Shown: piece after piece, positions 1 through 61,500 of the stretch
Position numbering within the stretch: position 1 is the stretch's first letter
Layout of the letters: every line of letters starts with the position of its first letter
Virus record (IMG/VR): IMGVR_UViG_3300047509_000139
Coordinates: 1-61,500 of that record
DNA length: 61,500 nucleotides
Direction: 5' to 3' (one strand)
Source: a virus
Notes under the pieces: generated by a model
The model's input: the letters and a program-made list of their open reading frames with translations, nothing else
What the model was told of the DNA's origin: nothing
The model's database searches: none
Translations under genes and position numbers: made by a program

Positions 1-17
1 CTTCCGGCGACAGGTAT

Positions 18-797
18 TCACGCGTTACTGGTTTTCCAGTCGCGCTTTTTGGGTTCCGGCTTCGGAAACGTGGGCGGCGCAGCGGGCCGACCTCCCGAAG
101 TTGTATGCGATTCCATCTCCGCCCGCTGAGCGTCGTCGATGAAGTCTACGTCAACCATCGCGCGCACGCCCTTGGTTCGATAGCCGGACGCGCGAAGGTT
201 TGAAGACGCAGCGGCAGCACGAAACATAGTCTGCTCGTGGCCGGCGGCGTAGTTCGCAATATTTCCGGGCGCTACTCCAAGCGAAGACCCTACCGCGTAG
301 CTATCGATGTTCGCGCCGAGGAAGCTGAACGTCCAACCTTCGGATTCCTTCTGCTTGATGAGCGCCTTGACGGTCTCCTTGGTAAACTCCGTCGAGGCGT
401 TCTCCATGCCGTCGGTGATCACCAGGACGATCACGCCGCGGCCGTTGGCGTCGGTCCTTCTAACGCATTCGCCGATCGCGTCGTAGAGCGGGGTGTTGCC
501 GCGCGGGACGTAGCCTTCGAGCGTCAATTCCGGCACGTCGGCGAGCGCCCGATTCTCGTAGCTAACCGTGAGTTCCGGGGTATTGACTGGAGCATCGAAC
601 TGGATCAGCGTCACGTCGTACGTTGAGTCCTTCTCCTGCTTCAGCCCGTTGATGTATTCGTTGTACCCAGAGATAGTACTGGCGCGGTTGCTGTTCATCG
701 AACCGGATCGGTCGAGGACCACGCTCACCAGTACCTTGCTGGTCTTGTCGTTTGGGATATTGCTCGGCGCTTCCGCGCCGGTTGTGGTTGTAGTCAT
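18..797 (-). CDS. von Willebrand factor A (vWA) domain protein
   Basis: 259 aa. Residues about 22-200 form a vWA domain. The metal-ion-dependent adhesion site is visible as LDRSGSM (D-x-S-x-S) near residue 29, with a distal DGMEN motif. The last 40 residues are Pro/Lys-rich and probably disordered. vWA domains bind partners through a divalent metal. The protein has no signal peptide, so it is likely cytoplasmic. It is the leftmost gene, transcribed leftward, in the same orientation as a Ro60-like protein that carries its own vWA domain about 3.4 kb upstream. A shared complex is possible but only inferred. The ATG start is preceded by an A/T-rich stretch with no close upstream gene. Confidence 0.85.
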   Translation of the reverse strand: MTTTTTGAEAPSNIPNDKTSKVLVSVVLDRSGSMNSNRASTISGYNEYINGLKQEKDSTYDVTLIQFDAPVNTPELTVSYENRALADVPELTLEGYVPRGNTPLYDAIGECVRRTDANGRGVIVLVITDGMENASTEFTKETVKALIKQKESEGWTFSFLGANIDSYAVGSSLGVAPGNIANYAAGHEQTMFRAAAASSNLRASGYRTKGVRAMVDVDFIDDAQRAEMESHTTSGGRPAAPPTFPKPEPKKRDWKTSNA

Positions 798-850
798 ATC
801 AATAGTTTACAACGATATGATAGGAAAGTAAAGTTATTTGTAGGAAGTAA

Positions 851-1072
851 TTACCGCTTCGCGTCTTTCACTCCGTACAGCCGCCTGATCTCGTTGCGCT
901 CGCCCTGGTTGATCGAGAGGTCGTGGATCGCTTGGGCCGTCTTGCGGCGGATCTCCTTCATCTCGTGGATCATAGCCTTGTGCCCGCCGAAGATTGCGCG
1001 GCTTGCGGCCTGAGCGATTTCGATGTCCGTAGGGATCGGCTCCTGGTTGTGCCTGTAGGGGCTTAGGGTCAC
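851..1072 (-). CDS. small hypothetical protein
   Basis: 73 aa with a GTG start that overlaps the TGA stop of the upstream gene (GTGA), the junction style used throughout this operon. It is mostly helical and charged, with no recognised domain. A second frame in the same place gives an Arg/Pro-rich product and was discounted. Confidence 0.6.
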   Translation of the reverse strand: MTLSPYRHNQEPIPTDIEIAQAASRAIFGGHKAMIHEMKEIRRKTAQAIHDLSINQGERNEIRRLYGVKDAKR

Positions 1073-1386
1073 AAATCTTTTGCCTCTTCGCCGATCGCAA
1101 CGTTTAGCAAGTTTTGAAGTTCAACGATTCTTGCGGTTGTTTCTTTGTACACCGACGCAAGGTCTTTCAGGCGATTGAGCCCACCCTTCGCGATCAGGTT
1201 GTCGAGCAACGTGTTAGCTTCTGCAAGGAGCGCGCCGTCGTTGCGAACGTCGATGCCTTGCGCTATCCGATGAAGCGCGAGAGGAAAGGCGTGAATCTCT
1301 GCCGACAGTTCTGCGGCCAGCCGGTTCTTTGTCGCCAATTCCACGGTCGTCTGCCCGATCTTGAATATATTCTGCGTATCGCTCAT
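1069..1386 (-). CDS. hypothetical helical protein
   Basis: 105 aa, predicted nearly all-helical (Leu/Ala/Glu-rich), with no membrane segment and no cysteines. The ATG overlaps the upstream TGA (ATGA). No family recognised. Confidence 0.65.
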   Translation of the reverse strand: MSDTQNIFKIGQTTVELATKNRLAAELSAEIHAFPLALHRIAQGIDVRNDGALLAEANTLLDNLIAKGGLNRLKDLASVYKETTARIVELQNLLNVAIGEEAKDL

Positions 1387-1847
1387 GTGATCTTTTCTTC
1401 CCTACACCGCATGCACAGCGCCTTGCCGTCCGCCAGCTTCAGGTCGCCGAACGTTTGAACGACGTGACCGCACTCCAGCGTACAGACGCTGCCGGCCTTG
1501 GTATTCGGGATTGATTCGCTCTTGATTATCCGCTTGTGAAACGGCGAGTTCCGGTCTTCCTTGCGCTCGCCTTCGATCCTCACTTCCACGGTTCGGTCTC
1601 CTTCCGCCGCCACGCGGAGCGTGTTGAGTTGCGGCACGATGTCGCAGTTGTCGCACGTCAACAGCGGGGCCTTGCCGTCTTCGAACGTGGACGTGCAGCA
1701 GAACTCGCAGGCCCAGTGACCGCACGAGCACAGCGTTAGTTCGACTTCCCGTGCTCCGTCGCACTCCGTTCGGACCGGGCACTTGCCGCGCTTCGTCTCC
1801 CACGGGACGGCGTTCACCTGAGCGTTGATCTCAGTTAGGTTTGCCAA
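1383..1847 (-). CDS. zinc-ribbon protein
   Basis: 154 aa. Start is TTG, preceded by GGAGGAGAAAG. Two Cys pairs at residues about 39-50 (CSCGHWACEFCC) and 64-67 (CDNC) look like a treble-clef/RING-like zinc site. A further pair lies at the C-terminus (CTLECGH and CMRC), giving a second zinc site. The role is unknown; multi-cysteine proteins of this kind are common small phage regulators or nucleic-acid binders. Confidence 0.7.
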   Translation of the reverse strand: MANLTEINAQVNAVPWETKRGKCPVRTECDGAREVELTLCSCGHWACEFCCTSTFEDGKAPLLTCDNCDIVPQLNTLRVAAEGDRTVEVRIEGERKEDRNSPFHKRIIKSESIPNTKAGSVCTLECGHVVQTFGDLKLADGKALCMRCREEKIT

Positions 1848-1938
1848 CTTTCTCCTCCGCGATCTTCCGCAGCTGCGCAGCCTCTTCGCGGTGAAGACGA
1901 TTCAAAGCTTCGTCTGATAGGTTGTCAGCGCTAGCCAT
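1831..1938 (-). CDS. 35-aa small protein
   Basis: Short frame beginning MASADNLSDEALNR and ending in EKVGKPN, highly charged and helical. It overlaps the TTG start of the downstream zinc-ribbon gene by 17 nt and supplies that gene's GGAGGAG ribosome binding site, which suggests translational coupling. Confidence 0.5.
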   Translation of the reverse strand: MASADNLSDEALNRLHREEAAQLRKIAEEKVGKPN

Positions 1939-1940
1939 GA

Positions 1941-2228
1941 TTATTCCCGGGATTCCGCTCCAAACTCGACCGGGTCGTAGGTCTTGTGAAAGATCGCGTC
2001 CTTGACCGCGTGAAACTCGCCCTCCACCCCGCGAACTATCCAGCTGCCGACGACGGCTTCCATCTCGCCTTCCAGTGTGCAGATGATCAGCGTCCCATCT
2101 TCCGACGATGGCCGACGCCTGATGAACATGCTACCGTCCGGAACGTTCAGTTCGCGCCGAACTTCCGCGATGTTCTCACCGGTCCATTGAACCGCCTCGA
2201 CCATAACCGGCTTTTTGCGTACCTTCAT
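1941..2228 (-). CDS. conserved phage protein (MKVRKKPVMVEAVQW type)
   Basis: 95 aa. The start was set at the ATG that overlaps the upstream stop (TGAAG junction). The N-terminus KVRKKPVMVEAVQWTGEN and the segment GTLIICTLEGEM fit a small beta-rich protein seen in many phages, where substrate and role are unknown. The reading frame stays open further upstream, but that part has non-coding composition. Confidence 0.75.
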   Translation of the reverse strand: MKVRKKPVMVEAVQWTGENIAEVRRELNVPDGSMFIRRRPSSEDGTLIICTLEGEMEAVVGSWIVRGVEGEFHAVKDAIFHKTYDPVEFGAESRE

Positions 2229-2788
2229 GTAGTCCTTCCGAAGACCATGAACAGCACGGCAAGGCATACTACGACCGCCGCCGCGAGCATGTTGAGGAAT
2301 CCGGTGTTCAGCCCGGTCCCTGGATCGCTCGGGTCCGGCACCTCCGCTTGGAGCGCCCCATAGTGCTCCGTCCACGGGTTGCTGCCCTTGGTTACGTAGT
2401 CTACCATCGCGAACTCCTTCTCCGACCAGCGCTGGAGTTCGCCGTTGAGGTTGCCATGAATATTGTGACCCCACGTACCGATCAGGCAGTGCGTCGGCCA
2501 GATGCATAGCACGTACTTGCCTCCGTCCTTGAGCGCCTTGGTGTAGTCCAGCATCCGCGACCTGAAAGCCGGGTTGCGCGGCGTCCAGATCCCGGACTCC
2601 ACGTCGATCATCCTGTGGCTGTCCATCGTGACGTGTATATCGTCCAACTTGTGTCCTATGCGGTTTACCATCTTGGCTACGCGGTCCATGTCGGCGTTCG
2701 CCACGCTCACGGGCAGCGAAGAGTCCGGCAGGTCCATGAAGTCGTTCTGGGGGTCGATGACCACCAGGTGTACCTTGAGTTTTGCCAT
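2225..2788 (-). CDS. isochorismatase/nicotinamidase-like protein, catalytic Cys absent
   Basis: 187 aa. It matches nicotinamidases (PncA) up to about residue 160: VVIDPQNDF (catalytic Asp), TMDSH and a histidine in THCLIGTWGHNIHG (metal site), and TKG (catalytic Lys). In the family the chain continues with a strand and a conserved cysteine that attacks nicotinamide. Here it ends in a strongly hydrophobic stretch (MLAAAVVVCLAVLFMVFG) with nothing equivalent to the GLATDYCV motif. So either the gene was truncated, or the protein keeps the fold and is tethered to the membrane. An active enzyme would feed NAD+ salvage. Confidence 0.75.
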   Translation of the reverse strand: MAKLKVHLVVIDPQNDFMDLPDSSLPVSVANADMDRVAKMVNRIGHKLDDIHVTMDSHRMIDVESGIWTPRNPAFRSRMLDYTKALKDGGKYVLCIWPTHCLIGTWGHNIHGNLNGELQRWSEKEFAMVDYVTKGSNPWTEHYGALQAEVPDPSDPGTGLNTGFLNMLAAAVVVCLAVLFMVFGRTT

Positions 2789-2830
2789 GGTTAGGTTGGT
2801 TGTTCCTTTCGACTGTTATTCTTGCTTCGT

Positions 2831-3103
2831 TCAGCTTCTCGGGGCCAAGAAGCAGTGAATCTTCCGCCCCTCCGTCCTCGTTGCCATCTTCCAGTCACCG
2901 TTTGGAAAGATCCGCGCACCGGCAGTCAGGAGTATCGACCGCACGTCCGGAACGTTTCTGTCTTTCGGACAGATCACAGTAAGCACGCCTCCCGGATCGA
3001 GCCGCTTTAGCTTGCCGCGAACTTCAGACCAGTCCGAGCGCGACCTCAGTGGCAGTTCCAAGAGGTCGCTCAGGTGCCGATTCTCCGTTCGGACCCTCTC
3101 CAC
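2831..3103 (-). CDS. hypothetical protein
   Basis: 90 aa with a GTG start. Strands around VLTVICPKDRNVPDVRSILL and the ending HCFLAPRS suggest a small alpha/beta fold. No family recognised. It is spaced 9 nt from the upstream gene. Confidence 0.55.
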   Translation of the reverse strand: MERVRTENRHLSDLLELPLRSRSDWSEVRGKLKRLDPGGVLTVICPKDRNVPDVRSILLTAGARIFPNGDWKMATRTEGRKIHCFLAPRS

Positions 3104-3112
3104 GATCTGGAC

Positions 3113-3442
3113 TTACCGGCCGGCTTTCGCCGTAGTAGACAGGCCGAGCTTCTTCTGAAGCGCTGTGATCTGGTTGGTAGCCTCGTTGCGCTTCTCAGCC
3201 GCGGTCTTGAGGCTGTCCACCGTCTGCTCCAGTTCGCGAAGCTTTGCCATGTCGGCCGCCCGGTTGCGCCGCGCGATCTCGGTCCGCAGCACGTCGGTGA
3301 CCTTTACGAGCCAGTCCGGTACATCTTGGCCGAGTTCTTCGTACTCGGACGCTAGGTTACGAGCGTAAGCCGACAAAGATACCGCCTCATCGTTGTCCAG
3401 CACGCGGTCTAGTTGCAGAGCCTTCAATGCTTGGATGTTCAC
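3113..3442 (-). CDS. coiled-coil hypothetical protein
   Basis: 109 aa. The GTG start was chosen over an upstream ATG because it overlaps the upstream stop as GTGA and follows GGAG. Residues about 60-100 form a heptad-like coiled coil (RELEQTVDSLKTAAEKR). No catalytic motif seen. Confidence 0.65.
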   Translation of the reverse strand: MNIQALKALQLDRVLDNDEAVSLSAYARNLASEYEELGQDVPDWLVKVTDVLRTEIARRNRAADMAKLRELEQTVDSLKTAAEKRNEATNQITALQKKLGLSTTAKAGR

Positions 3443-3624
3443 TTTGCTTTTCTCCTCTTCTTTCTCTTCGTGCTCCAACCGCTGGCTGATATATCCAGAG
3501 GCTCGATTGCTTCTACCTTCTTAGGCTTCCCGAGTTCCTCGTTGACGGCCTTCGCACGCAGAAACTTTTGATGACCGCTCACCCGCGCCGGGTGATAGGT
3601 TGAGCCCTTGACGTTGTGAGCCAT
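3439..3624 (-). CDS. small basic protein
   Basis: 61 aa, about a quarter Lys/Arg, ending KRKKRRKAK. Likely a nucleic-acid binder. The ATG touches the stop of the HNH gene upstream (TGATG). Confidence 0.6.
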   Translation of the reverse strand: MAHNVKGSTYHPARVSGHQKFLRAKAVNEELGKPKKVEAIEPLDISASGWSTKRKKRRKAK

Positions 3625-4193
3625 CAGCGCGACCGTGATTTCACCTTCAAAGTTCTAAGCCGATCCAGATTCTCAAGCAACGACAGATTGCTATTGAGCC
3701 CAGCCCACGAAAGCCCCTTTGTACTTCGACGCGCATATTCTATAGAACCAATCCACCTCTCGTACGGCATGCTCCCGCGCGTCTTGTTGCAGTCCTTGCA
3801 GGCCGAGACAAGGTTCTCTTCTACCGTTGCTCCGCCGTCTTCCCAGAGAATAACGTGATCGACCGTAAGCGGGCCTTTTCGACCGCAGTACCGGCATCGG
3901 TACCCGTCGCGCTCGAAGACCTTCCACGCGACGATCTGGTCTATCTGCCGCTGGCTCTTGCGCAGGATAGCCTTGTTCGGTCCGGCGATGTCGAGAACGT
4001 CCGACTGGTTGAGAAACGCCGCCCACTCGGTTTCGTTCATCCGCAGCCAATCGAAGTGAGCAAGCGGGTCGAAGTCTTCGTCCGGAAACGGTACGATGAA
4101 AACCCGCCCGATTCCTCCGTAGACCGCTCCCACCAGCGTGATCCTGTTGCCCACGTCAAGCAGGTCGAGTTCCTTCAACGAAACAACGTTCAT
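3624..4193 (-). CDS. HNH endonuclease
   Basis: 189 aa. The C-terminal half is a classical HNH nuclease with zinc knuckles: YRCRYCGRKGPLTVDHV, then DGGATVEENLVSACKDCN. The N-terminal 100 residues are a separate domain of unknown fold. Start is at the ATG overlapping the stop of the Ro60-like gene (ATGA), so the two are probably translated together. HNH enzymes are often mobile in phages, but the tight coupling to the Ro60-like gene could also mean a role in RNA or DNA cleavage alongside it. Confidence 0.8.
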   Translation of the reverse strand: MNVVSLKELDLLDVGNRITLVGAVYGGIGRVFIVPFPDEDFDPLAHFDWLRMNETEWAAFLNQSDVLDIAGPNKAILRKSQRQIDQIVAWKVFERDGYRCRYCGRKGPLTVDHVILWEDGGATVEENLVSACKDCNKTRGSMPYERWIGSIEYARRSTKGLSWAGLNSNLSLLENLDRLRTLKVKSRSR

Positions 4194-5788
4194 TGCGCGG
4201 CCACCGCAAACCCTGGAGCGAACACCTGATCGAGCGTCAGCAACGGACATGCCATGATCTGATCAACCATGCTAAACCGGTTGACCTTCATTTGTTGCAC
4301 TAAATTTGGGATCGAATAATAATCGACTTGACCCTGTGAGATATCAAACTTAGTAAGCGATACCGGCCCAAGCCCGTAACTGCCTCCGCTCAAGTCAGTT
4401 AGCCCACCGTTCATGTACTGCTCGAACCTGTCCGGACGGGCGTTCTCCTGCACCGCAAACCGCGGCTCGCAGTACGTCTGATAGAAGTAGACGGCCAGTT
4501 CCTTGTCGAACCGCTTCTTGTACTCGTGCCACCTGCCGACGAATACCGGGGCACGGTTCTCGCCGCCGTCGCCAACTATCACGACGCCGTCTATGTCGAA
4601 CTTGTTGGAGATCGCCCAGTCAAGCCCGACACCGTACGACGTTGCTCCGTCCGCCTTGACCCACTTAGTTCCTTGCTGGATCTTCTCTAGCGATAGTCCG
4701 GTTACTTCAGTACCGTGAGCGCCGGTATCGCAGAACACCAGCCACACGCGCCCGGTGACGAACTTTGCGATGGCCGCCGCAACGTGCTTTCCCAGTTCGA
4801 TGCCGACTTCTTGGGACTGGGACTTGTCCAAGATCACCAGCCAGTTTCCGTCGATCCCGCGGCCGGCGTCCTTCTTAGCCTGGATCTGCCGCTCTTGGAG
4901 CTCGCGCAGCATCGTCTTCAGGCTTTCGTCTTCGACTTCTTCGGCGGCTACTGAGGTCTTCAGCGTTGCCTTCTTACTGCCCGTAGCCTTCGACACCTTC
5001 TTGCGGAACGCTTCTTTCAGCCCAGCGTCTCTCGACAGCCCCTTGCGCTCCAAGCTCGCCGCCCGCGTCACGACCTCCGTGTCACTCATCTGGTCCATCG
5101 TCGCCTGAACCACGGCGGAGTCTTCCTGCTTCTTGCCGGAACCGGCCATCGCCCCGCTGACTACCAGCGGAGACAGATGCCACTTGCGGATCGTTGCGGC
5201 AGCCGACGCCGGGTCCATCCGCGACAGGTTCGCAATGTCAGCGAAGATGCTGCCGGGAGCATGGCCAAGCATAATCTTTTGCCCGTCCTCGGCCTTCCGG
5301 AAGCCCCAGAGCGTTCGAGAGACGAACTCCGGAGCCGGCATGCGGGTGAGCGAGTACAGCGCCTTGAGCGGCCTCCGATGGCGTACGGCGAGGCGCTCCC
5401 AATTTCCTGGTTCCGACTGCTTCGCTTCCAAGTACCGACGGATGATCTTCTCTAACGCGTGCTGCCGCCGCGCCTTCGTCCCGCGCTCCATCGAGTAGCG
5501 AAGGGCTTTCAGGAGTTCGCGTGGCGGCTGCAAGCAAAGATGCGCCAGGGAATTCTCAACCAACTCGTCCGGAAACTCCGCAGTGCCAGCCGATATGATA
5601 GGCAGCGCGACCTTCGAGTCCTTGACCTGTCCGTGCGTGAAGTCCCACGCGATCAGCCGCGCGACGAACTCCGGATCTGATGCGCACGCCGGACCAATGA
5701 TCGGCTCATACTCAGCATACTTTCCGTGAGAGGACCGGTGGACTTCCCCGATGATCTGTTCTCTGGTTAACCCTTGCTCTTGCGACAT
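4190..5788 (-). CDS. Ro60/TROVE-like RNA-binding ring protein
   Basis: 532 aa from the ATG at 5788 (MSQEQGLTREQ). An ATG 18 nt upstream would overlap the last stem of the adjacent RNA. Residues about 1-290 are helical repeats rich in basic residues, consistent with the HEAT-repeat ring of Ro60. Residues about 320-520 form a vWA domain with a degenerate MIDAS (LDKSQSQ) and VGDGGENRAP. Ro60 proteins bind misfolded small RNAs in the ring hole and Y RNAs on the outer face; bacterial Rsr acts with RNA-processing enzymes. Three Y-RNA-like genes lie immediately upstream in the same direction, the arrangement known for bacterial Ro60 loci, which supports the call despite weak motif-level identity. 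Confidence 0.7.
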   Translation of the reverse strand: MSQEQGLTREQIIGEVHRSSHGKYAEYEPIIGPACASDPEFVARLIAWDFTHGQVKDSKVALPIISAGTAEFPDELVENSLAHLCLQPPRELLKALRYSMERGTKARRQHALEKIIRRYLEAKQSEPGNWERLAVRHRRPLKALYSLTRMPAPEFVSRTLWGFRKAEDGQKIMLGHAPGSIFADIANLSRMDPASAAATIRKWHLSPLVVSGAMAGSGKKQEDSAVVQATMDQMSDTEVVTRAASLERKGLSRDAGLKEAFRKKVSKATGSKKATLKTSVAAEEVEDESLKTMLRELQERQIQAKKDAGRGIDGNWLVILDKSQSQEVGIELGKHVAAAIAKFVTGRVWLVFCDTGAHGTEVTGLSLEKIQQGTKWVKADGATSYGVGLDWAISNKFDIDGVVIVGDGGENRAPVFVGRWHEYKKRFDKELAVYFYQTYCEPRFAVQENARPDRFEQYMNGGLTDLSGGSYGLGPVSLTKFDISQGQVDYYSIPNLVQQMKVNRFSMVDQIMACPLLTLDQVFAPGFAVAAQ

Positions 5789-5796
5789 AAACTTTA

Positions 5797-5935
5797 GAGG
5801 CAGCATGTCAGTGGACGACTCCTGAAGAGTGATTGACTGTCACTTGCCTTAACCACTAGGCTACTCGGGCATAAGCAAGCGCCCGAGGTTGGATTCGAAC
5901 CAACGTATGCGTGTACGTCCGCTATTCTCTGCCTC
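5797..5935 (-). ncRNA. tRNA-mimic Y RNA-like RNA 3 (permuted: T-arm, acceptor, D-arm, anticodon arm)
   Basis: Read on the minus strand. An outer helix GAGGCAG/CTGCCTC and an inner helix GGACG/CGTCC enclose a tRNA-like module in rotated order: T-arm GTTGG-TTCGAAT-CCAAC, acceptor CTCGGGC/GCCCGAG closed by a 10-nt loop, TA, D-arm GCC-TAGTGGTTAA-GGC, then a hairpin AGTGA-CAGTCAA-TCACT like an anticodon arm (GUC, with A at position 33). The RNA ends therefore sit where the variable loop would be. The helix bulge TACACGC and the 3' strand CACTGACATGC are shared with RNAs 1 and 2 and are the likely protein-binding site. It ends 9 nt before the Ro60-like start. Confidence 0.8.
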
Positions 5936-5942
5936 AACTTGA

Positions 5943-6085
5943 AGGGCGGCATGTCGGTGGACAACTAGCGATTTGGCATCAATTGCTCTACCGTTGAGCT
6001 ATTCCCCCATAAGTGGAGGGGGGAATTCGGAGTCGAACCGAATACAGATTGATAAGTTGCGTGTACGTCCGCCAGTCACCGCCCT
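5943..6085 (-). ncRNA. tRNA-mimic Y RNA-like RNA 2 (permuted, opened at the anticodon loop)
   Basis: Outer helix AGGGCGG/CCGCCCT, inner helix GGA..CAAC/GTTGTCC with the bulge GTACACG. The module reads TCAAT (3' half of the anticodon stem), T-arm TTCGG-TTCGACT-CCGAA, acceptor TTCCCCC/GGGGGAA with a 10-nt loop, TA, D-arm GCTC-AACGGTA-GAGC, then ATTGA (5' half of the anticodon stem). All tRNA stems pair perfectly, but 5' and 3' halves are swapped, as in YrlA RNAs where the Ro60-binding stem replaces the anticodon arm. The gene lies between RNA 1 and RNA 3 with 5-7 nt spacers. Confidence 0.85.
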
Positions 6086-6090
6086 AACTT

Positions 6091-6221
6091 GATCACGGAA
6101 TGTAGGTGCGCTTGTAAGCCATTGCTGGCCGCAACTGGAGTCGAACCAGTAACCTTCTGCTTGAAATACAGACGCTCTACCCAAGTGAACTATGCGTGTA
6201 AGCGCGCCAGTCGCCGGGAAA
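6091..6221 (-). ncRNA. tRNA-mimic Y RNA-like RNA 1 (tRNA module in standard order, anticodon UUC)
   Basis: The helix GGCGCGCTT/AAGCGCACC (one C-A mismatch) plus the 3' motif CACCTACATTCCG match the shared scaffold of RNAs 2 and 3. The module reads D-arm GTTC-ACTTGGGTA-GAGC, anticodon arm TCTGT-ATTTCAA-GCAGA (UUC, Glu-like), T-arm ACTGG-TTCGACT-CCAGT, a 4-bp remnant of the acceptor (CGCA/TGCG), then a hairpin GCCA-GCAA-TGGC. The ends are thus on the acceptor side, and no normal 7-bp acceptor or CCA end can form, so a function as an aminoacylated tRNA is unlikely. It is the first of the three in transcription order; 5' and 3' limits are approximate. Confidence 0.7.
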
Positions 6222-6277
6222 CCTTTTTGCTCCGCTAACACTACCGGAGCAGATACCATCAATACCGAAGTACCAAT

Positions 6278-6655
6278 TTAAGCTATCCGCGAAGGAATTG
6301 CAACAGTTTTTTTCGGATTTCTTGCCGCTCCCAATCCTCTCGAATGGTACGCGACGAACTCGCGAATACCCGCAAACACCGTTCGCGTGTTCGGCGGGAG
6401 GCTTAGTGCCCGACCGTCGCGCGGCACCTTGCACACGTTGGCCCGGTAGATCGCCATGCCCGCACACTGCGGCCCGATCTTTGCATGGCACGGGTAGATC
6501 ACCTCGCCGTGGGCTTGCATGACGAACTCCATCGGAGTCTTGCCGCCGAGCCATCCCGGTATCGCGTCGCGACGGAACGGGCAGTCAGAGCACGGCGTCC
6601 GGTGCTGGACCTTTGACGGCTTCGCTTCGGCAGCGCAGATCAGCTTCCTCCTCAT
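6278..6655 (-). CDS. DUF6283-like zinc-binding phage protein
   Basis: 125 aa. The motif PCSDCPFRRDAIPGWLGG followed by YPCHAKIGPQCAG is characteristic of a phage family (DUF6283 type) that probably binds a metal through four cysteines and a histidine. Function unknown. The ATG overlaps the stop of the upstream gene. Confidence 0.75.
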   Translation of the reverse strand: MRRKLICAAEAKPSKVQHRTPCSDCPFRRDAIPGWLGGKTPMEFVMQAHGEVIYPCHAKIGPQCAGMAIYRANVCKVPRDGRALSLPPNTRTVFAGIREFVAYHSRGLGAARNPKKTVAIPSRIA

Positions 6656-7138
6656 GCAAGTATCGCCGACGCCGGAACGAGTCCTTCAATCAACTGACGG
6701 CAGTGTTCGCCCATCCAGTTGAATAGCAGAGAGTAACTCCCGCCGTTCTGCTTGCGACAATCGCCTAGGACTTCGGTCTTGCAGACTATCCCGAAGTACG
6801 AAACTCCTGGATCGGCCCACGTAATCTCGATGCCTTTTCCGGTCGCTGTATCGATCAGCCATGCATGCTCCATAGGTACGCGAATGTTCGATGGAACCGG
6901 CGTATCCTTCCACGTATCTATAGCGCCGGTTGCGACGCGCCACGCGGTAGCAGTTCATGAAGCACGCCTTGTTCTGCAAGCCGCCGCGCAATCTTGCCGG
7001 CATCTCTACGTTCGGAAACTCCCGCCCATGCGATAGCAGGAAATCAGGAGCGCCCGCATACTTCAATTCGCTCGTCCCTCGCATCTGCATGTTGAGCTTG
7101 AGCAGCATCTCAGCATAGTCCTTGGCTTCGTGATTCAT
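6652..7138 (-). CDS. conserved phage protein (VEGYA..HAWLID type) split by a +1 shift
   Basis: The N-terminal part (start at ATG 7138, MNHEAKDYAEM) runs to YRYVEGYAG. The frame then loses homology, while the +1 frame continues VPSNIRVPMEHAWLID and ends near 6652. The two halves together match a common phage protein containing YVEGYA and HAW-[IL]-D-x-TW. The break is near 6,895-6,899 at GCCGGTTCC and one base must be skipped. The downstream half alone has an ATG (MEHAWLID), so separate translation is possible. Function of the family is unknown. Confidence 0.65.
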
Positions 7139-7356
7139 CGCTTCCACCCCAACCTTTTCCTCTCAAGTGCAAATTCTTCGTCCGACATTATGTACTCGCA
7201 TGCTCCATCCAGATTCATCGGTAACCTGAACATATGCGGGCAGCACATATCCGACGGAACTTTGCCGCCAAGATATACCTTGTTGCGGCAGTCCGCAACG
7301 GAGCAATCCGGCCACCGAGCCAGTACGTCCGGAGGTATCCAGGAGAAGTCCCTCAC
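7135..7356 (-). CDS. cysteine-containing hypothetical protein
   Basis: 73 aa from a GTG that overlaps the upstream TGA (GTGA) after AGAGG. Cys/His positions (CSVADC, CCPHMF) suggest a zinc site. No family assigned. Confidence 0.6.
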   Translation of the reverse strand: MRDFSWIPPDVLARWPDCSVADCRNKVYLGGKVPSDMCCPHMFRLPMNLDGACEYIMSDEEFALERKRLGWKR

Positions 7357-7511
7357 TTGCGCCTCTTTGTTTTTGCCCAACGCGCTGCAACCGCCTTCCG
7401 AGCGCGCCGCTTACGAGCCGCCGGAGTCATAGTCACCAAACAGCGCTTGCCGCCCTTACTCCCGGTCTTGCGGAAGAACTCCAAATCAAAGACTACCTGA
7501 CCACTTGACAT
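7353..7511 (-). CDS. 52-aa basic protein
   Basis: Begins MSSGQVVFDLEFFRKTGSKG and ends KTKRRK; strongly basic with a repeated ARK/RAR pattern. The ATG lies just downstream of a structured intergenic stretch. Confidence 0.55.
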   Translation of the reverse strand: MSSGQVVFDLEFFRKTGSKGGKRCLVTMTPAARKRRARKAVAARWAKTKRRK

Positions 7512-7523
7512 TTTCTTACCGCC

Positions 7524-7844
7524 TTAGTATACTTCCGCTTTGCAGTACGCAGTTCCGGCCATCTTCGGCGATCCTGGGATGGCATGGCAGCCGGAGTCAC
7601 AGTAGACATTTAAGCTGCCGAACCAGTTGATAGGAGCGTGTACGGGTAACCCAGCGGCGTATCGTCGTGAGCGGGGCGACCTCGGGTGATGTCCGAGGTT
7701 AAACAGCCTGCGGAGTCTTCCTAATGGGCAGGAAGAATCCAGAACCCGCGACACGCTCCTAACTTTAGATTCTACGCTATTCAACCTACGGGTTGCTAGG
7801 CGCAGGGCAATTGCTAAGAGCCCAAGGTAGAACTTTGCTTTCAC
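7524..7844 (-). CDS. putative short ORF interrupted by a structured RNA segment
   Basis: 106 aa from a GTG overlapping the stop of the upstream gene (GTGA) with GGGAGAAG ahead, so translation probably starts here. The first 30 residues (KAKFYLGLLAIALRLATRR) and the last 35 (NWFGSLNVYCDSGCHAIPG) look protein-like. The middle 43 residues are Arg/Pro/Ser-rich and are encoded by a 131-nt segment bounded by an 11-bp perfect inverted repeat. The middle may be an RNA insertion, so the product is uncertain. Confidence 0.35.
   Translation of the reverse strand: MKAKFYLGLLAIALRLATRRLNSVESKVRSVSRVLDSSCPLGRLRRLFNLGHHPRSPRSRRYAAGLPVHAPINWFGSLNVYCDSGCHAIPGSPKMAGTAYCKAEVY
7631..7761. ncRNA. structured RNA element closed by an 11-bp stem
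   Basis: TAGGAGCGTGT at 7631-7641 pairs with ACACGCTCCTA at 7751-7761. Inside, CGGGT/ACCCG extends the stem, and two clean hairpins follow (CCTCGG-7 nt-CCGAGG and TCTTCCT-AATGGGC-AGGAAGA). The loop TGGG can pair with CCCA near the 5' side as a pseudoknot. Just outside it, TTCGGC/GCCGAA and GCCATC/GATGGC add further pairing. The compact multi-branched shape suggests an RNA; the strand is undecided (neighbouring genes are on the minus strand). No known class recognised. Confidence 0.5.
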
Positions 7845-8176
7845 GCTCGCTTCTCCCTCGGCCGCTTCGGACAGACCTCGAAATGTTGCTCTATCCCGTT
7901 CTTGCCGGTCTTCGAAAGCATAGCTCCGCACCCCCATCCGCATCGCATCAGCCGCTTCGGTTTCGGTCCGCTCCCCTCACGCGCTCCTCCGCGCGCCGGG
8001 CTCAACTGCTTCGCGCTCGAGATGAACAACTCTTTTGCTCCGTTCTCCACGTCTTCCGCCTTCCAGCCCACGCGGTTCTCGCGCCCTACGATCATCTCCA
8101 GGATCTTCACGCGCCGGACCTTGTCGCGCAGAGCAGCCTTGTAGGTTGCCCCTATCTTCACTTCGCTTGCTATCAT
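7841..8176 (-). CDS. zinc-finger-like hypothetical protein
   Basis: 111 aa. The N-terminal half is beta-rich. The linker ARGGAREGSGPKP is a motif common in small phage proteins. The C-terminal CGWGCGAML..H..VCPKRP fits one zinc finger. The ATG is preceded by GAGGAG. Confidence 0.65.
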   Translation of the reverse strand: MIASEVKIGATYKAALRDKVRRVKILEMIVGRENRVGWKAEDVENGAKELFISSAKQLSPARGGAREGSGPKPKRLMRCGWGCGAMLSKTGKNGIEQHFEVCPKRPREKRA

Positions 8177-8214
8177 TGCTTCTCCTCACATACCGATAGC
8201 GTTCTTAGGTAGGT

Positions 8215-8668
8215 CTACATCTCGTCGCATTCTCCGGACTCGAATAGCGCCGTTGAGAACTCGGGGAACTCACGTCGGTACATCTTCAACAGATCTGGGC
8301 GCTGCTTAATAGCCGCTTCCGTATTGGCGATACGATCCGCCAATTTCAGGATGACTGCATTGACGCCGGCCGCCCTGATCTTCGGATAAGTCTTGATATG
8401 CCGCTCTTGGCGGTTTGCCCCAGGCTCATCGGTAACTGCTTTTTACCAGCGATACGGTGGCCGATGCGAATTCTCTTGCTAGTTCGGCTTCCGTAACGCT
8501 TGTATCTTCCAAAACATCATGAAGCCATGCCGCCTCAAGTACCGTCTGGGAGCGCACCTTGAACCTTACGAGTACGTCAACGACGTACTGGAGATGAGCA
8601 GAATACGGTTGCTCGACTCCGTACTTTTGATCTCCGTGGGCCTTGATCGCAAAGTCTTTAGCTTTCAT
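8215..8668 (-). CDS. MESH1/SpoT-type HD hydrolase (alarmone hydrolase), broken by a +1 shift
   Basis: Start at ATG 8668 (MKAKDFAIKAHGDQKYG) after GGAG. Frame 1 has the metal-binding H of AHGDQ, the H of PYSAHL, the HD pair and ED in EAAWLHDVLEDT. After CTGGTAAAAAGC the frame stops, and the +1 frame continues TDEPGANRQERHIK..KLADRIANTEA..MYRREFPEF to the stop at 8215. The joined product is about 150 aa, the length of small alarmone hydrolases, which remove the 3' diphosphate of (p)ppGpp. The break sits in a run of five A (8440-8444), a typical site for an indel or slippage. A phage could use such an enzyme to blunt stringent response or alarmone-based defence (inference). Confidence 0.75.
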
Positions 8669-8778
8669 CGTTGCTCCTCGGTAAACGACAACCAGAAGCG
8701 CGCGAGCAGGTTTCTCGTATGCTCTATATCGTCCGTATTCGCGACGGCTTCCAGAAAGGCGTACAGGCGCTCGATCAT
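8665..8778 (-). CDS. 37-aa small protein
   Basis: Frame MIERLYAFLEAVANTDDIEH, helical and acidic, with AGAGGAG before the ATG. Its stop overlaps the start of the MESH1-like gene (ATGA), which argues for coupled expression. Confidence 0.55.
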   Translation of the reverse strand: MIERLYAFLEAVANTDDIEHTRNLLARFWLSFTEEQR

Positions 8779-9170
8779 TGGGTTTCTCCTCTGGCCATCT
8801 TTTGCAATCGACCGCATTCTGCCAGGACCTCGGTAACGCCGGATACCAACTCCGGATCAACCTTGCGACCGTATGCTTCTTCCCGTACTTCCATTGCCGA
8901 TAGCAGCAGAGCAAGGAGCGTTCCAGCCTTGCTCACAACCCCGTAGAGTTCAGGAGCCGCCGCGATCAACTGCGCGTTGTCGTCGTTAGGCAAGCCCTCG
9001 CCGTTGCAATCGCAGACGAAGGACGTACACCTCAGCCCTTCCGCGTTGATAAACTTGCGGACGACGTGAGCAGGGTACTCAAACGTTTCCACGGTACCGG
9101 GAGTAAACTCTATTGCGCCAGAGCCCGCCTTCCGCGCTTCCCATGGTCCGTCAGACCATCGATTGCTCAT
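8775..9170 (-). CDS. conserved phage protein with NAQLIAAAPEL motif
   Basis: 131 aa. The segment NDDNAQLIAAAPELY is a widespread signature of short phage and prophage proteins of unknown function. The N-terminal half is beta-rich (WSDGPWEARKAGSGAIEF). ATGA junction upstream. Confidence 0.75.
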   Translation of the reverse strand: MSNRWSDGPWEARKAGSGAIEFTPGTVETFEYPAHVVRKFINAEGLRCTSFVCDCNGEGLPNDDNAQLIAAAPELYGVVSKAGTLLALLLSAMEVREEAYGRKVDPELVSGVTEVLAECGRLQKMARGETQ

Positions 9171-9445
9171 TCCGCACCGACCTTGTAGTACGTACAGTCC
9201 GGATACTCGGATTTAGGAGCCGGGAGGTCCTTGTCCTCCGGAAAAAAAGAGAGTACCTGATTGTTGAAGTCTTCCTCCGTCGCCGTTCCCAACACCATGA
9301 TCGGCCCGGCAAGAGGAGTCATATCGCACGCTATATTGTCGATCTCTTGCATGGGCTTTCCGACGGTCAACGGTTTCGAACTCCATACTACGAGGTAGCC
9401 CTGCACATCAATCACTAGTTGGGCAATCTGGCTTGCGTCTCTCAT
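9167..9445 (-). CDS. hypothetical protein
   Basis: 92 aa from the ATG at 9445, which overlaps the upstream stop. Alpha/beta composition, no membrane segment, no recognised motif. Confidence 0.6.
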   Translation of the reverse strand: MRDASQIAQLVIDVQGYLVVWSSKPLTVGKPMQEIDNIACDMTPLAGPIMVLGTATEEDFNNQVLSFFPEDKDLPAPKSEYPDCTYYKVGAE

Positions 9446-9882
9446 GTCGTACTGCTCCACTCGGGCGGGAGCGGCGGGAAGTCGAGTTCAAGCCAACAGG
9501 TAGCACTGGGCGTATTCTGCATGCTTCGGTTGCGCAGTTCCATAGCCTTACCGAAAGAAAATGGCCCCATCATTCCAGGGCTAACGCACCAGCACACCCG
9601 CGCCATCTGCTCGCGCCCCTGCCACCAGATATCGGCTGATTCGTTGCTAACACGGAGGCAGTTGAAGCCGCTACCAGCCGGAGCAATCTGGCCAATATTA
9701 AGCGCATAATCGGAATCGTACCCGATCAGGCCAATCTCCGGCACTTCCGGGCACTGGTCGCCGGAGGCTATGCCGGGATAGCGGCTGTTGCCGAGCTTGC
9801 CGCGCTCGACCGAGATGCAGATCGCGTTGTCGAAGAGGCTGCCAGCCGCCTGCGTAGTATCCGGAATTATCGCTGTTGCCAT
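9442..9882 (-). CDS. hypothetical protein
   Basis: 146 aa, beta-rich with many Gly/Pro and a few Cys/Trp (SADIWWQGREQ, ARVCWCVSPG). No family recognised. Its ATG sits 4 nt inside the preceding gene's TGA region, so it belongs to the same operon. Confidence 0.6.
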   Translation of the reverse strand: MATAIIPDTTQAAGSLFDNAICISVERGKLGNSRYPGIASGDQCPEVPEIGLIGYDSDYALNIGQIAPAGSGFNCLRVSNESADIWWQGREQMARVCWCVSPGMMGPFSFGKAMELRNRSMQNTPSATCWLELDFPPLPPEWSSTT

Positions 9883-9883
9883 C

Positions 9884-10180
9884 TCAGTACCCCATCTTTC
9901 GCTCTTCGTAGCAGTCCCGGCATTCGCCGCTCTTGTAGATCCGGTCGTAACGGTCGCCGTAGCGTGGCTTGTGACCGCAGACTACGCACTGCGTAGGAGC
10001 CCGCAGGCAGAGCGTGTAGCCGGCGCGGGAAGCGTTCTCGACAAGCCTTTTCGCTTCCGCTGCCTTCGCTTCCGAGACCATCCAGCACTTTTGGTCCTGG
10101 TTCCATTTTGCCCCGAGCGCCTTGAGAGCGTCTTTTACCGGGTACGTATTCCCTGTGATCGCTATTTGTTGGGTTGCCAT
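9884..10180 (-). CDS. DUF5710-like plus zinc-ribbon protein
   Basis: 98 aa. Residues 8-38 (TYPVKDALKALGAKWNQDQK) match the short DUF5710-type module that ends in a Trp-containing strand. The C-terminus has a four-Cys ribbon (CVVCGHKP..CRDCYE). First gene after the dyad promoter at 10,197-10,228. A longer frame starting within the promoter was rejected. Confidence 0.7.
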   Translation of the reverse strand: MATQQIAITGNTYPVKDALKALGAKWNQDQKCWMVSEAKAAEAKRLVENASRAGYTLCLRAPTQCVVCGHKPRYGDRYDRIYKSGECRDCYEERKMGY

Positions 10181-10196
10181 CGTCGTCTCCATGCTT

Positions 10197-10228
10197 TTGA
10201 ATATACCAGTATTCAAACAGGATGTCAA
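10197..10228 (-). promoter_or_regulatory. dyad promoter P1
   Basis: -35 TTGACA (10,223-10,228), 17-nt spacer, -10 TATATT (10,200-10,205). A perfect dyad TTGAATA-6 nt-TATTCAA at 10,197-10,216 covers the -10 box and should be an operator. One of five copies in the window. Confidence 0.85.
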
Positions 10229-10231
10229 TGG

Positions 10232-10336
10232 TTATTTCGGCGCTGCCGCCCTCAATATCTCAGCGAACCACTCCTTAACCCGGCACCACCAGCATTCCAC
10301 CGTCTCTGGATCGAGGATAGTAGCGTCCGGATTCAT
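10232..10336 (-). CDS. 34-aa small protein
   Basis: Frame MNPDATILDPETVECWWCRV; the ATG overlaps the stop of the radical SAM gene (ATGA). Contains CWWC. Ends just before the P1 promoter. Confidence 0.5.
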   Translation of the reverse strand: MNPDATILDPETVECWWCRVKEWFAEILRAAAPK

Positions 10337-10962
10337 AGCGAGAATCCAGTTACTTGAACTAGTCCTTCCGCTCCGATGTTTACCTCGTACTGGAGCGGCG
10401 CGAAGTCAGCGAAGCTGTGCCGGTTGCTCAGTAACACCAACTGCTGATTGCTGCTCGACACGAAGTGAGCATCCGGACGCGAACCAGGCATGATGTCGGA
10501 CGCCGGCGAATTGCGGTCGTACCTTCCACAGACCGCCCAATCCAGTAGCGGGCTTAGTTGCGACTCCCACAGGGCTTTCTTGACTCCACGGTTTGCAAGC
10601 ACTCCGATGTCTTCCCGCAGGTCGTAGTCGCCGTGCTTCAGTTCTGTGATGTAGTAGCCGGAGAACATGCCGCACGACCATTCCGGACGCCGGAGTTTCA
10701 CAGCAAGCAGGAGTCGCCAAACGCTCTCCGCCTGGTGCATTGGTTCACCACCACTAATCGTCAGGCCGGTCGTTCCCGGAGCGGCACTATTAACTATCTG
10801 CTCGGCTAGATCGTAGGAGTCGATCTCTTCTCCAGCGTCAAAGGCGTGAGTTAGTGGATTCCAGCAGCCCTTGCAAGAAAGAGAGCAACCCTGCACCCAC
10901 GCGACTGAGCGGATGCCGGGACCGTTGACACAGGAGCCGTGAAGTACTGCGTGGAGTCTCAT
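10333..10962 (-). CDS. NrdG-like radical SAM activase
   Basis: 209 aa from the ATG overlapping the upstream stop. NGPGIRSVAWVQGCSLSCKG contains the CxxxCxxC cluster motif that binds [4Fe-4S] and SAM, followed by TISGGEP. The pattern around the cluster (GPGIR..GC.L.C.GC.NP) is that of anaerobic ribonucleotide reductase activating proteins, which install the glycyl radical on NrdD, rather than of QueE. No NrdD is present in this window, so the partner would be elsewhere in the genome or from the host. Implies use under low oxygen. Confidence 0.75.
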   Translation of the reverse strand: MRLHAVLHGSCVNGPGIRSVAWVQGCSLSCKGCWNPLTHAFDAGEEIDSYDLAEQIVNSAAPGTTGLTISGGEPMHQAESVWRLLLAVKLRRPEWSCGMFSGYYITELKHGDYDLREDIGVLANRGVKKALWESQLSPLLDWAVCGRYDRNSPASDIMPGSRPDAHFVSSSNQQLVLLSNRHSFADFAPLQYEVNIGAEGLVQVTGFSL

Positions 10963-11198
10963 GCTATCGACTCCGGAATAGGAGCGTATCCTGCCATCCG
11001 CGTGTGTTGCCCTGACGGGACTATTTCTGTTTCCCATTTCCTCCGGTAGAACTCGCGATGGGTTTCTCTGCAATGCAACAGTACCGCTATATAGTCCCAG
11101 CACGGATAGATATGTTCACAGTGCGCGCATAATACCGAATTCCGGCCGTTGTGCGGCTTTCCATCCGGCCTCGGTTTTGTCCATCGCTGTTCACTCAC
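10959..11198 (-). CDS. C2H2-like zinc-finger small protein
   Basis: 79 aa with a GTG start in a GTGA overlap. CAHCEHIYPCW..HCRETHREF places Cys and His as in a C2H2 finger. Probable nucleic-acid binder. Confidence 0.6.
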   Translation of the reverse strand: MSEQRWTKPRPDGKPHNGRNSVLCAHCEHIYPCWDYIAVLLHCRETHREFYRRKWETEIVPSGQHTRMAGYAPIPESIA

Positions 11199-11386
11199 TG
11201 CCTACTCCTCTCCCGCGCCGCTTCCCGGTCAGGCTCTCCGTGCTCACGCTTCTTGCGATTCACAGATAGAGCTTCACCGTCCGTAAAGTCTTTCATAACC
11301 GCGTCGCAGCCTTCACCTCTGAAGTTCAAAAGGTCGATGTCCGTCGAACCGTCCGGCTGGACCGTAACCACGATCTGCTTGCTCAT
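11195..11386 (-). CDS. DUF2997-like protein
   Basis: 63 aa from the ATG at 11386. MSKQIVVTVQPDGSTDID..FRGEGCDAVMKDF resembles DUF2997, short proteins with a two-strand N-terminus and a G-x-x-C motif. It directly follows a DUF1257 gene, as in cyanobacteria and many phages, where both are found with a Ycf46-like AAA ATPase (present here at 14,101-15,697). Role unknown. Confidence 0.7.
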   Translation of the reverse strand: MSKQIVVTVQPDGSTDIDLLNFRGEGCDAVMKDFTDGEALSVNRKKREHGEPDREAARERSRQ

Positions 11387-11805
11387 CCGCGCACCGAAAA
11401 AAGCAGCCTGACTGCTTTCCCCTTCTCCGTATCTACTTCCTCGCGACGGTCGAAGCGATACCCGCGCTGCCGCGCCGTTGCGATGGTCCGCTCCTCGGTA
11501 TATCGCTGCTTCAAGAGTCCCATCCAAGCGGTATCGAATTTTGCAGACTGGTCATATTCGCTTATGATCGCCCGAAACGGCTTGCCGACTCCGTCCCGCA
11601 CGAAGCCGATGTCGTTGCTTGAGCCGATCCCGGTGTTGTGCCGACGTATGATCACGTTAGCCTTCTCCGCCCTTGCGTCACCGAGGTAGCCGAAGAGGGT
11701 CTGAGGCGTAGCGTGCACTTCGCATTCGTAGCCCATCGCCTTGAGCGCGCAGACGAGGAAGTGTTCGTCTCGCAGCTCGGTCTCAAACTCGGCGTATCTC
11801 GACAT
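11383..11805 (-). CDS. DUF1257 (Ycf35-like) protein
   Basis: 140 aa. ELRDEHFLVCALKAMGYE and NDIGFVRDG..FRAIISEYDQ..MGLLKQRYTEE follow the DUF1257/Ycf35 pattern; in that family the C-terminal repeat Q-x-Y-A/T is conserved. Found in chloroplasts, cyanobacteria and phages, biochemical role unknown. ATG overlaps the upstream TAA (TAATG); downstream DUF2997 is ATGA-coupled. Confidence 0.75.
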   Translation of the reverse strand: MSRYAEFETELRDEHFLVCALKAMGYECEVHATPQTLFGYLGDARAEKANVIIRRHNTGIGSSNDIGFVRDGVGKPFRAIISEYDQSAKFDTAWMGLLKQRYTEERTIATARQRGYRFDRREEVDTEKGKAVRLLFSVRG

Positions 11806-11978
11806 TATTGCCTCCGCAATGAATTGAGAATCTTGATCATCCGCCGCTGCTCACCGGCTACAGCATCAGCCCGAGCGCAATCGAGATGACACCATCCGGG
11901 AGAATGCTTTGCGTCCGCTTCGTTCTGCGCCGCGCACCGCTCTAACTCCCGCACGATAGCCGCAAGCTTCTCAGCCAC
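11805..11978 (-). CDS. 57-aa hypothetical protein
   Basis: GTG start immediately after the upstream TAA. Mostly helical with Cys/His (PGWCHLDCAR), perhaps a zinc site. The stop shares a base with the DUF1257 start. Confidence 0.5.
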   Translation of the reverse strand: MAEKLAAIVRELERCAAQNEADAKHSPGWCHLDCARADAVAGEQRRMIKILNSLRRQ

Positions 11979-12269
11979 TTATCGACGCTCTAGCAATAAC
12001 CCATGCTCGCGGGCTACCGTCACGATGATCTGAACAGCTGCGTGCAGTTGGTCTCCGCTATCGCTATGAGGTTCGATGTTCTGCTTGATTAGATTCAGCG
12101 CGGCGAAGAGACAGTCCCCATGGCTGACGATACCGTCATTGCTTACTACGTATTCGGCGTCCCTAATCCGTTCACTACACTTTGCGCAGCGGTAAAGGCT
12201 TACAGCGGCCGGATCGTTTTCCAGGTCTTGCTGAATCGCGCTCTTTTGTTGAACTTGCTTTCTGCTCAT
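11979..12269 (-). CDS. hypothetical protein with CxxC motif
   Basis: 96 aa. N-terminal basic segment, then YRCAKCSERIRDAEYVV and HGDCLFAALNLI (possible zinc site of Cys/His), and a helical C-terminus. First gene after dyad promoter P2. Confidence 0.6.
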   Translation of the reverse strand: MSRKQVQQKSAIQQDLENDPAAVSLYRCAKCSERIRDAEYVVSNDGIVSHGDCLFAALNLIKQNIEPHSDSGDQLHAAVQIIVTVAREHGLLLERR

Positions 12270-12273
12270 GCTT

Positions 12274-12305
12274 TTGAATATACCAGTATTCAAGTTGGAT
12301 GTCAA
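12274..12305 (-). promoter_or_regulatory. dyad promoter P2
   Basis: -35 TTGACA (12,300-12,305), 17-nt spacer, TATATT; perfect dyad 12,274-12,293 identical to P1. Confidence 0.85.
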
Positions 12306-12314
12306 CGTAAATCT

Positions 12315-12780
12315 TTAGTCTTCCACTCCTACCAGCACCGTCATCTCGTTTACCTGCCGCTGAAGTGCCTCGATTGGGTCTTCTCCAGGCTCGCAGCGGT
12401 AATCCTCCGACGCTTCAAGCATATCCAGCATCCACCGCATGAACTGCTCCAGCGACATGCGCGGCTCCTCCCCGCATCCGTGAATGCACGTCAAGGTAGC
12501 TACCCGGTGCCCGAATGCACGACAAATCAGTGGCCGGTCCTCGTAGATCGAGCAGCGGTTCTCGGCGTTCAGGAACTGGCACCGCTGGCCGTCCGGCCCA
12601 AGCGTAGGGAGGAACCATCAGATAGTACGCCTCTACCGGATGGACCGGAACGCGAGTGCAGGAGTCGTAGCACAAGCCCTTGCAGCCGGAGACCGCAGGA
12701 ACGCGCGCCTGGATCTCCTTCATCTTGTTGATTTCTATATTAGTTAGTTGCCGGTGCGGCTGGATTGCCATGAGCTTCAT
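12315..12780 (-). CDS. YkgJ-type Cys-cluster protein, broken by a +1 shift
   Basis: Frame 1 begins MKLMAIQPHRQLTNIEIN and has SGCKGLCYDSCTRVPVHPVE. Near 12,608-12,616 (ATGGTTCCTCCC) homology moves to the +1 frame: TLGPDGQRCQFLNAENRCSI, then YEDRPLICRAFGH, a set of cysteines typical of the YkgJ/zinc-iron-chelating family. Ends at 12315, giving about 154 aa when joined. The family is thought to bind a metal or Fe-S cluster, substrate unknown. Confidence 0.7.
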
Positions 12781-12968
12781 TTCAAGTCCTCAAGCCGCAT
12801 GCCAACAGGAACTGCATCAAAGATCGGATTGCCGCTGGAATCTTCCGCAGCTCTGCGGTAGTTTTCACACATGCAAGCATACCCGTAGTACGAGCATCTC
12901 TTGCCGGATTCCACTTCGCGCTGGTAGTGCTGAGACTTAGCATGCCCGCATTTGCATAGGGTTGTCAT
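12777..12968 (-). CDS. small Cys-rich protein
   Basis: 63 aa. CKCGHAKSQHYQ..RCSYYGYACMCENYR gives five Cys and two His, likely one zinc site. ATGA overlaps at both ends. Confidence 0.65.
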   Translation of the reverse strand: MTTLCKCGHAKSQHYQREVESGKRCSYYGYACMCENYRRAAEDSSGNPIFDAVPVGMRLEDLK

Positions 12969-13120
12969 CGGTCTACCTGTTTCGTTATTTTCCTCAATCG
13001 TTTGCGCGGAAAACGTAGGTTTTTGTCCGGCAAGCGATCATAGTCATCTAAAGAAGGTTTTCGCCCGCTTGTGGCTTCCAGGTTCCTCTTCATACCATCC
13101 CACCATAGAAGCTTTGCCAT
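12965..13120 (-). CDS. 51-aa basic protein
   Basis: MAKLLWWDGMKRNLEATSGR with a very good ribosome site AAGGAGAC. Lys/Arg-rich C-terminus. The 86 nt upstream (13,121-13,206) hold nothing recognisable. Confidence 0.55.
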   Translation of the reverse strand: MAKLLWWDGMKRNLEATSGRKPSLDDYDRLPDKNLRFPRKRLRKITKQVDR

Positions 13121-13206
13121 CTATCCGTCTCCTTCCTAGGTATCTTCCCCTCTGCCACAAGCTCGCCGGACCAGCCAGCAGGCTCAGAACGCGCAGAAAC
13201 AGGGTT

Positions 13207-13603
13207 TTACGGAGCTTCCTCCAGGTAGTCGTTCGCCCAAGATGCCATGTCCCAGCCGGACGAGACATCCGTCATCTCGTAGACCTTCTTCCCGTCCGCG
13301 AACACCTGAAACTCAGGATCTCCGGGCTTGTGCTCGTCATCCCTCCAGATCGTTCGGGCGCATGCTTGCTCTCCCGGCTTGATGGGCCGGTTGCAGCCGT
13401 CGCATTCCCAGTGGCTTGCGTCGAGTTGGATCGGATCACCGTTGATCCGGATCACCCGCTGCTCCGGCTTGGGCTGCTTCGCGGTTCCCCACTGGATACG
13501 CTCGTACTCGGCAGGTTCCATCCCCAGTAGCTTCGTAGATCACGCGCTGACCTTCGACCTTGCCGAATCCGCAATGCTGACAGAGGAAGTAACGCGCCGG
13601 CAT
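13207..13603 (-). CDS. zinc-ribbon phage protein, probably one gene broken by a +1 shift
   Basis: The first frame from ATG 13603 reads MPARYFLCQHCGFGKVEGQR up to ATGDG. The +1 frame then gives PAEYERIQWGTAKQ and SHWECDGCNRPIKPGEQACA, ending EEAP at 13207. Two Cys pairs, one in each half, would make one ribbon protein of about 131 aa. The break is near 13,515 (GATGGAACC). An alternative is two genes, the second starting at ATG 13521. Confidence 0.55.
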
Positions 13604-14104
13604 TTATTCTTCCTCTGCTCCGAGCGCCGCTTTCCATTCCGCGGCAACGGCGCGGCCGGCTTCGGTAATCTTGAGCACCTTGACGAACAGGGAATTGTGC
13701 TTTAGCCTTGCCTGGTCGAGATTCTGAAGAACTGCCAGAGCCGCAACCAGATCCGTCCCGTAGAGCTTCTCGCCAGGGTCATGAGCACGCGCAATCTCCC
13801 ATGCCGACGTGATCAGCCTGTTTTCTTCGCTGGCTATCGCCCGACGCTGCTCTTCATCGTCGATCTTCCACGTCTGGTGAATCCAGCTGCGAGATTTCAG
13901 GATGTCGAGCGTCTCCTGGCGGATGTTGTAGATATCGACCGTTCCATCCCAAAGCGGCCATACCACATCGCCAGTCTCCCGATCTCTTGTCGGGAAGCCG
14001 TACTTTCGCGCTGCTCTCCGCAGCACGTCCGCTTGCGCCGACGTGATATTGTGCTTCTTTAGCACGGTCTTGCTATCCGTTATCTTTTGCTCTTGAGCCG
14101 TCAT
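13604..14104 (-). CDS. hypothetical helical protein
   Basis: 166 aa from the ATG overlapping the ATPase stop (ATGA); upstream in-frame sequence is non-coding in character. The middle resembles a winged-helix-like region (AQADVLRRAARKYGFP) and the C-terminus LVKVLKITEAGRAVAAEWK fits a restriction- or helix-type wing seen in phage proteins. No firm assignment. Confidence 0.6.
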   Translation of the reverse strand: MTAQEQKITDSKTVLKKHNITSAQADVLRRAARKYGFPTRDRETGDVVWPLWDGTVDIYNIRQETLDILKSRSWIHQTWKIDDEEQRRAIASEENRLITSAWEIARAHDPGEKLYGTDLVAALAVLQNLDQARLKHNSLFVKVLKITEAGRAVAAEWKAALGAEEE

Positions 14105-15697
14105 TGTTGCTCCTCCACCCGGATCGTCCGGGCCTTCTTCGGTGCCGCCTTGTCTTCCGGTTCGTCCTGCCTTGCGAAGACGTACCGCCCCGGATGGCTC
14201 GCGCTGAGGTATCCGGCAGATTGCGCCGCCCTGCGAAGCTGCTCGATGCGCCGCGCGTCCGTATGAGCTACCGGAGTCAGGTACTCGGAAGCCTCGATCA
14301 GCGATATGCCAAATGACCAACTGGTCTCACATGCCTGCTTGATATCAGCAGCCGTCCAGCCCGCGTCGTTCGGCCGCTTCTGCTTCGGATTGATCTCGTA
14401 CCGCTTCAGGTAGATGTCCCAGATCGGTACCTTCTCCTCGTCACTTGGAAGGTCGAAGAAAAACGTGCCTTTGTTGAACCGCCGTTTCAGCGCAGGGCTG
14501 AGGTTGCCGGTAGAGTTGCACGAACCGATCCAGAATGCAGATCCCTGACTGATAGCCTTGATAACAGCAAACACCGAGTTAAGGTTCTCGTTGCTCGACC
14601 CGACCCACTTTTCCTGGATGCCGGCGAAGTCCAGAATGATCAGCGGTCGCCCAGCTTCACCTGCGAGGCTCTTGGCAAACTGTGTCTTCCCAGTGCCGGC
14701 CGGTCCGACCGCGATCATGCCGTCGTACTCGCGGTTCGCCATCGGAGTTATCCGCGCCGGCCACCGCTTTTTCCAATTCATCGATCAGGATGTACGTTCG
14801 ATACTGTTTTCGGCCGCCGATGATATTGCGCCCGAACTTCTTGGCCTGCTCAACTCCTCCCATTGCGGAGAAGCCGTCTTTACCGCGCCATACCGATAAG
14901 CCGCGCGTCCGCTCGATCTCTTCGACTTTGCGATTCCAGAGCGCTTCCGTATCCAGGGTTATTATCTTTCCGCCGCTATCCTTGACAAAGCTCATCGCTA
15001 CCGACTGCTCCGCCGGAAACGCTGCCAACCCGCAGACTGCGTCTACCGCAGCCGTCTTGGCTTCAGCGGACATCTCTACCGTTGCCGGAGCCCGCTTCGC
15101 TTTCTTCGCTGATTCTTTCTCTCCGAGGTCGGCCAGTTCCATGTTCTCGGTGACGATGTGCTCAAGCTCTTCGAGGCTCGGCAGTTCTTCGGCGAGCGGC
15201 AGCGCATCCCGCAGTTCCGTAGGCAGCGAGGCACTCTGAGTCGTTAGCAGCACCAGGATCTTGGCGTCTCGCTTGAACGAGTCACGGAGGTTGCAGATCG
15301 CCTGTACCACATGCGGCTTCTCCCACCATAGGTGAGCGTTCATGACCACGATAACGGAGCCGTCTTCGACCGCAGGAGTATCTACCGCCAGAAGCGCATC
15401 GACCAGATCAGCCGTAGCCTGGGCTAGTTCCTTCTTCGCGGCTTCCAGGTCGCCGGCGTTCTTTGGCACGGGCTCCGTCTTCCGGCCGAGAATGCCCTTC
15501 CAGCAGACTTCCAACCCTTGCTCGTTGCCCCACTGACAGCCGCGGACGGCATCCCATACCAGGACCGGAGGCGTTGAGCCGTTCGTTACGGCGGTCTTGA
15601 TCGCTTCCAAGGTCATTGCTTGGTCTGGCGTTTTTACATGCGCGATGGGGGTGCTGACTCTTCGCGCCGCGCGGAAGGATAGTTGGAATGGCGTCAT
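14101..15697 (-). CDS. Ycf46-like AAA+ ATPase, broken by a +1 shift
   Basis: Frame 1 from ATG 15697 has a degenerate first ATPase domain (VIVVMNAHLWWEKPHVVQAI..ILVLLTTQSASLPTELRDALP) as in Ycf46, then GGVEQAKKF and YILIDELEKAVAG (Walker B placed before Walker A, which some phage members of this family also show). Near 14,738-14,743 homology passes to the +1 frame: MIAVGPAGTGKTQFAKSLAG (Walker A), WIGSCNSTGNLSPALKRRF (sensor 1/arginine finger). About 20 residues between DNSDG and the P-loop look shortened as well. Joined length about 530 aa. In many genomes this ATPase accompanies DUF1257 and DUF2997 proteins; both occur 2.3-4 kb downstream here. Confidence 0.7.
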
Positions 15698-16182
15698 GAT
15701 GCTCCCCACACTACATCAGCCGTAGCGAGATTCCGGACCTGTTCTTCGGTTAGGTTGTGAAACTCTACCGTCCACTTCCCGATGCGTTCCGCTTCGCTTC
15801 CGTACTGCTCTTCGTGAACGTAGGTAGCATCACCGCCGAAGAGAGCGCCGAGTTCCGACCGCTTGCGTTCCGTCGCTTCCTTCTCCGCTTGCTTGCGCTC
15901 CGCTTCCTGCTTCTCACGCTGTTGCTTCTCGTCCCATGCCTTGCACTCTTGCGACGTAGCCCGGTCAAGGATCTGATCGGCAAACATGCCGGCCCCGATC
16001 TGAAAGCCTCCGTCAAGCTTAAAGCGGCACTCATAGGTAGGTGTAATCTTGACGACGGCCTGGGTACGGGTAACCTTGACTACCTCGCATATCTTTCCAG
16101 CCCATCTCCCGTATTGGCTGCGCCCGATCCATACGCGATCTCCGGCCTTGAGCGATGCTAGGATAACCGAATAGTCCGTCAT
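15694..16182 (-). CDS. hypothetical protein with coiled coil
   Basis: 162 aa. N-terminal beta-barrel-like segment (KAGDRVWIGRSQYGRWAGKI..TRTQAVVKI), then a Lys/Glu/Gln-rich coiled coil (residues 85-115), then a helical C-terminus. ATGA coupling to the ATPase gene. Could be an accessory of that ATPase (inference from position). Confidence 0.6.
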   Translation of the reverse strand: MTDYSVILASLKAGDRVWIGRSQYGRWAGKICEVVKVTRTQAVVKITPTYECRFKLDGGFQIGAGMFADQILDRATSQECKAWDEKQQREKQEAERKQAEKEATERKRSELGALFGGDATYVHEEQYGSEAERIGKWTVEFHNLTEEQVRNLATADVVWGAS

Positions 16183-16418
16183 TGCTTTGCTCCGATCTCC
16201 GGCAGCGGATTGGATACCACCGTATTAACCTTCTCCGACCACTGCTTCGCACAGTTGGTTGCGACGCTTGACCAACTCCCACTCCATAACGTCGTGAATC
16301 GCTTGGAGGAGTTCGCCGCCGTTGCCATCGGCATAATCTTCCGGCACTCCCGGACCTCGATCACGAAACGGGAGTTGTTCGAGGCGTTGCGGTGGACTGA
16401 GATTACGACGCCGTTCAT
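16179..16418 (-). CDS. disrupted small gene (two compensating shifts)
   Basis: Starts MNGVVISVHRNASNNSRFVI at ATG 16418. Protein-like sequence passes to another frame near 16,347 (VPEDYADGNGGELLQAIHDV) and back near 16,241 (SEKVNTVVSNPLPEIGAKQ), ending at 16179 with an ATGA overlap. The open frame itself is uninterrupted (79 aa), but the middle third has poor composition. The first shift is -1, the second +1. Function unknown. Confidence 0.45.
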   Translation of the reverse strand: MNGVVISVHRNASNNSRFVIEVRECRKIMPMATAANSSKRFTTLWSGSWSSVATNCAKQWSEKVNTVVSNPLPEIGAKQ

Positions 16419-16838
16419 GCGGCACCTCCCGTACAGGCTAGTTCAGCACAACGACTCTTCCACTCCAGCCGCAGCCTGATCGCAGCATCTTGAGATTTGT
16501 CTACCGCCGCGCGATATCGCTCGGTCCATGTCGGCTTCTCGGCAACTACCGCTTCGCGAACGAGAAACCTTGTTTCCGTGCTTCCAGTAGTCGAGAGCAA
16601 CGCCTTCGTTCATCCCGATATCCTCGTGGGAGATTACAACTGCTGAACCGTCGAAACTAACGCCGATCATATAGAGCTTTGTAGCCTCATCACCCGGATA
16701 TAGGCGGATATTCCGCTGCCGCCAGTTGTTCTTGATGCAGCCGATCAGGCCGCGCGATTCAATCTGCTCAATCGAGAGCGCCGTGTTGTTATGAACGGTC
16801 TGCGTTACCGGTTTGCTCTTTGCTGTTGTGGTCTTCAT
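16415..16838 (-). CDS. hypothetical protein, broken by a +1 shift
   Basis: Begins MKTTTAKSKPVTQTVHNNTA. Region to LDYWKHGNKV is protein-like (beta-rich: LYMIGVSFDGSAVVISHEDI). At about 16,566 (AAGGTTTCTCG) the +1 frame continues FLVREAVVAEKPTWTERYRA and ends LACTGGAA at 16415. First gene after dyad promoter P3. Joined product about 140 aa, no family known. Confidence 0.55.
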
Positions 16839-16841
16839 GCT

Positions 16842-16873
16842 TTGAATATAGCAATGTTCAAAGTAGATGTCAA
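16842..16873 (-). promoter_or_regulatory. dyad promoter P3 (variant)
   Basis: -35 TTGACA (16,868-16,873), 17-nt spacer, TATATT (16,845-16,850). The dyad is imperfect here (TTGAA..TTCAA arms only). CTTTTCTC precedes the -35, as in P5. Confidence 0.8.
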
Positions 16874-16899
16874 GAGAAAAGTGCGTCTATTTTTCGTGC

Positions 16900-17484
16900 T
16901 CAGATGTCGAACCGGTACGCGCGCTTTGGTTTGGGAGTCGGAGGCGGTTCAGGCTTAGCAACATTCTCGGTACGGTACCATACATGCGCCCACTCCCCTT
17001 GCTTCAGCGGAGGCTGCGACTTGTTGTGCCGAATCTGTCGGCCGCCGTCCCAGAAGAACGTGAACGTTCCGCCGATCCCTTCCGGCCCCCAGGACATCTC
17101 CTCGTCGGAGCCCATGCCCCAGCGCTTGATCGTGATCCGCTCGATAGACAATGCCGGGCCGGATAGCTCCCAGGTCCGCCGCTTCCCGTCGCCTTGCAAC
17201 GTATCGGAGACAGTTGCACCATTCGGAACGACGTTGATGCCGTACTTTTTCTCTACTTCTAGAACGACCTCGTTAACCTTTGTGAGTATCAACTTCGCTG
17301 GATCGACGCTGTTGAACAAGTCCTGTTCTTCCAGGTCACGCCGCGCCACCTGCTTGCCGTTCTGGTCCGATATCGCGATTACCGTCTTGTCGTCGATAGC
17401 GCTCCGATGAATCCACAAGCGGTATCCTCCGCCGAGGTCCTGGCCGTTGAAGTTGTTATTTCCTAATGCCGTAGTAAAAGCCAT
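16900..17484 (-). CDS. hypothetical protein with shared KPKRAY tail
   Basis: 194 aa from the ATG overlapping the upstream TAA. Residues 1-170 are mixed alpha/beta (GGGYRLWIHRSAIDDKTVIA, GTFTFFWDGGRQ). A Pro-rich linker (PEPPPTPKPK) leads to the C-terminal RAYRFDI. The two genes upstream end in nearly the same peptide. No enzyme motif recognised. Confidence 0.65.
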   Translation of the reverse strand: MAFTTALGNNNFNGQDLGGGYRLWIHRSAIDDKTVIAISDQNGKQVARRDLEEQDLFNSVDPAKLILTKVNEVVLEVEKKYGINVVPNGATVSDTLQGDGKRRTWELSGPALSIERITIKRWGMGSDEEMSWGPEGIGGTFTFFWDGGRQIRHNKSQPPLKQGEWAHVWYRTENVAKPEPPPTPKPKRAYRFDI

Positions 17485-17603
17485 TACTCGTCCCACTTGT
17501 ATGCGCGCTTGGGCTTCTCTGCCACCGCATTAGCAACGACCGATTTACCTGCCGCATTCAGCCGCTTGAAGATCTTGGCGACCTTGACGACGAACTCGCT
17601 CAT
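17484..17603 (-). CDS. 39-aa protein with shared KPKRAY tail
   Basis: MSEFVVKVAKIFKRLNAAGK followed by VVANAVAEKPKRAYKWDE. More than a quarter of the protein is the shared tail, which suggests that the tail itself is functional. Confidence 0.6.
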   Translation of the reverse strand: MSEFVVKVAKIFKRLNAAGKSVVANAVAEKPKRAYKWDE

Positions 17604-17607
17604 TTGT

Positions 17608-17997
17608 TCACTCTTCAAATCTATACGCCCGCTTGGGCTTGCTCTTGACGGCACTTTCTATCGGCTCTATCACGACCTCATCAACTCTTGGTACTTCTCC
17701 GGTCCCGTTGCAAACTGAACACGGTTCGAGATATTCCAAACCGGAGCTGAGTAGGTCTTTCATCCCAGATAGTACCTCTCCAGATCCGCCGCACGTACCA
17801 CACGGTATCAGCAAGTGCTCGGTACTCAGCCCGCGATGCTTCAACTCCGCGATCAGACTTTCTCTCAGCCACCACCATTTCGGATCTTTGAGTATTGCCG
17901 TCGTGGTCAGAAAGGATAGGTACGCGTCCGGTAGCAGTTTTATTCGCGCCCCGCGATGCTTGCCCCACGGCATCGTCGCTCTACCGTGCCTGAACAT
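17608..17997 (-). CDS. DUF3820-like protein with DnaJ-type CxxCxGxG pairs and KPKRAY tail
   Basis: 129 aa. MPWGKHRGARIKLLPDAYLS matches the DUF3820 module (PFGK-x-KG..LP..YL). Residues 65-105 hold CGTCGGSGE and CSVCNGTGE, the repeated CxxCxGxG unit of the DnaJ zinc finger. The end is KSKPKRAYRFEE. GGAG precedes the ATG at 17997. Confidence 0.7.
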   Translation of the reverse strand: MFRHGRATMPWGKHRGARIKLLPDAYLSFLTTTAILKDPKWWWLRESLIAELKHRGLSTEHLLIPCGTCGGSGEVLSGMKDLLSSGLEYLEPCSVCNGTGEVPRVDEVVIEPIESAVKSKPKRAYRFEE

Positions 17998-17998
17998 A

Positions 17999-18184
17999 TC
18001 ACTCCGCGTTCTCTTTCAGAATCGCCCGCTTCTCTTCTTCCCAGTCTTCGATGCCCAACGTTACGAGCCACGCTGGAGCCGTACCGTCTTTCACGCTCGG
18101 CAGGTTGCGGATTGCTTCGATCTCCCTGTCGCAGCGCGCCAGTTGTGATTCCATGTCCGGCTCGGCGCGCGGCAACTTCTCCAT
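17999..18184 (-). CDS. 61-aa hypothetical protein
   Basis: MEKLPRAEPDMESQLARCDR, acidic and helical, start overlapping the methyltransferase stop (TAATG). Confidence 0.55.
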   Translation of the reverse strand: MEKLPRAEPDMESQLARCDREIEAIRNLPSVKDGTAPAWLVTLGIEDWEEEKRAILKENAE

Positions 18185-19173
18185 TAGATCGCCGCCTCTT
18201 CCAATCGCAATTGCCCATGAGCTTCGTCGGCGATGGCAAGGTTGCGACAGCACTGATTGTAGTAGGTCTCTTTCAGTTCACTTCCTACGAACCGCCGCCC
18301 TTCTCCCAACGCCACGAAACCGGAACTACCGATGCCGACGAACGGATCGAAGACAACGTCACCTGGATTGCTCCACAATTCCAGCGCGCGGCGGATAACG
18401 GTCAGCTGCAAAGGACAGATGTGGCGCGAGTCGTCGTCCTCACGAGCGCTCTGAAATTGCAGCGTATCACCAGGATCAATGTCAAACCAGACAGGAGACG
18501 CATAGCGCTGCCAGACCTCGTGTGAATACTTATTCGTCCGCGGATCTACGCGCTGTAATGCTAGAGGCTCAGCCGATGGCGGACCTATCCACCGCTCGAA
18601 GCCTCCTGGCTTGTGGGATATTGGCTCCGGATTGCGCCCGGGCTTGCGAACGACCACGAGGTAATCCGGTATGCCGGTACGGCAGAGCGCCGAATCCTCT
18701 ACAATCTGTTTGTGGGCCAAGCCTATTGCGTGCGTCCGCGTCGCGGCCACCAACGGATCTTTCCAGATAACGACTTCGGAATGATAAATGAAATCGTGCT
18801 TCTCATACGCGCGGATGATATCTCCGCGAAAGTCGTACATTCCGATCGCGCCGTCGCGCTCCAAGGTTTTTGGTAACTGCATGCAGTGAGTCGCAACGAG
18901 ACGCCCTGGCATCATTGCCCGGTATAGTTGCGAGATCAGGAAATCCATTCCAGCGAAGAATTGCTCCGGCGTCTCGATATTCGACATGTCTTCGACGGCA
19001 TCCGTATATGAATACAGTGAGGAAAATGGCCACGATGACACCGTTAGGTGAAGAGAATTGTCCGGTATCCCGTGCAGTACCGGAACAGCGTCAGCATGAA
19101 ATACGGCGTACTTGCCGTTCACGACCTGATTGATTACCTTGATCTCTTTCTGTATCGCGGCGGTTTTGTTCAT
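18184..19173 (-). CDS. DNA (N4/N6-type) methyltransferase
   Basis: 329 aa. The catalytic motif appears as SSWPF (replacing the usual DPPY, variant S-x-W/P-F known in phages) near residue 45, with SLYSYTD after it. The SAM-binding motif is C-terminal: VVFDPFVGIGSSG with GRRFVGSELKETY. The order (catalytic motif first) is the beta-class arrangement. It is ATGA-coupled to the helicase gene upstream; phages often carry this helicase/methyltransferase pair. Probable role: protecting phage DNA from host restriction. Confidence 0.8.
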   Translation of the reverse strand: MNKTAAIQKEIKVINQVVNGKYAVFHADAVPVLHGIPDNSLHLTVSSWPFSSLYSYTDAVEDMSNIETPEQFFAGMDFLISQLYRAMMPGRLVATHCMQLPKTLERDGAIGMYDFRGDIIRAYEKHDFIYHSEVVIWKDPLVAATRTHAIGLAHKQIVEDSALCRTGIPDYLVVVRKPGRNPEPISHKPGGFERWIGPPSAEPLALQRVDPRTNKYSHEVWQRYASPVWFDIDPGDTLQFQSAREDDDSRHICPLQLTVIRRALELWSNPGDVVFDPFVGIGSSGFVALGEGRRFVGSELKETYYNQCCRNLAIADEAHGQLRLEEAAI

Positions 19174-21143
19174 GCAACCTCTGATACGAGCCAGTTAGGT
19201 ACTTCCATCGGTATCTCGTGGTCATAGCGCGTTGCCTTGTGCCGCGCCAGCAGTTGCTCTTCGCGCATAGCCTCGTTCATCTCCGATTGCAGTTCTTCAT
19301 ATTGGGCCTCTTTCCGCCGAATCGTTGCCAATACCGGCCCTTCCGTCTCAGCGATCACGATATGGGCATCGACTGAATTCAACTGTCCGAATCTCCAGCA
19401 GCGGCGGATCGCCTGAAAGAACGCCTCGAACGAATAACTGAGTCCGACAAATACCATATTGTGGCATTGTTGAAGATTGAGCCCACTCCCTGCTATCGAT
19501 GGCTTGGTAAGAAGAATAGGTTTTTCGTTATTGAGCCATCTCAATATCCGCTTCTCCTTCTCTTCCGGACGCATGGAACCTCGTATCGATATACAGAGTT
19601 CTCCGAATAATCTTTCCAATGGCGTCTGCTCGTAATCTGTATTACACCAAACGATCCATTGTGGGAGTTCCGAGATACGAGACGGCTCGACGTAGCGTAT
19701 TTTCTGAGTGTTTGAACTTCCCGATTCCGAGGTTACAGTTTCCGCATAGCAGCCCTCTAACCTTTCCTGTTTTGTGACAGTGGTCAACGTGGAATCGTTT
19801 GCATCGTTTGTCAAGGGTTTTGGTCCGGCAAATAGCGCATCTTCCGCCTTGCGCCCTAAGTAATCGTTTATAGTCTGCCCCTGTAATTCCGTACGGGCGG
19901 AGTCGTTGATCGAGAAATTTGTCTGGATTGTTTGCCCGCCACTTTTTGCTTTGCGCGATGTAATATTGCCTGACTGCTGGATTGGATCTATACAAGTCCC
20001 GCTTGCCAGCGTTGATCTCTGTTTGGCGGCGTTGTCTTGACTCTGTCCATTTTGGTTTGTTGTTTCTATAGTACTCTCGCATGTATACGGAGTTTTCTTC
20101 TGGAGTTCGCGATCTTCTGTTTCTGGTTCGCGCGGCGTATTCTGGATCAGCCTTGAATTTTCGACGCCGATTGACTTCGTATTCTGGTTTCCACATGTAT
20201 ATAGATTACCATGTTTAGGTTTTAATCCCCAACCAACTCCAAGCACTATTTCAGCCGTTTTGAGCGCCCGGTCTTCCGCCGTCAATCTCATCTCCTTGTG
20301 CAATCCGGTAGCGCTGAGATCCGGACTCCGGTAGAGCATTCCGTCGCTTTCCACGCCGTAATCAATCGGCACGACGTGCTCGATCATGTTGAGCGGAGGA
20401 ATGTCGAATCCATCGTCCGGATAACCCAAGTCTGAAGGTCTCTTTATGCAGACGCTCCATGACGCGCAGAACCGAAAGAACGGCTTCTTTCCGTGCCCCT
20501 TCAGAGACCACTTGGAAGTCTCGCCTCCATCGTGCTCAAAGAACATGGCCAGCATCGCCGGCCGCCGCATCACGTCGAGCAGTTCGCAGTGCGTACCGAG
20601 TTCCGCATGGTCATTCGGAGACGGCGTCGCGCTAGAGCACAACTTGTACGGCGTCGCCTTCAGTCGCTCAATCAGCGTACTCGATGTCTTCGATGTCCAG
20701 TCCTTCAGGATACTCGACTCGTCGAGCGATACGCCAACGAACTTTGTTAGGTCGAACTGGTCTAGCCGGTCGTAGTTCGTTACGTTGATTCCTCTACGCA
20801 CATCGCCCTGATCTTTGCATAAAGTCACGTCGTAGTTAAATTTTATTGCTTCCCGCTTGAATTGTTGCGCCACGCAGAGCGGAGCAGCGATCAGCGTATC
20901 GCCCTTCGCACGCTCGCTAACATGACCGCACCATTCCATCTGCATCGGCCCCTTGCCGAGTCCGGTATGGGCGAAGTTCGCCGCCTTGCCGCGCATCAGA
21001 TCGAAGCGCACGGTATCTTTCTGAAACGCGAACAGACGAGGATTGATCTTGCTTTCCGATATCTCGAAGCCGCACGGCTGAGCGAGGGTGCGCTTGGTTG
21101 CAAGAAACTTTCGGTACTGTTCGAGAGAATATGGATCGATCAC
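19170..21143 (-). CDS. DEAD/SNF2-like helicase containing an in-frame insertion
   Basis: 657 aa with a GTG start in a GTGA overlap. N-terminal RecA-like domain: FAHTGLGKGPMQMEW (P-loop variant with G-L-G-K-G), LIAAPLCVAQQF, DESS (Walker B variant DEx-S), SSATPSPND. C-terminal domain: TKPSIAGSGLNLQ, FQAIRRCWRFGQ. Between about residues 315 and 500 the protein has no helicase features, is low in hydrophobics, and coincides with an endonuclease VII-type gene in another frame of the same strand. The helicase frame stays open across it, so the insertion may be tolerated as a surface domain. Confidence 0.75.
   Translation of the reverse strand: MIDPYSLEQYRKFLATKRTLAQPCGFEISESKINPRLFAFQKDTVRFDLMRGKAANFAHTGLGKGPMQMEWCGHVSERAKGDTLIAAPLCVAQQFKREAIKFNYDVTLCKDQGDVRRGINVTNYDRLDQFDLTKFVGVSLDESSILKDWTSKTSSTLIERLKATPYKLCSSATPSPNDHAELGTHCELLDVMRRPAMLAMFFEHDGGETSKWSLKGHGKKPFFRFCASWSVCIKRPSDLGYPDDGFDIPPLNMIEHVVPIDYGVESDGMLYRSPDLSATGLHKEMRLTAEDRALKTAEIVLGVGWGLKPKHGNLYTCGNQNTKSIGVENSRLIQNTPREPETEDRELQKKTPYTCESTIETTNQNGQSQDNAAKQRSTLASGTCIDPIQQSGNITSRKAKSGGQTIQTNFSINDSARTELQGQTINDYLGRKAEDALFAGPKPLTNDANDSTLTTVTKQERLEGCYAETVTSESGSSNTQKIRYVEPSRISELPQWIVWCNTDYEQTPLERLFGELCISIRGSMRPEEKEKRILRWLNNEKPILLTKPSIAGSGLNLQQCHNMVFVGLSYSFEAFFQAIRRCWRFGQLNSVDAHIVIAETEGPVLATIRRKEAQYEELQSEMNEAMREEQLLARHKATRYDHEIPMEVPNWLVSEVA
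19642..20196 (-). CDS. endonuclease VII-type HNH gene nested in the helicase gene
   Basis: 184 aa, same strand but another frame than the helicase. The first 100 residues are basic and helical (YRNNKPKW, RYRSNPAV-like). The C-terminal GGRCAICRTKTL..RFHVDHCHKTGKVRGLLCGNCN is the recombination endonuclease VII fold (two Cys pairs and the HH catalytic motif). Likely a homing endonuclease that inserted into the helicase gene. Stop falls inside the resumed helicase sequence. Confidence 0.75.
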   Translation of the reverse strand: MWKPEYEVNRRRKFKADPEYAARTRNRRSRTPEENSVYMREYYRNNKPKWTESRQRRQTEINAGKRDLYRSNPAVRQYYIAQSKKWRANNPDKFLDQRLRPYGITGADYKRLLRAQGGRCAICRTKTLDKRCKRFHVDHCHKTGKVRGLLCGNCNLGIGKFKHSENTLRRAVSYLGTPTMDRLV

Positions 21144-21916
21144 AACGATATCGTCCTCATCACTTCACTCTGGCTTGCCACTGATACTTCTGCATTCAAC
21201 CCGCGCTCACGGACCGCCCGCTCCGCCATCAACCGTACCAGATCGAAGCTGTTGTTCTCACAAGACAGATGCGCCGCGATCAGATGTTTGGTATCTGGAG
21301 ACATAAACTCCCGTACGAACTCCATCGCGGCATCGTTTGATAGGTGGCCGAGAGAGCTCCTCACGCGCTTGCGAACTGGATCGGGATAGCTACTAACTGA
21401 CATAATCTCGTCGTCGTAATTGCACTCCAAGAGTAGCACCTGAGTCTTCGCAAGCACTCTTGTCGCCTCGCTCGGCACGAACCCTAGGTCGTACATGCAG
21501 CCGATCCGCGCGCCGTTTGCAGAGAAACAGAACGCGACCGGATCAGCAGCGTCGTGTGGCACCATGAAAGTCTCGCACTTAATATCTCCAACAGTGAACC
21601 CTTCTCCAGCTTCGAACAGTTTCAGCCGCGGCTCTCCCTGCCACTTGATCGCCTCCGCCGTCCCGCGCGTCATATGCATTGTGCCGTAGAACTTCCTACC
21701 CGACGCGAGAACCGGCAATGCTTCCGCGTGATCTCCGTGCTCATGCGTCACTACTATCGCGTTGATCCGCTCCAGGTCTTCTCCGATGGAAGCCAGCCGC
21801 TTTGCCAGATCACGAACGTTCAGTCCGGCATCAATCAGGATGCGAGTCTTGCCGGTTGACAGTAGGGCTGCATTGCCTCCGCTTCCGCTCGCGAGCACTA
21901 TGAACTTAACAGTCAT
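21140..21916 (-). CDS. metallo-beta-lactamase-fold hydrolase (YycJ/WalJ-like)
   Basis: 258 aa from the ATG overlapping the upstream stop; a longer frame of 306 aa has unlikely N-terminal sequence. VLASGSGGNAALL, ILIDAGLNVRDLAKRL, VVTHEHGDHAEAL (HxHxDH metal site), MVPHDAADPVAF and HLIAAHLSCEN (late His) follow the YycJ/WalJ family, which are dinuclear metal exonuclease-type enzymes. Probably acts on DNA ends in the cytoplasm. Confidence 0.8.
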   Translation of the reverse strand: MTVKFIVLASGSGGNAALLSTGKTRILIDAGLNVRDLAKRLASIGEDLERINAIVVTHEHGDHAEALPVLASGRKFYGTMHMTRGTAEAIKWQGEPRLKLFEAGEGFTVGDIKCETFMVPHDAADPVAFCFSANGARIGCMYDLGFVPSEATRVLAKTQVLLLECNYDDEIMSVSSYPDPVRKRVRSSLGHLSNDAAMEFVREFMSPDTKHLIAAHLSCENNSFDLVRLMAERAVRERGLNAEVSVASQSEVMRTISL

Positions 21917-22653
21917 TGGCGATCCGACGACGCTGGCGGGGCAGTAAGGCGCTTGGCTCTCGATGCCGCTCTCCTTTGGTGGTTTACTGGATGCAAATAC
22001 GGAGTACCGACACCTTCCCCGAAAACTTCGGCAATTTCCGATGCGAACGTAAAGTAGCAATAGTTGGAGTTACTGAGCGTCCCTAGAAGCATGCGCTGCG
22101 CGTTGGCCTTGGAGATCCCCCGCGTTCGTAAGTAGAACAAGGCACTTTCATCAACACGGGCCTCATCGGACAGGTAGTGAATGAACAACCCGTCCTCATC
22201 ACAGAATTCAAGAAACTTTGCAATATCAACCTTACTGTATTCGTGCGGCCAGATATGGACCGCGCCATCAGGAGTGTTTATGACGGCCTGCTTCAGATGA
22301 ACGTATTCCAGGTTCTTCTGGCGTTTTGTTCCGATATCGCGCAGCAGAACCCTTGCATTAGAAGTATGCGGCATCGCGTACCAGAGCGAGAGACGTGGAA
22401 CGGTGATGGCTTTAGTGTTTGAATTGTCGATTAGTCGGCCAACCTTCACTGACATTAGCAGTATAATCCAAGCGCCGCTCTCCGGAATATCTTTGTCGTA
22501 TTCCTCTGGGAAGGCGTCCTCGGGACACTCACCGCGGTGACACGTGTCGTCCATCGTAAGCTTCCGCTGCAATTTGGCATCATCCGATGTAGTCCATGCG
22601 GGATTGGGAATCATCCGCGGAATATCTCCGAAATCGGCACTAGTGTTTTTCAC
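21913..22653 (-). CDS. hypothetical protein
   Basis: 246 aa with a GTG start in a GTGA overlap. Middle part is alpha/beta (GAWIILLMSVKVGRLIDNS, VHIWPHEYSKVDIAKFLEF). The segment RVDESALFYLRTRGISKANA recalls the helix motif of SufB/SufD proteins, but nothing else in the protein does. C-terminus basic. No confident function. Confidence 0.55.
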   Translation of the reverse strand: MKNTSADFGDIPRMIPNPAWTTSDDAKLQRKLTMDDTCHRGECPEDAFPEEYDKDIPESGAWIILLMSVKVGRLIDNSNTKAITVPRLSLWYAMPHTSNARVLLRDIGTKRQKNLEYVHLKQAVINTPDGAVHIWPHEYSKVDIAKFLEFCDEDGLFIHYLSDEARVDESALFYLRTRGISKANAQRMLLGTLSNSNYCYFTFASEIAEVFGEGVGTPYLHPVNHQRRAASRAKRLTAPPASSDRQ

Positions 22654-22772
22654 TCCCCCTCCTTCCGGCTCCGCTTAGTGCGGCTCCGCTGATATCGCAT
22701 GTGCAAGTAATCGATGACTATAGCAGCCATGCACGCCCCCGTTAAGAGGCCAACAATGTAGTCACGGGTCAT
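22650..22772 (-). CDS. 40-aa membrane protein
   Basis: MTRDYIVGLLTGACMAAIVI forms one transmembrane helix, followed by a basic tail (RSRTKRSRKEGE), so N-out/C-in topology is likely. Overlaps both neighbours by 4 nt. Confidence 0.6.
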   Translation of the reverse strand: MTRDYIVGLLTGACMAAIVIDYLHMRYQRSRTKRSRKEGE

Positions 22773-23047
22773 CCGCTTTCCTTCCGGATCAGCATGATCT
22801 CATCTATTTGATGCTGAAGGTGCAAGAGCCTGCCCTCCAAACTGCCTCTGCTGTCGATATGATCCCCAACAAACACTCGCCATCCACACGAGCACGTAGC
22901 GTAAATAAATACCGTGCTCCCGGTGTGAATATGGCCCGCAGTATTGCAACTTTCCAGACACGGATACAGTTCGTATCTAGAGGCAACGGTGGCGTGAGTG
23001 AGCAAAGACTTGCGAGGCTCGTCTAGGAATGTGAGAGTATGTTTCAT
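22769..23047 (-). CDS. hypothetical Cys/His-containing protein
   Basis: 92 aa. Beta-rich with ESCNTAGHIHTG and CSCGWRVFVGDH, perhaps a metal site. ATGA junctions both sides. Confidence 0.55.
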   Translation of the reverse strand: MKHTLTFLDEPRKSLLTHATVASRYELYPCLESCNTAGHIHTGSTVFIYATCSCGWRVFVGDHIDSRGSLEGRLLHLQHQIDEIMLIRKESG

Positions 23048-23232
23048 CGGGCGTCATCCTTCCGGCTCCGCGCGATGGCGGCGCGAAGCAGTGGCATTTC
23101 TCCGGCGAGAGCGTCCTGTGCGTACCGCATTTGCCGCTTCAGATAATCGACAGACTGCGTATTTGTAAGTTCTAGGCGCGTGAATGCCTGAATAGCCGCC
23201 TTGCGAAGTTCAATAAGCGCCATAAGCGCCAT
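23044..23232 (-). CDS. 62-aa helical protein
   Basis: Alpha-helical, Leu/Ala/Arg-rich (SVDYLKRQMRYAQDALAGE). A second in-frame ATG at 23223 is equally possible as start. Confidence 0.5.
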   Translation of the reverse strand: MALMALIELRKAAIQAFTRLELTNTQSVDYLKRQMRYAQDALAGEMPLLRAAIARSRKDDAR

Positions 23233-23239
23233 CGTGTCC

Positions 23240-23623
23240 TCACTCTCCCGCTGGCCTAGCTCGTAGGCGGCCTAGCACGTCGCGCAATTCTTCGATGCGC
23301 GCCGCAAGTTGGCATTCTCGGCAGAGCGGAAACCGCAATGGCCGATGGCCGGGCTTTTCGCACAACCTATTTACGTCAAATGCAGTAACGGCCACCGCTG
23401 CCTGCCTGATTTCCGCCACCCTCCGGTCGCCCTCGGCTCGCTCGGCGGCCACGGCGGCTTGGATCTCGGCCTTGCGCTGCACGATAGGGTCCTGCATTGA
23501 GCGCACCCGCTCGCCCGTCCCGTAAAACTCTATTACCTCTTTCGCGTCCACTTCCGTGCGTCCGCTCCAGTCCGTTCTCGGCTTCGGCGGCAACTCCCGC
23601 GCTGCGTCGATGTGATCGCTCAT
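23240..23623 (-). CDS. hypothetical protein
   Basis: 127 aa from the ATG overlapping the upstream stop. Ala/Glu/Arg-rich helix in the middle (RKAEIQAAVAAERAEGDRRV), then RPLRFPLCRECQ, one CxxC. Function unknown. Confidence 0.55.
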   Translation of the reverse strand: MSDHIDAARELPPKPRTDWSGRTEVDAKEVIEFYGTGERVRSMQDPIVQRKAEIQAAVAAERAEGDRRVAEIRQAAVAVTAFDVNRLCEKPGHRPLRFPLCRECQLAARIEELRDVLGRLRARPAGE

Positions 23624-23844
23624 ACACTCCTCCCGTATCTGCAATCCGCGCGGTGATTCCTTCGTCGGAGATCAGAACGGCAACGCGGGCAGATATGCTT
23701 GCTCCACTCTTCCATCGGGTCTTCCTCCACCATTCGCTTCCACTTGCACAAGACATCGAAAGCGAGCTGCTCTTCAGCGGAGCCGCCGCGCGATTGCTCC
23801 ATCTGTGCATAGGCCAGCAGGATCGCGAATTCTACTACGGTCAC
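23620..23844 (-). CDS. small zinc-ribbon protein
   Basis: 74 aa, GTG start in GTGA overlap. Helical N-terminus; HICPRCRSDLRRRNHRADC at the C-terminus fits a Cys2HisCys finger. Confidence 0.6.
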   Translation of the reverse strand: MTVVEFAILLAYAQMEQSRGGSAEEQLAFDVLCKWKRMVEEDPMEEWSKHICPRCRSDLRRRNHRADCRYGRSV

Positions 23845-24215
23845 GTCGCCCTCCCGAACTTCATCCTACCGCCCATCGTCTCAACCCACCTGGTCACAGA
23901 CTTGCGCTTCTTGACGTACTTCGCTCGCTCCGCTTCCGCCTCGTACGAGTGGCAGTAGAAGCCTCCGTTCGCCTTGCGGTACCGGAACGCGAGCGAGTGA
24001 CCGCACTTCTGCTTCGTCGGCTCCCTCACCCCGGTCATCTCCGCCGCCTTACACCACTTCAGGAACTCCGGATCGTCCCACGGCTGCCACTTGATGAACA
24101 GGCTTCCGCCGGATATCCATATCCCGCTGAACTCACCAGCGCGGCGCTTCTCCAGGAGTCGCGCGACGATCAGGTCTTTCTCTGCGTTGGTCAGCGGTTG
24201 ACGAGGAGCGGTCAT
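23841..24215 (-). CDS. hypothetical protein
   Basis: 124 aa. N-terminal helix, PLTNAEKDLIVARLLEKRR, then strands (IWISGGSLFIKWQPW) and CGHSLAFRYRKANGGFYCHS with one Cys pair. The C-terminus is basic (KKRKSVTRW). No family recognised. Confidence 0.55.
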   Translation of the reverse strand: MTAPRQPLTNAEKDLIVARLLEKRRAGEFSGIWISGGSLFIKWQPWDDPEFLKWCKAAEMTGVREPTKQKCGHSLAFRYRKANGGFYCHSYEAEAERAKYVKKRKSVTRWVETMGGRMKFGRAT

Positions 24216-24505
24216 CGGTTAACCCTCTGGCGCAGTTCATCGATCTCAGCCGCGAGTTTCTGACACCGGTCCGCCTGGTTCTTCCAATCGTCGGCGCACT
24301 TGTTGATGATCTTGCCGCAGTCGCTCAGTAATCCCCAGATTCCGCATACGGACTGAATCGAGAGGCCGATTACGATGGCAAGGCAGATCCATCTCCACAT
24401 CTCATCTGGATGTTTTCCTACCGCGAAACCGTTGATTGCTACACAGATAATTAGCACTAATGATCCGTATGGATACCTTTGAAGCTTCGGGAGAGGTTCG
24501 GTCAT
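24212..24505 (-). CDS. small membrane protein with two helices
   Basis: 97 aa. Hydrophobic segments GSLVLIICVAINGFAVG and WRWICLAIVIGLSIQSVCGI, followed by a soluble coiled-coil tail (CQKLAAEIDELRQRV). Topology suggests an inner-membrane anchor. Role unknown. Confidence 0.65.
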   Translation of the reverse strand: MTEPLPKLQRYPYGSLVLIICVAINGFAVGKHPDEMWRWICLAIVIGLSIQSVCGIWGLLSDCGKIINKCADDWKNQADRCQKLAAEIDELRQRVNR

Positions 24506-25848
24506 GCTTCCGCCTCATAGCCGACGTCTTCCGCACGGTTCTCGAATTTTGTCATCGCGTGCAAGAAAACAAGATTTGCTATGCCGATGGGTCCGTTGCG
24601 CTGTTTTGCGATTATTAACTCAGCCAACCCATGCAAGTCTTCACGGTCGCGCTTGTAAACTTCTTCACGATAGATGAATCCTACGAGGTCAGCGTCCTGC
24701 TCAATCGCACCAGATTCTCTGAGATCACTCAACTGTGGGCGGTGGTCGCCGGTGCGGTTCTCCACAGCGCGGCTCAACTGAGACAATACCAGCAGCGGTA
24801 TCTTGAGGTCCTTTGCGAGTAGTTTCATCCCGCGCGACAACCCGCTCACTTCCTGGTTGCGGTTCTCCCCGCGCCCGCTCATCAGTTGCAGATAGTCCAC
24901 GATAGCCAGTTTAACTCCGTGCTCTGCCTTGAGCCTCCGCAGTTTTGCGCTCATTTGCGCCATGCTAATACCGGCTGAGTCGTCGATGTACAGAGGGGCT
25001 TCAGTCAGTTCGTGCAGCGCGTGGTTCAACTTCTCACGCTCGTGCTGATTCAGATAACCCATTCGGAACTTCCAGCTATCTACCCGCGCCGCAGCGCAGA
25101 GCATCCGTACGAGGAGCGACTCCTTCGACATCTCCAGCGAGAATATTGCAACCGGTTCTTTGAGTTTCAGCACCACGTGCTGCGCGATGTTCAAGCCCAA
25201 CGATGTCTTCCCCATGGAAGGTCGGCCGGCCAGAATCAGCAGGTCTCCTTCATGTAACCCTCCGGTGTAGTCATCGAACTTCACGAACCCAGTACTCAGT
25301 CCTTTCGCGTGTTTGCTCGGGTCCAAAAACTCGCTTATCCCGCCTGGGTACGCCTGCAAGATCTGAAGCGGCGTCCGCGGGCCGTCTCCATTCACGTTGC
25401 CGTCGCCGATCTTGAGCAGCTCGTGGTTCGCACCAGCCAGGATTTCCTCGGCCGATTCCTCACCGTTAAGACAGCGGTTCATGATATGCTGAGCCGCGAA
25501 GATCGTTTGCCGCAGCGCGTGCTTCTCACGGACGATCCGAACGTAGCCCTCGATGTTGGGGACCTGAGGCAGCCCTTCATCGAGGTCCATCAGGTAGCTA
25601 AACCCACCGACGGATTCCAGTTCGCCGTTCTTCATGATTTCATTGGCAAGCGTGACGCGGTCGATCTTTTCACCACGCGAGTTCAGGTCTATCATCCGCT
25701 TGAATATGCGGCGATGTTTTTCGAGGCTGAAGGCGTCCGCGCTGAGCACTGAGGCCGCGTCTCCGAATAGGTCTCCGTTCAGTTGGATCGAGCCAAGGAT
25801 AAACCTCTCCGCGTCCAGATTTGAAGGAAGTCCCTTTTCTCTGTTCAT
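24502..25848 (-). CDS. dnaB: replicative DNA helicase DnaB
   Basis: 448 aa from the ATG that overlaps the upstream TGA; a longer start (25854) adds two residues. N-terminal helical domain (DAERFILGSIQLN), Walker A GRPSMGKTSLGL, FSLEMSKESL, Walker B LAIVDYLQLM, QLSRAVENR (arginine-finger region) and SDLRESGAIEQDADLV are the standard DnaB motifs. It is the 5'-3' hexameric helicase at the fork. It shares the operon with the DUF1376 replication protein that opens the operon. Confidence 0.97.
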   Translation of the reverse strand: MNREKGLPSNLDAERFILGSIQLNGDLFGDAASVLSADAFSLEKHRRIFKRMIDLNSRGEKIDRVTLANEIMKNGELESVGGFSYLMDLDEGLPQVPNIEGYVRIVREKHALRQTIFAAQHIMNRCLNGEESAEEILAGANHELLKIGDGNVNGDGPRTPLQILQAYPGGISEFLDPSKHAKGLSTGFVKFDDYTGGLHEGDLLILAGRPSMGKTSLGLNIAQHVVLKLKEPVAIFSLEMSKESLLVRMLCAAARVDSWKFRMGYLNQHEREKLNHALHELTEAPLYIDDSAGISMAQMSAKLRRLKAEHGVKLAIVDYLQLMSGRGENRNQEVSGLSRGMKLLAKDLKIPLLVLSQLSRAVENRTGDHRPQLSDLRESGAIEQDADLVGFIYREEVYKRDREDLHGLAELIIAKQRNGPIGIANLVFLHAMTKFENRAEDVGYEAEA

Positions 25849-26357
25849 TGGCATACCTTCATTTTGTCTGCGATAGGATTCCCTGGTTTGACGTACTGCC
25901 TCCAGTGAATAAACTCGCTATTGTGCCAGAAACCCCACTCGCGTTCCGCCCTAAGCACGATCACGAGCGTCCAGCAGGACTTCTCAGGAACGGTTAGTCG
26001 GTGAATATAGTTTGCTGGGAAGGATCGTATCCACGGCGCTCGATATTCGCGAGCCTTTCTTCCAAACCCCACGATTGCTGAATCTGGCGTCCACTCAAAG
26101 TAGCGGCCTTTCAACCCTATCGAGATGAAGCGCTTGGGAATTATATACATGACTACCTTGGGAATAATGTATATAATTCCCAAGCGCTTCGGATGATCGT
26201 GAAGGTCCAGTGACCAATCATCGTTTACGAAATGATGAAGGTAAATTCCGCGACCGTGGCGGAGCTTTAGGACCGTCCAGCGCCAGAGGTACGTTGGGCA
26301 TCGGTTCGCGCCGTTGATCTCCTCCGGCTTCCCGAACAATCGCGTGAGTATATTCAT
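25845..26357 (-). CDS. cupin-like phage protein with an in-frame palindromic insertion
   Basis: 170 aa. GRGIYLHHFVNDDWSLDLHD, RAPWIRSFPANYIHRLTVPE and CWTLVIVLRAEREWGFWHNS match a phage family with a cupin-like barrel (conserved LHDHP, HRL and WGF). Between LHDHPKR and FISIGLKGRY there are 17 extra residues (LGIIYIIPKVVMYIIPKR) not expected in the family. They are encoded by a 51-bp insert that is almost a perfect palindrome (26,127-26,190). The frame is kept. Confidence 0.7.
   Translation of the reverse strand: MNILTRLFGKPEEINGANRCPTYLWRWTVLKLRHGRGIYLHHFVNDDWSLDLHDHPKRLGIIYIIPKVVMYIIPKRFISIGLKGRYFEWTPDSAIVGFGRKAREYRAPWIRSFPANYIHRLTVPEKSCWTLVIVLRAEREWGFWHNSEFIHWRQYVKPGNPIADKMKVCQ
26127..26190. 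repeat. 24-bp perfect inverted repeat within a coding region
   Basis: Arms 26,127-26,150 and 26,167-26,190 pair perfectly over 24 bp around a 16-nt spacer. It is A/T-rich (TATATA core) inside a G/C-richer gene. The flanking native sequence GAAGCGCTTC is itself palindromic and has been split. The copy duplicates AAGCGC at the insertion point, as an insertion would. Confidence 0.9.
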
Positions 26358-26560
26358 CAGCAGAATCCCTCGCCAAGTTGTTCCGCTGTAGGTTGCGGGT
26401 TTAGACGGCAGTCGCGCTCTTTTTTAGTTTCCAGCCGCTCAATATCCACCATGTCACATTTTGGATACCGCCTATCGTGGTTTGCCCTGGATTCACGCAC
26501 AAGCGGAGCCAGCGCTTCCGAAGCCCAGTAAATGCGCCGCATGGGTCCCATTCCTGGCAT
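26357..26560 (-). CDS. 67-aa hypothetical protein
   Basis: MPGMGPMRRIYWASEALAPL, then a basic helical region rich in Arg/Asp/Lys and the end AEQLGEGFC. The start shares a base with the upstream TAA (TAATG). Function unknown. Confidence 0.55.
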   Translation of the reverse strand: MPGMGPMRRIYWASEALAPLVRESRANHDRRYPKCDMVDIERLETKKERDCRLNPQPTAEQLGEGFC

Positions 26561-26892
26561 TACTTCACCGCCTTGATTACTCGCGCCAAAGCGGCGATCT
26601 TCTGAGCAGCCGTCGCGTGCCACGTTGACGCAGCAGTCGCATTGCTCCAGACCTCGAAGGAAAACTGCTCGTCGATCTGTGCGCGGTAGCCGAGAGCAAT
26701 CAGCCGTTCCTCGACTTCGTACAGGGCATCGAGAGTAAGTTGTCGCGGGCCGCTGATCCGCCACCAGCCTTCCGGTCTACTTGTCAATCCGTGCCATTGC
26801 AAGTCATCTAAATCCATCGTTGCAAAGTTCGGTTCCATCCACGTACAGATCTGTTCTTCGTTTGTCTCGGCAATGCCGATACCGATGCTCAC
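26560..26892 (-). CDS. hypothetical protein
   Basis: 110 aa from a GTG overlapping the upstream TGA. Begins with SIGIGIAETNEEQICTWMEP; the middle (WWRISGPRQLTLDALYEVEE) is typical of a small alpha/beta fold and the C-terminus is an Ala-rich helix. No family recognised. Confidence 0.55.
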   Translation of the reverse strand: MSIGIGIAETNEEQICTWMEPNFATMDLDDLQWHGLTSRPEGWWRISGPRQLTLDALYEVEERLIALGYRAQIDEQFSFEVWSNATAASTWHATAAQKIAALARVIKAVK

Positions 26893-27230
26893 TGGATAAC
26901 CTCCGCGTATACGCCGGGTGCTTTCTTGCGGAGGTCGTGAATGCTTCGGCAACCAGTAAGGCTCTTAAACTCCGCTAACTCGCGCTCTATGTTTTCGGAT
27001 GTATCCTCCGCTCGATTGGCGGATTCCTGGCATTGAAGCGCATACTCCTGCGCTTCCCGAAGTTCCGTTAGGCGCGCTTTCTCATCGGTCCTCAGCGGAT
27101 CAACGCAAGCCGTCGGCATCTTGTCGCAACCGTCGTCCGGACCGAAGTGCGCCCAGGCGGCCTTTCGAGAGCGGAACACTTCATCGCAATGAAAGCAGCG
27201 CCACGATTTGCGCTTTGGTTTGATACTCAT
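26889..27230 (-). CDS. C2H2 zinc-finger and coiled-coil protein
   Basis: 113 aa. WRCFHCDEVFRSRKAAWAHF is a C2H2 finger; the next 60 residues form a coiled coil (RLTELREAQEYALQCQESAN). Probable DNA or RNA binder. Confidence 0.65.
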   Translation of the reverse strand: MSIKPKRKSWRCFHCDEVFRSRKAAWAHFGPDDGCDKMPTACVDPLRTDEKARLTELREAQEYALQCQESANRAEDTSENIERELAEFKSLTGCRSIHDLRKKAPGVYAEVIQ

Positions 27231-27700
27231 AGTGCCGCCTCAAATTCAGCTTCTTCGCGCTTATTCTGCTCAGCTAGCAACTTCAACCTGCGCGCGTAGT
27301 AATCCAGGATCGGTGCGCGGTAGTCGATCAGGAAGTTCTCAAACGGCTTGGCACCGTGGCAGAGACATCCCCATACAAGAATGCCTCCAGGTCCGTCCAT
27401 GACGGCGACTGAAGAATCAATCGAGTTCTGGATGTATTTGTCGGGATCGATAGCCGCGTTCGCCAGCAACCCCGCCAACTCGCCGTCTTCGTAATCCAGA
27501 TCGGTATTACTACAGAAATGCGTCCTCCCGCAACGACAGGTTGTAACGAGCGTACCGCCAAACTGAAAAGCATCCCAGAATTGCTCAGAGGCTTCCTCGG
27601 TGGGTACCGGTACCTTGCGCGGCGTTGGCAACTCGCGGCGCTTACGGATTTCAGTTAAGAGACCAAACTGAAACCGAACGCCAAATAGCTCGATTCTCAC
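27227..27700 (-). CDS. hypothetical Cys-containing protein
   Basis: 157 aa from a GTG in GTGA overlap. CRCGRTHFCSN near residue 60 and CLCHGAKPF near residue 120 may form one zinc site. The C-terminus is a charged helix. Related proteins occur in phages; no function known. Confidence 0.6.
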   Translation of the reverse strand: MRIELFGVRFQFGLLTEIRKRRELPTPRKVPVPTEEASEQFWDAFQFGGTLVTTCRCGRTHFCSNTDLDYEDGELAGLLANAAIDPDKYIQNSIDSSVAVMDGPGGILVWGCLCHGAKPFENFLIDYRAPILDYYARRLKLLAEQNKREEAEFEAAL

Positions 27701-28101
27701 TGTATCGTTCCTTCCCGCTCTGCGTCTTTCGCCCTGAGCCACTGCCCGCGCGGACATATGCAGCGAGCACCGTTGACGAAGTAGCCCCAGCGAGGCGTCC
27801 ATCCATCCACTCCGATAGCATCCGCAGGCAGTTTGCACAACTCACAACCATCCGGAGCCTTCTCGGACTTTGCGGTTTCGCGTGCGATCTTGACCAGCTC
27901 AGCAATCGGGTTGTACCAGTTGGCAACGTTCTCCTGAAATATCTGGAGGACGAGTGATACGTGCATATCATCCTGGCAGTTGCGTTCAAGGGCAGCTACG
28001 ACTTCGCGCTTGCCGGTATCGCTCATGGCATCTAGCATCGGGATCGAGCTGAAAATTCTGTCGCATTCGTTTTTTACGTAATGCGTTATCGGTTTGCTCA
28101 T
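27697..28101 (-). CDS. hypothetical protein
   Basis: 134 aa from the ATG overlapping the stop of the DUF1376 gene. Helical N-terminus; GCELCKLPADAIGVDGWTPR and GARCICPRGQWLRAK suggest a metal site. ATGA and GTGA overlaps connect it to neighbours. Confidence 0.55.
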   Translation of the reverse strand: MSKPITHYVKNECDRIFSSIPMLDAMSDTGKREVVAALERNCQDDMHVSLVLQIFQENVANWYNPIAELVKIARETAKSEKAPDGCELCKLPADAIGVDGWTPRWGYFVNGARCICPRGQWLRAKDAEREGTIQ

Positions 28102-28919
28102 AGATCTTTCCACCCTTTCCGTTGTTTCTCTGGTTCCGTTCTGGCCGGCGGTCGTATTGGGCGCTTCCACTCCACTTCCAAGAACTTTAGAGGCTTAGGT
28201 ATAAAACGGGGATTGCCTTGATATTCAGGCCGGTGTGCTCCAAGTGACGAGATCCTTTGACTTTTCTGATCAGGGTCTAGTGATTTCCAACAGAACTGAA
28301 ACGCCTGAGCAAAATCATCCTCGATGAATGCGCCGCCTAGTTTTTCGTATTCACTCTTGAACACTCCGAAGTCTTCGCTCTGCTTCCAGCGCTCATTAGA
28401 AAAGTGCCCGTTCTGCGGAACCTGAACGGACGTTGAACGAACGTTAGGAACGCCCTCTCTTGTTTTTGTAGTTGAAGTAGTTGTTGTAGTAGTAGGTATA
28501 GGTATAGGTTCAACAGCCGTTGTCAAGTCCGTTGTGGTATCCGTTTGAACAGATCTTGAACGAACGTTCAACGCTCGTTCGCGTCTTGCTTGCCCTGATT
28601 TTACTCCAGCAGTTTTCTTTTGAGCATGATAGGAGAATAGACGTTCGCGGACTTCGTCTACCTTGCGATGTACCAACCTGTCTCCATTTGGAGTTGAAAC
28701 CGCCTCGAACAGTACGCAAACTTCGCTCCATGCTGACGCGAACTCGCGCCCATCCGTACCAGATATGAGCTTGATCTGGTTTTTATCAGCCGGCAAACTT
28801 CCCTCCAAGTAACAATAATCGAGTAACTCTCGGTACAATCCGCGACCGGCAAGAGACAGCTTTAAGCGCGTTTCCGATTCCCTCCAGTCGGCTATGTACC
28901 ATGGGTAAGACTGAATCAA
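28098..28919 (-). CDS. DUF1376-type replication protein
   Basis: 273 aa with a TTG start in a TTGA overlap. SYPWYIADWRESETRLKLSL and RGLYRELLDYCYLEGSLPA are the DUF1376 (YdaU-like) signature: a winged-helix domain that in lambdoid phages recruits the helicase to the origin. Residues 120-165 are a Thr/Ser-rich disordered linker. The C-terminal part (EYEKLGGAFIEDDFAQAFQF) fits a helicase-loader contact region. Being first in the operon with DnaB supports this role. Confidence 0.8.
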   Translation of the reverse strand: MIQSYPWYIADWRESETRLKLSLAGRGLYRELLDYCYLEGSLPADKNQIKLISGTDGREFASAWSEVCVLFEAVSTPNGDRLVHRKVDEVRERLFSYHAQKKTAGVKSGQARRERALNVRSRSVQTDTTTDLTTAVEPIPIPTTTTTTSTTKTREGVPNVRSTSVQVPQNGHFSNERWKQSEDFGVFKSEYEKLGGAFIEDDFAQAFQFCWKSLDPDQKSQRISSLGAHRPEYQGNPRFIPKPLKFLEVEWKRPIRPPARTEPEKQRKGWKDL

Positions 28920-29008
28920 ATGACCGATTCCTCCCAGTAGCGCAGTAGATACTCAGCGAGTTGTTCGGCGGACGCACTTCTAGCGTCCAACGTGTTCGAA
29001 TCGTTCAT
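28916..29008 (-). CDS. 30-aa leader-like small protein
   Basis: MNDSNTLDARSASAEQLAEY and four-base overlap with the TTG of the DUF1376 gene. First reading frame of the replication operon; might couple or regulate its translation. Confidence 0.45.
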   Translation of the reverse strand: MNDSNTLDARSASAEQLAEYLLRYWEESVI

Positions 29009-29151
29009 TGTTTCCCCAAACCCACGAGGAACAGTCGTGGGGGGCCGGATGGCGGGTTTGGGAGTTGGTTTGGAACCACCCAAGCCCCGTGTCCGACTGC
29101 TTGCCTACGCCGCGGGGATCAGCCGCTTGCGGTTGAACATCAGGCTTTCAA
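29009..29151. other. leader of the replication operon
   Basis: About 140 nt between the -10 box of the leftward promoter and the first gene. A CCCACGA/TCGTGGG hairpin sits at 29,028-29,048 and several GGTTTGGG repeats lie beside it. No gene seen; the region could be a regulatory leader, but no class is recognised. Confidence 0.4.
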
Positions 29152-29180
29152 ACTATACTACGACGCGGACCGAATTGCAA
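29152..29180 (-). promoter_or_regulatory. leftward replication-operon promoter
   Basis: -35 TTGCAA (29,175-29,180), exact 17-nt spacer, -10 TATAGT (29,152-29,157). Points to the DUF1376/DnaB operon. Confidence 0.8.
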
Positions 29181-29226
29181 TAGAAAACTATATATCAAGT
29201 AGCGGACAGAAAGCAACGGGAAAATA

Positions 29227-29255
29227 TTGCAATCGCGCCGGAGACGGCTTATAAT
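29227..29255 (+). promoter_or_regulatory. rightward tRNA-array promoter
   Basis: -35 TTGCAA (29,227-29,232), 17-nt spacer, consensus -10 TATAAT (29,250-29,255). It uses the same -35 as the opposing promoter 47 bp away. A hairpin GCATGG/CCATGC follows at 29,258-29,278. Confidence 0.88.
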
Positions 29256-29339
29256 CCTTGCATGGACCACGCAACCATGCGACTAAGCAGTTCACTCCGG
29301 TCCTTGTTATCACTCTGTTTGTATAGTTGGTAATCCCAC

Positions 29340-29430
29340 CGAAGGGATGGGAGCAGTTGGCCGCTCCGCTCGTTTGCTAAACGAGAAATCCTTTTGGGAC
29401 ACGAGGGTTCGATTCCCTCCCCTTCGGCCA
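29340..29430 (+). tRNA. tRNA-Ser (GCU)
   Basis: Acceptor CGAAGGG/CCCTTCG, loop TTGCTAA, long variable arm, T-loop TTCGATT, encoded CCA. Confidence 0.95.
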
Positions 29431-29455
29431 TAGCTCTTTGACATCTGAATCTTTT

Positions 29456-29543
29456 GGGTGGTTCGTCTAGCGGCAATGGCTCCTGGCTGTAACCCAGGCG
29501 ACGGTCTCCGTCTACATAGGTTCGAGTCCTATACCACCCACCA
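29456..29543 (+). tRNA. tRNA-Tyr (GUA)
   Basis: Acceptor GGGTGGT/ACCACCC, anticodon stem CCTGG/CCAGG, loop CTGTAAC, long variable arm, encoded CCA. Confidence 0.95.
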
Positions 29544-29546
29544 TGT

Positions 29547-29631
29547 GGCCCTCTGGCGTAATTGGCAGCCGCGCTGGTCCTAGAAACCAGTGCCTTCGGG
29601 CGTAAGAGTTCAAGTCTCTTGGGGGCCACCA
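29547..29631 (+). tRNA. tRNA-Leu (UAG)
   Basis: Acceptor GGCCCTC/GGGGGCC, anticodon loop CCTAGAA, long variable arm, T-loop TTCAAGT, encoded CCA. Confidence 0.95.
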
Positions 29632-29639
29632 AAGTTTTT

Positions 29640-29723
29640 AGGCCCGTGGTGGAACGGTTTACGCAGCGCGCTCAAAACGCGTGGTCTTCGGACATGAGGG
29701 TTCGACTCCCTCCGGGCCTACCA
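29640..29723 (+). tRNA. tRNA-Leu (CAA)
   Basis: Acceptor AGGCCCG/CGGGCCT, loop CTCAAAA, long variable arm, encoded CCA. Confidence 0.94.
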
Positions 29724-29728
29724 AAGAT

Positions 29729-29804
29729 GGGGGATAGGCTCGACTGGGAGAGCGCCGGACTCCAAACCCGGTATTGCAGAGTTCGAATCTCTGATCCCCC
29801 GCCA
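29729..29804 (+). tRNA. tRNA-Trp (CCA)
   Basis: Acceptor GGGGGAT/ATCCCCC, loop CTCCAAA; the last anticodon-stem pair is an A-C mismatch. Encoded CCA. Confidence 0.93.
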
Positions 29805-29816
29805 AGAACATAATAC

Positions 29817-29891
29817 CCAGGGGATGCTGATCGGTTAAGCGGTCGCCTGCAAAGCGACTTGTGGCGGGTTCGATTCCCGCTCCCTGGTCCA
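29817..29891 (+). tRNA. tRNA-Cys (GCA)
   Basis: Acceptor CCAGGGG/TCCCTGG, anticodon stem GTCGC/GCGAC, loop CTGCAAA, encoded CCA. Confidence 0.95.
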
Positions 29892-29892
29892 C

Positions 29893-29979
29893 GGAAGGTA
29901 GGGGGCTCTGGGATGCCCAACCAGCTTCGAATACTGGCCCTCCGCAAGGATGATCGTTCGAATCGATTACCTTCCGCCA
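29893..29979 (+). tRNA. tRNA-Ser (CGA)
   Basis: Acceptor GGAAGGT/ACCTTCC, loop TTCGAAT with a C-A closing mismatch, long variable arm, encoded CCA. Confidence 0.92.
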
Positions 29980-29986
29980 CTTTCAC

Positions 29987-30071
29987 GGAGAGTACGGCAG
30001 TAGGATCTGCAATCGGGTTTGAATTCCGACGCTCCTTCGGGATGGCCGTTCGAGTCGGCTACTCTCCTCCA
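29987..30071 (+). tRNA. tRNA-Ser (UGA)
   Basis: Acceptor GGAGAGT/ACTCTCC, loop TTTGAAT, long variable arm CGCTCCTTCGGGATG, encoded CCA. Confidence 0.93.
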
Positions 30072-30079
30072 TGCCTTGC

Positions 30080-30164
30080 AGAGAGCGCCGCCGATGGTTG
30101 GCGACCGGTTTGGAACACCGGGGATTCCTTCGGGAATGCGGTTCGATTCCGCCGCTCTCTGCCA
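30080..30164 (+). tRNA. tRNA-Ser (GGA)
   Basis: Acceptor AGAGAGC/GCTCTCT, anticodon stem CCGGT/ACCGG, loop TTGGAAC, long variable arm. Fourth serine tRNA in the array. Confidence 0.94.
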
Positions 30165-30375
30165 AAATACCTGTTGCAATGTTCAAAACTTTGCTTTAGT
30201 ATTGAATTGCGAAGGAACTGCCCTACCCAGTAGGCATTTAGACTGTTTAGACAATGATTCGAACCGTCCAATTCGGGAGAAGGCCGCAAGGAACAAATCC
30301 AACGTGCGCCGCCATCATGGCAGACACGCATGAAGGCGGTCCTTAGCCCCAGTTGAACAGGTGTTGTTAGTTTTC
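30165..30375 (+). other. non-tRNA spacer with hairpins
   Basis: About 210 nt without a gene. Contains TGCC(C)TA/TAGGCA and a 10-bp hairpin CGCC-A-TCATG/CATGA-A-GGCG, a direct repeat TTTAGAC, and a possible promoter (TTGCAA at 30,174, TAGTAT 17 nt on). Could be a small RNA or a decayed tRNA stretch; no full tRNA folds here. Confidence 0.4.
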
Positions 30376-30413
30376 AACGGGGCTGATCGAAAGATTGGCC
30401 CCGTTTTGTTTTT
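30376..30413 (+). terminator. rho-independent terminator inside the tRNA array
   Basis: AACGGGGC and GCCCCGTT form an 8-bp stem around a 14-nt loop, followed by TTTTGTTTTT. Lies directly before tRNA-Pro, so part of the array may be expressed separately or by read-through. Confidence 0.85.
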
Positions 30414-30414
30414 G

Positions 30415-30488
30415 CGGGGTGTAGCTGGAAGGTCGAGCCCGTGGCCTGGGACCACGAGATTGGAGTTCAATTCTCCACACCCCGACCA
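30415..30488 (+). tRNA. tRNA-Pro (UGG)
   Basis: Acceptor CGGGGTG/CACCCCG, anticodon stem CGTGG/CCACG, loop CCTGGGA, encoded CCA. Confidence 0.94.
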
Positions 30489-30495
30489 TGAGTTT

Positions 30496-30573
30496 CGGGA
30501 TGTAGCGCAGTCTGGTCAGCGCACACGCCTCGGGCGCGTGGGGCCGCTGGTTCGAATCCAGCCATCCAGACCA
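30496..30573 (+). tRNA. tRNA-Pro (CGG)
   Basis: Acceptor CGGGATG/CATCCAG with a mismatch at pair 2, anticodon stem CACGC/GCGTG, loop CTCGGGC, encoded CCA. Confidence 0.92.
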
Positions 30574-30578
30574 AGTTC

Positions 30579-30650
30579 GCTGCGGCGAGAATCGTCACGG
30601 AAGACGGGATGCTGCTGTAAGGGCGATAACCGTAGCACCCGCGCCACAGC
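30579..30650 (+). ncRNA. 72-nt structured RNA between tRNA genes
   Basis: The ends pair as GCTGcGGCG/CGCCaCAGC (8 bp plus one C-A). Inside are CGTC-ACGGAA-GACG and CGGG(A)TGCT/AGCA(C)CCG. It has tRNA length and a closing stem like an acceptor but no T-loop or CCA, so it is not a normal tRNA. A TTGACA box follows at 30,662. Confidence 0.45.
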
Positions 30651-30688
30651 GATTCAGTTCTTTGACAATTGAAAGTCTTGATTCATAA

Positions 30689-30762
30689 GCGGGCGTGGTA
30701 TAGAGGCCGTGCCCTGGGCTTCCAACCCAGAGACGAGGATTCGAATTCCTCCACCCGCTCCA
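30689..30762 (+). tRNA. tRNA-Gly (UCC)
   Basis: Acceptor GCGGGCG/CACCCGC (one C-A mismatch), anticodon stem CTGGG/CCCAG, loop CTTCCAA. Confidence 0.93.
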
Positions 30763-30770
30763 ATTTGCTT

Positions 30771-30845
30771 GCTGGGTTCGTCTAGCGGCTAGGATTGGGC
30801 GTTGCCAATGCTCAGACACGGGTTCGAGTCCCGTACCCCGCACCA
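30771..30845 (+). tRNA. tRNA-Gly (GCC)
   Basis: Acceptor GCTGGGT/ACCCCGC (one T-C mismatch), loop TTGCCAA with G-T pairs in the anticodon stem, T-loop TTCGAGT. Confidence 0.9.
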
Positions 30846-30846
30846 T

Positions 30847-30921
30847 GCCGGAATAGCTCAGGTGGAAGAGCACCTCACTCGTAACGAGGAGATCTGGTTT
30901 CGATTACCAGTTCTGGCTCCA
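30847..30921 (+). tRNA. tRNA-Thr (CGU)
   Basis: Acceptor GCCGGAA/TTCTGGC, loop CTCGTAA with an A-C closing mismatch, encoded CCA. Confidence 0.92.
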
Positions 30922-30995
30922 GCCGGTATAGCTCAGTGGAAGAGCAGTTGCTTGGTAAGCAACCGACGAGCGTTCAATTCGCTCTGCTGGCTCCA
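30922..30995 (+). tRNA. tRNA-Thr (GGU)
   Basis: Acceptor GCCGGTA/TGCTGGC, anticodon stem GTTGC/GCAAC, loop TTGGTAA. Abuts the previous tRNA without spacer. Confidence 0.94.
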
Positions 30996-31001
30996 AGTTT
31001 T

Positions 31002-31076
31002 GCCGCGCAAGCATTGCTGGCGATGCGCTGCTCCTGTAAAGCAGTGAATTCCGTTCGATTCGGAAGCGTGGCTCCA
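31002..31076 (+). tRNA. tRNA-Thr (UGU)
   Basis: Acceptor GCCGCGC/GCGTGGC, anticodon stem CTGCT/AGCAG, loop CCTGTAA, T-loop TTCGATT. Confidence 0.93.
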
Positions 31077-31077
31077 T

Positions 31078-31154
31078 CCCCTCCAAGCTCTCCGGGTGGG
31101 CGCTCGTCTGATACGCGAGTTATCGACTGTGTTCGATTCACAGGGAGGGGACCA
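31078..31154 (+). tRNA. tRNA-Ile (GAU)
   Basis: Acceptor CCCCTCC/GGAGGGG, loop CTGATAC, T-loop TTCGATT, encoded CCA. Confidence 0.92.
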
Positions 31155-31201
31155 AGTTCTATTGCGGAACCCGGTGCGTTATGCCGTAGCATATAAGCTT
31201 A

Positions 31202-31550
31202 ATGGCGAACCGATACGCATACGTAAAGAAGGCAATTGCTAAAAGGAAACTCTGGGCCGACAAACTTAAGGATCGTCCATGTGAGCGATGTGGTATCAGG
31301 TATCCGCCATGTTGTCATGGAGTGGCATCATAGAGATCGAGCCAAGAAGTCCTTTGGGATTGGCCCAGGCAATTTTACGCGCAGTCGCAAGTTGTTACTT
31401 GAAGAGATTGCCAAGTGCGATTTGTATTGCGCTAACTGTCATCGTTTGGTTGAGGAATCATTGCGGCGAAGTGGACCGGTGCCATGCGAGGCTCATAACC
31501 TCAGCGAGTCCGTTCAACTCGGAACGCCGCAACCATTTTTGGGGTGCTAG
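31202..31550 (+). CDS. HNH endonuclease gene in the tRNA array, broken by a +1 shift
   Basis: Starts MANRYAYVKKAIAKRKLWAD, then DRPCERCGIRYPPCC. The frame soon stops, but the +1 frame continues VMEWHHRDRAKKSFGIGPGN and LLEEIAKCDLYCANCHRLVE, completing an HNH domain (two Cys pairs and the HH motif). The shift lies at about 31,310 (CATGTTGTC). The 3' end runs through tRNA-Met, so its natural stop is uncertain. Typical freestanding homing endonuclease next to a tRNA gene. Confidence 0.7.
31462..31535 (+). tRNA. tRNA-Met (CAU)
   Basis: Acceptor TGCGGCG/CGCCGCA, anticodon stem GAGG/CCTC plus a C-A mismatch, loop CTCATAA, encoded CCA. Whether it is the initiator or elongator type, or tRNA-Ile2 precursor, is not clear. 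It overlaps the 3' end of the HNH frame. Confidence 0.85.
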
Positions 31551-31616
31551 CTCATTCAGGAGAGCGCCGGTCCTGCAAACCGGAGGCGCTGGGGGCAGAG
31601 CCCAGGCATTCCACCA
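31541..31616 (+). tRNA. tRNA-Ala (UGC), unusual T-loop
   Basis: Acceptor GGGGTGC/GCATTCC, anticodon stem CCGGT/ACCGG, loop CCTGCAA. The T-loop is GGCAGAG instead of TTCRANY; stem CTGGG/CCCAG is intact. Encoded CCA. Confidence 0.85.
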
Positions 31617-31621
31617 TTTTC

Positions 31622-31697
31622 GCAGGGGAGGCCGTCGTGGTCGAGGCGCTGGCCTGAAAAGCCAGACAAGCACGTTCGATTCGTGCCCCCTGCACCA
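31622..31697 (+). tRNA. tRNA-Phe (GAA)
   Basis: Acceptor GCAGGGG/CCCCTGC, anticodon stem CTGGC/GCCAG, loop CTGAAAA, T-loop TTCGATT. Confidence 0.94.
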
Positions 31698-31700
31698 GAT

Positions 31701-31775
31701 GTGACCGTGGCCGAGTGGCTTAGGCGTGCGGCTGTGAACCGCTCCACGAGAGTTCAATTCTCTCCGGTCACCCCA
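31701..31775 (+). tRNA. tRNA-His (GUG)
   Basis: Acceptor GTGACCG/CGGTCAC, anticodon stem GCGG/CCGC plus T-T, loop CTGTGAA, encoded CCA. Confidence 0.93.
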
Positions 31776-31782
31776 TTGTTGA

Positions 31783-31857
31783 TGGCGGGTCGTTCAGTGG
31801 CCAGGACGGCAGATTTTGAATCTGTTCACGCCGGTTCGAGTCCGGCCCCGCTAACCA
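31783..31857 (+). tRNA. tRNA-Gln (UUG)
   Basis: Acceptor TGGCGGG/CCCGCTA, anticodon stem GCAGA/TCTGT, loop TTTTGAA, T-loop TTCGAGT. Confidence 0.93.
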
Positions 31858-31858
31858 T

Positions 31859-31933
31859 AGCCGGTTCATTCAGCGCTTAGGATTCCTGGCTCTGACCCAG
31901 GCCACGAAGGTTGAAATCCTTCACCGGCTACCA
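31859..31933 (+). tRNA. tRNA-Gln (CUG), unusual T-loop
   Basis: Acceptor AGCCGGT/ACCGGCT, anticodon stem CCTGG/CCAGG, loop CTCTGAC. T-loop reads TTGAAAT, with G where C56 is expected. Confidence 0.9.
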
Positions 31934-31940
31934 TTTTCAA

Positions 31941-32018
31941 GCCCCCGTCGTTCAATGGATTAGGATACTGCGCTACGAACGCAGAGATTTGTAGGTTCGA
32001 GTCCTACCGGGGGTACCA
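31941..32018 (+). tRNA. tRNA-Arg (ACG)
   Basis: Acceptor GCCCCCG/CGGGGGT, anticodon stem CTGCG/CGCAG, loop CTACGAA; A34 would need conversion to inosine by TadA. Confidence 0.94.
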
Positions 32019-32022
32019 TTTT

Positions 32023-32100
32023 GACCGTGTAGCTCAGTTGGAAACGAGCGCTGTCCTCCGAAGGCAGAGGCCGCTGGTTCGATCCCAGCCACGGTCACCA
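32023..32100 (+). tRNA. tRNA-Arg (CCG)
   Basis: Acceptor GACCGTG/CACGGTC, loop CTCCGAA, T-loop TTCGATC, encoded CCA. Confidence 0.93.
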
Positions 32101-32108
32101 AAGTTTAT

Positions 32109-32183
32109 GGGCGCGTCTTCCAGCGGCCAGGATGGGGCTCTGTCTAAGCCTCGACGGGAGTTCAACTCTCCTCGCGCCCGCCA
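32109..32183 (+). tRNA. tRNA-Asp (GUC)
   Basis: Acceptor GGGCGCG/CGCGCCC, anticodon stem GGGCT/AGCCT, loop CTGTCTA, T-loop TTCAACT. Confidence 0.93.
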
Positions 32184-32189
32184 TATTAC

Positions 32190-32266
32190 GTCCGCATGGT
32201 GCAGACGGCTAGCATACCTGATTCTCAATCAGGAGATCGCGGGTTCGAGTCCCGCTGCGGACGCCA
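32190..32266 (+). tRNA. tRNA-Glu (CUC)
   Basis: Acceptor GTCCGCA/TGCGGAC, anticodon stem CCTGA/TCAGG, loop TTCTCAA, encoded CCA. Confidence 0.94.
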
Positions 32267-32267
32267 C

Positions 32268-32343
32268 GGCCCAGAGCACGAACGGATGAGTGCCCTGACT
32301 TTCAATCAGGTGACAGTGGGGTCAGCACCCACCTGGGCTACCA
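32268..32343 (+). tRNA. tRNA-Glu (UUC), unusual T-loop
   Basis: Acceptor GGCCCAG/CTGGGCT, D-stem GCAC/GTGC, anticodon stem CCTGA/TCAGG, loop CTTTCAA. T-loop GTCAGCA instead of TTCRANY, stem GTGGG/CCCAC intact. Confidence 0.88.
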
Positions 32344-32350
32344 AGTTTTC

Positions 32351-32425
32351 GGGACCAAAGCTTAGATGGCGAAGCAGGAGGCTCTTAACCTTCAGAACTC
32401 GGTTCGATTCCGAGTGGTCCCACCA
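32351..32425 (+). tRNA. tRNA-Lys (CUU)
   Basis: Acceptor GGGACCA/TGGTCCC, loop CTCTTAA, T-loop TTCGATT. Confidence 0.94.
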
Positions 32426-32431
32426 AGTTGT

Positions 32432-32518
32432 TGGCAGGTACCCGAGCGGTAGCAGGGATCTGGCTGTTAACCAGACGGCGCAAGCCCATCGCAGGTTCGA
32501 ATCCTGCCCTGCCAGCCA
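32432..32518 (+). tRNA. tRNA-Asn (GUU)
   Basis: Acceptor TGGCAGG/CCTGCCA, anticodon stem TCTGG/CCAGA, loop CTGTTAA. The variable region is long (CGGCGCAAGCCCATC), unusual for tRNA-Asn. Confidence 0.92.
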
Positions 32519-32526
32519 ACATTCGA

Positions 32527-32600
32527 TTCCTGGTCGTCCAACGGCAGGGCGGTGTTCTTATAAAGCACTTACGGTGGTTCGACTCCACCCCAGGGAACCA
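32527..32600 (+). tRNA. tRNA-Ile (UAU)
   Basis: Acceptor TTCCTGG/CCAGGGA, anticodon stem GTGTT/AGCAC, loop CTTATAA; reads AUA directly. Confidence 0.93.
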
Positions 32601-32601
32601 T

Positions 32602-32680
32602 GCGGGAGTCACCGGTATTGGCATCCGGTCCTAGTCCTACAAACTAGTGATTGCTGGTTCAATTCCAGCCTCCCGTACCA
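32602..32680 (+). tRNA. tRNA-Val (UAC)
   Basis: Acceptor GCGGGAG/CTCCCGT, anticodon stem CTAGT/ACTAG, loop CCTACAA, T-loop TTCAATT. Confidence 0.93.
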
Positions 32681-32685
32681 TTTTC

Positions 32686-32761
32686 GGGAAGGTAGCTCAA
32701 ACGGCAGAGCGCAGTCCTTTTAAGTCTGGCGATCGGGGTTCGAGGCCCCGCCTTCCCACCA
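32686..32761 (+). tRNA. tRNA-Lys (UUU)
   Basis: Acceptor GGGAAGG/CCTTCCC, loop CTTTTAA, one T-T mismatch in the anticodon stem, T-loop TTCGAGG. Confidence 0.91.
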
Positions 32762-32763
32762 AG

Positions 32764-32842
32764 ATCCCCGTATCGGTCCTGTTTCCTAAACAGGTAAAGC
32801 CGTAATTGGACGATGCGAGTTCGAGTCTCGCCGGGGATACCA
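32764..32842 (+). tRNA. tRNA-Arg (CCU) without a normal D-arm
   Basis: Acceptor ATCCCCG/CGGGGAT and T-arm GCGAG-TTCGAGT-CTCGC are standard. The anticodon arm CCTGT-TTCCTAA-ACAGG follows the acceptor after only TATCGGT. A D-loop-like piece GCCGTAATTGGACGAT lies between anticodon arm and T-arm, and CGGT before the anticodon arm can pair with GCCG after it. Encoded CCA. Confidence 0.8.
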
Positions 32843-32843
32843 C

Positions 32844-32920
32844 GGGCGCGTACCGGCCTCGGTTTCTACCCGAGTTCACCGTAATGGACGATGCGGGTTC
32901 AAGTCCCGCCGCGCCTTCCA
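32844..32920 (+). tRNA. tRNA-Arg (UCU) without a normal D-arm
   Basis: Acceptor GGGCGCG/CGCGCCT, TACCGGC, anticodon arm CTCGG-TTTCTAC-CCGAG, then TTCACCGTAATGGACGAT and T-arm GCGGG-TTCAAGT-CCCGC. Same rearrangement as the preceding tRNA-Arg. Confidence 0.8.
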
Positions 32921-33030
32921 CCTCGTTCGTTGAGCTTGCCGCACGCGATGGCATCGCGCTTGCGCACCGCTCTCCGAAGCTTGCGCCGTTTCTGCTCGTT
33001 GCGCCACTTCGTCTGTTCTCGTGTAGTCAT
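32899..33030 (-). CDS. 43-aa basic protein overlapping the last tRNA
   Basis: MTTREQTKWRNEQKRRKLRR, very basic, on the strand opposite to tRNA-Arg and overlapping its 3' end by 22 nt. It follows the upstream gene by one base. Possible, but tRNA overlap argues for caution. Confidence 0.4.
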   Translation of the reverse strand: MTTREQTKWRNEQKRRKLRRAVRKRDAIACGKLNERGGRRGGT

Positions 33031-33031
33031 C

Positions 33032-33244
33032 TCAGTTTCGAGCCTTTGCCCTGGAGTCGATGGCCGGCCCAGGCATGGAAGTTATGAACCACCGGTCATC
33101 GTCGTTCTCGCCGAGTGCCCAGAGCAGGGTCTTGCATGCAGCTATCTTGCTGTAGACGATGCGAGGATCGTGAGCTTTGCGGCAGTCCATGGAGAGCAGT
33201 GCTTTCAGTTTTTCTCTCAACTCCTGCTTTGTCTTGACGCTCAT
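33032..33244 (-). CDS. 70-aa hypothetical protein
   Basis: MSVKTKQELREKLKALLSMD, helical N-terminus, then CKTLLWALGENDDDRWFITS. ATGA junction to the next gene. No family recognised. Confidence 0.6.
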   Translation of the reverse strand: MSVKTKQELREKLKALLSMDCRKAHDPRIVYSKIAACKTLLWALGENDDDRWFITSMPGPAIDSRAKARN

Positions 33245-33570
33245 TGCGAACTCCTTGGCAGCGCTGGGCCGTCGCTCAGCCGATTCTTCAACCTGCCCTG
33301 ATTCGCCGGAGTAAAGTCTTCCTGGTCCAGCTTTTCGCGCGGGTTGAGAGCTTGCAACGCTCCGTCCTTGGTCAACCAAAACAGAGAGTCGCCGCCGAAT
33401 GGTATGGTACTACCCTGGCGTACGCATGCGTTTCCCTCGACAACCATTTGCATCCAGTCCACATAATCATCGTGATCTACGCCGGCAACGAAGCGGTTGC
33501 GGTAGGACATCCGCATCTTGTTCGGCAAGCCCAAGGCATGGCGAGCGAGTTCCCTTTGTTTCTCTGTCAT
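33241..33570 (-). CDS. conserved phage protein (RHALGLPNK type)
   Basis: 109 aa. ARHALGLPNKMRMSYRNRFV, GGDSLFWLTKDGALQAL and REKLDQEDFTPA are the conserved parts of a small protein found in many phages and prophages; function unknown. The ATG overlaps the Lar-like gene stop. Confidence 0.75.
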   Translation of the reverse strand: MTEKQRELARHALGLPNKMRMSYRNRFVAGVDHDDYVDWMQMVVEGNACVRQGSTIPFGGDSLFWLTKDGALQALNPREKLDQEDFTPANQGRLKNRLSDGPALPRSSQ

Positions 33571-33758
33571 GGTTGGACCTTCTGCCCAATTCGTGTATTC
33601 CACTGAAAGGCTGCACCGCCTTGGTCTCCACCGATTGGCCCGGTGGCCCCGCATGGGCATGTGACCCGAACGCCACGAGGCGATGCTAGAAACGATAAAT
33701 CTTCTCCGGATTCACCGCACCACGGGCACGGTAGCAGTTTATCAGTCTTGACGCTCAC
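33567..33758 (-). CDS. Lar-like zinc-ribbon protein
   Basis: 63 aa. KLLPCPWCGESGEDLSF..VTCPCGATGP and a final FQWNTRIG match the Lar (restriction alleviation) family, four-Cys ribbons. In E. coli, Lar of the Rac prophage modulates type I restriction; here the same role would be inference. Confidence 0.75.
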   Translation of the reverse strand: MSVKTDKLLPCPWCGESGEDLSFLASPRGVRVTCPCGATGPIGGDQGGAAFQWNTRIGQKVQP

Positions 33759-34111
33759 TTCGTCTTCTCCAGAATGGCTATCGCGCGATCCGCCAATGCG
33801 CTCGTGATACCGGTAGAGAACTCGGTCTGCACGAGGTTCGGTTGAAAACCGTCAACGTCTCCATCATCGTCTATGATCACGAAAGATTCCAGGTCGAATT
33901 TGTGCCCGTTCTCGTCGAACCACTTCCAGATCTCACGCCCGCGCGTTGGAGATTCCAGGAGCAGAGAACCAGGCTTCGGATACTCGCGCAGGTCCGGAGT
34001 CTTGCCGACCACCTGAGCGCGGACTCCCCAAGATGACAGATATTCTCGGAGCTTTACCAACGGCGTACCGTAGCGCATTGTTTCCGAGGTCCGCAAGCAC
34101 GCGGAACTCAT
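33755..34111 (-). CDS. HAD-like protein (HAD_SAK type), N-terminus missing
   Basis: 118 aa from the ATG overlapping the Fic stop. GTPLVKLREYLSSWGVRAQV, RGREIWKWFDENG and SFVIIDDDGDVDGF match the C-terminal two thirds of HAD domains of the Swiss-army-knife RNA-repair type, with the late acidic motif DDDGD. The N-terminal DxDGV nucleophile motif is absent, and the upstream gene leaves no room for it. Likely a truncated or non-catalytic copy. Confidence 0.65.
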   Translation of the reverse strand: MSSACLRTSETMRYGTPLVKLREYLSSWGVRAQVVGKTPDLREYPKPGSLLLESPTRGREIWKWFDENGHKFDLESFVIIDDDGDVDGFQPNLVQTEFSTGITSALADRAIAILEKTK

Positions 34112-34572
34112 GGATTTCCTATCCAATCTCCAAACAAATCATGCGGAGGAAAGATCGGGGATAGCAGCGTTGAGTTTTTCCAGTTGAACAGGATTTTGCC
34201 AGTTCGCCCATTGCCGTCAACGAACGGATGAATCAGTTCGAACTCTTTGTAGAATTCCAGCGGCGTGAGGTTATCTTTCTGCTCAAACAAGAAGGCAAGT
34301 TTTAGCGGTACTTCCTCCCAATCTGGGAATATTCGCGAACCGATACGCACGCGTACCTGACGGAGGCCGTTTAGATTCTTGCGTGGCTCAATCATCTGCC
34401 CAAGCATGATCGCATCCTTTAATACAGGCCCACTCTGCGGACATGCTTGTGCAAGCGTCCACGCCCAGGCATTGAGCATCCAACCAACGCGGGTTATCCC
34501 GTCAAGAGCAGATACATCGTGCCCCTGCCTGCGAACTTCTTCAGCCACGTAATCGATAACACCGTACTTCAA
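34108..34572 (-). CDS. Fic domain protein
   Basis: 154 aa with a TTG start in a TTGA overlap. HPFVDGNGRTGK is the Fic core motif (HPFx[DE]GNGRxxR-like, final K instead of R). Fic proteins transfer AMP or other phosphate groups onto protein hydroxyls. The N-terminal helices match phage members of the family. The target is unknown; host-protein modification is plausible. Confidence 0.8.
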   Translation of the reverse strand: MKYGVIDYVAEEVRRQGHDVSALDGITRVGWMLNAWAWTLAQACPQSGPVLKDAIMLGQMIEPRKNLNGLRQVRVRIGSRIFPDWEEVPLKLAFLFEQKDNLTPLEFYKEFELIHPFVDGNGRTGKILFNWKNSTLLSPIFPPHDLFGDWIGNP

Positions 34573-34877
34573 TCGGCACCTTCCTGCAATTGTTCCGGAA
34601 GTGGTGCAGGTATTGCACCATTCCATAGTTCGTCCTCATAGATCGGCTTGCCGAACTTGATCTGCGGTTGTACTCCGCAAGACGGGCACCAGAGGTGGTC
34701 AACGTATCGGACCTCGCCACCGCCGCCTCCGGCACAACCCCACTCTCTGCCCCACCAGATCGAGCGGCCGGTTCGGACGGTCTGGATGAACGCTCCAGTC
34801 TTCTTGCACTTGTAGCCGCCGTCCGGCTGACGCACGGCGTGCGCAGCGAGAAATAGCCAGTCAGTCTTTCGCATCAT
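34569..34877 (-). CDS. hypothetical Cys/Trp-containing protein
   Basis: 102 aa. WWGREWGCAGGGGGEVRYVD and LWCPSCGVQP give a Cys pair. A second ATG three bases on could also be the start. Function unknown. Confidence 0.6.
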   Translation of the reverse strand: MMRKTDWLFLAAHAVRQPDGGYKCKKTGAFIQTVRTGRSIWWGREWGCAGGGGGEVRYVDHLWCPSCGVQPQIKFGKPIYEDELWNGAIPAPLPEQLQEGAD

Positions 34878-35026
34878 GCGGTACCTTTCCGGACACCACG
34901 AAGTCCGCGAACTGCTTCAGCACCGCGCTGTAGCGGTCGTGATGCACTTCCGGATTCGAATGGAAATCCACTTCGGCCTCTTCCAGCCTGCGCCTCAACA
35001 GGTCTTTCGATCAGGTCGTCTATCAT
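34861..35026 (-). CDS. small protein, broken by a +1 shift
   Basis: Frame 1: MIDDLIE at ATG 35026. After about six codons protein-like sequence continues in the +1 frame (KDLLRRRLEEAEVDFHSNPE, DRYSAVLKQFADFV) to a stop at 34861. Break at ATCGAAAGACC (35,005-35,012); removing one G restores a helical 54-aa protein. Confidence 0.55.
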
Positions 35027-35157
35027 TCGCTGCAATCTGCTCCTTCTTGCTGATCAAATTCTTCGTAAGCGCCCATGTCTTGACGCGCGTCGTCTAGAGA
35101 TTCATTGAACATTTCATCGTTGTTGCGTTGCTCTTCCGTGTATTTTGCGTATGTCAT
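35023..35157 (-). CDS. 44-aa acidic protein
   Basis: MTYAKYTEEQRNNDEMFNES and the end QQEGADCSE; highly acidic, no family. First gene after dyad promoter P4. Confidence 0.55.
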   Translation of the reverse strand: MTYAKYTEEQRNNDEMFNESLDDARQDMGAYEEFDQQEGADCSE

Positions 35158-35160
35158 GCG

Positions 35161-35192
35161 TTGAATATACCAGTATTCAAGTTGGATGTCAA
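35161..35192 (-). promoter_or_regulatory. dyad promoter P4
   Basis: -35 TTGACA (35,187-35,192), 17-nt spacer, TATATT; perfect dyad at 35,161-35,180 identical to P1 and P2. Confidence 0.85.
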
Positions 35193-35215
35193 CAGAAAAG
35201 TGATGTGCAAGAAGT

Positions 35216-36726
<1,511 letters not shown>

Positions 36727-36730
<4 letters not shown>

Positions 36731-37479
36731 TTTGCAACGTTCCAAAACAGAGCACCAGGAGACGCCTGTGTCTTTATGAACTGCCACGCCTTGGCATCGT
36801 AGTTTGTACACGACGGAAACGGCGGAGGTGCCTTGGCGTCCTGCTCGAACCTTTCCGGTGCAACCGTCAGGAACGCCCTCCCCGCATCCGGAACTGCGCC
36901 GATCTGAACTGCATGGAACTGAGCGCACGGCCAAGCCAACTGAAGTGCGCGTGTGAGCACGCCGCTTCCGGCTACGGTCCACACCTCAGTCGGCATTACT
37001 GGCAGCGATAACGCAAAGTAGGCAAGAGCACTGATGAACTCCACCGTATCCAACCCGAACGGTAGAAACGTTGCTCCAGAGATGGCACAGTAAGAACGCG
37101 CACGCGCACGGACCACAGACATGTATCCGACCGGGACCTCCACAATTCGCGCTCCCATGCGTTCAGCTTCCAGCGTCAGCGGATACCGTTCGGACCGCTG
37201 AGCGCAAAATATCGTGGCTCTCTTTCCAGTTGCAATAGCGGCATGAGCTAGCGCCACCTGAGCATATCCGTAAACCGGTGAAGCATAGACATATTCTTCC
37301 TCCGAACCATTCATCAGCAAGGGCAAGATGCGGGCTTTCGTTCCTCCAGGCACCAGATCGTCGCGGACCACGGTTATGCCTTCCACTTCCTCGATCACAG
37401 CCGGGGGTCCGAAACAGGTATCGGATGACAACGATATGCCGGAATCGAACAATCCCTGCTGTGCCGTCGTTCTAGCCAC
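36727..37479 (-). CDS. PLP-dependent fold-type II enzyme (ACC deaminase/D-cysteine desulfhydrase-like)
   Basis: 250 aa from a GTG after GAGGCG. VVRDDLVPGGTKARILPLLM aligns with the family's KRDDL..GGNKxRKLE (Lys binds PLP). ASPVYGYAQVALAHAAIATG and TIFCAQRSERYPL fit the next beta-alpha units. It is shorter than bacterial enzymes (about 330 aa). It directly precedes a DNA methyltransferase with a 4-bp overlap, a pairing seen in phages, where PLP enzymes have been proposed to act in DNA-base hypermodification; here that is inference. Confidence 0.75.
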
Positions 37480-37681
37480 GCTTGCGCCTCGGAACAACTG
37501 GTTCCTGGACAGCCCGGCCAAGGTGCTCCATCATCGCTGGATTGTCGCGCAGAGCATTGCGGAGTTCGACGATGCGTTTGGATGCGCGCACGACACCCGC
37601 TGGATCGACGCCACCCATGCATCGGTTCAGATCCCGTTTGGCACTTTCGAGTTCCGACAGCAGTACCGCACGATCAGGCAT
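37472..37681 (-). CDS. 69-aa hypothetical protein
   Basis: MPDRAVLLSELESAKRDLNR, helical, ending VPRRKRG. Overlaps the PLP gene start by 8 nt. No family recognised. Confidence 0.6.
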   Translation of the reverse strand: MPDRAVLLSELESAKRDLNRCMGGVDPAGVVRASKRIVELRNALRDNPAMMEHLGRAVQEPVVPRRKRG

Positions 37682-37916
37682 CGTTGTCCCTCAGTTCGTA
37701 CACGGTGATACCGGAGTCTCGATCTCTGGCGATGCATACGATCACATGTCCGGCCTTCCTGAGATCGCTCACACGGCCGGTATACTTCAGCGATATTTCC
37801 GCCAACTCCCGGTTGGTAGCCCGCCCTCGCTGTAGCCGCTCCAGAATGGCGCGGCATTGGGCAGAAAGGCGGGCTACCTCTGGCGGAGTAGCCCATTGAA
37901 GACTCAGTTGATCCAT
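37674..37916 (-). CDS. winged-helix DNA-binding protein
   Basis: 80 aa. ILERLQRGRATNRELAEISL, YTGRVSDLRKAGHVIVCIAR and GITVYELRD match a phage helix-turn-helix family (LxxG..T..EL....Y..R.SDLR..G). Might regulate nearby promoters. Confidence 0.75.
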   Translation of the reverse strand: MDQLSLQWATPPEVARLSAQCRAILERLQRGRATNRELAEISLKYTGRVSDLRKAGHVIVCIARDRDSGITVYELRDNDA

Positions 37917-37933
37917 GGCCGCCTCAGCGCCGA

Positions 37934-38614
37934 TTAAACAGGCTCCGCGTAATAGGTTCGCTCGCCGCTCTTCTCGGATTTCTCCGAACGCACTCCCTTG
38001 CCGGTAAGCGATTCTGCTCCGCGCTTAATCGTCCCGCCGAGCGCAGCCCGCACCGTGGATTCGCCCCAGCCGGTGCGCTCCATGATCTGAGCTATCGTTG
38101 CTCCACTCTTTCGCTGGAGCATGGCGACAACTTCCAGCGTCTTCGGTCCGAACGCTTCGTGACCATTGCTCGATGCCCTTGCTTTTCGGGCTTTCTTCTC
38201 CGCGGCCGGCTTTGCGACCTTCGCTGTCTTTGCCGCCTTTGCCGCCTTCGGCTTGCGCACTAGCTTATTCTTCGTTGCCATTTCCTCTCCTTCTCCTTTG
38301 CTTGCTTCCGCTGCCGCGATCTCTTCCTCGGTAGGACCGAGGCGCGAATCAGCGAGCCGCTGGATGACCTTCCAGATTCTACCCAGCATGTCTGTATTCG
38401 ACCGGACTTTGTTGACTGGCTTGCAATCCGCAAAGCCCGGTATACCAGCAAAGCTGTTCCACAACGCTACCAGCTTGCTACCCGGCCAGTCCGCGCCGAT
38501 GCGTAGCAGTTCTTCTTTCGCACTGAAGCAGATCTTATCCGGCTCGACCTCAGGATCAATCGGTTTTTCTACCGCAGCCACATTTAGATCAGAATCGATC
38601 GTGAAATAAAACAT
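37934..38614 (-). CDS. DUF3489-type protein
   Basis: 226 aa. Residues 1-100 are a folded domain (MFYFTIDSDLNVAAVEKPID; WPGSKLVALWNSFAGIPGF); residues 110-160 are a Lys/Ala-rich repeat segment (KAAKAAKTAKVAKPAAEKKA), and the C-terminus GATIAQIMERTGWGESTVRA is the winged-helix-like DUF3489 domain. Likely DNA-binding. First gene after dyad promoter P5. Confidence 0.8.
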   Translation of the reverse strand: MFYFTIDSDLNVAAVEKPIDPEVEPDKICFSAKEELLRIGADWPGSKLVALWNSFAGIPGFADCKPVNKVRSNTDMLGRIWKVIQRLADSRLGPTEEEIAAAEASKGEGEEMATKNKLVRKPKAAKAAKTAKVAKPAAEKKARKARASSNGHEAFGPKTLEVVAMLQRKSGATIAQIMERTGWGESTVRAALGGTIKRGAESLTGKGVRSEKSEKSGERTYYAEPV

Positions 38615-38633
38615 CGTTCGTGTTTCCTCCGAC

Positions 38634-38665
38634 TTGAATGTACCAGTATTCAAAGTGCATGTCAA
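38634..38665 (-). promoter_or_regulatory. dyad promoter P5 (variant)
   Basis: -35 TTGACA (38,660-38,665), 17-nt spacer, TACATT; dyad at 38,634-38,653 with one change from P1. It overlaps the end of the upstream gene. Confidence 0.82.
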
Positions 38666-38874
38666 GAGAAAAGTGCACTGAGATTTAGTTGCTCCGGCTC
38701 CGGCGCGGTTTCTGCCGCCCGCGCGCGCTTCTTCGCGGCCCGCTTCTCCTCGCGCGCCTTCTGCCGCACCGCAAACCCATTGAGTCCGTCCAGCCGCCAC
38801 TTCACTTCGTCCCGAATTTCTCGCGAAGACGGAGTAAAACGGTTGAACGGATAAGGAAACCGCTCCTGCCTCAC
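38662..38874 (-). CDS. 70-aa basic protein
   Basis: GTG start in a GTGA overlap. Begins RQERFPYPFNRFTPSSREIR; Lys/Arg/Ala-rich middle. Its stop codon lies inside the P5 -35 box. Confidence 0.6.
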   Translation of the reverse strand: MRQERFPYPFNRFTPSSREIRDEVKWRLDGLNGFAVRQKAREEKRAAKKRARAAETAPEPEQLNLSALFS

Positions 38875-39917
38875 AAACCGCAACCTCCCTCACATTCCAT
38901 GGCGAAGCGGTTCTGCTTTTCGTTACCAAAGTCGATCTTATCTATAGGCTTGCAGGCTTTGTGCAGATAGAGTTTCTGCTTTAGATCGCGCGATACTAAA
39001 ACGTTCGGCGCTCGCATACCGGCGTCGATCCTTATAAGTGCATCGTGAGTAGTTGGCTGCTGCATGTGCCGCGCCCACGTCGGGTCATCCTTGAACGGGC
39101 ACATAATGCATGCGGAGCCGTAGACCTTGTGCGGGACGGAGTGCTGTAGCTCCCGGTCGCAATCATCGCGCGTAAGCATGCGGCCATCTTCGATCAACGG
39201 GAAATGAACGCGCCAGTTTGCCTTCTGTCGTCGCCCTGTCGTTACTGATATAACCGTCTCTTCGCCGAATAGCCCTTCCTGAACGGTATCTTCTTTATCC
39301 GCCGTCTCAAAACGCCGCGCTATATCGTATGCTCGTGAACGTTCGTCCCAGGAGATGCCGATGTACTGATGAACCACCATATCCTTTGGCAGACGATCTC
39401 CTGGCGACAGGCCGAGCAGTTCATACCTAATCGCGCGCTCGATGACCTCGATCTTGTATTCCTTCGTGCACTGACGTGGAACGATGGATAGATTGCGTCC
39501 TTCTATCGCGGCCGTATAGGCCGGAATGGTTGCGAACCGGTGGTGCATGTTCTCAGTAAGAGCATCGCCATTCGGATGATTAGGAGATACCGCATCATCG
39601 CGAAGCAGGTCCGAGCTAATCTGTCCTCGCGTGCGTACGAGGATCGGGCAACCGTACCCACCGTGGTTCGAACTCTTCACTAGCGGAGACTTAGAGTCCA
39701 GAAACGCGGCCTGCGTTCCAAGCCAATCCAGATGAGCGTAGAACGATTCCTCCGGGTCGGGTAAACCTTGCCGTCGTTCTTCTCCGCCTATTTCATCCTG
39801 TGTATCTGATATAATCGCGTAATCGAACCGCTGGATATCTCCGCGCATCGAAAGCAGGTACAGCCACGTTGACTGAACTCCCGCGCCAAGGTTGAGGATA
39901 TGCAATTCAAAAGTCAC
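38871..39917 (-). CDS. PAPS-reductase-like/adenine nucleotide alpha hydrolase protein
   Basis: 348 aa with a GTG start in a GTGA overlap. ILNLGAGVQSTWLYLLSMRG has the PP-loop motif (SGGxxS-like as GAGVQS), then RQCTKEYKIEVIERAIRYEL, RVHFPLIEDGRMLTRDDC and ACIMCPFKDDPTWA. In phages these are annotated as PAPS reductase or DndC-like proteins; the substrate here is unknown. ATP pyrophosphatase chemistry is inferred from the loop. Confidence 0.78.
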   Translation of the reverse strand: MTFELHILNLGAGVQSTWLYLLSMRGDIQRFDYAIISDTQDEIGGEERRQGLPDPEESFYAHLDWLGTQAAFLDSKSPLVKSSNHGGYGCPILVRTRGQISSDLLRDDAVSPNHPNGDALTENMHHRFATIPAYTAAIEGRNLSIVPRQCTKEYKIEVIERAIRYELLGLSPGDRLPKDMVVHQYIGISWDERSRAYDIARRFETADKEDTVQEGLFGEETVISVTTGRRQKANWRVHFPLIEDGRMLTRDDCDRELQHSVPHKVYGSACIMCPFKDDPTWARHMQQPTTHDALIRIDAGMRAPNVLVSRDLKQKLYLHKACKPIDKIDFGNEKQNRFAMECEGGCGL

Positions 39918-40141
39918 CGCGCCAACTCCCGCGCCCGCTCGTTCATCCTGGTTTCCAGCCGTTGCCGCTCCATCCTAATCACCGCGCGGAGATCTTCCTC
40001 CGTTGCCATACGCACGAACGTCCTCGCTTTGCCTACCCTACACGATGGACAGATGGCCGGAAGCCAAGGAGCAACGTACATCGCGACGCACGTCGGACAG
40101 AATACGTCGATGCCGCGGAACGGCTCTAGTTGCTCAGGCAC
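39914..40141 (-). CDS. zinc-ribbon hypothetical protein
   Basis: 75 aa from a GTG that follows GAGG. FCPTCVAMYVAPWLPAICPS gives two Cys pairs; the C-terminal 30 residues are a charged helix. Overlaps its upstream neighbour by 8 nt. Confidence 0.55.
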   Translation of the reverse strand: MPEQLEPFRGIDVFCPTCVAMYVAPWLPAICPSCRVGKARTFVRMATEEDLRAVIRMERQRLETRMNERARELAR

Positions 40142-40322
40142 CGACCAGGAACCTCGCTTCCCGAGCTTCGGTGATGGACCGAAACTTGTAGATCCTGTCA
40201 CCGTGCTCGATCACTACGGGAGTCGGTTTGTGAGCATCGAGCGACTTCCCGCACTCTAGGCAGCCGTCCCCGCTCCTCGGAGTCTTGCGCTGCGGTTCAC
40301 GAAATGGATGATCTTGTGGCAT
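40134..40322 (-). CDS. small zinc-ribbon protein
   Basis: 62 aa. MPQDHPFREPQRKTPRSGDG then CLECGKSLDAH and RIYKFRSITEA. AAGGAGG precedes the ATG. One zinc site likely. Confidence 0.55.
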   Translation of the reverse strand: MPQDHPFREPQRKTPRSGDGCLECGKSLDAHKPTPVVIEHGDRIYKFRSITEAREARFLVGA

Positions 40323-40506
40323 TGCTGGTGACCTCCTTCGGTACATAGACTGGATGCAGTATCGTCGGCTTGTTCGGACGCTGAGGAACCGGCAACGGTT
40401 TGATGCCCATTAGCACGAACTTGCGAAACCACTTCCGAACGGAGATTGCAGCGACGTGCCACTCAAGGCAGGGAAGAGGATCGCAGTAGCGGCAAGCGTT
40501 AGGCAT
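40297..40506 (-). CDS. 69-aa hypothetical protein
   Basis: MPNACRYCDPLPCLEWHVAA, WFRKFVLMGIKPLPVPQRPN; basic and Cys-containing. Overlaps the downstream gene by 26 nt. Confidence 0.55.
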   Translation of the reverse strand: MPNACRYCDPLPCLEWHVAAISVRKWFRKFVLMGIKPLPVPQRPNKPTILHPVYVPKEVTSNATRSSIS

Positions 40507-40968
40507 CTATCCGGTTACCTCCATCAACAGATCCATTTGCCCCTTGGCCGCGCCGGTATGGAGCCACGAGAACCTTTTCTCATAGCGGGCCATGAAGTCG
40601 TCCAGGTCTTTGATGTCGCCCCAAACCTCGGCACCGCGCTGCCGTTCGCGTTCCTGCCACCGGAACTGGCGGCAGACTCCGCATACCTTTGAATCTCCTG
40701 GGATACAGGTACACTGTCGGCGATCACCACGCTGCTTGAACTCGCACCATAGCACCAGCGTCAACCCGGCGATCTTGAAGTCGTCACCGATGTACCGGAC
40801 GAACAGGTAGTCACACTGGCCAGGCTCGCCGGAGGAGAACGTCTGCGCCGGTCCCTGAAACACTCCGCGCGTAATCCGAACGGCCCGCCACTGCCTCCAC
40901 GCCATGAAGTCGCAGCACTGCCGCGTTACATGGCGCTCCAGAACCTTGATCGAAGTGGACTGCTTCAT
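40507..40968 (-). CDS. VRR-NUC-like nuclease
   Basis: 153 aa from ATG 40968. AVRITRGVFQGPAQTFSSGE, QCDYLFVRYIGDD and LVLWCEFKQRGDRR (catalytic E-x-K), then ECTCIPGDSKVCGVCRQFRW-like Cys motifs and GQMDLLMEV match the VRR-NUC family of PD-(D/E)xK nucleases. Phage forms act as Holliday-junction or DNA-structure endonucleases. Divalent metal-dependent. Confidence 0.7.
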   Translation of the reverse strand: MKQSTSIKVLERHVTRQCCDFMAWRQWRAVRITRGVFQGPAQTFSSGEPGQCDYLFVRYIGDDFKIAGLTLVLWCEFKQRGDRRQCTCIPGDSKVCGVCRQFRWQERERQRGAEVWGDIKDLDDFMARYEKRFSWLHTGAAKGQMDLLMEVTG

Positions 40969-41103
40969 AACTTCACAATACCAAACATTCCACGTCAATC
41001 GTCATCTGCCGCCGGCCAGAATCCTGATAGCCGATCCCATTCGGTACGGCCATCTTGATCGGTAGCATGGCAAGAACATTCACATTGCCAGTCGTCGTCT
41101 ACT
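40969..41103. other. unassigned interval
   Basis: 135 nt between two minus-strand genes. A protein-like frame on the minus strand (WQCECSCHATDQDGRTEWDR) lacks a usable start codon, and a 26-aa alternative exists; neither is convincing. Confidence 0.3.
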
Positions 41104-41466
41104 TCATCTCCGTCTCCGTAACCGATACGCCTTCAATTCATCTAGCCGCGATTTCAGGATCGCCATAGCCTTGCCGAATTCTTCTGGATCTTCTTCCATC
41201 GCCTCCCACTTCTCCATCGCTTCAGCCGCCGCGATGCAGATGTTGAGGAACTTCAACTCCGGCCGCTTTGGGCATTTCAGGATATGAGCTAACAGACGCT
41301 TGCTGCGTTCAGCATCCGACAACCCGCCGTAGTCCGATAGTTCTCCGCAGTAGGAGCAGTACGCCCGACCGATGGCATGCCACGTAGCCGCCTTGATCAG
41401 CCGCACGCGGTCCTGCTTCGGCGTGTGCAAGAGATCGGTCGAAAGTTGAGTGGCCCAGTCTTTCAT
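41104..41466 (-). CDS. hypothetical protein
   Basis: 120 aa from the ATG overlapping the upstream stop. YCSYCGELSDYGGLSDAERS has a Cys pair; the helical C-terminus contains LNICIAAAEAMEKWEAMEED and ends RRRR. Function unknown. Confidence 0.6.
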   Translation of the reverse strand: MKDWATQLSTDLLHTPKQDRVRLIKAATWHAIGRAYCSYCGELSDYGGLSDAERSKRLLAHILKCPKRPELKFLNICIAAAEAMEKWEAMEEDPEEFGKAMAILKSRLDELKAYRLRRRR

Positions 41467-42227
41467 ATCCCCGCCTCTGGAGCCCATATGGAATGCTGGT
41501 TAGAGTGCGCCCAGTACTTCTTCTCATCCGATCTCATCATCAACAAATGCGCCAACACGTCGTCTGTTGGTACGAGCGCTCCCGCCCAAGTCCCGTCAAA
41601 TAGTCCTATCGGATGCATGCAGAGAGCGCACAGGAGCCGAACGCCCACGTCTCCGCGCTTCCGGTCTGGAGTCGTCGTCATGGCTAACGTTGGACGTAGC
41701 CTGCGGAACATGTAGATTATCTTGCTGCGCGGGCTCGTTTCCAGGAACGTGCCGGTCATGACGTAAGCCTGATAAGCCCACTCCGAGACGTGCCGCTTGA
41801 AGGTTTCCAGTGCTTTCAGTTCCGCCTCAAAGCTCCATGACCGCGCCGCACCGATTGTATCGATCAACATCGTTGCTTGGTTCTGCCGCCGTCCATAGGT
41901 GAAGTAAAACCCTTTGGAATCGCGCCAGATCTGCAATCGTTTGCCGTCGCGGTAGGATTCCCAGGAATTGCGAAGAGTCACCGATTCGTCTACGTCAACG
42001 TTTCGGCATACGTGAAGGCTCGGCTCCGGATCAAAGGTCTGGGAAAGCCTTTCAGCGAACGGATACGACGGGTGAATTACCATCCGCATCCCCTTGACCG
42101 GCATCGGCATGCCGGCCCATTCGCCTTGCCGCTTCGCTTCTCGTGCGATGGCAGCGTGAACCTCGTCCCAGGAAACGCTTCCGGGAGTGATCTTGGCTCG
42201 CTTTGCTAGGTCCGTTAGGATGGCCAC
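41463..42227 (-). CDS. conserved phage protein of unknown function
   Basis: 254 aa from a GTG after GGCTGGAGGA. MPVKGMRMVIHPSYPFAERL, FLETSPRSKIIYMFRRLRPT and ALCMHPIGLFDGTWAGALVP are strong shared blocks of a family found in many phages. The fold and activity are not known. Confidence 0.75.
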   Translation of the reverse strand: MAILTDLAKRAKITPGSVSWDEVHAAIAREAKRQGEWAGMPMPVKGMRMVIHPSYPFAERLSQTFDPEPSLHVCRNVDVDESVTLRNSWESYRDGKRLQIWRDSKGFYFTYGRRQNQATMLIDTIGAARSWSFEAELKALETFKRHVSEWAYQAYVMTGTFLETSPRSKIIYMFRRLRPTLAMTTTPDRKRGDVGVRLLCALCMHPIGLFDGTWAGALVPTDDVLAHLLMMRSDEKKYWAHSNQHSIWAPEAGI

Positions 42228-42229
42228 GG

Positions 42230-42823
42230 TTATCCTCCAGCCGAGCGGCCTACCGCCGTCGCCTTGGTCGTCTCCATCGGTAGCCGCCTCTCCTTCTTGT
42301 GGGGTCCCTTGTGGCCTTTCGGGCGACCGCAGCTGCACAGAGTTGTATCTTCCGGTTCGACTGCGACGGTTGCAATCTTCTGAAATTTCTCTATGTAGGC
42401 TTGGTCTACAGGGGGATAAGTTGTAATTACATCGTTAGTTTCACGCTGTTTTCTTAGCCGATATGCACCTTCTTCCATGTCGGACTCTCGTGCTGCAAGC
42501 GGATCGAAATCGGCCACGATATACTCCCCGCGCGCTTCATCGAAGTCCTTGATTCTCTCGTACGCCTTCTTGCCATCGCGCTCAATTTCAACGATCAATG
42601 CGAACCCGCGCCGAAGCATGTCCGTAATGATCCGCTTCGCGCGTATGGTTTCGGACGGATTGTCCTTATCATATGTGATCTTCACATCCCCTCCCTGCAC
42701 ATTAAGAATCTCCAGTACGCCGGTCGGTTGCGGAAGTGCGGCTGCTTTTGCCGCCTGGGCTTCAAGGCATGCACGGCAAGCCTCCTTGTTCTCGCTGATC
42801 GTTTTACCGCATGCGCACTTCAT
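42230..42823 (-). CDS. hypothetical protein with zinc-ribbon ends
   Basis: 197 aa. N-terminal Cys motif CACGKTISENKEACRAC; core EILNVQGGDVKITYDKDNPS and KAYERIKDFDEARGEYIVAD; C-terminal TTLCSCGRPKGHKGPH. The core resembles phage proteins with the ADFDP motif. Unknown role. Confidence 0.65.
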   Translation of the reverse strand: MKCACGKTISENKEACRACLEAQAAKAAALPQPTGVLEILNVQGGDVKITYDKDNPSETIRAKRIITDMLRRGFALIVEIERDGKKAYERIKDFDEARGEYIVADFDPLAARESDMEEGAYRLRKQRETNDVITTYPPVDQAYIEKFQKIATVAVEPEDTTLCSCGRPKGHKGPHKKERRLPMETTKATAVGRSAGG

Positions 42824-43089
42824 TTTGCCCCCCTTCGCTTCAGCAGCGATTGAAGCTCTTCCACGAGCGGAAAGATGTGCTTCTCCTGATGCTCGATCTT
42901 GTCCAGAAAGTGGTTGATTTGGCTCCGCCGTTGAAACAGCGCCTTCCGGATCTGGACGATGCGCAACTCGTCACCGCCTTCCCGCTTGATCTTGGCGTAC
43001 CGTTCCGCAGATTGATTGCGGACGCGCTCCTGATAGTCAGGATGAGTTTTGTAGTAGCGCTGATGGTAGGAAAGCGACCGGACAGGCAT
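42820..43089 (-). CDS. hypothetical basic helical protein
   Basis: 89 aa from the ATG sharing a base with the upstream TAA (TAATG). MPVRSLSYHQRYYKTHPDYQ, then a coiled coil (RRSQINHFLDKIEHQEKHIF). No family recognised. Confidence 0.55.
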   Translation of the reverse strand: MPVRSLSYHQRYYKTHPDYQERVRNQSAERYAKIKREGGDELRIVQIRKALFQRRSQINHFLDKIEHQEKHIFPLVEELQSLLKRRGAK

Positions 43090-43169
43090 TACATGCACCC
43101 CCTCAATATGAATACGGCCGCGATGAGGATGGCGATCAGAGCCCAGGGAGACGGTCGCCGGTTAGTCAT
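43089..43169 (-). CDS. 26-aa single-span membrane peptide
   Basis: MTNRRPSPWALIAILIAAVF followed by ILRGCM. A basic N-terminus and one transmembrane helix. Overlaps both neighbours. Confidence 0.5.
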   Translation of the reverse strand: MTNRRPSPWALIAILIAAVFILRGCM

Positions 43170-43356
43170 TCATTGCCTCCATGGGTACGTCTCCGGCACC
43201 GCTTGATCGTTCAGCAGCGAGTATCTTGTTTATCTGCCGCTTCCATGCGTTGCGGACTTCATGGCGCGGACAGTCTCCGCCCATTTCGAATAAGCACTTC
43301 GGACGGTCAACTCCGGCTCCGCATGCTGGGCACTTCGGTTCAGGAGGAAGATTCAT
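43162..43356 (-). CDS. zinc-ribbon protein
   Basis: 64 aa. MNLPPEPKCPACGAGVDRPK, then CLFEMGGDCPRHEVRNAW; two Cys pairs. Start overlaps the upstream membrane-protein stop (ATGA). Confidence 0.65.
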   Translation of the reverse strand: MNLPPEPKCPACGAGVDRPKCLFEMGGDCPRHEVRNAWKRQINKILAAERSSGAGDVPMEAMND

Positions 43357-43596
43357 ACCACCCCGATCAAGTGGAGCAACCACGTAACGATGGCCGCAGG
43401 CACCATGAACTCTCCGAGGAATAGTCCCGCTATCGCGCACGGCCAGAACGGTACGGCGACCGCATTGGCTCACGATGAGCGGCAACCACGTTTGGAGAAC
43501 GTACTGCGTCGTGAATCCTCCGGCTAGGAGGTTCGCCGCGACGATCATGATGCAGCAGCCGGAACTTAGGGTAAATCCTGCGAGCTGTTTAGCCAT
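43353..43596 (-). CDS. membrane protein, broken by a +1 shift
   Basis: Frame 1: MAKQLAGFTLSSGCCIMIVA, GFTTQYVLQTWLPLIVS. Near 43,464 homology in hydrophobic character moves to +1: VPFWPCAIAGLFLGEFMVPA, IVTWLLHLIGVV, ending at 43353 with an ATGA overlap. About 80 aa with three transmembrane segments when joined. First gene of the leftward operon from 43,605. Confidence 0.6.
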
Positions 43597-43604
43597 CGAA
43601 AACT

Positions 43605-43633
43605 AGTTTACTACTTTTCTGTTGCTTTTTCAA
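43605..43633 (-). promoter_or_regulatory. leftward promoter at 43.6 kb
   Basis: -35 TTGAAA (43,628-43,633), 17-nt spacer, TAAACT (43,605-43,610). Drives the leftward gene set from the membrane protein. Confidence 0.7.
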
Positions 43634-43650
43634 AACTTTTATTCTAGAAT
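43622..43650 (+). promoter_or_regulatory. rightward promoter at 43.6 kb
   Basis: -35 TTGCTT (43,622-43,627), 17-nt spacer, TAGAAT (43,645-43,650). It overlaps the leftward promoter, so the two may exclude each other. Confidence 0.7.
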
Positions 43651-43657
43651 CTTTTCG

Positions 43658-43855
43658 ATGGCTGAAAAAGAAGATTGGCGAACATTTGCAGGAGCTACCT
43701 TTCCTGTCGAAGTGGCTGAGCAGTTGGAGCGTCCATGCAAACGGGCCGATATAAAGAAGCGCAAGCGTCTACTTGAAATTGTACGACGCGGCCTTGCCGC
43801 TGAACGAAACCGTATGTTCGGACCGAAAGAATTGAAAGGCGCTACCAAACGATGA
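43658..43855 (+). CDS. 65-aa hypothetical protein
   Basis: MAEKEDWRTFAGATFPVEVA then CKRADIKKRKRLLEIVRRGL. Helical and basic C-terminus; may bind DNA. First gene rightward. Confidence 0.65.
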   Translation: MAEKEDWRTFAGATFPVEVAEQLERPCKRADIKKRKRLLEIVRRGLAAERNRMFGPKELKGATKR

Positions 43856-45270
43856 CCCCACAAGAGCAGCGCGGCCTAGTCAAGCGTGAAGAGTTCGCGG
43901 CTACGCAGGTTGAATCTTCCGCCGAGATCCAGGTAGCTGGAATTACGGCACGGGAGCGTGCCCGCGTTGAGGCCATGTCAATTATCGCGGAGCGACATCC
44001 GAGAAACTGGGATACTGTCCGTGTCCGGCTGCTATCGCACTGTGACCGTCCGGGTTTTGCCGAGATCGCCCGCTACTGCAAGCCGGTGGGAAAGAAGAAG
44101 GTCAACGGCAAGTGGGAGGATAGCTTTGCCGAAGGTTTGTCAGCGCGGTTTGCAGAAACCGCTCGTCAGGAAATCGGCAATATGTGTGCAGAAACCAGCG
44201 TCGTCTACGAGGACGACCTCATCCGCATCGTGCGCGCCTCAGTACTTGACCTCCAGCGAAATAACCTCGACTCTCGTGAGATCACTGTTGCCAAGGCAGT
44301 AGAGAAACGCGGGAAGAAGAACGCGAAAGGTGAATGGGAACCGCCAGAGGGCCGCGAAGTGATCGGACATCCGCGCATCAACTCGTACGGCGACCCAGTA
44401 TGGCTCGTCAAGGCTACCAACGACGAGATCCGCAACGCTCAAAACTCAGAGATCTCCAAGGCCCAGCGTGACGAGTCGCTTAGGCTTATCCCGAAGGACA
44501 TCCGCGACGATTGCGAAGCGCGAGTGCTCGAAACGTTGAACGATCCAAAGAAGGTAGATCCTACAGCGGCGCGCAAGCGGATCATCGACGCCTTCGCTTC
44601 GATCAACGTTACTCCGGACGACCTGGAGCTATACATTGGTACGAGGCTGGACAAGATTTCGCCGGCTCAGTTGAACAACCTGCGCGGCTTGTTCTCCGCG
44701 ATCAAAGACGGCGAGATATCGTTCGCTGATGCCTTTGAATCTGCTCAGGGCAAGAAACCGAGCGGTTCTCAGGCAGCCGCCGACTCCGTAGCCGACCAAA
44801 AGATCCGCGACCTGGAAGAACAGGCGCGAAAAGGTCAAGCGGGTTCGAATCCCGCCTCTGTTGAGTCGCAGAGAGACGCTGCTGGTAGCAGCACAGGCGG
44901 TTTGAAAGTTCCGCCAGACTCATCCAAATCCCCGCAAGCACCCTCGCAGCAAGAGGCCGCTTCTACCGCTGCTCCGCCGGACGCACAGACTGCCACTGCC
45001 GTTCCAGCGGAGGAGCGGCAAGCGGATGTACGGATTCCTATCTACACCATCGAGAATCCGCCGCCTGACCCTGAAGAAACCAACCTACCCAACGGATCGC
45101 GGTGCAACTTCATGGGGAAACCGCTCGTCGTAACGGAGGAAGCGGGTGAACCGAAGAAGTGGTCTCCAGATACAACCGCTCAGTCTCAACCGAAGCAGGA
45201 GCCGCCGAAGGATGCCAAGCCGGACGCTCCGAAGATCCAGTTTGGGAAGAAGCCGGGGAACGGGAAATGA
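43852..45270 (+). CDS. conserved phage protein, possible single-strand annealing type
   Basis: 472 aa. WEDSFAEGLSARFAETARQE, YEDDLIRIVRASVLDLQRNN, RINSYGDPVWLVKATNDEIR and SKAQRDESLRLIPKDIRDDC are blocks found in phage proteins near recombination genes, where they resemble RecT/Rad52-like annealers in layout. Residues 300-470 are a Pro/Ala/Ser-rich disordered tail. Neighbours: an SMC/RecF-type ATPase downstream, which fits a recombination role. Confidence 0.6.
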   Translation: MTPQEQRGLVKREEFAATQVESSAEIQVAGITARERARVEAMSIIAERHPRNWDTVRVRLLSHCDRPGFAEIARYCKPVGKKKVNGKWEDSFAEGLSARFAETARQEIGNMCAETSVVYEDDLIRIVRASVLDLQRNNLDSREITVAKAVEKRGKKNAKGEWEPPEGREVIGHPRINSYGDPVWLVKATNDEIRNAQNSEISKAQRDESLRLIPKDIRDDCEARVLETLNDPKKVDPTAARKRIIDAFASINVTPDDLELYIGTRLDKISPAQLNNLRGLFSAIKDGEISFADAFESAQGKKPSGSQAAADSVADQKIRDLEEQARKGQAGSNPASVESQRDAAGSSTGGLKVPPDSSKSPQAPSQQEAASTAAPPDAQTATAVPAEERQADVRIPIYTIENPPPDPEETNLPNGSRCNFMGKPLVVTEEAGEPKKWSPDTTAQSQPKQEPPKDAKPDAPKIQFGKKPGNGK

Positions 45271-45653
45271 TCACGCGCCGCTACTTATTCTGGATGATCG
45301 CATGCGCCGTACTCGGTAGAAAGTTGTTCGCTGAATTGCATCTACCGATCGTAGATGACTTGCGCGATCTTCCACCGGGAGTTCCGGGGCTACTGCGCTT
45401 TGACTTTGCCGCGCAGTTTGCGAACGCTCTAGGAGTTCCGATGAAACCCGACCATCAGCCGGTCTGGTACTACATCTCCGCGATGGATAACAAGGTGCTG
45501 TGCCTAATCGTTCCGGATTACGAGACCGGCAAACCGGCAGCTATCCCGTGGATGAAGTCGCCGTATCCGGAGTTCGAGAAGAAGCTCTTGATTGAACACC
45601 TATCCGGAGTACAAACTAAGAATCGAACCCAATGGGTAAAGTTGCCGGAGTAG
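45267..45653 (+). CDS. hypothetical protein
   Basis: 128 aa, ATGA overlap. N-terminus LFWMIACAVLGRKLFAELHL may be a membrane anchor. GVPMKPDHQPVWYYISAMDN follows. No family recognised. Confidence 0.6.
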   Translation: MITRRYLFWMIACAVLGRKLFAELHLPIVDDLRDLPPGVPGLLRFDFAAQFANALGVPMKPDHQPVWYYISAMDNKVLCLIVPDYETGKPAAIPWMKSPYPEFEKKLLIEHLSGVQTKNRTQWVKLPE

Positions 45654-45658
45654 CCCAA

Positions 45659-47149
45659 GTGAAAATTACCAACATCACGATCACGGACACTTATGGGACA
45701 ACCCATGCAGCGTTCAAGCCCGGTACGGTTACGCGGATCTGTGGCCGCAACGGGAGCGGAAAGTCATCGGTACTCCGAGCCCTGCTTTACATCTTCTCCG
45801 GTGGCTGCGATCCGTCCGTCGTGCGCAAGGGAGCCGAGAAAAGCTTCATCTCACTTACCCTGGACGACGGTACGATCATCGCGAAGACTACGAGGCCGAA
45901 GCGCGCACGCAAGGGATCGGAAATCACCGGCTGGGTAGCGGACCTAGAGATTACCGCGCCGGACGGGTCCGTGATCGATGCACCGCAGTCGTACATCAAC
46001 CAACTAAGCGAGGCGCTGGCCGTCGATCCGTCTGTATTGCTCCGAGTAGACGCAACCACCGTACCTGGACGCAGGCAACTTGCCGCAGAACTCATGAGGC
46101 TGGTGCCGATAGTATTTACACAAGAGGAGATTGCAACCGCAATCAGATACCGTAGCACGGTTGAGGTGCCAAGAGGGAACGAAGACGTACTCGCACTTCC
46201 TCCAGCAATAGACTTGCCTGCTGAGATGTCCATCAATCTGGAGCAATTAAAGAAACTTGCTGCCTCTGTAACCGAGCAGCGCCGCAGGATCGGACAGATG
46301 CGCGATGAATCCTCCGGAGCGGTAGCGCAGCTCAAGAAAGCATTGCCGGAAACGACCGGGGAAGTCGCCGCTGCTTTCTTATCCGACCAACTCAAAGATC
46401 TGGAAGCCGCGCGTATCGAGATTGAGAAGGCTCACGCTGACCGCCGCCTTGAGATCGAACGCGAGAAGACGGCAGCACTGGATAAGGCACGGCAGGAGTG
46501 GACAGAATCGGTTCAGGCAACAAACGCTGAAATCGATGCAAAGATTCGTGCTCTAGAAACGGAGCGTAGCACGCGCAATGCTGCCGCGAAAGATATCCAG
46601 TTGAAGATCAATGCCGCATGCGCTGAGGCCGAGAAGTTGGCACTCGCCGAACTCGAAAAGGAAGCCGACCCGGAGAAGCAGCGTGTAGTCCAGGAGATTG
46701 CGGTAATCAAAGAGCGCATCGTCGCCAACGCCAAGGCCGAAGGAGTGCGGCAGCAGATCGCCATCCAGGAGCAGTCGGCCCGCGCTGCGAACTGGACGTA
46801 TGACCAACTGACCGAAGTACTTACCCGCATGGAAGCGCTACGGCTGGAGAAGCTGAACGGATTGCCGGTCAGCGGGTTGACGGTTGAAGGCGATGCGGCT
46901 TACCTGGACGGGATACCGTGGGAGAATCAGAATACTATGCGCCGCGTCCAGGCCGTGCTGGAGATCTGCACGCAGCGGTCCGGCAAGCTCCCTTTTCTGA
47001 TCATAGATGACGCCGAGCATGCCGATGCAGAGATGCGCGCGGCTATCGAGCGCGGATTGGCGGAGGCGGGCTACCAGGTGATCGAGGCGATTGTGTCGGA
47101 GGGGCCGCTGACGATTGAGACGGTAAGCAAGGAGACGCTGTTCGCATGA
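45659..47149 (+). CDS. SMC/RecF-like ATPase
   Basis: 496 aa from a GTG after GGAG. ICGRNGSGKSSVLRALLYIF is the Walker A with the family-specific GRNGSGKSS. The middle is coiled coil with Glu/Ala/Lys heptads. Near the end PFLIIDDAEHADAEMRAAIE holds the Walker B (LIIDDA). The signature motif is not evident, as in small phage members. Likely forms an ATP-dependent DNA-bridging or processing protein with the preceding annealing-type protein. Confidence 0.8.
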   Translation: MKITNITITDTYGTTHAAFKPGTVTRICGRNGSGKSSVLRALLYIFSGGCDPSVVRKGAEKSFISLTLDDGTIIAKTTRPKRARKGSEITGWVADLEITAPDGSVIDAPQSYINQLSEALAVDPSVLLRVDATTVPGRRQLAAELMRLVPIVFTQEEIATAIRYRSTVEVPRGNEDVLALPPAIDLPAEMSINLEQLKKLAASVTEQRRRIGQMRDESSGAVAQLKKALPETTGEVAAAFLSDQLKDLEAARIEIEKAHADRRLEIEREKTAALDKARQEWTESVQATNAEIDAKIRALETERSTRNAAAKDIQLKINAACAEAEKLALAELEKEADPEKQRVVQEIAVIKERIVANAKAEGVRQQIAIQEQSARAANWTYDQLTEVLTRMEALRLEKLNGLPVSGLTVEGDAAYLDGIPWENQNTMRRVQAVLEICTQRSGKLPFLIIDDAEHADAEMRAAIERGLAEAGYQVIEAIVSEGPLTIETVSKETLFA

Positions 47150-47166
47150 GAATACGGAGGCCCTAG

Positions 47167-47349
47167 ATGGGAAGCGATCCTCAGACCTACTTGCAAGATC
47201 AGCACGACCGCGACTTTGGAGACGTGGAGCGCATGCTGGAGCGTATCTACTCGTTTCTGGAAAAGGTTAACCACGTTCATCTACCGGACGCCACGATCCT
47301 GCGCGCGAGTGAAGTATGGGATCTTCTCCAGAAGGTGAAACGACGATGA
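47167..47349 (+). CDS. 60-aa hypothetical protein
   Basis: MGSDPQTYLQDQHDRDFGDV; helical. GGAGG is placed before the ATG. Confidence 0.6.
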   Translation: MGSDPQTYLQDQHDRDFGDVERMLERIYSFLEKVNHVHLPDATILRASEVWDLLQKVKRR

Positions 47350-47582
47350 CGCGACCAACGGAAGGCGAACTGGTGGACATGCAGCGACGGGCGCGGGCCG
47401 TCATCGAGACGCTAAACAACGCTGAAGGATCCGTAAAAAACCGCCGAGGCAACGCCCTTGACTTTCAGGATGCGGCGGAGCGCATCGGCCAGTGCTCTGA
47501 TCTCGCCGAGCGCGTTTCGGACGACATCGACAAGCTCGCGGACTGGATACGGTCCGCAGATAACGTCACCCAGCGACGATAA
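47346..47582 (+). CDS. 78-aa hypothetical protein
   Basis: MTRPTEGELVDMQRRARAVI and AERIGQCSDLAERVSDDIDK; helical, ATGA overlap with the previous gene. Confidence 0.6.
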   Translation: MTRPTEGELVDMQRRARAVIETLNNAEGSVKNRRGNALDFQDAAERIGQCSDLAERVSDDIDKLADWIRSADNVTQRR

Positions 47583-47709
47583 CCTGGGAGAAAATGGAGG
47601 TAGTCTCCCGCTTCGGTAAGGGATATGCAAACTTGAGTTTCACGGAGCCTGACTGTTAAGAATCAGCGGGACCGCTTGCAAACCGGTCCCGCGTTAAAAT
47701 TAAGCCAAT
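47583..47709 (+). other. spacer with a strong hairpin
   Basis: Hairpin GCGGGACCG-8 nt-CGGTCCCGC at 47,666-47,691, followed by GTTAAAATTAA, not a clear U-tract. It might end transcription or be part of a decayed tRNA-like sequence (CTGA-CTGTTAAG). No gene. Confidence 0.4.
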
Positions 47710-48537
47710 ATGCAAGAACTCAATCCAGACGGAGTAAGCGTTAAAGGTTGCTCGATCATTTACGCGCCCGCTGGCCAGGCCGGTGAGTATTCAGCGCTAG
47801 CTGCAAATCCGTACCGTGGCTGCGGTCATGCTTGTGCCTACTGCTACGTGCCGAACGTCCTACGCATGAGCCGGACGGAGTTCGATGCCGGTGCTATCGA
47901 ACGACCGGATTTCTTGCGGCTACTGGAAAAGGACGCGCGAAAGTATCAGGCTCTTGGCATCACCGAACAGGTAATGCTATCCTTCACGACCGATCCATAC
48001 GCGCCGAATGCCACGACTCTGACGCGTGACGTGCTTAGGACGCTGCAAGCCTATGGACTCGGAATCTGCACGCTCACAAAGGGCGGATATAGGGCGTTGC
48101 GAGACATCGACTTGTTTCGCCCAGGCCGCGATGCGTTTGCTTCCACGCTCACCTCCCTCGATGCCTCGTTCTCGGCGAAGTGGGAACGCGCCGCTGCCTG
48201 TCCAGATGAGCGCATCGATACGCTGCGAGAGTTCCATAGAATAGGGGTTTTTACCTGGGTAAGCCTAGAGCCGGTCCTCGATACGGCGGCTACATTGGAG
48301 ATCATCCGGCGAACTCATCGTTTTGTTGACCTGTACAAAATTGGGAGGGTAAACTACGTCGGGCTAACGAAGACGACAGACTGGCGGAAGTTCACCAGTG
48401 ATGTACTGAAAGTCCTAGCCGATACCGACGCGCGGCACTACATAAAGCGCGACCTCCAACCATACCTACCGGCCGGATATCAGAACCCGATGCGGGTAGA
48501 CCAGTTCCGGGCAGAGGCTTTTCCAATCTTGCAATGA
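47710..48537 (+). CDS. radical SAM protein (SPL-like)
   Basis: 275 aa. ANPYRGCGHACAYCYVPNVL contains CxxxCxxC for the SAM-bound 4Fe-4S cluster, then MLSFTTDPYAPNATTLTRDV and TKGGYRALRDIDLFRPGRD. This matches the small SPL-like radical SAM family common in phages. The substrate is unknown; the bacterial relatives repair spore photoproduct in DNA. Confidence 0.8.
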   Translation: MQELNPDGVSVKGCSIIYAPAGQAGEYSALAANPYRGCGHACAYCYVPNVLRMSRTEFDAGAIERPDFLRLLEKDARKYQALGITEQVMLSFTTDPYAPNATTLTRDVLRTLQAYGLGICTLTKGGYRALRDIDLFRPGRDAFASTLTSLDASFSAKWERAAACPDERIDTLREFHRIGVFTWVSLEPVLDTAATLEIIRRTHRFVDLYKIGRVNYVGLTKTTDWRKFTSDVLKVLADTDARHYIKRDLQPYLPAGYQNPMRVDQFRAEAFPILQ

Positions 48538-48893
48538 CCAGAGCCGATAAAACCCCAATTGCCGCTAATCCTAGCCCCGCCATTGAATCGGCAAGCCGCT
48601 CCAGGTCTGTAACCATCCGGACGACGGAAGGCCCGGAGGACGTTGAGGCGGAGGTTTACGGTGTACTTGCCGTCCACGAAGGCGTCAACGGCAAGAAACT
48701 AAATAACTTAACTCATGTTTCGACCGGCAAATCCGTGATCCGAGACTTGACGGAACTGGAAGCGCTGCTCCTAGCGCGGATTCTCTGCCGGCTGGATTGG
48801 GAAAACTACGATGTCGCGCGGAAGGAAGAGTTCCGGCTGGGAGTCCGGCAGGCAGCCAAGGGAATCGCCGGACCGCAGGCAAACATCCCCTGA
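48534..48893 (+). CDS. hypothetical protein
   Basis: 119 aa, ATGA overlap. N-terminal disordered region, then VTIRTTEGPEDVEAEVYGVL and LTHVSTGKSVIRDLTELEAL. No family recognised. Confidence 0.55.
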   Translation: MTRADKTPIAANPSPAIESASRSRSVTIRTTEGPEDVEAEVYGVLAVHEGVNGKKLNNLTHVSTGKSVIRDLTELEALLLARILCRLDWENYDVARKEEFRLGVRQAAKGIAGPQANIP

Positions 48894-49047
48894 ACGGAAG
48901 CGGGAGGCCGAATCACTACTGCACCTCGGGTTCTCGATCAGAGCGGTATGCCGGGAACTTCAGATGGGGAAGGATACGGCGCGGAAGATCGCGCGGGAGA
49001 TGGGAAGCTGGAGGATCGCTGCGGTAGGGAAGCGGTGGAGGATCTAA
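48811..49047 (+). CDS. helix-turn-helix protein
   Basis: 78 aa. AESLLHLGFSIRAVCRELQM and GKDTARKIAREM are a helix-turn-helix. It overlaps the previous gene by 83 nt in another frame, so the true start may lie further in. Likely a DNA-binding regulator. Confidence 0.55.
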   Translation: MSRGRKSSGWESGRQPRESPDRRQTSPERKREAESLLHLGFSIRAVCRELQMGKDTARKIAREMGSWRIAAVGKRWRI

Positions 49048-49250
49048 TGGTGGTAGCAGGACGAGTAATGCTGCGTTCGATAGCCGATTTTACGCACCGG
49101 TGCGAGACGTTGATCCGCGCCGAGCAGGAAAAGATTGCTCCGGACAACTTCCTGATCGACGTGCTCTGCGATGCGGTAAGATTATGCCGCGAAATGGAAG
49201 ATAGCCACAAGGACCTACTGAGCAACCTTCGCGGTTCCCAAAAGTTCTAA
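49047..49250 (+). CDS. 67-aa hypothetical protein
   Basis: Starts at ATG sharing a base with the upstream TAA. VLCDAVRLCREMEDSHKDLL; helical with no recognised motif. Confidence 0.55.
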   Translation: MVVAGRVMLRSIADFTHRCETLIRAEQEKIAPDNFLIDVLCDAVRLCREMEDSHKDLLSNLRGSQKF

Positions 49251-49251
49251 G

Positions 49252-49737
49252 GTGTACTGGAGACTTTCAGATCGCGCTGACGTAACGGTCCTGCCATTAG
49301 CCGACCGTCATTACAACCGCCAAAAGCCAGGTACACCACAATTTGTTCCGCCCGGTCGCTGTCTTGTACTAGCGACCGCCGATCAGGGTGCGCTGTGGGT
49401 AACCAGTTGGCCGCTGCCGCAATACGTGAAGCACCGCTGGCCTGGCGCGTGGGTCAATTCCCTATTCAGGCGTGAGAATGGCCCGTTGCCTTCTGTGCTG
49501 ATACGCGAAGCCGTGGCCGCAACTATGTGGTATTGGCCGGAAGTTCCAGAACTCGGCATGGTGACGTTTATCGATCGGGATAAGGTTCGACCGCGGCGCG
49601 CTGGCTATGGCAAGTGCTACCTGAAGGCGGGATTTGAGCCAGACGGCGAGACCAAGGGCGGCTTGCTAGCATTCAGATTGCGACCAGAACGCATGCCGGA
49701 ACCTGAAGCACCGGCAATTAGCGAACTATTTTTGTAA
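49252..49737 (+). CDS. conserved phage protein (LADRHYNRQKPG type)
   Basis: 161 aa, GTG start. ADRHYNRQKPGTPQFVPPGR, YVKHRWPGAWVNSLFRRENG, MVTFIDRDKVRPRR and GYGKCYLKAGFEPDGETKGG are blocks of a widespread phage protein without known function; the ending GETKGGLLAF recalls a GNAT-like C-terminus, which is only a resemblance. Last rightward gene. Confidence 0.72.
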   Translation: MYWRLSDRADVTVLPLADRHYNRQKPGTPQFVPPGRCLVLATADQGALWVTSWPLPQYVKHRWPGAWVNSLFRRENGPLPSVLIREAVAATMWYWPEVPELGMVTFIDRDKVRPRRAGYGKCYLKAGFEPDGETKGGLLAFRLRPERMPEPEAPAISELFL

Positions 49738-49738
49738 G

Positions 49739-50377
49739 CTACTGAGCGATCCTGAAGACTGCCCTCGGAGACTTGATCTTCTTGCCGGTCACCGGGTCCT
49801 TCACGACCGCCGAGCCAAAAGCCGAGAGCGTGATCGAATCCATGGCCTTCAGAGTGAACGGTTGATCCAGCGCGTCATCGGTTAGTGACGAGAGATCCGG
49901 CTGCGATGCCTGCAACTGATTGCCGACCAGATGCAAAAACCCGATGCCCGCTCCGACCTCGCCCATCACCCGCACCGAGGCTGTAATAAATCCTCCCCCC
50001 ATGAACACCAGCCCGCCGTCCGCCGCCAGTTCGATCCCTTCCACAACGATGTGCTGCCACGATTGCGATTGTTTCTGGCTGAGATATGCGTTGAGTCGCC
50101 TCGGAGTAATCAGGTTGATGTCGCCACTCCCGGCACGGATGCGGGTGGGCTGAATCGGTTGATCGGTAGGGAGGTTGCTGATGATGTAGATGTTGTAGAG
50201 CATCAGTCCTTTGATGTGAAATTTCTTGACCGTCACCGGGTCTGGCTTGATGACTACACAAACCCCAACCACGCCGTCACAGGGATTGTCGGATAGAACG
50301 GGCGGAGCTGGCGCTCGCGGTTGGCCTGCATAAGCCGCCGCGGTCCAAAGCATCGGCAATAGGAGCAGCCGCGTCAC
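49739..50377 (-). CDS. exported hypothetical protein
   Basis: 212 aa with a GTG start. LLLLPMLWTAAAYAGQP is a signal peptide with a probable cleavage site after AYA. The rest is beta-rich and repetitive (VTVKKFHIKGLMLYNIYIIS). Position after the tail genes suggests a virion or envelope-facing role (inference). Confidence 0.65.
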   Translation of the reverse strand: MTRLLLLPMLWTAAAYAGQPRAPAPPVLSDNPCDGVVGVCVVIKPDPVTVKKFHIKGLMLYNIYIISNLPTDQPIQPTRIRAGSGDINLITPRRLNAYLSQKQSQSWQHIVVEGIELAADGGLVFMGGGFITASVRVMGEVGAGIGFLHLVGNQLQASQPDLSSLTDDALDQPFTLKAMDSITLSAFGSAVVKDPVTGKKIKSPRAVFRIAQ

Positions 50378-50378
50378 G

Positions 50379-50828
50379 TCAACCAGCCTTGTTCCGACTT
50401 GCTACCCGCGCGATCGGCACCGGCTTCTCGTTCTCGGTATCGGAGTCTGGGCAGAAGATCGGGAATAGGTCCAGGTGCTCATCCCGCACCTTTTCCGCCG
50501 CACTCAGTTTGTCGAGTTCCCTCCGAATGACCGCAGAGGCTTCCGGCGAGATATCAATCGGAGACTCCACGTTCGTCTCCTTGTTCAGTTTAGTGAAGAT
50601 AGACGAGCCGGCGGGAACCTTGGTAATCGGCTTTCCGTCTGGTCCGAGAGTCTGAAACTCCGGCGGAATTGCATCGCCTTCCTGCAAAATCCCTAGAGCT
50701 TTGTGCTCTGCGGGACTTTCGAACGACAACGCTTCTTTCAGGCGTCGTACCGTTCTCATATTGACCAGACCGCCTTCGGCCGGCAAAAGCTTCATCAGAA
50801 CGATTCGTTGTGTTGGCGTCAGTTTCAT
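50379..50828 (-). CDS. hypothetical protein
   Basis: 149 aa. MKLTPTQRIVLMKLLPAEGG and VRRLKEALSFESPAEHKALG; helical, possibly a small DNA-binding-like N-terminus. Ends basic. Unknown. Confidence 0.55.
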   Translation of the reverse strand: MKLTPTQRIVLMKLLPAEGGLVNMRTVRRLKEALSFESPAEHKALGILQEGDAIPPEFQTLGPDGKPITKVPAGSSIFTKLNKETNVESPIDISPEASAVIRRELDKLSAAEKVRDEHLDLFPIFCPDSDTENEKPVPIARVASRNKAG

Positions 50829-50843
50829 GTAATTCTCTTCCTT

Positions 50844-53800
50844 TTACGCGGTCAGAATACCGCCGCGAAACTGTCTTGTGCCGTTTGCTAGCGAGGCAGT
50901 CAGGCTCTCAGTCAATCCTATGTGGCCGCCTACGGAGAAATAGCCGGAATTTAGTAAAACGTTGGTATCTACTGAGATGCCTCCGGTTACCTGGAGCCGC
51001 AAGCCGCTTCCGTCATCCGACGTACGACCAAGATAGATCAGGCTGGTCGTTGTGATCCGCATGGCCTCAGCGTTGTTGGTAAAAAACGCCATCGGCAGGA
51101 ACGTACCTGCACCTGTTCGTCCGCTCGATACTGCTATATAGGTACTAGCGATTGCAGCGAAACTTCCGACCGACGCATTGGTCGAAGCCGTCACGCTCAC
51201 GAAAGAATTGATTGAGACGATGGCTCCAGCAGACAGTGATGCATCAGTGGAAGTGAGCCCAACCAATAACTGCCCGGCAGGCAACAGCCGCATTCGCTCA
51301 TTCGGATTGAGGAAGAAGCGGATCGGCAATAGCGCTCCGGTTCCAGTCTTGCCGGAAGATAAGTCAGCTCCAGCTCCGGTAGTAATGCCAAGAGCGAGAC
51401 ATGAACAGTTGGTAGCTGTATCGGCAGCAATGATCCCGTCCGCACTAACGATTGAACCTGGGAGTAGGCTGAGATCCGTAGAAGTGAATCCGAACAGCGT
51501 CGCCCCGTTTGTCAGCATCCTCACGCGCTCCGCCCCGTTGACAAAGAAGACGAGAGGAAGTTGGGTGCCTGATCCGGTAGCGAATGAAGACAGAGAGACG
51601 TAATTTCCTGCTATAGCGGCGAGACTGGCAACCGATGCGTTCGTCGAAGCCGTAACGCTTACGAAGACGCCTTTTACGATCAGGGCACTCGTAGACAGGC
51701 TTACGTCGGTAGAAGTAAGTCCAAAGAATCCGCTGCCGGCAATGTCCAACGGCCCTACTGCGCTTACGGCCCCTGCACCACTAACGATAAACGTGCCCGA
51801 GTTGGCCTGAAACGCTAGACTTGCTCCGGTAGCATACGATTGAATCAATCCGGATACGTTGACGGCACCGAGAACTTGAAGTTTGGCTCCGCTCCCATCG
51901 TCTGAAGTAGCGCCTACAAACACACTGCCCGGTGTCAGCGAGATACTCGGCACCGTAACCGCGCTGCGGTTGACCTCCATCCATACGAGGCTCGAAGCGC
52001 CAGTATCACTAGTGACGTAGAACAGAAGAGAATTTCCACTTACTGCACTAGCCCAGACCTTGTCATCTGTTGGGGCGGTCGTGTTGTTGTAACCCATTGG
52101 AGCCGACCCGCCCGCGCCCTGAACGAAGATCCCTCCGTCGCCGTGGATGACGCAACCGGAACTAGAAGTACCGACCAGGAAGGCGCTGCCTGAGATCGTT
52201 GAGGAGGAGAAGTCGATGCCGTTGAGGACCGTACCGCCGATGGTGCGCATAATGGTCCCGAACGTAGCATTGATCGGGAACGCGCCGTGGGCATCGCTAA
52301 TCAAGATTCCGTCCGTCCAGGTAACCGCACCTGTCGCGTTCGACAGCGCGAGCATGGAGTCATACGACGCACCGCGAACGGCGTCGTCAGGCCGTCCGCT
52401 AAGAGCCAGGATTTCCTTGATAGCTACCGACGAACCAGTCTGGGCCGCCGTATTCATCTCGCAGGCGAGGAGCGCGAACATGTGCTGGGCTGCTGATGTA
52501 AGAACTGCTTCCGCGCCCAACGCAAAGATGGAGCCTAACGGAGTGAGTGCCGTACCGCGATCTGATGACTGGGCATTGCACTGTGCACTGATCGCCTCAT
52601 ACTGGCGGTTGAACGGACTGCCGGCATCACTTGGACCTACGAGATAGGAATTGACGGACAAGCTCTGACGCCCGCCTCTCATCCCAGTGCCGCCGTAAAA
52701 ATGATTGATGAGCGAGGCTAAGACAAAGCCAGAACCAACATTCAATACGTCTGTACCGATCTCAATATCGGTGAAGCCGTTCCACGTATGCGTCCCGAGG
52801 GTGGCAATACCGATGGTATTGGTATACTTCCAGAGGACGTTGTTGCCGCTGTCACGGAAGTGAACCTCATGCTCTGGTAAAGCGTTGGTTCCTGCCAAGT
52901 TGATTCGAGTCAGGTCGAAATAATCGCCTTGGGCCTGCGACCACCGGCCTTTTACTCGGAACACGTTTCCTTCGCATCCATAGGCATCGACTATGAATGA
53001 ATCTCCGCCTAATCCTGTGGTTGCCGAACCTGGCGTTTGTCCCGTAGCGGTATCGAGCAACAGTCTGGCAAAGTAAGTACTGACTGACGTATTGCCGGTA
53101 AGTGACACGCTCCCGAGTACTTGTACCGGAGCGCCGGTGCCGTCATCAGAGATATGGTTAACGAGCACGTTTCCGCCGGATGTCAGGATGAAGTCTGGAT
53201 TAATATTGCCTTTTCCGCTCAGCCCGATGCCGGAGTATAAACCTGAGGTCCCGTAAGCCAATTCGATGTAGCCTCGATTGCCGCTTACGCCAGAAAAGCT
53301 GGCATCGACGGTAGGCTGAATGCGCCAGGCGCTCGTAGTCCATGACGATCCGGCGAGAGTGCGGTGCTGTACAAACAACAACCTGTCGTTATCGCCGCTG
53401 TTACCCATGAACTCAACGGCGTAGTTCATGGCGTCGAGGGTCGTGGCTAAGGAAGAGGTAGACTGCACCGCTAAGCCAGTCGCATTGTTTACACCGACTC
53501 CTCCGGTATTTACGGATAACAGGGCCGATGGAGAAGTAGTGCCTATTCCGACCTTAGCTGTCACGTCTACTGTGATCGCTCGCGTCGCGCCCATGAAGAC
53601 AGCTATCGGGAGAAGCGTCCCGCTGTTCGTCTTATTGCTGCTGAGGGCTACATAGTTTCCGGCGATGGCAGCGAAGCTCCCCACGGAAGCGTTCGACGCG
53701 GCAGTAACGCTCACGATGGCATTGCTCGTAAGCAGCCCGCCGACGCCGCTGAACACCACGTCCGTAGTCGATATGCCGACCAGAACTGGGTGAGTATTGG

Positions 53801-56072
53801 AAGAATGAAGAAACGTTCCAGAATCCAACCACAGAGAACTCAGGTCGCCGCCAACTCCTCCGGAACCGGCACCGCTCAGGCGTATCAATACCGTCGAATC
53901 CGGAGGGAACAGGATTACTACGAGGCCGGTCGCGTCGAACTGGTCCGGCAGGATTACGAACGTGGCCCCCGAATCAAAAGTATTGGCCGCGTTCGCGACT
54001 ACCTTTACGTAGTTGATGTCCGTGGAGATCTTCTTGATAGCCAGGCGATGATCTGGCACGCTGGTATTCACGAGAAGCGTAAAGATCAATCCACCTGGAA
54101 GCGTTACCGCAGCCCCGTTGCTGTGAGTAGCCGGAGTCGTTCCTGACGCTCCGCGTTCTACCGTCGGTGTCGCCGTCAAGGCTCCGCTGATGATCCGCAT
54201 GCGCTCCGTACCGCACAGGGTGTCTGTACCGTTGACCGTTCCCGCACCGCTAGACGATAGCGTAATAACTTCTTGGGTTCCCGGCGCTGGCGTAGTTGTG
54301 ATTGCGGCACCGAGCGTCAGGGCGGTAGGTTGGGTAATAGTGCTAGTATCGCACTCAACCAAGTCATCAGTAGAAAGTTGCGTACTGCTAGCAGTTATCT
54401 TTCGTGCTAATCCGAGAGGCCCGGAACCTCCTCCTCCGCCGCCAACGCCGGAAATGCTTCCGGCGGAAGAACCACCCAACGTAGAACGCCAGTCCCAGTT
54501 AATCAGCGAACCTTTGATCGCCGTAGCTTTCCAGAGCGACAGGTTGTCTTGGGAGGTCAGAACTACGGAGTCGATCAGGAAGTCGTCATTGACGCCGAAG
54601 TCGCTCAGCTCGATGTGGATCATTTGCCCGATGGCAAGTCCACTGCGGTACGTTTCAATCTCGAAGCGCGATGGAACCTTGCCGTACTGAAGCACGGTTG
54701 CCTGAGCCTGAGCCTGACCATCGTTTGCTCCAGGACCGGTAGAAGCAGCGTCGAACACTTGCTCGTAGTATCCGGTGCCACTCTCCAAGGCTGCGCGATT
54801 GCCTACTTCCGTGTCGTCGCTGTAAAGAAAGATCGGATTGATGTTGTACTGATAGGTTATATGAAGATTCTGCGCAGACGTGAGTACTGTACCGCCCGCA
54901 TCTTGAGTGATCACGGTCGAGTCTTGGTTCCAATACCAGTCTTTGCCGGTATCTGACCCGAGGACGCCGACCGTCTTCATTACTCCGTTTACATCGATCG
55001 TCGGAGTTGCCCCGACCGGATGCGTCGTATAGAAGACGGTCTTCACCGAATCACCGGCAAACGTATCGACGACGCTTCCCCCTGTCAGTGATTGGCCCAG
55101 ATGGACGTACGCGCGGTTCAAATACTGCTCACGCGTCTCGGTGTCTTTAATATGAACGAGGACGTTGCCATCGCTGAGGTCGGAGTCGTCTACGTTGAAC
55201 GGAGCCGCCGTGGTCGTTTGCTTCGCCAGAACCACCACGCGGTACGGCGTGGTGTACCAATACCATACGTCGGTGCCGCTGGCCAACGTGCAAAGGTTGT
55301 CGAACCAATTGCCCACCGTGTCATACTTGATGCTCGATACGCTGGGAATGGTAGGCCCGGTAATAAGGCTCAGTCCGATGCCATCGTCGTATAGAGAGAA
55401 GCCGATCCCAACTCCGGTATCATGGATGGCCTGGAAGATGGCATCCAGCGTCATGTTGCTGAACGTCTGTCCAGGGATCACGCGCTTGTATAGCAAAAGA
55501 TCCCACGAGACGCACGAGCACGTTACCATGATCAGGTTGAGGTTCGAAGACGCCCGCTGCGAACCAGGAAGGTTGTCAAGTTCAACTTGATCTACCGTTC
55601 CTCCGAAGATTGCACCGATCACGTCGTCGATCAGCATCACCGGTTGGCCCTGGAACGGTAGGGCGGTAAGCCCATAAGATCCACCTGGGTCACCGAACGC
55701 TCCGGCTTTGAACTTCAGCGTGTCCCTAACCGTCAAAGAAGAGTCGTATTCGATGGAGCCGGACTCCGCAGAGATCGCGCGAAAGATGATGCCGTTTGGA
55801 GTGTCAGCGGTGACGGTGGTCAATGCAGCGTTCGCCAAGCTGCACGCTCCAGGTCCGGACACGGAAACGATGGTCGTGACGTGCAGCCCGCCCAACGCGC
55901 CGGCTCCGATGATCGTGACCGGGCATCCTACATCCGCAGACGTCAGGGTCTGCCCGGCAGGCAAGCCCCACCCCGTTACGTTGAAGCCGAACGCCGTAAT
56001 ATTGAGACCTCCTACGTACCCAAGGCGGAGCTTCAGCGTTGAAGTAGTATTCGGAGATGGAGTGAATCCCAT
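50844..56072 (-). CDS. tail-tip/tail-fibre protein
   Basis: 1742 aa. The N-terminal 500 residues resemble siphovirus tail-tip components (LKFKAGAFGDPGGSYGLTAL; DNLCTLASGTDVWYWYTTPY; VPSRFEIETYRSGLAIGQM). After a Gly-rich hinge (GVGGGGGGSGPLG), the rest is a repetitive beta-structured fibre: four copies of a unit containing SVTASTNASVGSFAAIA and a strand end LLVGLTSTD, and three copies of SDDGSG-LQV. This is the host-binding structure. Repeats suggest recombination-driven change. Confidence 0.85.
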   Translation of the reverse strand: MGFTPSPNTTSTLKLRLGYVGGLNITAFGFNVTGWGLPAGQTLTSADVGCPVTIIGAGALGGLHVTTIVSVSGPGACSLANAALTTVTADTPNGIIFRAISAESGSIEYDSSLTVRDTLKFKAGAFGDPGGSYGLTALPFQGQPVMLIDDVIGAIFGGTVDQVELDNLPGSQRASSNLNLIMVTCSCVSWDLLLYKRVIPGQTFSNMTLDAIFQAIHDTGVGIGFSLYDDGIGLSLITGPTIPSVSSIKYDTVGNWFDNLCTLASGTDVWYWYTTPYRVVVLAKQTTTAAPFNVDDSDLSDGNVLVHIKDTETREQYLNRAYVHLGQSLTGGSVVDTFAGDSVKTVFYTTHPVGATPTIDVNGVMKTVGVLGSDTGKDWYWNQDSTVITQDAGGTVLTSAQNLHITYQYNINPIFLYSDDTEVGNRAALESGTGYYEQVFDAASTGPGANDGQAQAQATVLQYGKVPSRFEIETYRSGLAIGQMIHIELSDFGVNDDFLIDSVVLTSQDNLSLWKATAIKGSLINWDWRSTLGGSSAGSISGVGGGGGGSGPLGLARKITASSTQLSTDDLVECDTSTITQPTALTLGAAITTTPAPGTQEVITLSSSGAGTVNGTDTLCGTERMRIISGALTATPTVERGASGTTPATHSNGAAVTLPGGLIFTLLVNTSVPDHRLAIKKISTDINYVKVVANAANTFDSGATFVILPDQFDATGLVVILFPPDSTVLIRLSGAGSGGVGGDLSSLWLDSGTFLHSSNTHPVLVGISTTDVVFSGVGGLLTSNAIVSVTAASNASVGSFAAIAGNYVALSSNKTNSGTLLPIAVFMGATRAITVDVTAKVGIGTTSPSALLSVNTGGVGVNNATGLAVQSTSSLATTLDAMNYAVEFMGNSGDNDRLLFVQHRTLAGSSWTTSAWRIQPTVDASFSGVSGNRGYIELAYGTSGLYSGIGLSGKGNINPDFILTSGGNVLVNHISDDGTGAPVQVLGSVSLTGNTSVSTYFARLLLDTATGQTPGSATTGLGGDSFIVDAYGCEGNVFRVKGRWSQAQGDYFDLTRINLAGTNALPEHEVHFRDSGNNVLWKYTNTIGIATLGTHTWNGFTDIEIGTDVLNVGSGFVLASLINHFYGGTGMRGGRQSLSVNSYLVGPSDAGSPFNRQYEAISAQCNAQSSDRGTALTPLGSIFALGAEAVLTSAAQHMFALLACEMNTAAQTGSSVAIKEILALSGRPDDAVRGASYDSMLALSNATGAVTWTDGILISDAHGAFPINATFGTIMRTIGGTVLNGIDFSSSTISGSAFLVGTSSSGCVIHGDGGIFVQGAGGSAPMGYNNTTAPTDDKVWASAVSGNSLLFYVTSDTGASSLVWMEVNRSAVTVPSISLTPGSVFVGATSDDGSGAKLQVLGAVNVSGLIQSYATGASLAFQANSGTFIVSGAGAVSAVGPLDIAGSGFFGLTSTDVSLSTSALIVKGVFVSVTASTNASVASLAAIAGNYVSLSSFATGSGTQLPLVFFVNGAERVRMLTNGATLFGFTSTDLSLLPGSIVSADGIIAADTATNCSCLALGITTGAGADLSSGKTGTGALLPIRFFLNPNERMRLLPAGQLLVGLTSTDASLSAGAIVSINSFVSVTASTNASVGSFAAIASTYIAVSSGRTGAGTFLPMAFFTNNAEAMRITTTSLIYLGRTSDDGSGLRLQVTGGISVDTNVLLNSGYFSVGGHIGLTESLTASLANGTRQFRGGILTA

Positions 56073-56075
56073 GAC

Positions 56076-58427
56076 TTAGAGGCTGGGTACGCGGGCTGGA
56101 GCGGCGAGCTTCAGGTTGCGCAGGGCGCGCTGCATCATGTCGCTCACGGACCGGTCGTTGAGGCCGGCACCGAACGACGAGCCGCGCATGTCGAAGTAGT
56201 GGCCGGTAGGCTGCCTGTTGTCATCTCCGCCCATCGTCCCTATCACGTTGCGGAGGCCGGTAGCCAGGTCGGCAGGGAGGACCATTTCGTCCGGATGGAG
56301 CATGGTCAGTGTTTCTTTCTTGACGTCGAACCCACCCTGTGCGGCGGCCAGGCCGATCAACGGAGTAATCGCCGCCATCTCTGCTGCTGCTGCCGCGGCT
56401 CCGAGTGCTTCACCGATAAACGGAATGTCCGCGTACGCCGCCATCGCCTTTGCCGATGCTACGGCACCCTCACCGATAACCTGATTGGTGCGGAGCGCTA
56501 CGCCACTGGCTAGGCTTGCGGCGTCTGCTGCTTCCTGGGCAGTCTTTACGCCCATGATGTGAGCGACGATGGTAGTTAGGTACCGTGCAAAGCCAGCTTC
56601 TATGGGTGCAAGCATTTGCCCGAGTACGATGCGCAGCACGTCGGTCCCCAAGGTCTGAAACATCCCTTTAATTGCAGAAACGAACCCGGTCCAGTGAGTC
56701 AAGCTGTTGATCAGTCCGTTCTCTATGCCGACGAACGCCTTCTGGCCTTCCTTGTAGATCGTTTGAAAGAGGTCTAGGTGGCTGTTCTTGATACGCTGGT
56801 TGTCGGCGACTTGCTCGGCAACCAACTGCCCCATGTGGTCACCGATGTCATTGATTGTTTCCAGGGAAGTCTTGTCGGCATCAACCATTGCGGCGCTGAG
56901 TTCGTTCTCTACTACTATGGCGCGGCGCAAATCATCAGCGGCGGTACGCACCACCGGAGGTATGCTCGCCCATGCTTCGGCCATCTGATCAACGGCGTCG
57001 TTTACTTGCTTCGTCCAGAAGGCCGTCTGATCGAGGCCTGATTCGGCCATGGCTTTTATTACTGCTGATTGGGCAGAGGCAAGCAACTTCTCCTTTTCGA
57101 CGAGAACCGCGGCATCGACGGACATCTCCTTGAACGGAGTATGCTTCTTCAACTGCTCAAAGTCGTCCGCCACGTGGTTGATAGCGGTAGATACAGAATC
57201 TAGATGAGTCTTGGCCCCTGCAAACCCGTTGGTCATGTCGAGCGTCGTTTTGTTGACGACCTTGTCAACCATGTCGATGCTAGCCGCGATGGCTCCGCCG
57301 GTGCCGCCAACGAACATTTGAAGGAAGTTCTTCCACGACACCATCCCCTTGTCAACCCATCCGATGAACGTTGTAATCGAACCAGTGAGTTTGCTGAAGA
57401 AATCCACGACCGGAGTAAGAACCGGAACGGTTAACTTCCCAAGTTCTTCAAGGAAAAACTCAATCTGCTGCCACAGGTTCTTCCACGTACCGGCGCTCGA
57501 CGCGGCGATCTTTTCGGCGGTACCGTCGTATCGCTGCATAGCCTCGGTCAGTTTGTCCAGGCGGTCGCTTTCGTCGAGAGCCTTGAAAGCTTTGGACACT
57601 TCGTCGCTGGCCACACCCATGGCTTTCGCGAGGTCCTGCGTATTGATGCCAAGGGCCAACATCGTGCGCCCTGTAACCATGCCTGACACGGTTATGCGTT
57701 GTAGTGCTGTAGCGATGCCTTCGAACGGTCTGCCAGTAGCCGCCGCCGTTTCTGCTGCTCCGTGAAGCGCGGCCTGGATTTCCTCCGCTGTCACTCCTGT
57801 GCCTTGCAACTGTGCGGTCATCCGCTGAGTCTCGGATACCAGTTCTTCAAACGATGTAGCTGTTGCGAGCGACATGTCTTTCAAGCGTTCAATGGTCTCT
57901 TCCGCTTGTTGCGAACTACCAGTGAGCGCCGTTAAAGATATCGTAGCTTTTTGGACGGTCGCGAACAGTTCGCCCGCTTCCTTCGCCAATTCTGCTATTC
58001 CCATCGATAGCCCAGCGGCTGCGGATAGTTCCAAAACGAACTCCAAAAACTTGTGAAGTCCCTCGCCTCCTGCCTCGGCTTCCTCACCGACGTGTTTTGT
58101 TTCTTCGCTCAAGTTTTCAAGCGCTGGAGTAACTTCAGCAGCCGCACCAGCGATAGGCTCCAACTCGGTAGCAAACAGGTTCAACTGTCCAGTAGCATCG
58201 GCATAGGAAATCTGCATTGACTCGTCGAACAGATTCAGTTGCTCTGATGCAGCCTCAGCAGCCGTACCCACCGGAGCAAGCTGCGCTTCAATAGATGCCA
58301 GAGCTTCAGTGAGAGACATCCCCTGTGCTTCGAGTTCGGAGATGCTTGCACCGAGGTCCTTGAACCCAGAGTCGTCCAGTTGAGCCGACAGCGTCACCAC
58401 TAGGTCGGCAAGTGAAGTTTCTGCCAA
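56076..58427 (-). CDS. tail tape-measure protein
   Basis: 783 aa, TTG start. Predominantly helical coiled coils with conserved residues of tape-measure proteins: LTSSQQAEETIERLKDMSLA-type N-terminal block, MVTGRTMLALGINTQDLAKA, and a C-terminal FHTLGTDVLRIVLGQMLAPI-type helical hairpin with Gly/Ala stretches. Sets tail length and is released during DNA entry. Follows the tail chaperone gene, as is usual. Confidence 0.88.
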   Translation of the reverse strand: MAETSLADLVVTLSAQLDDSGFKDLGASISELEAQGMSLTEALASIEAQLAPVGTAAEAASEQLNLFDESMQISYADATGQLNLFATELEPIAGAAAEVTPALENLSEETKHVGEEAEAGGEGLHKFLEFVLELSAAAGLSMGIAELAKEAGELFATVQKATISLTALTGSSQQAEETIERLKDMSLATATSFEELVSETQRMTAQLQGTGVTAEEIQAALHGAAETAAATGRPFEGIATALQRITVSGMVTGRTMLALGINTQDLAKAMGVASDEVSKAFKALDESDRLDKLTEAMQRYDGTAEKIAASSAGTWKNLWQQIEFFLEELGKLTVPVLTPVVDFFSKLTGSITTFIGWVDKGMVSWKNFLQMFVGGTGGAIAASIDMVDKVVNKTTLDMTNGFAGAKTHLDSVSTAINHVADDFEQLKKHTPFKEMSVDAAVLVEKEKLLASAQSAVIKAMAESGLDQTAFWTKQVNDAVDQMAEAWASIPPVVRTAADDLRRAIVVENELSAAMVDADKTSLETINDIGDHMGQLVAEQVADNQRIKNSHLDLFQTIYKEGQKAFVGIENGLINSLTHWTGFVSAIKGMFQTLGTDVLRIVLGQMLAPIEAGFARYLTTIVAHIMGVKTAQEAADAASLASGVALRTNQVIGEGAVASAKAMAAYADIPFIGEALGAAAAAAEMAAITPLIGLAAAQGGFDVKKETLTMLHPDEMVLPADLATGLRNVIGTMGGDDNRQPTGHYFDMRGSSFGAGLNDRSVSDMMQRALRNLKLAAPARVPSL

Positions 58428-58434
58428 TTTGTTG

Positions 58435-59240
58435 TTACCTGTTGTACGGAGTTAGTCCTGCGACTACTTGCTGGAACTTTGCCTCGTCATCAACTTCTTC
58501 ACCGGAGTCTTGATCGTCGCCATCCCGTTCGCGGAGAAGCGGGAATAGTTTCCCTGCGTCGGGGAGTTCCTTAAAGTGATGCGAGGCCCAGATTATCAGA
58601 TAAGCACGGCGGTCTTCCACCCTCTGCTCAGCGTAATAGTCTGCGAGCAGCAAGTAAAATTTTCTGAGCGTGAGTCGCCCTATCTCCCGCTCGCTTAGGT
58701 GAAAGCGTCTACAGGCAATTCGATAGAGCGTTCCCCACCAGCGGTCCCGTTCGATTGAACTGCGGGCGCGGCTTCTGCTGGTGCCGTTGCTGCTTTCGGA
58801 AGCTGCGCCGCGGATTCCCCCATCTCTTCCCTCGTCGGGCTGTTGAGTGATTGCCCCTTGAGAAAACTAGTAAACACCGGAACGATGTCTTCCGGCTGAA
58901 GCAGCCGCCCGACCTGCGATATAGTCAGCGGCCAGTGCGGCTCTCCGCTCTTGTCATATTCATGCAGCGATGCCCATAAGAGAGCCCGCAGAGCCTTCAT
59001 GGAGACATGGCGGATCACTTCGAGAGGGTTGATGCGCGGATCTCCATTCGCGTTGAGGTCCTTTGCCGCGATTGCCTTCTCCCGCGCGGCCGTGACCACG
59101 TCGTACAGAGTGGCCACGGTGTCGAGAAAGAACTTGTCGGTGGCCTCTTCATAAGCAGTAAAACTGTTGAGGTTGAATACGAGTACGCGCTCTACGCCTC
59201 CGAGAGTGATCGGAACGCGCCTCTCTGCGATTGGGTTCAA
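58435..59240 (-). CDS. tail assembly chaperones (G and -1 frameshifted GT)
   Basis: Main frame: TTG start at 59240 after GGAGGAGGA, ending VDAFT at 58695 (181 aa; LNPIAERRVPITLGGVERVL). In the -1 frame an open, protein-like sequence overlaps the end: WWGTLYRIACRRFHLSEREI, LTLRKFYLLLADYYAEQRVE, stopping at 58435. That is the standard tail-chaperone arrangement in which a fraction of ribosomes slip -1 before the stop to make the extended form. The exact slip site was not determined. Confidence 0.8.
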
Positions 59241-59268
59241 AATTAGTCCTCCTCCTTGATACAATCTA

Positions 59269-59835
59269 ATGATGGCCAACACGGACCAAACAATCTCCGA
59301 ACGATTTTGGGCGCTCGTGGACAAAACGAACGGACCCGTTATCTATCCAAAGCTCGGCCGATGTTGGATTTGGTTTGGCAAGCGGGACACAAAGGGCTAT
59401 GGGAGCATCGCTCGATGGTTCGGCGCAAGAAACGCTCATCGCCTCGCTTGGTTTCTAACATACGGAGCACTACCAAAACCTTGCGCGCTCCACAAGTGCG
59501 ACAACCCGTCTTGCGTTCGTCCTTCTCATTTATTTCAAGGCACTAAACGCGACAACAATTTGGACATGTTCGCAAAAGGTCGAAACCGCTTGCATGGCTG
59601 GGCTCCAGAATCGAGAGCCAAAGTTTCCCAGTTCATGAAAGGAAATACGTTCAGGCTAGGAACGAAACTTTCGCAAGAGCACAAGGAAAGTATCCGTAAG
59701 GCGTCCCTGGGAAACACGTACTACTTGAAGCGAAAGACATTCAAGCGTACGACTGAAACCAAAGAAAAGATTCGCCTATCATGGATTGTACGACGGGCCA
59801 AGAGTAGCAATGGACTCGGCCACGCTTATTCCTAA
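59269..59835 (+). CDS. HNH homing endonuclease (HNH plus NUMOD3)
   Basis: 188 aa on the strand opposite to the surrounding tail genes. CWIWFGKRDTKGYGSIARWF, RLAWFLTYG, LHKCDNPSCVRPSHLFQG are the HNH core; MKGNTFRLGTKLSQEHKESI and KFKRTTETKEKI are NUMOD3-type DNA-binding repeats. Such genes are mobile; this one sits beside the group I intron in the tail-tube gene, 400 bp away. Confidence 0.85.
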   Translation: MMANTDQTISERFWALVDKTNGPVIYPKLGRCWIWFGKRDTKGYGSIARWFGARNAHRLAWFLTYGALPKPCALHKCDNPSCVRPSHLFQGTKRDNNLDMFAKGRNRLHGWAPESRAKVSQFMKGNTFRLGTKLSQEHKESIRKASLGNTYYLKRKTFKRTTETKEKIRLSWIVRRAKSSNGLGHAYS

Positions 59836-59837
59836 CT

Positions 59838-60518
59838 TTACGCGGCACCTACTGCATCAGTGATAGACATTTGGATTTTCGCGGCGAGCACATTGTCCAC
59901 GGGTGCCATAAACTCATGCTGGCCGACGTATCCCTTGAACGTCAGCGTACCGGCAGAGTTCGGGAAGATCATCTGCAAGCCCGTCAGGACCAGACCGACC
60001 ATCTGGTTCCACATACCAGTCGTGAACGACTGAGTGGCGTCGGCCTTGTTGAAGTTGACCTCGAAGCTGATGTCTCCGCCGTCGATCAGTACGGCCAGTT
60101 TGCGCCGCCAGAATCCCGGCGTGTCATGCGTCGTGATATCGACCACATGTGGCTTAACTGTAGGACCGGTGATCGACCGGACTTGTGTGATCGCGGCGTA
60201 CGTCGGAGGTGACGCTACGTCGCTCATGTTCAAACTGTTGTGTTGCGACCGGGATCGCTACTCCCGACCTTCTGCCGGTTTCCTCGGCAGCACAGACTAT
60301 ATCATCACCCTGTTTTAAAGGGCGTCTCGCGCTTCCAGCCGCTTGGCCGTACGTGCTCTCGCACTAGTCGTTGAACCTGCCCATTTCTGGGATTGGCTGC
60401 TGATTACCATGAGCATATGCTTTTAGGCTTCCCAGCAATTCACGAGATTATTCACTGACCGGTTACCCGGTCAGGCCACAGATTGGGCCATGGTGCCCTT
60501 CGCGGTTGTGATGGCCAT
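59838..60518 (-). CDS. tail tube (major tail) protein, interrupted by a group I intron
   Basis: Exon 1: ATG 60518 to 60478 (MAITTAKGTMAQS plus GT). Exon 2: 60234 to 59838. Spliced length 438 nt gives 145 aa, in frame: MAITTAKGTMAQSVL then NMSDVASPPTYAAITQVRS. AVLIDGGDISFEVNFNKAD and GLQMIFPNSAGTLTFKGYVG match phage tail tube proteins. Without splicing exon 1 stops after 14 codons, and a start at ATG 60227 gives a truncated 129-aa form. Confidence 0.82.
60235..60477 (-). ncRNA. group I intron
   Basis: 243 nt, read on the minus strand, GGCCTGACC... to ...CACAACAG. Hallmarks: CTGACCGG-GTAA-CCGGTCAG hairpin near the 5' end, P4/P6 elements (AATTGCTGGGA, AATCAGCAGCC), P7 strands GTTCAACGACTA and GATATAGTC, GTGC-GAGA-GCAC, and 3' hairpins CTGCCG-7 nt-CGGCAG and CGGGA/TCCCG. 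The 5' exon ends in U and the intron in G, as required. No endonuclease inside; an orphan HNH gene lies nearby. Confidence 0.88.
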
Positions 60519-60553
60519 AAGACCTTTAACTCCTTTTTAGCGTTCGAACGGTG

Positions 60554-61231
60554 TTACAACAAACGTGTTTGCTCAGCGATATTCTCGAAATTCGGCAGCT
60601 GCTCCAGCATGATACCGACCGCGCGGAGGCACTTTTTGATGTCGTCCGCGGTTGCCTTCCCGGCATCCATCGCGACCTTCCACCGCTGAAGTATGGGAAT
60701 GGCTTCCGATGCCCGGTGAAGCCCGAGGCTCATCTCGATCAGCTTCGCGACGTAGACGCGGTGAACCGAGACGTCACCGGCGAAGTCTTTCTTCTTTGAC
60801 GTCACGCGGTAGTAGTAGAATATGCCGCGTGCCGCTTCCAGGGCTGGCTTTGAGATGACGTGCTGCTCAGGCTTGTTGCTACCGAACTCCAGCGGTGTTT
60901 CCAGCGTAGTTACCACCCTGGCTTCCTGGACGGATTCCTTTGGAAGCATAGCGAACGCGTCGAGCATGCGTTGGAGAAAGCCCGCGATCTGTGGAGCCGT
61001 CGCCGTGTTTGCGTGCATGCGCTCCTGCCAGTACCGAAGCTCTGGGCGAACGTTGGCGACGTGGAAGACGTTCGACATCCAGTCGATCACGATGGCAAGG
61101 CACTTCTCGGTCGCTTCCAGGTTTGGAATCCGGCCGGACGGCAGTTCCTCGATGGGCTTCGCTTCCAGCGTATAGTGCTTGAGAACCACGCGCGCTGCAT
61201 GGAGCGCGGCTGCTGATACGCGGTGAGCCAT
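60554..61231 (-). CDS. hypothetical structural-region protein
   Basis: 225 aa. MAHRVSAAALHAARVVLKHY, IPNLEATEKCLAIVIDWMSN and VYVAKLIEMSLGLHRASEAI; predicted all-helical with two similar halves (AALHAARVVLKHY and ALEAARGIFYYY). Between tail genes; could be a neck or head-tail protein, not proven. Confidence 0.6.
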   Translation of the reverse strand: MAHRVSAAALHAARVVLKHYTLEAKPIEELPSGRIPNLEATEKCLAIVIDWMSNVFHVANVRPELRYWQERMHANTATAPQIAGFLQRMLDAFAMLPKESVQEARVVTTLETPLEFGSNKPEQHVISKPALEAARGIFYYYRVTSKKKDFAGDVSVHRVYVAKLIEMSLGLHRASEAIPILQRWKVAMDAGKATADDIKKCLRAVGIMLEQLPNFENIAEQTRLL

Positions 61232-61252
61232 TAGTTTGCTATTCTAAGATCT

Positions 61253-61372
61253 AGGGCGCGTAGGCTATTCGGGCGGCATCCCGAGGTACTCAGAAGATAG
61301 CTCTCATGCCGAGTAAGCAAATCTTTTGAGGGAGTCCGGAGATTTGAAAACCTCTGGGCATGGACGCGCCCT
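61253..61372 (-). ncRNA. structured leader RNA, upstream of the 225-aa gene
   Basis: AGGGCGCGT and ACGCGCCCT close a 120-nt region (9 bp). Inside on the minus strand: CATGCC/GGCATG, CAAATCT-15 nt-AGATTTG and TCGGG-ATGCC-GCCCGA. It lies between two minus-strand genes, so it could be a cis-acting leader or a small RNA. No known class recognised. Confidence 0.5.
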
Positions 61373-61500
61373 CTATTCTGCCTTGAACTGGTAATCCTTG
61401 AACTTCGCCGGTTCTTCTTCCGTCACGATTGCTTTGCCTTCGCCGTCTACCAGCGGAGAAACGCGCGTGATCTTCTTCGGAGCCTTGCCGTTCAGCGTAT
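61373..61500 (-). CDS. C-terminus of an unidentified gene (cut by window end)
   Basis: Last 41 residues visible (KITRVSPLVDGEGKAIVTEE, then EPAKFKDYQFKAE). No motif. Continues beyond the window. Confidence 0.6.
   Translation of the reverse strand, partial: TLNGKAPKKITRVSPLVDGEGKAIVTEEEPAKFKDYQFKAE

What the first reader, a model, noticed from the sequence alone, without database searches (positions are those of the whole stretch)
4190..6221. Phage Ro60-like protein with a cassette of three tRNA-mimic Y-type RNAs
Seen: three consecutive RNA-like elements, each a long helix joined to a complete or near-complete tRNA module, ending 9 nt from a gene for a HEAT-plus-vWA protein. Known: bacterial Ro60 (Rsr) genes often lie beside YrlA RNAs that mimic tRNA; phages have been reported with them. 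Inference: this is a phage-borne Ro60 RNP with at least three dedicated RNA partners, which could steer RNA turnover or tRNA-related stress in infected cells.
Basis: partly seen in the sequence, partly recalled or inferred. Interest (0 to 1): 0.95.

Follow-up and report, generated by a model that had tools for sequence, protein, structure and literature searches.

The report
Phage Ro60 with rewired tRNA mimics
A phage carries a Ro60-like RNA-binding ring protein next to three small RNAs, each a tRNA look-alike hung on the same docking helix at a different point; such phage systems were known, but this set of rewired tRNA shapes, two of which keep the anticodon arm, appears to be new.

Summary
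On the minus strand, three RNAs (6220-6092, 6085-5944, 5934-5798) precede a 532-aa protein (5788-4190). No sequence model (Pfam TROVE, PHROGs, NCBIfam) recognises the protein, but the nine best PDB fold matches of its model are all Ro60/Rsr. All three RNAs share a docking helix with strong covariation across relatives; a scan of the whole window finds exactly these three.

The new point is the wiring. Each RNA carries a tRNA body, circularly permuted in a different way. RNA2 is the known YrlA design, opened in the anticodon loop. RNA3 is opened in the variable region and RNA1 inside the acceptor stem; both keep an anticodon arm. Circularised, all three are called tRNAs by ARAGORN; unpermuted none is, and none of 2,400 controls is.

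The cassette (RNAs, Ro, usually HNH, one or two small proteins) recurs in four other phage contigs. The three contigs compared share almost nothing else with the window, suggesting a mobile module. In 160 Actinobacteria-type TROVE loci the RNA3 design was not found and the RNA1 design once, doubtfully. crAss001 and a 595-kb phage instead carry the docking helix inside tRNA genes.

Likely role: Ro60 displays uncharged tRNA decoys or tethers. RNA binding and function are untested.

The parts
6092..6220 (-). RNA1 (class III): docking helix around a tRNA body in the order D arm - anticodon arm (UCUGU-AUUUCAA-GCAGA) - T arm - GCAA-capped hairpin; the tRNA is opened within the 5' strand of the acceptor stem. 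Outer helix A is short and imperfect.
   Evidence: Rfam tRNA 43.7 bits at 6196-6130; circularised module called tRNA-Glu(UUC), linear not; docking-motif scan hit at 6207/6111; fold_alignment of 4 relatives, 13/29 pairs with compensatory change
5944..6085 (-). RNA2 (class I, canonical YrlA layout): anticodon-stem half 6053-6048, T arm 6042-6026, acceptor hairpin 6025-6019/6008-6002, D arm 5999-5985, other anticodon-stem half 5983-5978; opened in the anticodon loop
   Evidence: RF02553 YrlA 32.4 bits, below the 69-bit gathering score, full model aligned; circularised module called tRNA-Trp(CCA); motif scan hit 6072/5962
5798..5934 (-). RNA3 (class II): T arm 5904-5888, acceptor hairpin 5887-5881/5870-5864, D arm 5861-5846, closed anticodon arm 5844-5828 (AGUGA-CAGUCAA-UCACU); opened in the variable region
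   Evidence: circularised module called tRNA-Asp(GUC), linear not; motif scan hit 5922/5816; fold_alignment of 6 relatives, 22/34 pairs with compensatory change
4190..5788 (-). Divergent Ro60-fold protein, 532 aa: helical-repeat N-terminus plus vWA C-terminus with intact MIDAS residues D321-S323-S325, T383, D407
   Evidence: AlphaFold2 model pLDDT 66, pTM 0.45; Foldseek PDB top nine all Ro60/Rsr, 2nvo E 8e-7; viral library includes VanLee Ro-like protein E 1.3e-6; no Pfam/PHROGs/NCBIfam hit; invariant columns
3624..4193 (-). HNH endonuclease gene overlapping the Ro stop codon; also follows Ro in L001 and L002, absent there in L005, an HNH lies upstream of Ro in L201
   Evidence: Pfam HNH PF01844 E 2.8e-13
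3113..3478 (-). p105: conserved small protein (121 aa), part of the cassette in all five phage contigs; no known family
   Evidence: tblastn between contigs and alignments; L201 homologue E 5e-14; no confident Pfam family
2831..3103 (-). p85: conserved small protein (90 aa), last shared gene of the cassette in the window, L001, L002 and L005; not found in L201
   Evidence: no Pfam family, no homologue among GenBank phages; no hit in L201

Best explanation
This is a mobile phage module encoding a Ro60-type ring protein and a set of Y RNAs. SHOWN by computation: the protein has the Ro60 fold, and all three RNAs share one covarying docking helix. SHOWN by computation: the docking helix is attached to a tRNA body at three different points. 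In RNA2 it extends the anticodon stem (the known YrlA layout), in RNA3 it leaves from the variable region, and in RNA1 it leaves from within the acceptor stem. In RNA2 and RNA3 the acceptor stem is closed into a hairpin; in RNA1 a short stem is capped by a GCAA hairpin. As drawn, none offers a free acceptor end for an amino acid, while the T/D elbow is kept in all and the anticodon arm in RNA1 and RNA3. INFERRED: Ro60 binds the shared helix and so presents tRNA look-alikes in three orientations. INFERRED: these recruit or sequester host proteins that recognise tRNA (modification enzymes, RNA-decay enzymes such as PNPase, or tRNA-cutting defence nucleases), while phage translation relies on the 30 ordinary tRNAs encoded elsewhere in the contig. 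Within this, decoy or tether for tRNA-handling host enzymes is my preferred role; a specific anti-anticodon-nuclease role I put at about 0.3.
For: Ro60 fold. Docking-helix covariation, with the conserved C.A mismatch replaced only by U.G, a roughly isosteric wobble. Circularisation test. Compensatory changes inside the tRNA bodies. The same kind of cassette in L001, L002, L005 and L201. Shared genes stop at p85, with no shared flanks with the window in L001 and L005 and one weak distant match in L002. RNA3 and L005_b have A instead of U at loop position 33, unusual for a decoding tRNA. Phage tRNAs are known to counter tRNA-cutting defences (PMC10264068, PMC11555353). YrlA is known to be bound and modified like tRNA, and Rsr with Y RNA works with PNPase (PMC8394870).
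Against: No transcript, binding or phenotype data. The model is moderate (pTM 0.45) and ring closure is not established. Only five contigs of this type were found. RNA1's outer helix is weak. No RtcB or RNA-ligase family match in the window, so a tRNA-repair link is not visible, though the contig is a fragment. The anticodons differ between relatives, so no single nuclease target is indicated.
Confidence: 0.72

Rival explanations
1. All three are ordinary YrlA RNAs, and the apparent different permutations of RNA1 and RNA3 are over-reading of degenerate sequence.
For: Circular permutation of tRNA is already known for YrlA (PMC11472068 on structure 6CU1), and Rfam YrlA gives a weak partial match to RNA3 (24.7 bits) not far above a match of 22.1 bits to two adjacent ordinary tRNAs.
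Against: RNA1 has D and anticodon arms before the T arm, and RNA3 has a closed 5-bp anticodon arm after the D arm; both layouts recur in L001, L002 and L005 with compensatory changes, and a class III RNA occurs in L201 by reading. ARAGORN accepts them only when rejoined.
Confidence: 0.08
2. These are permuted tRNA genes whose transcripts are cut and rejoined into working tRNAs, as in some algae and archaea; the docking helix is a processing signal.
For: The bodies carry near-complete tRNA features including anticodon loops; some acceptor loops contain CCA-like text (L005_e GCCA); L005_b is a natural-order tRNA-Glu followed by CCA inside the helix.
Against: RNA1-type acceptors are capped by GNRA tetraloops with no room for CCA; RNA3 lacks U33; the contig has 30 ordinary tRNAs; bacteria are not known to process permuted tRNA genes that way (own knowledge); the helix is the conserved part and sits beside a Ro60 gene.
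Confidence: 0.08
3. The RNA cassette is mainly a cis-acting leader: the Ro protein binds RNA3 next to its own start codon and represses its own translation.
For: RNA3 ends 9-10 nt before the start codon, where the ribosome must land, with no clear ribosome-binding site; L001 and L002 also have an RNA directly before the Ro start.
Against: Two further RNAs with different bodies would be unnecessary; in L005 and L201 the last RNA lies well upstream of Ro. It is compatible with the main explanation as an added feature.
Confidence: 0.12

Closest known systems
Bacterial and phage Ro60 (Rsr/TROVE) with YrlA Y RNAs (RF02553; Salmonella YrlA structure 6CU1)
   Same: Ro60 fold protein beside RNAs with a basal docking helix and a circularly permuted tRNA body; RNA2 has the same layout as the YrlA model; phage carriage is known (one search lists 86 phage records; PMC7824862).
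   Different: Protein invisible to the TROVE model; RNA1 and RNA3 use other permutation points and keep an anticodon arm, whereas the reviewed YrlA domain resembles only D, T and acceptor arms (PMC8394870); docking motif is UACACG rather than the ACUUC seen in other TROVE phages.
Huge phage LR756511 Ro-like protein with tRNA-embedded docking helices
   Same: Homologous Ro protein (about 25-29% identity), a UACA docking motif, and one RNA of the RNA3 layout (L003_II).
   Different: Most of its RNAs are tRNAs with natural ends interrupted by the docking helix.
Streptomyces and actinophage TROVE loci
   Same: Class I RNAs with closed acceptor hairpins beside TROVE genes.
   Different: Their second design opens between D and anticodon arms; class II was not found and class III only once, doubtfully, in 160 loci.

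Membership tests
Ro60/Rsr (TROVE) protein family | Ro60 fold: helical-repeat ring plus vWA domain | tested here: met
   Nine best PDB fold matches are all Ro60/Rsr over 467-527 alignment columns, E 8e-7 to 7e-5
Ro60/Rsr (TROVE) protein family | Match to the Pfam TROVE sequence model PF05731 | tested here: not met
   No hit; a profile search of PDB gave a phage TROVE protein only at E 0.56. Hence filed as a divergent Ro60-fold protein, not as a TROVE-model member
Ro60/Rsr (TROVE) protein family | vWA metal-site residues (DxSxS, T, D) | tested here: met
   D321, S323, S325, T383, D407 invariant in five homologues; assignment to the metal site is by motif
Ro60/Rsr (TROVE) protein family | Closed ring | tested here: inconclusive
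   Model pTM 0.45, TM-scores 0.32-0.37 to Ro60 structures
Ro60/Rsr (TROVE) protein family | Binds Y RNA and misfolded RNA | not testable with these tools
   needs protein and RNA
YrlA RNA family (RF02553) | Score at or above the 69-bit gathering threshold | tested here: not met
   RNA2 32.4 bits, RNA3 24.7 bits, RNA1 no match
YrlA RNA family (RF02553), RNA2 | Order T arm - acceptor hairpin - D arm inside an anticodon-position stem | tested here: met
   Whole model aligned end to end
YrlA RNA family (RF02553), RNA1 and RNA3 | Order T arm - acceptor hairpin - D arm inside an anticodon-position stem | tested here: not met
   RNA1 runs D - anticodon - T - hairpin; RNA3 has a closed anticodon arm after the D arm
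YrlA RNA family (RF02553) | Gene adjacent to a Ro60-type gene | tested here: met
   All three RNAs lie directly upstream of the Ro gene in the window; likewise in L001, L002, L005 and L201

The most novel reading that the evidence does not exclude
The Ro60 docking helix is a plug-in that phages graft onto tRNA at almost any point. In some phages (crAss001, LR756511, L005_b) it sits on tRNAs with natural, possibly chargeable ends, so Ro60 would hold working tRNAs as well as decoys, an undescribed way of storing, protecting or delivering tRNA during infection.
Probability: 0.2. Interest if true: 0.92.

Novelty: new variant of a known kind. Interest (0 to 1): 0.72.

Why it matters
What the tRNA mimicry of bacterial Y RNAs is for is unresolved. 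A cassette that presents the same tRNA body in three orientations, two with anticodon arms and none with a free acceptor end as drawn, is a natural experiment. The part common to all three (elbow plus closed acceptor) is the best candidate for the shared function, and differences between the RNAs can be tested one at a time. It also suggests that Y RNAs are overlooked or mislabelled as tRNAs in phage genomes, including the cultured phage crAss001, where the idea can be tested in the laboratory.

Tried and rejected
DNA-pattern scans of viral contigs for the docking helix gave only chance hits apart from L001's own contig. The first genome-contig search with this protein found no bacterial relative. 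A first TROVE alignment was too diverse to search with. I considered that the permuted bodies arose by fusion of neighbouring tRNA genes, because CUUAU recurs in acceptor loops; the spacers of the window's own tRNA array do not support it (1 of 25 even has TTAT), and the mimics are not close to the phage's own tRNAs. I first read RNA2 as keeping an anticodon arm; the YrlA alignment showed its anticodon stem is split. My first idea that every phage carries exactly one RNA of each class failed in L005 and L201. RtcB and RNA-ligase partners: not found in the window. A sigma-70 promoter is readable by eye in L001 and L002, but the scan found none in the window.

Full report
OBSERVATION. The minus strand between 6220 and 5798 holds three RNA elements, followed 9-10 nt later by the start of a 532-aa ORF at 5788-4190. 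Single-sequence folds give a basal helix enclosing arms of tRNA type, clearly for RNA2 and RNA3; for RNA1 the minimum-energy fold alone is mixed, and the assignment rests on the tRNA match and the comparison with relatives. The window is a virus record in the held collection, with 30 ordinary tRNAs at 29.3-32.8 kb.

PROTEIN. Pfam, PHROGs and NCBIfam give no match, and the TROVE model does not ring anywhere in the record. Relatives exist in IMG/VR contigs: L001, L002 and L005 at 57-62% identity, and L201 at 40%. The huge phage LR756511 has one at about 25%. A model built on four homologues (pLDDT 66, pTM 0.45) matches Ro60/Rsr in all nine PDB hits with E below 1e-3. In the viral library the hits include the annotated Ro-like protein of Gordonia phage VanLee. 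The DxSxS, T and D residues expected of a vWA metal site are invariant. I file it as a divergent Ro60-fold protein; ring closure is not established.

DOCKING HELIX. In 14 RNAs from four phages the stem reads helix A - (R)AC - UNR - C - helix C - N-UACAYG on the 5' side, and helix C - A - YNG - AYAU - helix A on the 3' side. Helix C pairs 55/56 (shuffled strands: mean 39.5, maximum 51 of 56 in 20,000 shuffles). The triplet pairs 41/42 (maximum 39). Helix A pairs 78/81 (mean 45, maximum 63). The mismatch is C.A in 12 RNAs and U.G in two. The strand segments were chosen by hand from the folds, so the shuffle test is not blind; RNAalifold on whole RNAs gives the same helices with compensatory changes. 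L001_b, whose stem carries an extra base, was left out of the table. Scanning both strands of the window returns exactly the three RNAs.

tRNA BODIES. RNA2 follows the Rfam YrlA model end to end: T arm, acceptor hairpin, D arm, enclosed by a split anticodon stem. RNA3 has T arm, acceptor hairpin, D arm and then a closed anticodon arm. RNA1 has D arm, anticodon arm, T arm and then a GCAA-capped hairpin; in its relatives L001_c, L002_a and L005_a three pairs ACG/CGU plus a four-pair GNRA hairpin make up the usual seven acceptor pairs (read). When the modules are circularised, ARAGORN calls tRNA-Glu(UUC), tRNA-Trp(CCA) and tRNA-Asp(GUC) for RNA1-3. It of 15 modules overall. Only the natural-order L005_b is called in linear form. 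Shuffles gave 0/1,500 and window slices 0/900. RNA3 has A rather than U at loop position 33.

RELATIVES AND MOBILITY. The cassette (RNAs - Ro - HNH - p105 - p85) is shared with L001 and L002. L005 lacks the HNH. L201 has Ro, an HNH upstream and p105, but no p85 match. In 8-kb flanks of L001 and L005 nothing else matches the window; L002 adds one weak match (26% identity, E 3e-8) at 59 kb of the window. Between the three contigs, nothing beyond the cassette was shared at E 1e-6 except very short matches that overlap the RNA region. L002 has a portal gene nearby and L005 a terminase gene. A mobile module is inferred from this. L005 has class III, natural-order and class II RNAs plus one without a tRNA body. 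L201 has class III, class I and an 'anticodon-first' RNA by reading of the sequence.

SURVEY. A descriptor for a T arm followed by a closed acceptor hairpin was applied to 80 Streptomyces-type bacterial loci, 80 viral TROVE loci and 13 GenBank phage loci. Class I and an 'anticodon-first' design (opened between D and anticodon arms) are common. Class II appears only inside called natural tRNAs, that is tandem genes, and class III only once outside them, in L122, and doubtfully. The descriptor required U33 and so missed RNA3 and some hand-assigned members. The survey covers mainly Actinobacteria-type TROVE proteins, so 'confined to this clade' is provisional. The huge phage LR756511 has one class II RNA.

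INTERRUPTED tRNAs. In LR756511 (five regions) and the cultured phage crAss001 (two regions downstream of its TROVE gene) the docking helix lies inside a tRNA with natural ends. ARAGORN calls none intact, but calls tRNAs after excision of 40-80 nt; none of six shuffles per region gave a call. Rfam finds the first crAss001 case as a 46.6-bit tRNA with a long insert.

PRIOR KNOWLEDGE. Ro60 and Y RNAs in phages are established (PMC7824862, PMC7765460). YrlA as a circularly permuted tRNA is established from structure 6CU1 (PMC11472068). YrlA is reviewed as resembling D, T and acceptor arms, being modified by DusA and TruB and working with PNPase (PMC8394870). An inhibitor role against an anticodon nuclease has been suggested for Salmonella YrlA (PMC7790460). 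I found no mention of several permutations in one cassette, or of docking helices inside tRNA genes, in the papers I could search; the primary Y RNA papers (Chen 2014, Wang 2018) were not readable here, so this novelty claim is limited.

MECHANISM. Shown: fold, docking helix, three permutations. Inferred: Ro60 binds the helix; the bodies cannot be charged as drawn; they act as decoys or tethers for proteins that recognise the tRNA elbow, RNA1 and RNA3 additionally offering an anticodon arm. Autoregulation through RNA3 next to the start codon is a compatible extra.

Noticed in passing
L035 4618-4772 and 4876-5024 (crAss001, MH675552): Two tRNA-like genes with natural ends interrupted by a Ro-type docking helix (GUUACUUC motif), downstream of the TROVE gene and not annotated in the stretch shown.
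   Followed up: partly
L003 780-3598 (huge phage LR756511): At least five tRNAs interrupted by a docking helix, two natural tRNAs inside an outer docking helix, and one class II permuted RNA.
   Followed up: partly
L003 1680-2000: Docking-helix 5' strand followed by GACGGUCAUAAGGUAGCGAG, which recalls a 23S rRNA segment; Rfam found no rRNA match there at E 0.5. Resemblance is from memory.
   Followed up: no
L038-L117 (Streptomyces and relatives, about 2450-2870): Many bacterial TROVE loci carry an RNA in which a closed anticodon arm comes first (opened between D and anticodon arms), alongside a class I RNA.
   Followed up: partly
L032 2629-2700, L033 2720-2793, L031 2793-2867, L027 2173-2240: Features annotated as tRNAs in GenBank phages next to TROVE genes overlap or resemble Y RNAs and may be mis-annotated.
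   Followed up: partly
window 60272-60537 (-): Group I intron, 78.8 bits.
   Followed up: no
window 32762-32900 and 32267-32345: tRNA-like genes not called by ARAGORN: two arginine-type ones with an unusual D region, and a glutamate-type one with an odd T loop (by eye).
   Followed up: no
window 18-797 (-): A second vWA-type protein (phrog_7371 E 3.6e-51, unknown function).
   Followed up: no
L005 5385-5500: An RNA with the docking helix but no tRNA body; loop content unexplained.
   Followed up: no
L031 6368-6713 (Brevundimonas phage Kikimora): Permuted tmRNA match above threshold (57.7 vs 47 bits) in a phage, not annotated as such.
   Followed up: no

What the first reader, a model, noticed from the sequence alone, without database searches (positions are those of the whole stretch)
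32764..32920. Two tRNA-Arg genes with the D-arm moved behind the anticodon arm
Both genes have normal acceptor, anticodon and T-arms, but only seven nucleotides between acceptor and anticodon arm. A D-loop-like sequence (CCGTAATTGGACGA and CCGTAATGGACGA) occurs between anticodon and T-arms instead. They decode AGG and AGA. Rearranged arms also mark the Y-type RNAs in this genome.
Basis: seen in the sequence. Interest (0 to 1): 0.72.

Follow-up and report, generated by a model that had tools for sequence, protein, structure and literature searches.

The report
Phage tRNAs with a rewired D-arm
Two genes in this virus, and hundreds of relatives in other bacterial viruses, encode transfer RNAs whose parts are strung together in a different order from other known tRNAs yet appear to build the same final shape; if experiments confirm it, the rule that all bacterial tRNAs are wired as a cloverleaf is broken.

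Summary
It belongs to a real, widespread phage tRNA family that I found described in none of the open-access papers searched. In genes A (32764-32842, anticodon CCU) and B (32844-32920, UCU), the 5' strand of the D-stem and the D-loop (positions 10-20) lie behind the anticodon arm. The 3' strand of the D-stem stays in front of it (the 7-nt 'spacer').

Scans of viral contigs gave 157 distinct members, then about 80 more. In a set not selected for pairing, the two inner D-stem pairs are Watson-Crick in 122/122 sequences, each with all four pair types. The tertiary Levitt pair covaries too: A15 goes with U48, G15 with C48. Identity elements follow the anticodon: Arg types carry A20 (133/134), Ile types U20 and A73. 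Scans that left the anticodon free found only these two groups.

About 240 of 50,697 phage records hold a close match, including phi92, Felix O1, 121Q and Sugarland. In the records opened the gene was unannotated, 'tRNA-OTHER', or misassigned.

Best reading: a naturally non-circularly permuted tRNA that keeps the L-shape and decodes AGA/AGG. Expression and charging are untested.

The parts
32764..32842 (+). Gene A: permuted tRNA-Arg, anticodon CCU, with encoded CCA
   Evidence: 80.6 bits
32771..32777 (+). Gene A spacer TATCGGT = U8, one A (9 or 21), D-stem 3' strand 22-25, N26
   Evidence: pairs with 32800-32802
32778..32794 (+). Gene A anticodon arm; anticodon CCT at 32785-32787
32795..32799 (+). 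Gene A linker from anticodon arm to D-stem 5' strand (TAAAG)
   Evidence: 3-8 nt in 122 relatives
32800..32810 (+). Gene A transposed segment: D-stem 5' strand CCG(T), D-loop A14 A15 TT G18 G19 A20
32811..32814 (+). Gene A linker CGAT ending in U48 (Levitt partner of A15 at 32805)
32815..32831 (+). Gene A T-arm
32844..32920 (+). Gene B: permuted tRNA-Arg, anticodon UCU, with encoded CCA
   Evidence: 70.1 bits
32851..32857 (+). Gene B spacer TACCGGC = U8, one A, D-stem 3' strand 22-25, N26
   Evidence: pairs with 32879-32881
32858..32874 (+). Gene B anticodon arm; anticodon TCT at 32865-32867
32879..32888 (+). Gene B transposed segment: D-stem 5' strand CCG(T), D-loop A14 A15 T G18 G19 A20
32893..32909 (+). 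Gene B T-arm
29340..32761 (+). Array of 30 ordinary tRNA genes that the two permuted genes close; it holds Arg ACG and CCG but no ordinary UCU or CCU gene

Best explanation
Genes A and B encode non-circularly permuted tRNAs. Relative to a normal tRNA, positions about 10-20 (D-stem 5' strand and D-loop, with G18, G19 and A20) sit not between U8 and A21 but between the anticodon arm and position 48. The chain runs acceptor - U8 - A - 22..26 - anticodon arm - linker - 10..20 - linker - U48 - T-arm - acceptor - CCA. The D-stem still forms, but across the anticodon arm, so D-stem and anticodon stem make one interrupted hairpin and the molecule is a three-way junction rather than a cloverleaf. The kept tertiary contacts (U8, A14, the 15-48 pair, G18 G19 with the T-loop) predict the normal L-shape. 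Shown here: gene structure, D-stem covariation, 15-48 covariation, and identity elements that change with the anticodon. Inferred: transcription, RNase P and CCA maturation, arginylation by host ArgRS through A20/C35/U36, and decoding of AGA/AGG to complete the phage's own tRNA set.
For: (1) In a set not selected for D-stem pairing, pairs 24-11 and 23-12 are Watson-Crick in 122/122 sequences, with all four pair types each; 25-10 in 102/122. RNAalifold finds this helix unprompted. Covariation score of the whole structure 0.947, against 0.22 shuffled and at most 0.17 for slid versions. (2) Levitt pair: with A15, position 48 is U in 43/45 members of a scan that left 48 free; with G15 it is C in 39/41. 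(3) Identity: Arg anticodons (UCU, CCU, ACG, UCG, GCG) have A20 in 133/134; UAU/CAU/GAU have U20 in 22/23 and A73 in 23/23; the same split. These match the bacterial Arg and Ile determinants listed in PMC9976931. Scans that left anticodon and position 20 free found only these two groups. (4) Complementarity: among loci with 5 or more ordinary tRNAs, an ordinary UCU gene is present in 5/68 with a permuted UCU gene, against 12/19 without one (Fisher p = 1e-6). (5) Putting the segment back in the normal place raises ARAGORN detection from 0/157 to 155/157. (6) The family occurs in isolated phages of Escherichia, Salmonella, Klebsiella, Pseudomonas, Stenotrophomonas, Vibrio, Streptomyces, Rhodococcus and Bacteroides.
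Against: No RNA evidence: expression, ends, modification and charging are untested, and no 3D model could be built here. Pair 25-10 is open in 20/122 and 22-13 is mostly U.U or C.U, so the D-stem has only 2-3 firm pairs. In the ARAGORN test, shuffled segments still give 88-104/157 detections, so that test is only mildly specific. Loci are not phylogenetically independent, which weakens the p-values. Gene B has U73, less usual for Arg than A or G, though U73 is also listed for bacterial Arg.
Confidence: 0.87

Rival explanations
1. D-armless tRNAs with a long variable region: the D-loop-like motif is incidental and the molecule works like the D-armless mitochondrial tRNAs.
For: Only 7 nt lie between acceptor and anticodon arms; the Rfam tRNA model aligns gene B by deleting the D-arm. 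An artificial D-armless tRNA-His works in E. coli (PMC11551756).
Against: Spacer and downstream segment covary in every member (122/122 for two pairs); 15-48 covaries; A20/U20 in the moved loop follows the anticodon.
Confidence: 0.04
2. tRNA mimics that are not used in translation, for example decoys for host tRNA-cutting defences or regulatory RNAs.
For: No charging data. Some phage defences cut tRNAs, for instance Septu cuts the variable loop of tRNA-Tyr (abstract of PMC13096335).
Against: Aminoacylation identity elements and anticodon change together; canonical anticodon loops; the permuted gene fills gaps in the ordinary tRNA set; CCA encoded in 69/122.
Confidence: 0.06
3. The gene is permuted but the RNA is cut and rejoined into an ordinary tRNA, as for circularly permuted or split tRNA genes.
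For: Processing of that kind exists for circularly permuted tRNA genes (cited in PMC10085705).
Against: Both ends are already in normal order; an internal segment would have to be excised and reinserted; the linkers vary in length and sequence with no common splice motif seen; no such step is known in bacteria (own knowledge).
Confidence: 0.02
4. Decaying tRNA pseudogenes or remains of homing-endonuclease activity.
For: Next to HNH endonuclease genes more often than ordinary tRNAs in the same loci (44/234 against 67/1293 within 150 nt).
Against: All four helices intact with compensatory changes in 93 diverse sequences; conserved anticodons and identity elements.
Confidence: 0.01

Closest known systems
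Ordinary bacterial tRNA-Arg (UCU/CCU) and tRNA-Ile
   Same: Acceptor, anticodon and T-arms, U8, A14, 15-48 pair, G18 G19, identity base 20, CCA encoded in many
   Different: D-stem 5' strand and D-loop come after the anticodon arm; no local D hairpin; a three-way junction instead of a cloverleaf
D-armless and minimal mitochondrial tRNAs
   Same: Short connector between acceptor and anticodon arms; missed by standard tRNA finders
   Different: Those lack the D-arm; here it is present in another order with covarying pairs, and in phages of bacteria
Circularly permuted and split tRNA genes
   Same: tRNA parts in a non-standard order in the gene
   Different: Those swap 5' and 3' parts and processing restores the normal tRNA (PMC10085705); here an internal segment is transposed and both ends are normal
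Non-circularly permuted hammerhead ribozymes (Eckert et al. 2023, PMC10085705)
   Same: Same parts and contacts in another chain order that is not a circular permutation
   Different: A self-cleaving ribozyme, validated by experiment; that paper states that no non-circular permutation was known in natural RNAs before it
Allo-tRNAs, selC-type tRNA-Cys, tRNA-Sec, tRNA-Pyl (review PMC7609411)
   Same: Natural tRNAs with unusual arm dimensions
   Different: Their arms are unusual in size, not in order; the review mentions neither phages nor permutation

Membership tests
Canonical cloverleaf tRNA (RF00005) | 7-bp acceptor stem with CCA end | tested here: met
   acceptor helix 98.3% paired with two-sided changes in all seven pairs
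Canonical cloverleaf tRNA (RF00005) | 5-bp anticodon stem, 7-nt loop with U33 | tested here: met
   pair 27-43 is open in 38/93 members but closed in A and B
Canonical cloverleaf tRNA (RF00005) | T-arm with TTCRA loop | tested here: met
   (99.4% paired)
Canonical cloverleaf tRNA (RF00005) | Local D hairpin between acceptor and anticodon arms | tested here: not met
   Only 7 nt there; the D-stem strands lie on either side of the anticodon arm
Canonical cloverleaf tRNA (RF00005) | Tertiary 15-48 pair | tested here: met
   A15 with U48, G15 with C48
Canonical cloverleaf tRNA (RF00005) | Score above the family's gathering threshold | tested here: inconclusive
   Gene B 35.3 bits (cut-off 29) on a short stretch, gene A none; neither in the whole-window search
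Bacterial tRNA-Arg (ArgRS substrate) | A20, C35, U/G36 and A/G73 or U73 | tested here: met
   Both genes have A20, C35, U36; A73 in A, U73 in B (determinants from PMC9976931)
Bacterial tRNA-Arg (ArgRS substrate) | Charged with arginine and used by ribosomes | not testable with these tools
   needs RNA work
D-armless tRNA | No D-stem and no D-loop | tested here: not met
   Covarying D-stem and conserved D-loop, in another order
Circularly permuted tRNA gene | 3' part of the tRNA precedes the 5' part | tested here: not met
   Acceptor 5' and 3' strands in normal order
Naturally non-circularly permuted RNA (as the hammerheads of PMC10085705) | Same elements in a non-circularly different order, contacts kept | tested here: met
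   By covariation only; re-ordering test
Naturally non-circularly permuted RNA (as the hammerheads of PMC10085705) | Activity shown by experiment | not testable with these tools
   none available here

The most novel reading that the evidence does not exclude
A phage-borne class of non-circularly permuted tRNAs that works in translation of Arg and Ile codons: natural tRNAs with a different chain topology but the same fold, and a second kind of RNA (after hammerhead ribozymes) with a natural non-circular permutation. The rewiring may also hide them from host enzymes that attack ordinary tRNAs.
Probability: 0.8. Interest if true: 0.95.

Novelty: new variant of a known kind. Interest (0 to 1): 0.92.

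Why it matters
[quoted passage not shown] This family would be an exception to the first and a second case for the second. It makes an old question testable: do synthetases, EF-Tu and the ribosome read the shape of a tRNA or its chain order? Nature has kept the contacts and changed the connectivity. It also corrects annotation: ordinary tools miss these genes or assign a wrong anticodon (121Q 'tRNA-Leu(taa)'; Yaboi 'tRNA-Val(aac)'). The Felix O1 genome paper expected but did not find a tRNA for AGA (PMC3185647); the permuted UCU gene lies unannotated at about 25951-26029 of NC_005282. Members infect E. coli K-12 (garuso, tootiki), so tests are easy.

Tried and rejected
Exact pattern CCGTAATNGGACGATGCG found only a chance match (L005). 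An 11-nt-word blastn search with the whole tRNA array found only single ordinary tRNAs in other phages, so no close relative of this phage was found. Splicing or re-ligation was considered and rejected for want of any sign and because both ends are in normal order. A decay reading was rejected by the covariation. Host origin: no match to the phi92 member in 5,426 E. coli genomes; a strict scan of 84,980 species genomes gave 5 hits, of which 3 carry family members (structure, model scores), one beside an integrase and tRNA-Lys (Devosia) and one on a small tRNA-rich contig that looks like phage (binned as Parachlamydia). Phage accession NC_005859 (T5) is not held, so T5 was not checked. Whether the A after U8 is position 9 or 21 could not be decided (both placements work).

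Full report
OBSERVATION. Each has a 7-bp acceptor, a 5-bp anticodon stem with a normal loop (CCU and UCU anticodons), a T-arm and an encoded CCA, but only 7 nt between acceptor and anticodon arms; a D-loop-like string lies between anticodon arm and T-arm. They close an array in which ARAGORN finds 30 tRNAs (29340-32761) but not these two. Rfam's tRNA model misses both in a whole-window search and, on a short stretch, finds only gene B, with the D-arm deleted. No other Rfam family fits.

RELATIVES. BLAST gave two unannotated relatives at once, in Stenotrophomonas phage SOVA965 and Vibrio phage 1.170.O. In the Vibrio gene the spacer reads CGC and the downstream string GCG where the window has CGG and CCG: a compensatory change. 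Pattern scans of IMG/VR followed. Their biases differ. Scan 17 fixed spacer, D-segment and A20 but left the anticodon free. Scan 21 fixed the anticodon loop CTTCTAA, TAAT, ATG and TTCGA but left spacer and D-stem free. Scan 26 asked for any base but A at position 20. Scans 27, 88 and 89 left both anticodon and position 20 free; 88 left position 48 free and asked for G15. A descriptor on acceptor, anticodon and T-arms then gave 122 members without any demand on the D-stem and 157 with two D-stem pairs demanded. add about 80 more. Markov replicates of the same DNA give 2-12 descriptor hits.

STRUCTURE. The 7-nt spacer is U8, an A, and the D-stem 3' strand 22-26; the downstream string is the D-stem 5' strand 10-13 and the loop A14 A15 (U16 U17) G18 G19 N20. 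In the set not selected for pairing, pair 24-11 is Watson-Crick in 122/122 (GC 76, UA 16, AU 15, CG 15), 23-12 in 122/122 (CG 98, UA 13, GC 7, AU 4), and 25-10 in 102/122. Rhodococcus phage Trina has UCC/GGA in the same place. On a 93-sequence alignment every pair of the four helices shows changes on both sides; covariation score 0.947 against 0.22 shuffled and at most 0.17 slid. RNAalifold finds the D-stem unprompted. A covariance model separates family members (about 41 bits and up, mostly 55-88) from ordinary tRNAs (about 20-35).

TERTIARY CONTACTS. In normal tRNA, base 15 pairs with base 48. Here, where position 48 was not fixed by the search, A15 goes with U48 in 43/45 and G15 with C48 in 39/41. 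U8, A14, G18, G19 and TTC of the T-loop are kept, though U8, A14, G18 and G19 were part of the search or filter and are not independent evidence. Moving segment 10-20 back between 8 and 21 raises ARAGORN detection from 0/157 to 155/157; shuffled segments give 88-104, moving the linkers instead gives 39, deletion gives 0. So the molecule is best described as a non-circular permutation: same parts, same contacts, other chain order. Own knowledge: in solved tRNAs the U8-A14 pair is contacted by A21, so a direct 8-21 link is geometrically reasonable; this was not modelled.

IDENTITY. The family has two branches. Anticodons UCU, CCU, ACG, UCG and GCG (all Arg) carry A20 in 133/134. UAU, CAU and GAU carry U20 in 22/23 and A73 in 23/23; repeat the split. 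A review lists A20, C35, U/G36, A/G73 and U73 for bacterial Arg, and A73, U20, A35, U36 for bacterial Ile (PMC9976931). The GAU member of the Bacteroides phage 'tikkala' shows that the second branch is Ile. The CAU members could be Ile2 or Met. In the three scans free of both constraints, every hit with sound acceptor and T-arms was Arg or Ile type. This is hard to explain unless the RNAs are charged.

ROLE. The window's ordinary tRNAs include Arg ACG and CCG but not UCU or CCU, which the permuted genes supply. Across loci with five or more ordinary tRNAs, an ordinary UCU gene accompanies a permuted UCU gene in 5/68, against 12/19 where the permuted gene is another type. AGA and AGG make up 8% and 11% of Arg codons in the window's longer ORFs. 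So the genes most likely serve translation of AGA/AGG, codons rare in many hosts. Why the rewired form spread is open: escape from host tRNA-cutting enzymes, resistance of the gene to homing endonucleases (which lie beside it more often than beside ordinary tRNAs), or chance in a mobile gene pool.

DISTRIBUTION. About 240 of 50,697 phage records match one member over at least 80% of its length: phi92, 121Q, wV8, Felixounaviruses, Justusliebigviruses, Klebsiella Sugarland and KB57, Proteus Mydo, Streptomyces Yaboi, Rhodococcus Trina, Pseudomonas PA11 and others. Annotation in opened records: none, 'tRNA-OTHER', tRNA-Leu(taa) in 121Q, tRNA-Val(aac) in Yaboi. Felix O1 has it unannotated, though its authors expected a tRNA for AGA and saw none. 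The phi92 member has no match in 5,426 E. coli genomes, and a scan of 84,980 species genomes gave three members.

KNOWN OR NEW. Ten full-text searches of an open-access library found no description; subscription papers and preprints were not searched. Closest ideas: natural non-circular permutation in hammerhead ribozymes, an artificial D-armless tRNA in E. coli, a review of non-canonical tRNAs that mentions neither phages nor permutation. I rate it a new variant of a known kind: a tRNA by function and contacts, but failing the defining chain order of the cloverleaf.

Noticed in passing
window 31236-31550: HNH-like endonuclease ORF inside the tRNA array. In the loci fetched, such ORFs lie within 150 nt of 44/234 permuted tRNA genes against 67/1293 ordinary ones (loci not independent).
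   Followed up: partly
window 32267-32341, 31464-31537, 31541-31613: Further tRNA-like genes that ARAGORN misses: one with anticodon TTC (T-loop GTCAGCA), one with CAT, one with TGC (Rfam 38.4 bits). Coordinates of the first two read by eye.
   Followed up: no
window 60272-60537 (-): Group I intron, Rfam 78.8 bits.
   Followed up: no
window 6130-6196 (-): Lone tRNA match far from the array, Rfam 43.7 bits, not reported by ARAGORN.
   Followed up: no
L172:10185-10274 (-), L178:3407-3493 (+): Permuted tRNAs (ACG, UCG) with an extra hairpin between base 20 and base 48, like a long variable arm.
   Followed up: no
alignment A1, columns 15 and 31: Top anticodon-stem pair 27-43 is open in 38/93 permuted tRNAs; 4-bp anticodon stems were recently tied to wider decoding in bacteria (PMC13092985).
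   Followed up: no
L069:1726-1802: A UAU member that still has A20, perhaps a recent Arg-to-Ile change through base 35.
   Followed up: no
NC_005282 about 25951-26029 (L279:2952-3030): Unannotated permuted tRNA-Arg(UCU) in Felix O1, overlapping the annotated start of an HNH gene.
   Followed up: yes
L277:5501-5578 and L272:395-473: Public records give these genes wrong anticodons: tRNA-Val(aac) in Streptomyces phage Yaboi, tRNA-Leu(taa) in phage 121Q.
   Followed up: yes
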